Positions 1 to 5,729 of a stretch of DNA of 5,729 bases are shown here, one piece after another (the stretch's first letter is position 1; the number at the start of each line of letters is the position of its first letter). Location: positions 1 through 5,729 of the forward strand of contig CAKTZN010000119.1 of assembly GCA_934635545.1 (NCBI GenBank). Reading direction: 5' to 3'. The notes beneath the pieces are model-generated. The model was given only the letters and a program-made list of their open reading frames with translations. It ran no database searches and had not been told where the DNA came from. A program made the position numbers and the translations under genes. This DNA is from an uncultured Oscillospiraceae bacterium. Its GTDB lineage: Bacteria; Bacillota; Clostridia; Oscillospirales; Oscillospiraceae.

Positions 1-54
1 CTTATAGCTGTCGGAGAACATTTCCCCGCATTTATTACACTTGATCAGACTCAT
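1..54 (-). CDS. Zinc-ribbon domain protein, N-terminal fragment (cut by window edge)
   Basis: Only the first 18 codons are inside the window. They read MSLIKCNKCGEMFSDSYK. The CxxC pair (Cys6, Cys9) followed by Gly is the first knuckle of a zinc ribbon, common at the N-terminus of small Firmicutes proteins that begin 'MSLIKC..CG'. The partner cysteines would lie beyond the edge. A second in-frame ATG lies at 63-61, but the GGAGGG ribosome binding site (65-70 on the plus strand) touches it almost directly. The ATG at 54 has a workable spacing of about 10 bases, so I chose it. The gene is divergent from udk. Function is unknown; such ribbons occur in many unrelated membrane and regulatory proteins. 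Confidence 0.6.
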   Translation of the reverse strand, partial: MSLIKCNKCGEMFSDSYK

Positions 55-99
55 GCTTTCCATTCCCTCCAAAGGACATACTCTTGATAATACTTAGCT

Positions 100-129
100 A
101 TCATACCCCAAAAGCAACAGTCCCGTCAA
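100..129 (-). promoter_or_regulatory. Sigma-A-type promoter for the zinc-ribbon gene
   Basis: On the minus strand TTGACG (129-124) is followed after 18 bases by TATGAT (105-100). Each hexamer matches the consensus at five of six positions. Predicted transcription start is near 93, giving a leader of about 40 bases that contains the GGAGGG site. The AT-rich setting, against GC-rich genes, supports it. Confidence 0.6.
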
Positions 130-169
130 CTGAAAATGCTGGAAATTCATCATTTTTTTACATCTTTTC

Positions 170-198
170 TTGCTTTTCCGGGGATCAGTTCCTATAAT
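170..198 (+). promoter_or_regulatory. Sigma-A-type promoter for udk and the downstream DUF218 gene
   Basis: A perfect TATAAT (193-198) lies 17 bases after a weaker TTGCTT (170-175). Predicted start is near 205, giving a leader of about 25 bases that includes the AAGGGAGG ribosome binding site. It is divergent from the promoter at 100-129. No clear operator dyad is visible between the two. Confidence 0.6.
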
Positions 199-213
199 AG
201 AGGGGAAGAATAT

Positions 214-221
214 AAGGGAGG
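214..221 (+). promoter_or_regulatory. Ribosome binding site that fixes the udk start
   Basis: AAGGGAGG lies 8 bases before the ATG at 230. An earlier in-frame ATG at 170 overlaps the promoter -35 element, has no such site, and would add 20 residues unlike the family, so 230 is preferred. Confidence 0.8.
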
Positions 222-229
222 CGTTCCCC

Positions 230-844
230 ATGAGTACCATTTTCATCGGCATCGCCGGCGGCACCGGCTCCGGCAAGACCACACTGACCGAGCACCTGGC
301 CGAGCGATTCGGCACCGACATCAGCGTGGTGCACCACGACAATTACTACAAGCGGCAGAACTGCTCCTTCGAGGAGCGCTGCCGCCAGAACTACGACCAC
401 CCCGACGCCTTTGACACCGAGCTGATGATCGAGGATCTGAAGGCCCTGAAGCGTGGCGAGACCATCCACTGCCCCGTGTACGACTACGCCATCCACAACC
501 GCACCGACGAGACGGTGGAGATCAAGCCCACCAAGGTGGTGATCGTGGAGGGCATCCTGATCTTCCAGAACAAGGCCCTGCGGGATCTGCTGGACATCAA
601 GATCTTTGTGGAGACCGACGCCGACGTGCGCATCCTGCGCCGCGCCCTGCGGGACGTGGAGGAGCGGGGCCGGTCGTTGGAGTCGGTGGTAACCCAGTAT
701 CTCACCACCGTCAAGCCCATGCACGAGCAGTTCGTGGAGCCCACCCGTAAGTACGCCGACATCATCGTGCTGGAGGGCGGCCACAACCTGGTGGCGCTGG
801 ATATGATCATGCAGCGCATCGCCAATCACATCGCGGAGAACTGA
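230..844 (+). CDS. udk: Uridine kinase (uridine/cytidine monophosphokinase)
   Basis: This enzyme phosphorylates uridine or cytidine to UMP or CMP with ATP or GTP, in cytosolic pyrimidine salvage. The 204-residue product is close to E. coli Udk (about 213). Visible motifs in order are a P-loop GGTGSGKT (residues 10-17), DNYYK (37-41), NYDHP (54-58), PVYDY (82-86), EGIL (107-110), the arginine-rich lid RDVEERGRS (141-149) and EPTRKYADIIV (170-180). Together these match the uridine kinase branch of the P-loop kinases rather than phosphoribulokinase or pantothenate kinase. The start is set by AAGGGAGG 8 bases upstream. The next gene begins 5 bases after the stop, so the two are probably cotranscribed from the promoter at 170-198. 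No truncation or missing motif is seen. Confidence 0.95.
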   Translation: MSTIFIGIAGGTGSGKTTLTEHLAERFGTDISVVHHDNYYKRQNCSFEERCRQNYDHPDAFDTELMIEDLKALKRGETIHCPVYDYAIHNRTDETVEIKPTKVVIVEGILIFQNKALRDLLDIKIFVETDADVRILRRALRDVEERGRSLESVVTQYLTTVKPMHEQFVEPTRKYADIIVLEGGHNLVALDMIMQRIANHIAEN

Positions 845-849
845 TACCT

Positions 850-1593
850 ATGCTGTTACCCATCCTTGGCACCCTCTCCCTGCTGGGAGCGGTCTATTTC
901 CTGATGCCCCTGGCCATCGGCGTCCACCACATCGGCATGTTCTGGCCGGCGGCGCTGCTGCTGTTGGCGGCGGCACGGTGCTTCTTCCCCGGCTTTTTCC
1001 GGCGCTTTCCCAAATGGCTGAAGGCAATCCTCATCACCGGCGTCAGCGTGGTGCTGGCGGTGGCCATCGCGGTGCTGACCATCATGGGCCTGGCCGCAGC
1101 CGACCGTCCCACAGCGGAGGACGCGCCGGGCACGGTGGTGCTGCTGGGCTGTCAGGTCTATAACGGGAAGCCCAGCATGATGCTGCAGGGCCGCATCGAG
1201 GCCGCCTACGCATATCTGACCGCCCACCCAGACGCGGTCTGCGTCACCACCGGCGGGCTGGACAGCCGCTCCGAGCCGGTGACGGAGGGCGCCTGCGCCC
1301 GGCAGGAGCTGATCGATATGGGCATCGCCCCGGAGCGGGTCTACGCCGAGGAGAAGTCCTTCGACACCCGTGAGAATCTGCAATTCGCCGCGGCCATCAT
1401 CCGGGAAAACGGACTGGACACCCATGTGGTCATCGCCAGCGACAACTTCCACCAGTACCGGGGGCAGCTTTTTGCCCGTCAGGCGGGGTTGACCGCCCAG
1501 TCCGCCGGCTGCTTCAGCCCCTGGTTCCTGGGCCCCGGCTACGCCTGCCGCGAGGTGGTGGGAATTCTGGCCACCTGGGCGGGAATTGATTAA
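850..1593 (+). CDS. DUF218 / YdcF-SanA family membrane-anchored protein
   Basis: The 247-residue protein has three likely N-terminal membrane segments (about 3-24, 28-46, 59-81) and a DUF218 domain (about 94-235). The domain shows VVLLGCQVYNGKPS (96-109) followed by LQGRIEAA, TTGG (133-136), the S-x-D-T-R-E-N stretch (170-176), and IASDNFHQYR (195-204). These match the conserved blocks of YdcF/SanA/ElyC proteins. Family members are linked to envelope integrity or vancomycin resistance (SanA) and to envelope polysaccharide metabolism (ElyC), but the biochemical activity is not settled. Start: the ATG lies 5 bases after the udk stop, with a weak GGAG inside the udk 3' end, which suggests translational coupling. 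A strong terminator hairpin follows 15 bases after the stop. The family is confident; its role here is not known, and no functional link with uridine kinase is evident. Confidence 0.85.
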   Translation: MLLPILGTLSLLGAVYFLMPLAIGVHHIGMFWPAALLLLAAARCFFPGFFRRFPKWLKAILITGVSVVLAVAIAVLTIMGLAAADRPTAEDAPGTVVLLGCQVYNGKPSMMLQGRIEAAYAYLTAHPDAVCVTTGGLDSRSEPVTEGACARQELIDMGIAPERVYAEEKSFDTRENLQFAAAIIRENGLDTHVVIASDNFHQYRGQLFARQAGLTAQSAGCFSPWFLGPGYACREVVGILATWAGID

Positions 1594-1608
1594 GTAAATG
1601 GTTATTTA

Positions 1609-1650
1609 GAAAGAAGAAATCCGTACCTTTCGGTACGGATTTCTTCTTTC
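1609..1650. terminator. Bidirectional intrinsic terminator between convergent units
   Basis: A perfect 19-bp inverted repeat (1609-1627 with 1632-1650) encloses a TTTC loop. The loop-side part is GC-containing (ATCCGTACC/GGTACGGAT). The outer part pairs an A-rich left arm with TTCTTCTTTC on the right, so either strand gives a hairpin running into a T-rich tract. It lies 15 bases after the DUF218 stop and about 60 bases after the aldolase stop on the other strand, where both converging transcripts should end. Confidence 0.85.
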
Positions 1651-1663
1651 TGCACAGTCGGCG

Positions 1664-1694
1664 CGTAAGGGCGGGGTAGAACCCCGCCCTTACG
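1664..1694. repeat. Perfect GC-rich palindromic element (REP-like hairpin)
   Basis: CGTAAGGGCGGGGT (1664-1677) and its exact reverse complement (1681-1694) enclose a 3-base AGA loop. No T-run follows on either strand, so it is not an obvious terminator by itself. It begins 16 bases after the aldolase stop on the minus strand and could stabilise that transcript's 3' end. Similar GC-rich intergenic palindromes are, from memory, scattered through Oscillospiraceae genomes. Only one copy is present here, so its repeat status is inferred. Confidence 0.65.
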
Positions 1695-1710
1695 AAAACA
1701 TGCATCACGG

Positions 1711-2316
1711 TTACAGCTTCTCCAGCACCACCGGCTCTCCCACCTGCAAAGCATAGTGATAGATCCGGGCGCTGTCCTCGATGTACTGGGCGCGGGTGCG
1801 GGCCTCGTTCAGATCCTTGCCCACCGCCAGCACGCCGTGATTGTTCAGCAGGCAGCCACCCCGGCCATCCTTCAGGCAGGGCACCGCGTTCTCGCCCACG
1901 GCGAAAGTGCCGGGCGTGGCGTATTCGGCGCACGCCACGTCGCCGCCCAGGAATATCCGGGTCTCGATCAGCACCGAGGGGATGGGCTTATGCACCACGG
2001 CAAAGGCCGTGGCATAGGGGGAATGGGTGTGGAAAATAGCCTTGTGCTCCGGATAGGCCCGATAGACGGCGGCGTGCATCCGCCACTCGCTGGAGGGCTG
2101 CAATTCGCCCTCGATAATGTTGCCGTCCAGGTCGCACCGGACGATATCCACCGGCCGCATCACCGTATAGCGTACCGATGTGGGGGTGATCAGCATAGTG
2201 CCGTCCCCCAGCGCCACACTGAGATTGCCGCTGGTACCGGTGAACATCCCCTCATGCAGGGATTCCAGGCACACGTCCACCATTTCCTGCCGCAGTTCCT
2301 TGTGAGAATACTCCAT
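1711..2316 (-). CDS. Class II (zinc) aldolase, FucA-like; probable 5-modified ribulose-1-phosphate aldolase
   Basis: This 201-residue protein belongs to the class II aldolase/adducin family. It keeps the L-fuculose-phosphate aldolase signature: TGTSGN (26-31) for phosphate and backbone binding, ITPT (43-46), PSSEWRMH (74-81) with Glu77 at the position of FucA catalytic Glu73, the zinc ligands His96 and His98 in HTHS, and the third ligand His160 in NNHG. Length is close to FucA (215). Family members split ketose-1-phosphates to dihydroxyacetone phosphate and an aldehyde. As the last gene of an operon behind an MtnA-like isomerase, the likely substrate is 5-methylthioribulose-1-phosphate or 5-deoxyribulose-1-phosphate. 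The alternative is MtnB dehydratase, which shares the fold; the FucA-type PSSEWR block argues for aldolase. Start: AGAGG lies 7 bases before this ATG, and an upstream in-frame ATG at 2415 falls within the preceding gene. A 40-base AT-rich gap separates it from the isomerase gene. Confidence 0.85.
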   Translation of the reverse strand: MEYSHKELRQEMVDVCLESLHEGMFTGTSGNLSVALGDGTMLITPTSVRYTVMRPVDIVRCDLDGNIIEGELQPSSEWRMHAAVYRAYPEHKAIFHTHSPYATAFAVVHKPIPSVLIETRIFLGGDVACAEYATPGTFAVGENAVPCLKDGRGGCLLNNHGVLAVGKDLNEARTRAQYIEDSARIYHYALQVGEPVVLEKL

Positions 2317-2356
2317 TCTATCGCCTCTTTCGATTATTAAATAATTATTTTGTATC

Positions 2357-3424
2357 TCAAACCACCATCTCATAGGGCCCCAATTCGCTGACCTCCAGAT
2401 ACTTCTGCAGGTCATAGGGGGAGTAGATGCCCAGATCGGTCACCACGCCGGTGATCAACTGGGGCGGCGTGATGTCGAAGGCGGGATAATAGCCCTTCAC
2501 GCCGTCTGCCGCCGTCTTGACCCCCATAGCCTCCAGGGTATCCTGGGGGTTGCGCATCTCAATGTGGACGGTGTCCACCGTGGGATGGCCCTTGTCGGGG
2601 ATGCCGCTGATATACACCGGTACGCCCAGATAGTTGGCGGCGATGGAGATCTGGAAGGTGCCCACCTTGTTGGCGATATAGCCGTCGCAGCAGATGGCGT
2701 CGGCGGCGCAGGTGAATACATCCACATGCTCGTGCTGCATCACATAGGCGGGCATGTTGTCGGTGATGACCGTCACGTCAAAGCCCATGTCGTGGCACAC
2801 GGTGGCCGTCAGCCGCGCCCCCTGGAAATAGGGGCGGGTCTCCGGGCAGAACAGCCGGATATTTTTGCCCCGCTCCCGGCACTCCTTCAGCATCATAGCC
2901 AGGATGGTCTCGGCAAAGCACTGGGTCATAACGGTGCCGTTGTCGGGGAACTTGTCCACCAGATGCTTGGCCATCTGGCCCACCCGGTTATAGCGGCGGT
3001 TGTTGGTGGCCACAGTATAGTCCCGGATGGCCAGCGCCACATCGGGGACACCCTGGGCAATGGCGGCCTTTGCCGCCTCCAGGCAGCCGCCGCAGATGAG
3101 CTGCATCCGTCCCACGGTGGTAGGCCGGGCGTGGGAGATGGTGTCCATGGCCTGCTCCAGATAGGCCACCTGCCGCTCCGCCGTCATGTCCCGGCACTCC
3201 CAGGCCGCCAGCGCCATACCCATGGCGGCGGCGGTGAAGGGGCCGGTGGACTGGGTCACCATGTCCGTCAGCGCCTGGGCCACCTCGCCGTGGGTGCGGC
3301 AGGTGACGAACTCCACCCGCCGGGGATACACCCGGCGATCCAGGATCCGCACCTGGCCGCTGTCGTACCAGGCCACGTTTTCATACTGCATCATAAAGGC
3401 AAGGCCTTTGTCCGCTCTTTCCAT
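2357..3424 (-). CDS. mtnA: MtnA-like isomerase (eIF-2B alpha/beta/delta family), probable 5-methylthioribose-1-phosphate or 5-deoxyribose-1-phosphate isomerase
   Basis: The family converts 5-methylthioribose-1-phosphate (aldose) to 5-methylthioribulose-1-phosphate (ketose). The 355-residue length fits MtnA. The C-terminal Rossmann-like half is well kept: Cys169 in VMTQCFAET (equivalent to B. subtilis Cys160), ETRPYFQGARLTA (195-207), ITDNMPA (220-226), Asp242 in CAADAI (equivalent to Asp240), and DGYIANKVGTF (247-257) followed by a GVPVYIS stretch. The N-terminal half is divergent: the usual VVRGAPAIG-type motif is replaced by TQSTGPFTAAAMG (57-69), and THCNAG around the cysteine has become TQCFAE. 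A changed substrate is therefore possible, and ribose-1,5-bisphosphate isomerase belongs to the same superfamily. Start: a GAGGAG site lies 9 bases upstream. It begins 17 bases after the deaminase stop, in the same operon. The family is confident; the exact substrate is inferred from context. Confidence 0.82.
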   Translation of the reverse strand: MERADKGLAFMMQYENVAWYDSGQVRILDRRVYPRRVEFVTCRTHGEVAQALTDMVTQSTGPFTAAAMGMALAAWECRDMTAERQVAYLEQAMDTISHARPTTVGRMQLICGGCLEAAKAAIAQGVPDVALAIRDYTVATNNRRYNRVGQMAKHLVDKFPDNGTVMTQCFAETILAMMLKECRERGKNIRLFCPETRPYFQGARLTATVCHDMGFDVTVITDNMPAYVMQHEHVDVFTCAADAICCDGYIANKVGTFQISIAANYLGVPVYISGIPDKGHPTVDTVHIEMRNPQDTLEAMGVKTAADGVKGYYPAFDITPPQLITGVVTDLGIYSPYDLQKYLEVSELGPYEMVV

Positions 3425-3441
3425 TTTCGTTTTCTCCTCTC

Positions 3442-4731
3442 TTATGCGCCGTACAGCCGCTCTGCGGCGGCGCGGGCCTCATACAGCACCCGCTCCTTGT
3501 CCAGCGTCAGGTATTCTCCGTTTTCATACAGCACCCTGCCGTCCACCATGGTCATGCACACGTCGGCGGCCTGGGCACTGTATACCGCAAGGCCCGCCGT
3601 GTCCAGATGGGGACAGAGATGGGGCGCGCTCAGGTCGATGGCCATGATGTCCGCCCGCTTTCCGGCCTGGATAACGCCGGTGTCATCCCGGCCCTGCAGT
3701 CTCGCGCCGCCGGCCGTGGCCATGTCCAGCACCTGACCAGCCGGTAAGATCGCCGCGTCGTGGTGATAGCCGTTGTGAAGGATGGCCGCCAGATGCAGCT
3801 CCTCCAGCATGTTCAGGTTGTTGTTGCTGGCCGCGCCGTCGGTGCCCAGCGCCACATTGACGCCCTCCGCCAGCAGCGCGGGAACCGGGGCGAAGCCGCT
3901 GCCCAGCTTCATGTTGCTGGTGGGGTTGTGGATGACACTGACGCCCTTTTGCCGCAGCAGCGCCCGATCCGCCTCCGTCACCCACACGCAGTGGGCTGCG
4001 GCACAGGGCACGTCAAACACCCCAAGATCGTTCATCCACGCCGCTGGGGTCTTGCCGTATTTTTCGAGGCAGCCGTCGTGCTCGCTTTTCGTCTCGCTGA
4101 GATGGATGTGCATCCGCGCACCATTCCGGCGGCACCACGCCGCCGTTCCCGCCGCCACGTCGGGATTGCAGGTATACTCGGCGTGAAGGCAGCCCTCCAC
4201 CCGGATGCGGCCGTCGGCGGCATTGTGCCAGTCATGGTAAAACCGCTCCAGCTTGCGGGCGCCCTCATTCTTTTCATAGGTGTCCGCAGGGTCGAAGGCC
4301 TGCACCGGATAGCAGAGGTTGGCCTTGATGCCGCACTCCGCCGCCAGCTCCGCCGCCTCCCACGGGAAGAAGTACATGTCAGAAAAGCTGGTGGTGCCGC
4401 AGGCAAGCATTTCCAACAGCGCCAGCGCCGTACCGGCCCGGATGTCCGCCGCCGTCATGCGGCCCTCCACCGGGAACACGCTGTCAAACAGCCACCTCTG
4501 CAGTGGGAGGTCGGTACCCACGCCCCGCAGCAGCGTCATGGCGGCGTGGGTATGGGCGTTCACCAGTCCCGGCAGCAGCAGCCTGCCGGACATATCCTTC
4601 TCACAGTCAAAGTTCCCCTCCGGACGGGCAGCGCCCACATAGGTGATCACCGGGCCATCAATGGCCACGAAGCCGCCCTGGATCACGCCGCCGGGCGTAT
4701 AGACCCAGGCGTTTTTCAGTAACGTGGTCAT
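3442..4731 (-). CDS. mtaD: 5-methylthioadenosine / S-adenosylhomocysteine deaminase (amidohydrolase)
   Basis: This family hydrolytically deaminates MTA, SAH and, in some members (M. jannaschii DadD), 5'-deoxyadenosine, giving the inosine analogue and ammonia. The 429-residue protein has the full metal and catalytic set of the TM0936-type amidohydrolase barrel: PGLVNAHTHAAMTLLRG (54-70) with His60 and His62; Glu89; GTTSFSDMY (112-120); His183 in HAEYTC; HIHLSET (208-214) with ligand His210 and catalytic Glu213; His247 in AAHCVWV; NPTSNMKLGSG (269-279); and Asp298 in GTDGAASNNNLNM. The N-terminal 50 and C-terminal residues form the usual small beta domain. The relative chlorohydrolase/guanine deaminase branches are less likely given the GTDGAASNNNLNM block. 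The ATG lies 4 bases after the phosphorylase stop with GAGG inside that gene's end, so translation is probably coupled. No signal peptide, so cytosolic. Real substrates (MTA, SAH or 5'-deoxyadenosine) cannot be separated by sequence. Confidence 0.9.
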   Translation of the reverse strand: MTTLLKNAWVYTPGGVIQGGFVAIDGPVITYVGAARPEGNFDCEKDMSGRLLLPGLVNAHTHAAMTLLRGVGTDLPLQRWLFDSVFPVEGRMTAADIRAGTALALLEMLACGTTSFSDMYFFPWEAAELAAECGIKANLCYPVQAFDPADTYEKNEGARKLERFYHDWHNAADGRIRVEGCLHAEYTCNPDVAAGTAAWCRRNGARMHIHLSETKSEHDGCLEKYGKTPAAWMNDLGVFDVPCAAAHCVWVTEADRALLRQKGVSVIHNPTSNMKLGSGFAPVPALLAEGVNVALGTDGAASNNNLNMLEELHLAAILHNGYHHDAAILPAGQVLDMATAGGARLQGRDDTGVIQAGKRADIMAIDLSAPHLCPHLDTAGLAVYSAQAADVCMTMVDGRVLYENGEYLTLDKERVLYEARAAAERLYGA

Positions 4732-4735
4732 GCCC

Positions 4736-5557
4736 TTACATCCTCGCCAGCACTTTTTTCAGGTACGCGCTGAAGTTGTCGGCCACCAGATGGCCCACCT
4801 CGTTGACCTCCTCATCGCTGAGGGGCTGATCCAGAATCCCCGCCGCCATGTTGGTGATGACGGAGAAGCCCAGGCAGGGCATGCCGCAGTGGGCCGCCGT
4901 CAGCGCCTCGGTCACGGTGGACATACCCACCGCGTCGCCGCCCAGGGTGCGGATGGCGCGGATCTCTGCCGGTGTCTCGAACTGCGGGCCCTGCATGAAG
5001 AAATAGCACCCCTCATGGAAGGTCAGGCCGCTGCCCTGGGCACACTCACGGGCGATGGCACGCAGCTCGGGGCTGTACATTTTCTGCACGTCGAAAAACC
5101 GGGGGCCGAACTCCGGAATATTGGGGCCTCGCAGCGGAGAATAGCCCGGCAGCATGATCTGATCGTTGATGATCATGATGTCGCCGGGCTTGTAGCCCAG
5201 GTTCACACCCCCGGCGGCGTTGGTCAGGATCACGGCACGGCAGCCCAGCAGCTTGAACAGCCGGATGGGCGCCGTCAACTGCGGAAAGTCATACCCCTCG
5301 TAGGAGTGAAACCGCCCGGACATGCACACCACCTTCTTGCCGGCGATGGTGCCGCAGATCAGCTTCCCGGCGTGGGTGGCCACGGTGGAGCGCAGGAAAT
5401 TGGGGATGTCCTCATAGGGGATCACCACCGGGTTTTCCACCTGGGCGGCAAAGGGGCCCAGGGACGAGCCCAGGATAATGCCGATCTCCGGCTGAAAGTC
5501 CAGCTTTTCCCGGACATACCGGGCGCTTTTCTCGAAAAATTCATAGGTATATTCCAT
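4736..5557 (-). CDS. punA: Purine nucleoside phosphorylase, trimeric PNP/MTAP family (inosine-type)
   Basis: The enzyme splits purine nucleosides with phosphate to free base and ribose-1-phosphate in the cytosol. The 273-residue product has the trimeric PNP motifs: GSSLG (30-34), GRFHSYEGY (81-89, His84 and Tyr86), TNAAGG (112-117), GPQFETPAE (190-198, Glu194), GDAVGMSTV (207-215, Met212) and VITN (233-236). Spacing from Glu194 to Met212 to Asn236 equals human Glu201, Met219 and Asn243. Asn at this site marks 6-oxopurine (inosine/guanosine) specificity; MTA phosphorylases have Asp. Asp248 stands where human PNP and, from memory, bacillary PNPs have the His (human His257) that contacts the ribose 5'-OH. 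With a deaminase next door, a methylthioinosine or 5'-deoxyinosine role is plausible; ordinary inosine/guanosine salvage is the simpler alternative. It is the first gene of the operon. Start: AGGAGG 7 bases upstream; the in-frame ATG at 5605 lies in the promoter. Confidence 0.92.
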   Translation of the reverse strand: MEYTYEFFEKSARYVREKLDFQPEIGIILGSSLGPFAAQVENPVVIPYEDIPNFLRSTVATHAGKLICGTIAGKKVVCMSGRFHSYEGYDFPQLTAPIRLFKLLGCRAVILTNAAGGVNLGYKPGDIMIINDQIMLPGYSPLRGPNIPEFGPRFFDVQKMYSPELRAIARECAQGSGLTFHEGCYFFMQGPQFETPAEIRAIRTLGGDAVGMSTVTEALTAAHCGMPCLGFSVITNMAAGILDQPLSDEEVNEVGHLVADNFSAYLKKVLARM

Positions 5558-5564
5558 GGGATGT

Positions 5565-5570
5565 CCTCCT
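5565..5570 (-). promoter_or_regulatory. Ribosome binding site that fixes the phosphorylase start
   Basis: AGGAGG on the minus strand, 7 bases before the ATG at 5557. It rules out the longer reading from 5605, whose start codon lies between the -35 and -10 elements of the operon promoter. Confidence 0.85.
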
Positions 5571-5586
5571 ATTATATATTGTATTG

Positions 5587-5615
5587 ATTTTACCACACCG
5601 GCCACATGGTGTCAA
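5587..5615 (-). promoter_or_regulatory. Sigma-A-type promoter of the four-gene nucleoside operon
   Basis: On the minus strand a perfect TTGACA (5615-5610) is followed after 17 bases by TAAAAT (5592-5587). Predicted start is near 5580, with a leader of only about 22 bases to the start codon, leaving no room for a riboswitch. A short dyad, ACACC (5595-5599) and GGTGT (5608-5612), sits in the spacer and could be a repressor site, but its arms are only five bases. Confidence 0.75.
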
Positions 5616-5662
5616 TTTCACCCGCTTCCACAATTTTCGTCGGTTTTCCTGCCAGAAAGGTC

Positions 5663-5690
5663 TTGCATTTTTTTATTTTCATGATACAAT
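5663..5690 (+). promoter_or_regulatory. Divergent promoter for the gene at the right edge
   Basis: TTGCAT (5663-5668), a 16-base spacer and TACAAT (5685-5690), with TG one base before the -10 (5682-5683) giving an extended -10. Predicted start is near 5697, followed by GGAGG and an ATG, so all parts of a gene start are in order. Confidence 0.6.
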
Positions 5691-5722
5691 AGCGTTGACA
5701 AATCTTAATGGAGGTACTCAAA

Positions 5723-5729
5723 ATGGCTT
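5723..5729 (+). CDS. Start of an unidentified plus-strand gene (cut by window edge)
   Basis: ATG GCT T at the last seven bases, preceded by GGAGG (5710-5714) with 8 bases of spacing and by the extended -10 promoter at 5663-5690. Only Met-Ala can be read, so no function can be given. It is divergent from the nucleoside operon. Confidence 0.55.

Follow-up and report, generated by a model that had tools for sequence, protein, structure and literature searches.

The window analyzed here, a stretch of 5,729 nucleotides from an uncultured Oscillospiraceae bacterium, carries four genes head to tail on the minus strand. In 5' to 3' order, they encode a class-I purine nucleoside phosphorylase (PNP; P0001, 4736-5557, 273 aa), which we predict to be a 5'-deoxyinosine (and 5'-methylthioinosine) phosphorylase; an amidohydrolase of the MTA/SAH/5'-deoxyadenosine deaminase type (P0004, 3442-4731, 429 aa); a sugar-1-phosphate isomerase of the MtnA family (2357-3424, 355 aa); and a class II aldolase resembling FucA and DrdA (P0002, 1711-2316, 201 aa). 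Successive genes are separated by 4, 17, and 40 nt. A promoter-like site lies upstream of the PNP gene on the same strand (TTGACA-17-TAAAAT, with a TG before the -10; 5615-5587) and matches the consensus at 11 of 12 positions. There are eight promoter-like sites in the window, against a mean of 2.0 (standard deviation 1.7) in shuffled sequence, and the -35 of this one is unchanged in all three aligned relatives (L001, L002, and L003). At the other end, RNA folding predicts two hairpins on the minus strand: one of 13 bp, rich in G+C, directly 3' of the aldolase stop (1665-1693), and one of 20 bp, terminator-like, 3' of the operon and ahead of a convergent DUF218 gene (1608-1651, from a fold of 1595-1720). 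The DUF218 gene and a uridine kinase gene are the remaining two genes of the window. The first-pass annotation had described a four-gene minus-strand operon with these gaps; the arrangement is confirmed, and the four genes likely form one operon.

The phosphorylase scores above the cut-off of the PNP-I equivalog TIGR01700 (311 bits, cut-off 293) and below those of the models for MTA phosphorylase (84 bits, cut-off 275) and MTI phosphorylase (NF006599; 64 bits, cut-off 223). It keeps H84, E194, and N236, which are expected for catalysis, a role that we presume both for these residues and for those given below for the other three enzymes. Every row of an alignment of the PNPs from related loci (L001-L080) keeps the Glu and Asn with which human PNP holds the purine base (PMC10226123). 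Judged by its sequence, the enzyme is a PNP-I of the 6-oxopurine (hypoxanthine/guanine) type. Since it is of this type, the deaminase would have to act before it, which supports the earlier claim that deamination precedes phosphorolysis.

The other three enzymes can be placed by family and by conserved residues. The deaminase matches Amidohydro_1 and keeps H60, H62, H210, E213, H247, and D298, expected for catalysis. It reaches no NCBIfam cut-off among its best 25 models, with homology spanning most of its length; the best of these is PRK06038, which we take to be the methanogen family holding DadD, and the models for 5'-deoxyadenosine deaminase and MTA/SAH deaminase rank fourth and fifth, also below their cut-offs. 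Its best solved relatives include 4dyk/4gbd, presumably the MTA deaminase of Pseudomonas aeruginosa, and 4f0r (MTA/SAH deaminase). The isomerase retains C169 and D242, expected for catalysis, and scores above the cut-off of the MtnA subfamily PRK05720 (323, cut-off 271) and below that of the MtnA equivalog TIGR00512 (193, cut-off 279). The aldolase matches the Pfam family Aldolase_II, keeps E77, H96, H98, and H160, expected for catalysis, and reaches no NCBIfam cut-off among its best 25 models, the third best being NF053831, the haloarchaeal ribulose-1-phosphate aldolase (141, cut-off 300). When the single aldolase sequence was searched against the PDB, 4c25 scored 122 bits, 1fua 118, and 6btd 115, values that do not tell FucA and DrdA apart. 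A profile built from 22 operon aldolases separates them somewhat better, giving 191 bits for the FucA of Streptococcus pneumoniae (4c25), 180 for DrdA (6btd), and 154.5 for the FucA of Escherichia coli (1fua). In the alignments, the metal motif of P0002, HTHSPYA, is that of DrdA and differs from those of both FucAs. Of the four operon members, the aldolase is conserved least: a close aldolase (at least 46% identity) is missing in 28 of the 50 relatives searched, including those of L003 and L007-L010, whose loci share the flanking genes of the window.

One position of the phosphorylase bears on its 5' specificity. In the alignments, D248 (codon GAT at 4814-4816, minus strand) stands where 8swu and 3la8 have a histidine, which we take to be His257 of human PNP and to contact the 5'-hydroxyl; the enzyme thus appears to have an aspartate in place of the histidine that faces this group. 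Within L001-L080, 43 of 47 PNPs (two from a doubled copy in L004) lack the histidine; the other four have it, and their genes follow the aldolase but on the opposite strand, in loci of the Chloroflexi type. The pocket position of the human residue matching D248 is described in PMC10226123. A second survey, an order-wide sample anchored on PNP, found the histidine lost in 54 of the 62 PNPs adjoining a deaminase, versus 10 of the 30 without one; the eight deaminase-linked PNPs that keep it include those of L204 and L219. When corrected for relatedness, the association of histidine loss with the deaminase is not significant (median p of 1), with averages of 1.6 in the same direction and 0.1 in the opposite one among seven well-supported independent pairs.

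The genes also keep company elsewhere. We collected 80 related loci (L001-L080) anchored on the isomerase, with codon-scored gene calling, and counted genes on the same strand within 5 kb. The deaminase is near the isomerase in 56 loci (in 55 at 300 nt or less), the PNP in 41, both of them in 33, and the aldolase in 21. Many of the contigs are short, and all four genes lie on one strand in only 8 of the 80 loci, with none of the partners near the isomerase in 15. The same four kinds of genes recur in other orders: deaminase-PNP-isomerase-aldolase in L172, where the PNP/isomerase and isomerase/aldolase frames overlap; PNP-isomerase-deaminase-aldolase in L204, with overlaps of 8 and 4 nt; and in L219 with a divergent aldolase. 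The close spacing of deaminase and isomerase and these other orders argue that the gene set is not due to chance. Co-occurrence of the four families in relatives, which the first-pass annotation had named as a check, was found, and the isomerases of L172 and L204 exceed the TIGR00512 cut-off.

We suggest that the operon encodes a deamination-first DHAP shunt with 5'-deoxyadenosine as its endogenous substrate and with the predicted order deaminase, phosphorylase, isomerase, and aldolase, a reading to which we assign a probability of about 0.65. Judging from families, residues, and gene company, the deaminase would convert 5'-deoxyadenosine into 5'-deoxyinosine, which the PNP would split with phosphate into hypoxanthine and 5-deoxyribose-1-phosphate, spending no ATP. 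The MtnA-like isomerase would then form 5-deoxyribulose-1-phosphate, and the class II aldolase would cleave it to DHAP and acetaldehyde. MTA, as a secondary substrate or after uptake from outside, would enter as methylthioinosine and yield methylthioacetaldehyde.

The choice of substrate draws on a survey of 50 relatives. SAM decarboxylase (SpeD) and DTW enzymes are the usual sources of MTA; both were found in 0 of the 50 genomes, compared with 8 and 2 of 14 in the control. MTA/SAH nucleosidase is above cut-off in 20 of the 50, the two closest relatives included, and it adjoins LuxS in G001-G009, G213, and G214 (the G004 copy is just below the cut-off), which fits SAH recycling, as expected. 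Because the MTA sources were not found and the nearest relatives have the nucleosidase gene adjacent to luxS, 5'-deoxyadenosine is likely the endogenous substrate. MtnK is above cut-off in a single relative, and acireductone dioxygenase in none of the 50, with four weak matches below. The earlier reading is largely upheld in its order of chemistry, in the co-occurrence of the genes, and in the predicted lack of mtnK and of an mtnD-type step; it shifts in that mtnN, also predicted to be absent, is found in 20 of the 50 relatives and in that MTA, offered alongside 5'-deoxyadenosine as substrate, is doubtful as an endogenous one. The nucleosidase could itself cleave 5'-deoxyadenosine, and this counts against the proposed route. 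So do the relatives that lack a close aldolase, the isomerase score below TIGR00512, the small number of loci with all four genes on one strand, the deaminase-linked PNPs that keep the histidine, and the loss of significance after correction for relatedness.

The alternative that survives best, although we consider it unlikely, is ordinary purine use, in which adenosine would be turned into inosine, ribose-1-phosphate, and ribulose-1-phosphate and finally into DHAP and glycolaldehyde. Haloarchaea have a ribulose-1-phosphate aldolase route for nucleosides, and the operon resembles it in a phosphorolysis step and in a class II aldolase that would form DHAP. The PNP is above the cut-off for inosine/guanosine phosphorylases, NF053831 is among the best aldolase models, and 11 of the 80 loci carry a gene from a Bmp/PnrA-like importer cluster, of which one member was scanned; in 9 of them it is divergent from the PNP gene. 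Moreover, 12 of 16 genomes yielded no class-I PNP besides that of the operon, and the hexameric PNP (DeoD) is not above cut-off in five of the nine genomes G001-G009, so the operon PNP may also serve ordinary nucleosides. However, the aldolase stays below the NF053831 cut-off, the one NCBIfam model used for this comparison, and the isomerase is of the MtnA type, with isomerases above the MtnA cut-off filling its place in L172 and L204. The 5'-facing histidine is gone from nearly all PNPs of the related loci, and DeoD is above cut-off in 34 of the 50 relatives. For these reasons, we dropped ordinary inosine use as the main reading. In a search of open-licence papers, none of the best 8 of 120 matches contained the phrase ribulose-1-phosphate aldolase.

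We regard as slightly less probable an anaerobic methionine salvage in which MTA would be converted into methylthioinosine and from there into methylthioacetaldehyde and DHAP, and methanethiol would be regained at a later stage. The solved relatives of the deaminase speak for it, as does a methionine gamma-lyase-like gene that separates the isomerase gene from the aldolase gene in four of the 80 loci (L014, L016, L017, and L023, with a 4-nt overlap with the aldolase in L016 and L017). This gene scores under the gamma-lyase cut-offs and points to a methylthio branch in those four loci. But its cluster has no member in L001 or L002, the two additional genes of the window have other assignments, and the lack of SpeD and DTW among the relatives searched leaves no usual endogenous source of MTA, which led us to drop it as the main endogenous substrate. 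Finally, it is quite improbable that the deaminase serves to make S-inosylhomocysteine from SAH, as in methanogens, with the other genes acting in general salvage: PRK06038 is its best NCBIfam model and an SAH hydrolase-cluster gene (L030 member scanned) occurs in 12 of the 80 loci, immediately preceding the deaminase gene in L048, L051, L056, L057, and L077, but SAH hydrolase was found in 11 of 50 genomes and in none of G001-G014, G001-G009 have the nucleosidase beside LuxS, and this reading leaves the MtnA-type isomerase and the aldolase unexplained, so SAH was dropped as the main substrate.

The deamination-first DHAP shunt can be compared with described systems, in the parts of the cited papers that were available. 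DHAP shunt clusters for 5-deoxyribose disposal, drdK-drdI-drdA and mtnK-mtnA-ald2 (PMC6079011, PMC10986504), share with the operon a clustered isomerase, of the MtnA family and probably so in the operon too, and a class II aldolase, and would end in the same compounds, DHAP plus acetaldehyde (or methylthioacetaldehyde). They begin with a nucleosidase and a kinase or with a phosphorylase, which in Clostridium phytofermentans acts directly on 5'-deoxyadenosine (PMC6079011), whereas the operon has a deaminase and a hypoxanthine-type PNP and no kinase. As the PNP-I replaces the kinase or MTA phosphorylase, the operon would work like the DHAP shunt but not in its described form; the available text of PMC6079011 has the word deaminase only in its reference list. 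The methylthioinosine pathway of P. aeruginosa, with MTA deaminase and MTI phosphorylase (PMC6302742), likewise places deamination before phosphorolysis and uses a related deaminase, but the available part of that paper describes no isomerase-aldolase ending, and P0001 misses the MTI phosphorylase cut-off. In Methanocaldococcus jannaschii, the route for 5'-deoxyadenosine through DadD, MtiP, and MJ0454 (PMC6302742) has, like the one proposed here, a 5'-deoxyadenosine deaminase, a promiscuous phosphorylase active on 5'-deoxyinosine, and an MtnA-type isomerase. The same paper proposes that an aldolase would then yield acetaldehyde and DHAP. That route is archaeal and assembled from single enzymes, its aldolase being hypothetical, whereas here all four genes stand in one bacterial operon. 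Our search of open-licence papers, some available in part, found this hypothesis as the nearest precedent, with no deaminase in a DHAP-shunt operon and no bacterial 5'-deoxyinosine phosphorylase. The operon would be a variant of the DHAP shunt for which we found no published bacterial example in that literature.

To our knowledge, the fate of 5'-deoxyadenosine in strict anaerobes is poorly known. The compound is released by radical-SAM enzymes and inhibits them (PMC8102628). Whether anaerobic bacteria of the Oscillospirales type clear this waste by a dedicated deaminate-then-phosphorolyse system is, in our judgment, evenly balanced. If so, the energy of the glycosidic bond would be saved, with hypoxanthine recovered from the purine and DHAP from the sugar. 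A new specificity, 5'-deoxyinosine phosphorylase, would be added within a family named inosine/guanosine phosphorylase in databases, and the present names of the isomerase and aldolase would need correction. It would also mean that a bacterial group with relatives mostly from animal guts handles 5'-deoxyadenosine without ATP or oxygen. Close relatives of the operon occur largely in genomes from animal guts.

The four-gene run that the first-pass annotation had described behind a promoter is present on the minus strand at 1711-5557 according to gene calling, with intergenic gaps of 4, 17 and 40 nt. Pattern and hairpin searches place on the same strand a promoter-like site upstream of the set (TTGACA-17-TAAAAT), whose -35 is the same in all three relatives aligned (loci L001, L002 and L003), and two hairpins of 13 and 20 bp 3' of it. 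Downstream, on the opposite strand, lie a DUF218 gene and a uridine kinase gene. These two and all four genes are kept in L001 and L002, whose isomerases are 90 and 91% identical to that of the window. The PNP-deaminase-isomerase set occurs twice, as an inverted repeat, on the short contig of L004 (1-7260), which is probably an assembly artefact.

Putative catalytic residues are present in all four proteins. P0001 (4736-5557) is a class-I PNP scoring above the inosine/guanosine equivalog cut-off of the NCBIfam models and far below those for MTA phosphorylase and methylthioinosine phosphorylase. Model searches identify P0004 (3442-4731) as an amidohydrolase deaminase; none of its best 25 models reached its cut-off, the 5'-deoxyadenosine and MTA/SAH deaminase models ranked fourth and fifth among the matches listed, and its solved relatives include 4f0r, an MTA/SAH deaminase. 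P0003 (2357-3424) is a member of the MtnA subfamily with a score below the MtnA equivalog cut-off. P0002 (1711-2316) is a class II aldolase, with no NCBIfam cut-off reached among the best 25 models; a profile of 22 operon aldolases scored 191 bits against S. pneumoniae FucA (4c25) and 180 bits against 6btd, given as B. thuringiensis DrdA in passages of PMC6079011, and lower against E. coli FucA (1fua; 154.5 bits) and AraD, an epimerase (1jdi; 104 bits). The isomerase-aldolase end of the predicted route would be that of the known DHAP shunt, or drd pathway, described in PMC6079011 and PMC10986504. Deamination first is how P. aeruginosa handles MTA, and single enzymes for 5'-deoxyadenosine are known from M. 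jannaschii, according to sections of the review PMC6302742, which had already suggested an aldolase as a possible closing step of such a route.

We found 529 relatives of the isomerase among pattern-matching stretches and counted the company of the best 80 within 5 kb on the same strand. The expected recurrence of the set stood for the deaminase (56/80) and the PNP (41/80, together with the deaminase in 33), and much less for the complete set, found at 8 loci, or 13 when strand is ignored. The aldolase was present at 21 loci, and 15 had no partner on either strand. Where both flanks extend for 5 kb (46 loci), the deaminase occurs in 35, the PNP in 26, the aldolase in 15, all four in 5 and none in 4. 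A second sample, anchored on the PNP and not on the isomerase, covered 197 genomes of one order, 95 of them with a PNP (94 of 97 places fetched). There, 62 of the 92 judgeable class-I PNPs (L129-L222) adjoin an MTA/5'-deoxyadenosine-type deaminase, with an isomerase nearby in 8 of the 62, and the common core seems to be the PNP-deaminase pair. The isomerase of the window's own kind is rarer in this order: 55/197 genomes have any match to the isomerase query A1 and 6/197 a close one. At nine places an isomerase lies within 4 kb of the PNP, always only 26-31% identical to P0003, with the deaminase in eight and the aldolase in four. All four kinds come together at three: L172 (deaminase-PNP-isomerase-aldolase), L204 (PNP-isomerase-deaminase-aldolase) and L219 (aldolase divergent). 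The isomerases of L172 and L204 exceed the MtnA equivalog cut-off of 279 (396 and 404), and their PNPs are above the PNP-I cut-off. Judged from sequence, this re-assembly speaks most strongly for a single pathway of the four activities, and for an MtnA-type 5-modified ribose-1-phosphate as its sugar.

The first-pass annotation left MTA and 5'-deoxyadenosine as alternative substrates; family searches in 50 of the 80 genomes, with positive controls for each family (2 to 12 of 14), favor the latter. Many of these genomes are MAGs, so that single absences weigh little and 0/50 weighs more. SAM decarboxylase and DTW, the usual MTA sources, were found in 0/50 genomes each. As predicted, MtnK is nearly absent (1/50) and acireductone dioxygenase is above cut-off in none of the 50, with four weak matches below it. 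The predicted absence of MTA/SAH nucleosidase is contradicted by its presence above cut-off in 20/50. SAH hydrolase occurs in 11/50 genomes and LuxS in 16/50; DeoD (hexameric PNP) is above cut-off in 34/50, but this falls to 4/9 among the nearest genomes (G001-G009). The nucleosidase and LuxS genes adjoin in G001-G009, G213 and G214, the nucleosidase of G004 scoring just below cut-off. From these counts and this adjacency, we infer that SAH is handled by nucleosidase and LuxS in those eleven genomes, that MTA has no evident source in the relatives, and that the main endogenous substrate is 5'-deoxyadenosine. Radical-SAM enzymes are presumably abundant in these bacteria. The nucleosidase could also cleave 5'-deoxyadenosine; without MtnK, the resulting 5-deoxyribose would have no evident onward route. 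In 12/16 genomes, no class-I PNP other than that of the operon was found, so the operon enzyme may also have to serve ordinary nucleosides.

In PNPs, a histidine would normally face the 5'-hydroxyl of the substrate. The alignments put D248 of the window PNP at this place, where human PNP has His257. This histidine is absent in 43/47 PNPs of L001-L080, the four bearing it lying on the opposite strand at the Chloroflexi-type loci L048, L051, L056 and L057. In the order-wide sample, it is absent in 54/62 PNPs with an adjoining deaminase (52/52 for deaminases sharing 40% or more identity with P0004, 2/10 for more distant ones) and in 10/30 without one, and each of the six genomes with a close isomerase has a PNP lacking it. 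The histidine state changes just 7 times on the tree, and an independent-pairs test of its loss against the deaminase was not significant. Hence, the loss is a clade-level sign and not proof; nor is it required, since the PNPs of L204 and L219 retain the histidine.

Many of the 50 genomes lack a close aldolase: 22 carry one, of 46% identity or more, 23 have only a distant match (short in G236) and 5 have none. In L003 and L007-L010, the window's flanks are present and the aldolase is absent at that place, which makes the end of the route uncertain there. Several genomes without a close aldolase (G217, G219-G221, G224, G227, G229, G234, G235, G240, G242 and G244) carry open reading frames, 404-480 aa long, that match class II aldolases. 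Two matches share one frame in G229 and G240, and also in G012, G015, G216 and G218, which have a close aldolase; such long frames are possible two-domain aldolases. The aldolase of L005 (G004:C143:112-693), near a contig end, has one in-frame TAG in its match.

Further partners, whose clusters were identified from one or two scanned members each, recur around the isomerase relatives. A methionine gamma-lyase-like gene, scoring below the gamma-lyase cut-offs, separates the isomerase gene from that of the aldolase in L014 (3173-3985), L016 (9381-10598), L017 (9090-10307) and L023 (1917-3125), its frame sharing 4 nt with that of the aldolase in L016 and L017. A SAH hydrolase cluster gene occurs at 12/80 loci, immediately before the deaminase in L048, L051, L056, L057 and L077, where it and the deaminase, isomerase and aldolase genes could form a combined SAM by-product operon. 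A Bmp/PnrA-like importer gene is found at 11/80 loci. TrmO-like (tRNA methyltransferase) cluster genes, assigned from one scanned member (L044), immediately precede the deaminase in L044, L047, L061 and L065 and lie further upstream in L059. In L038 (member scanned) and L072, a carbon-nitrogen hydrolase gene immediately precedes an isomerase without other partners.
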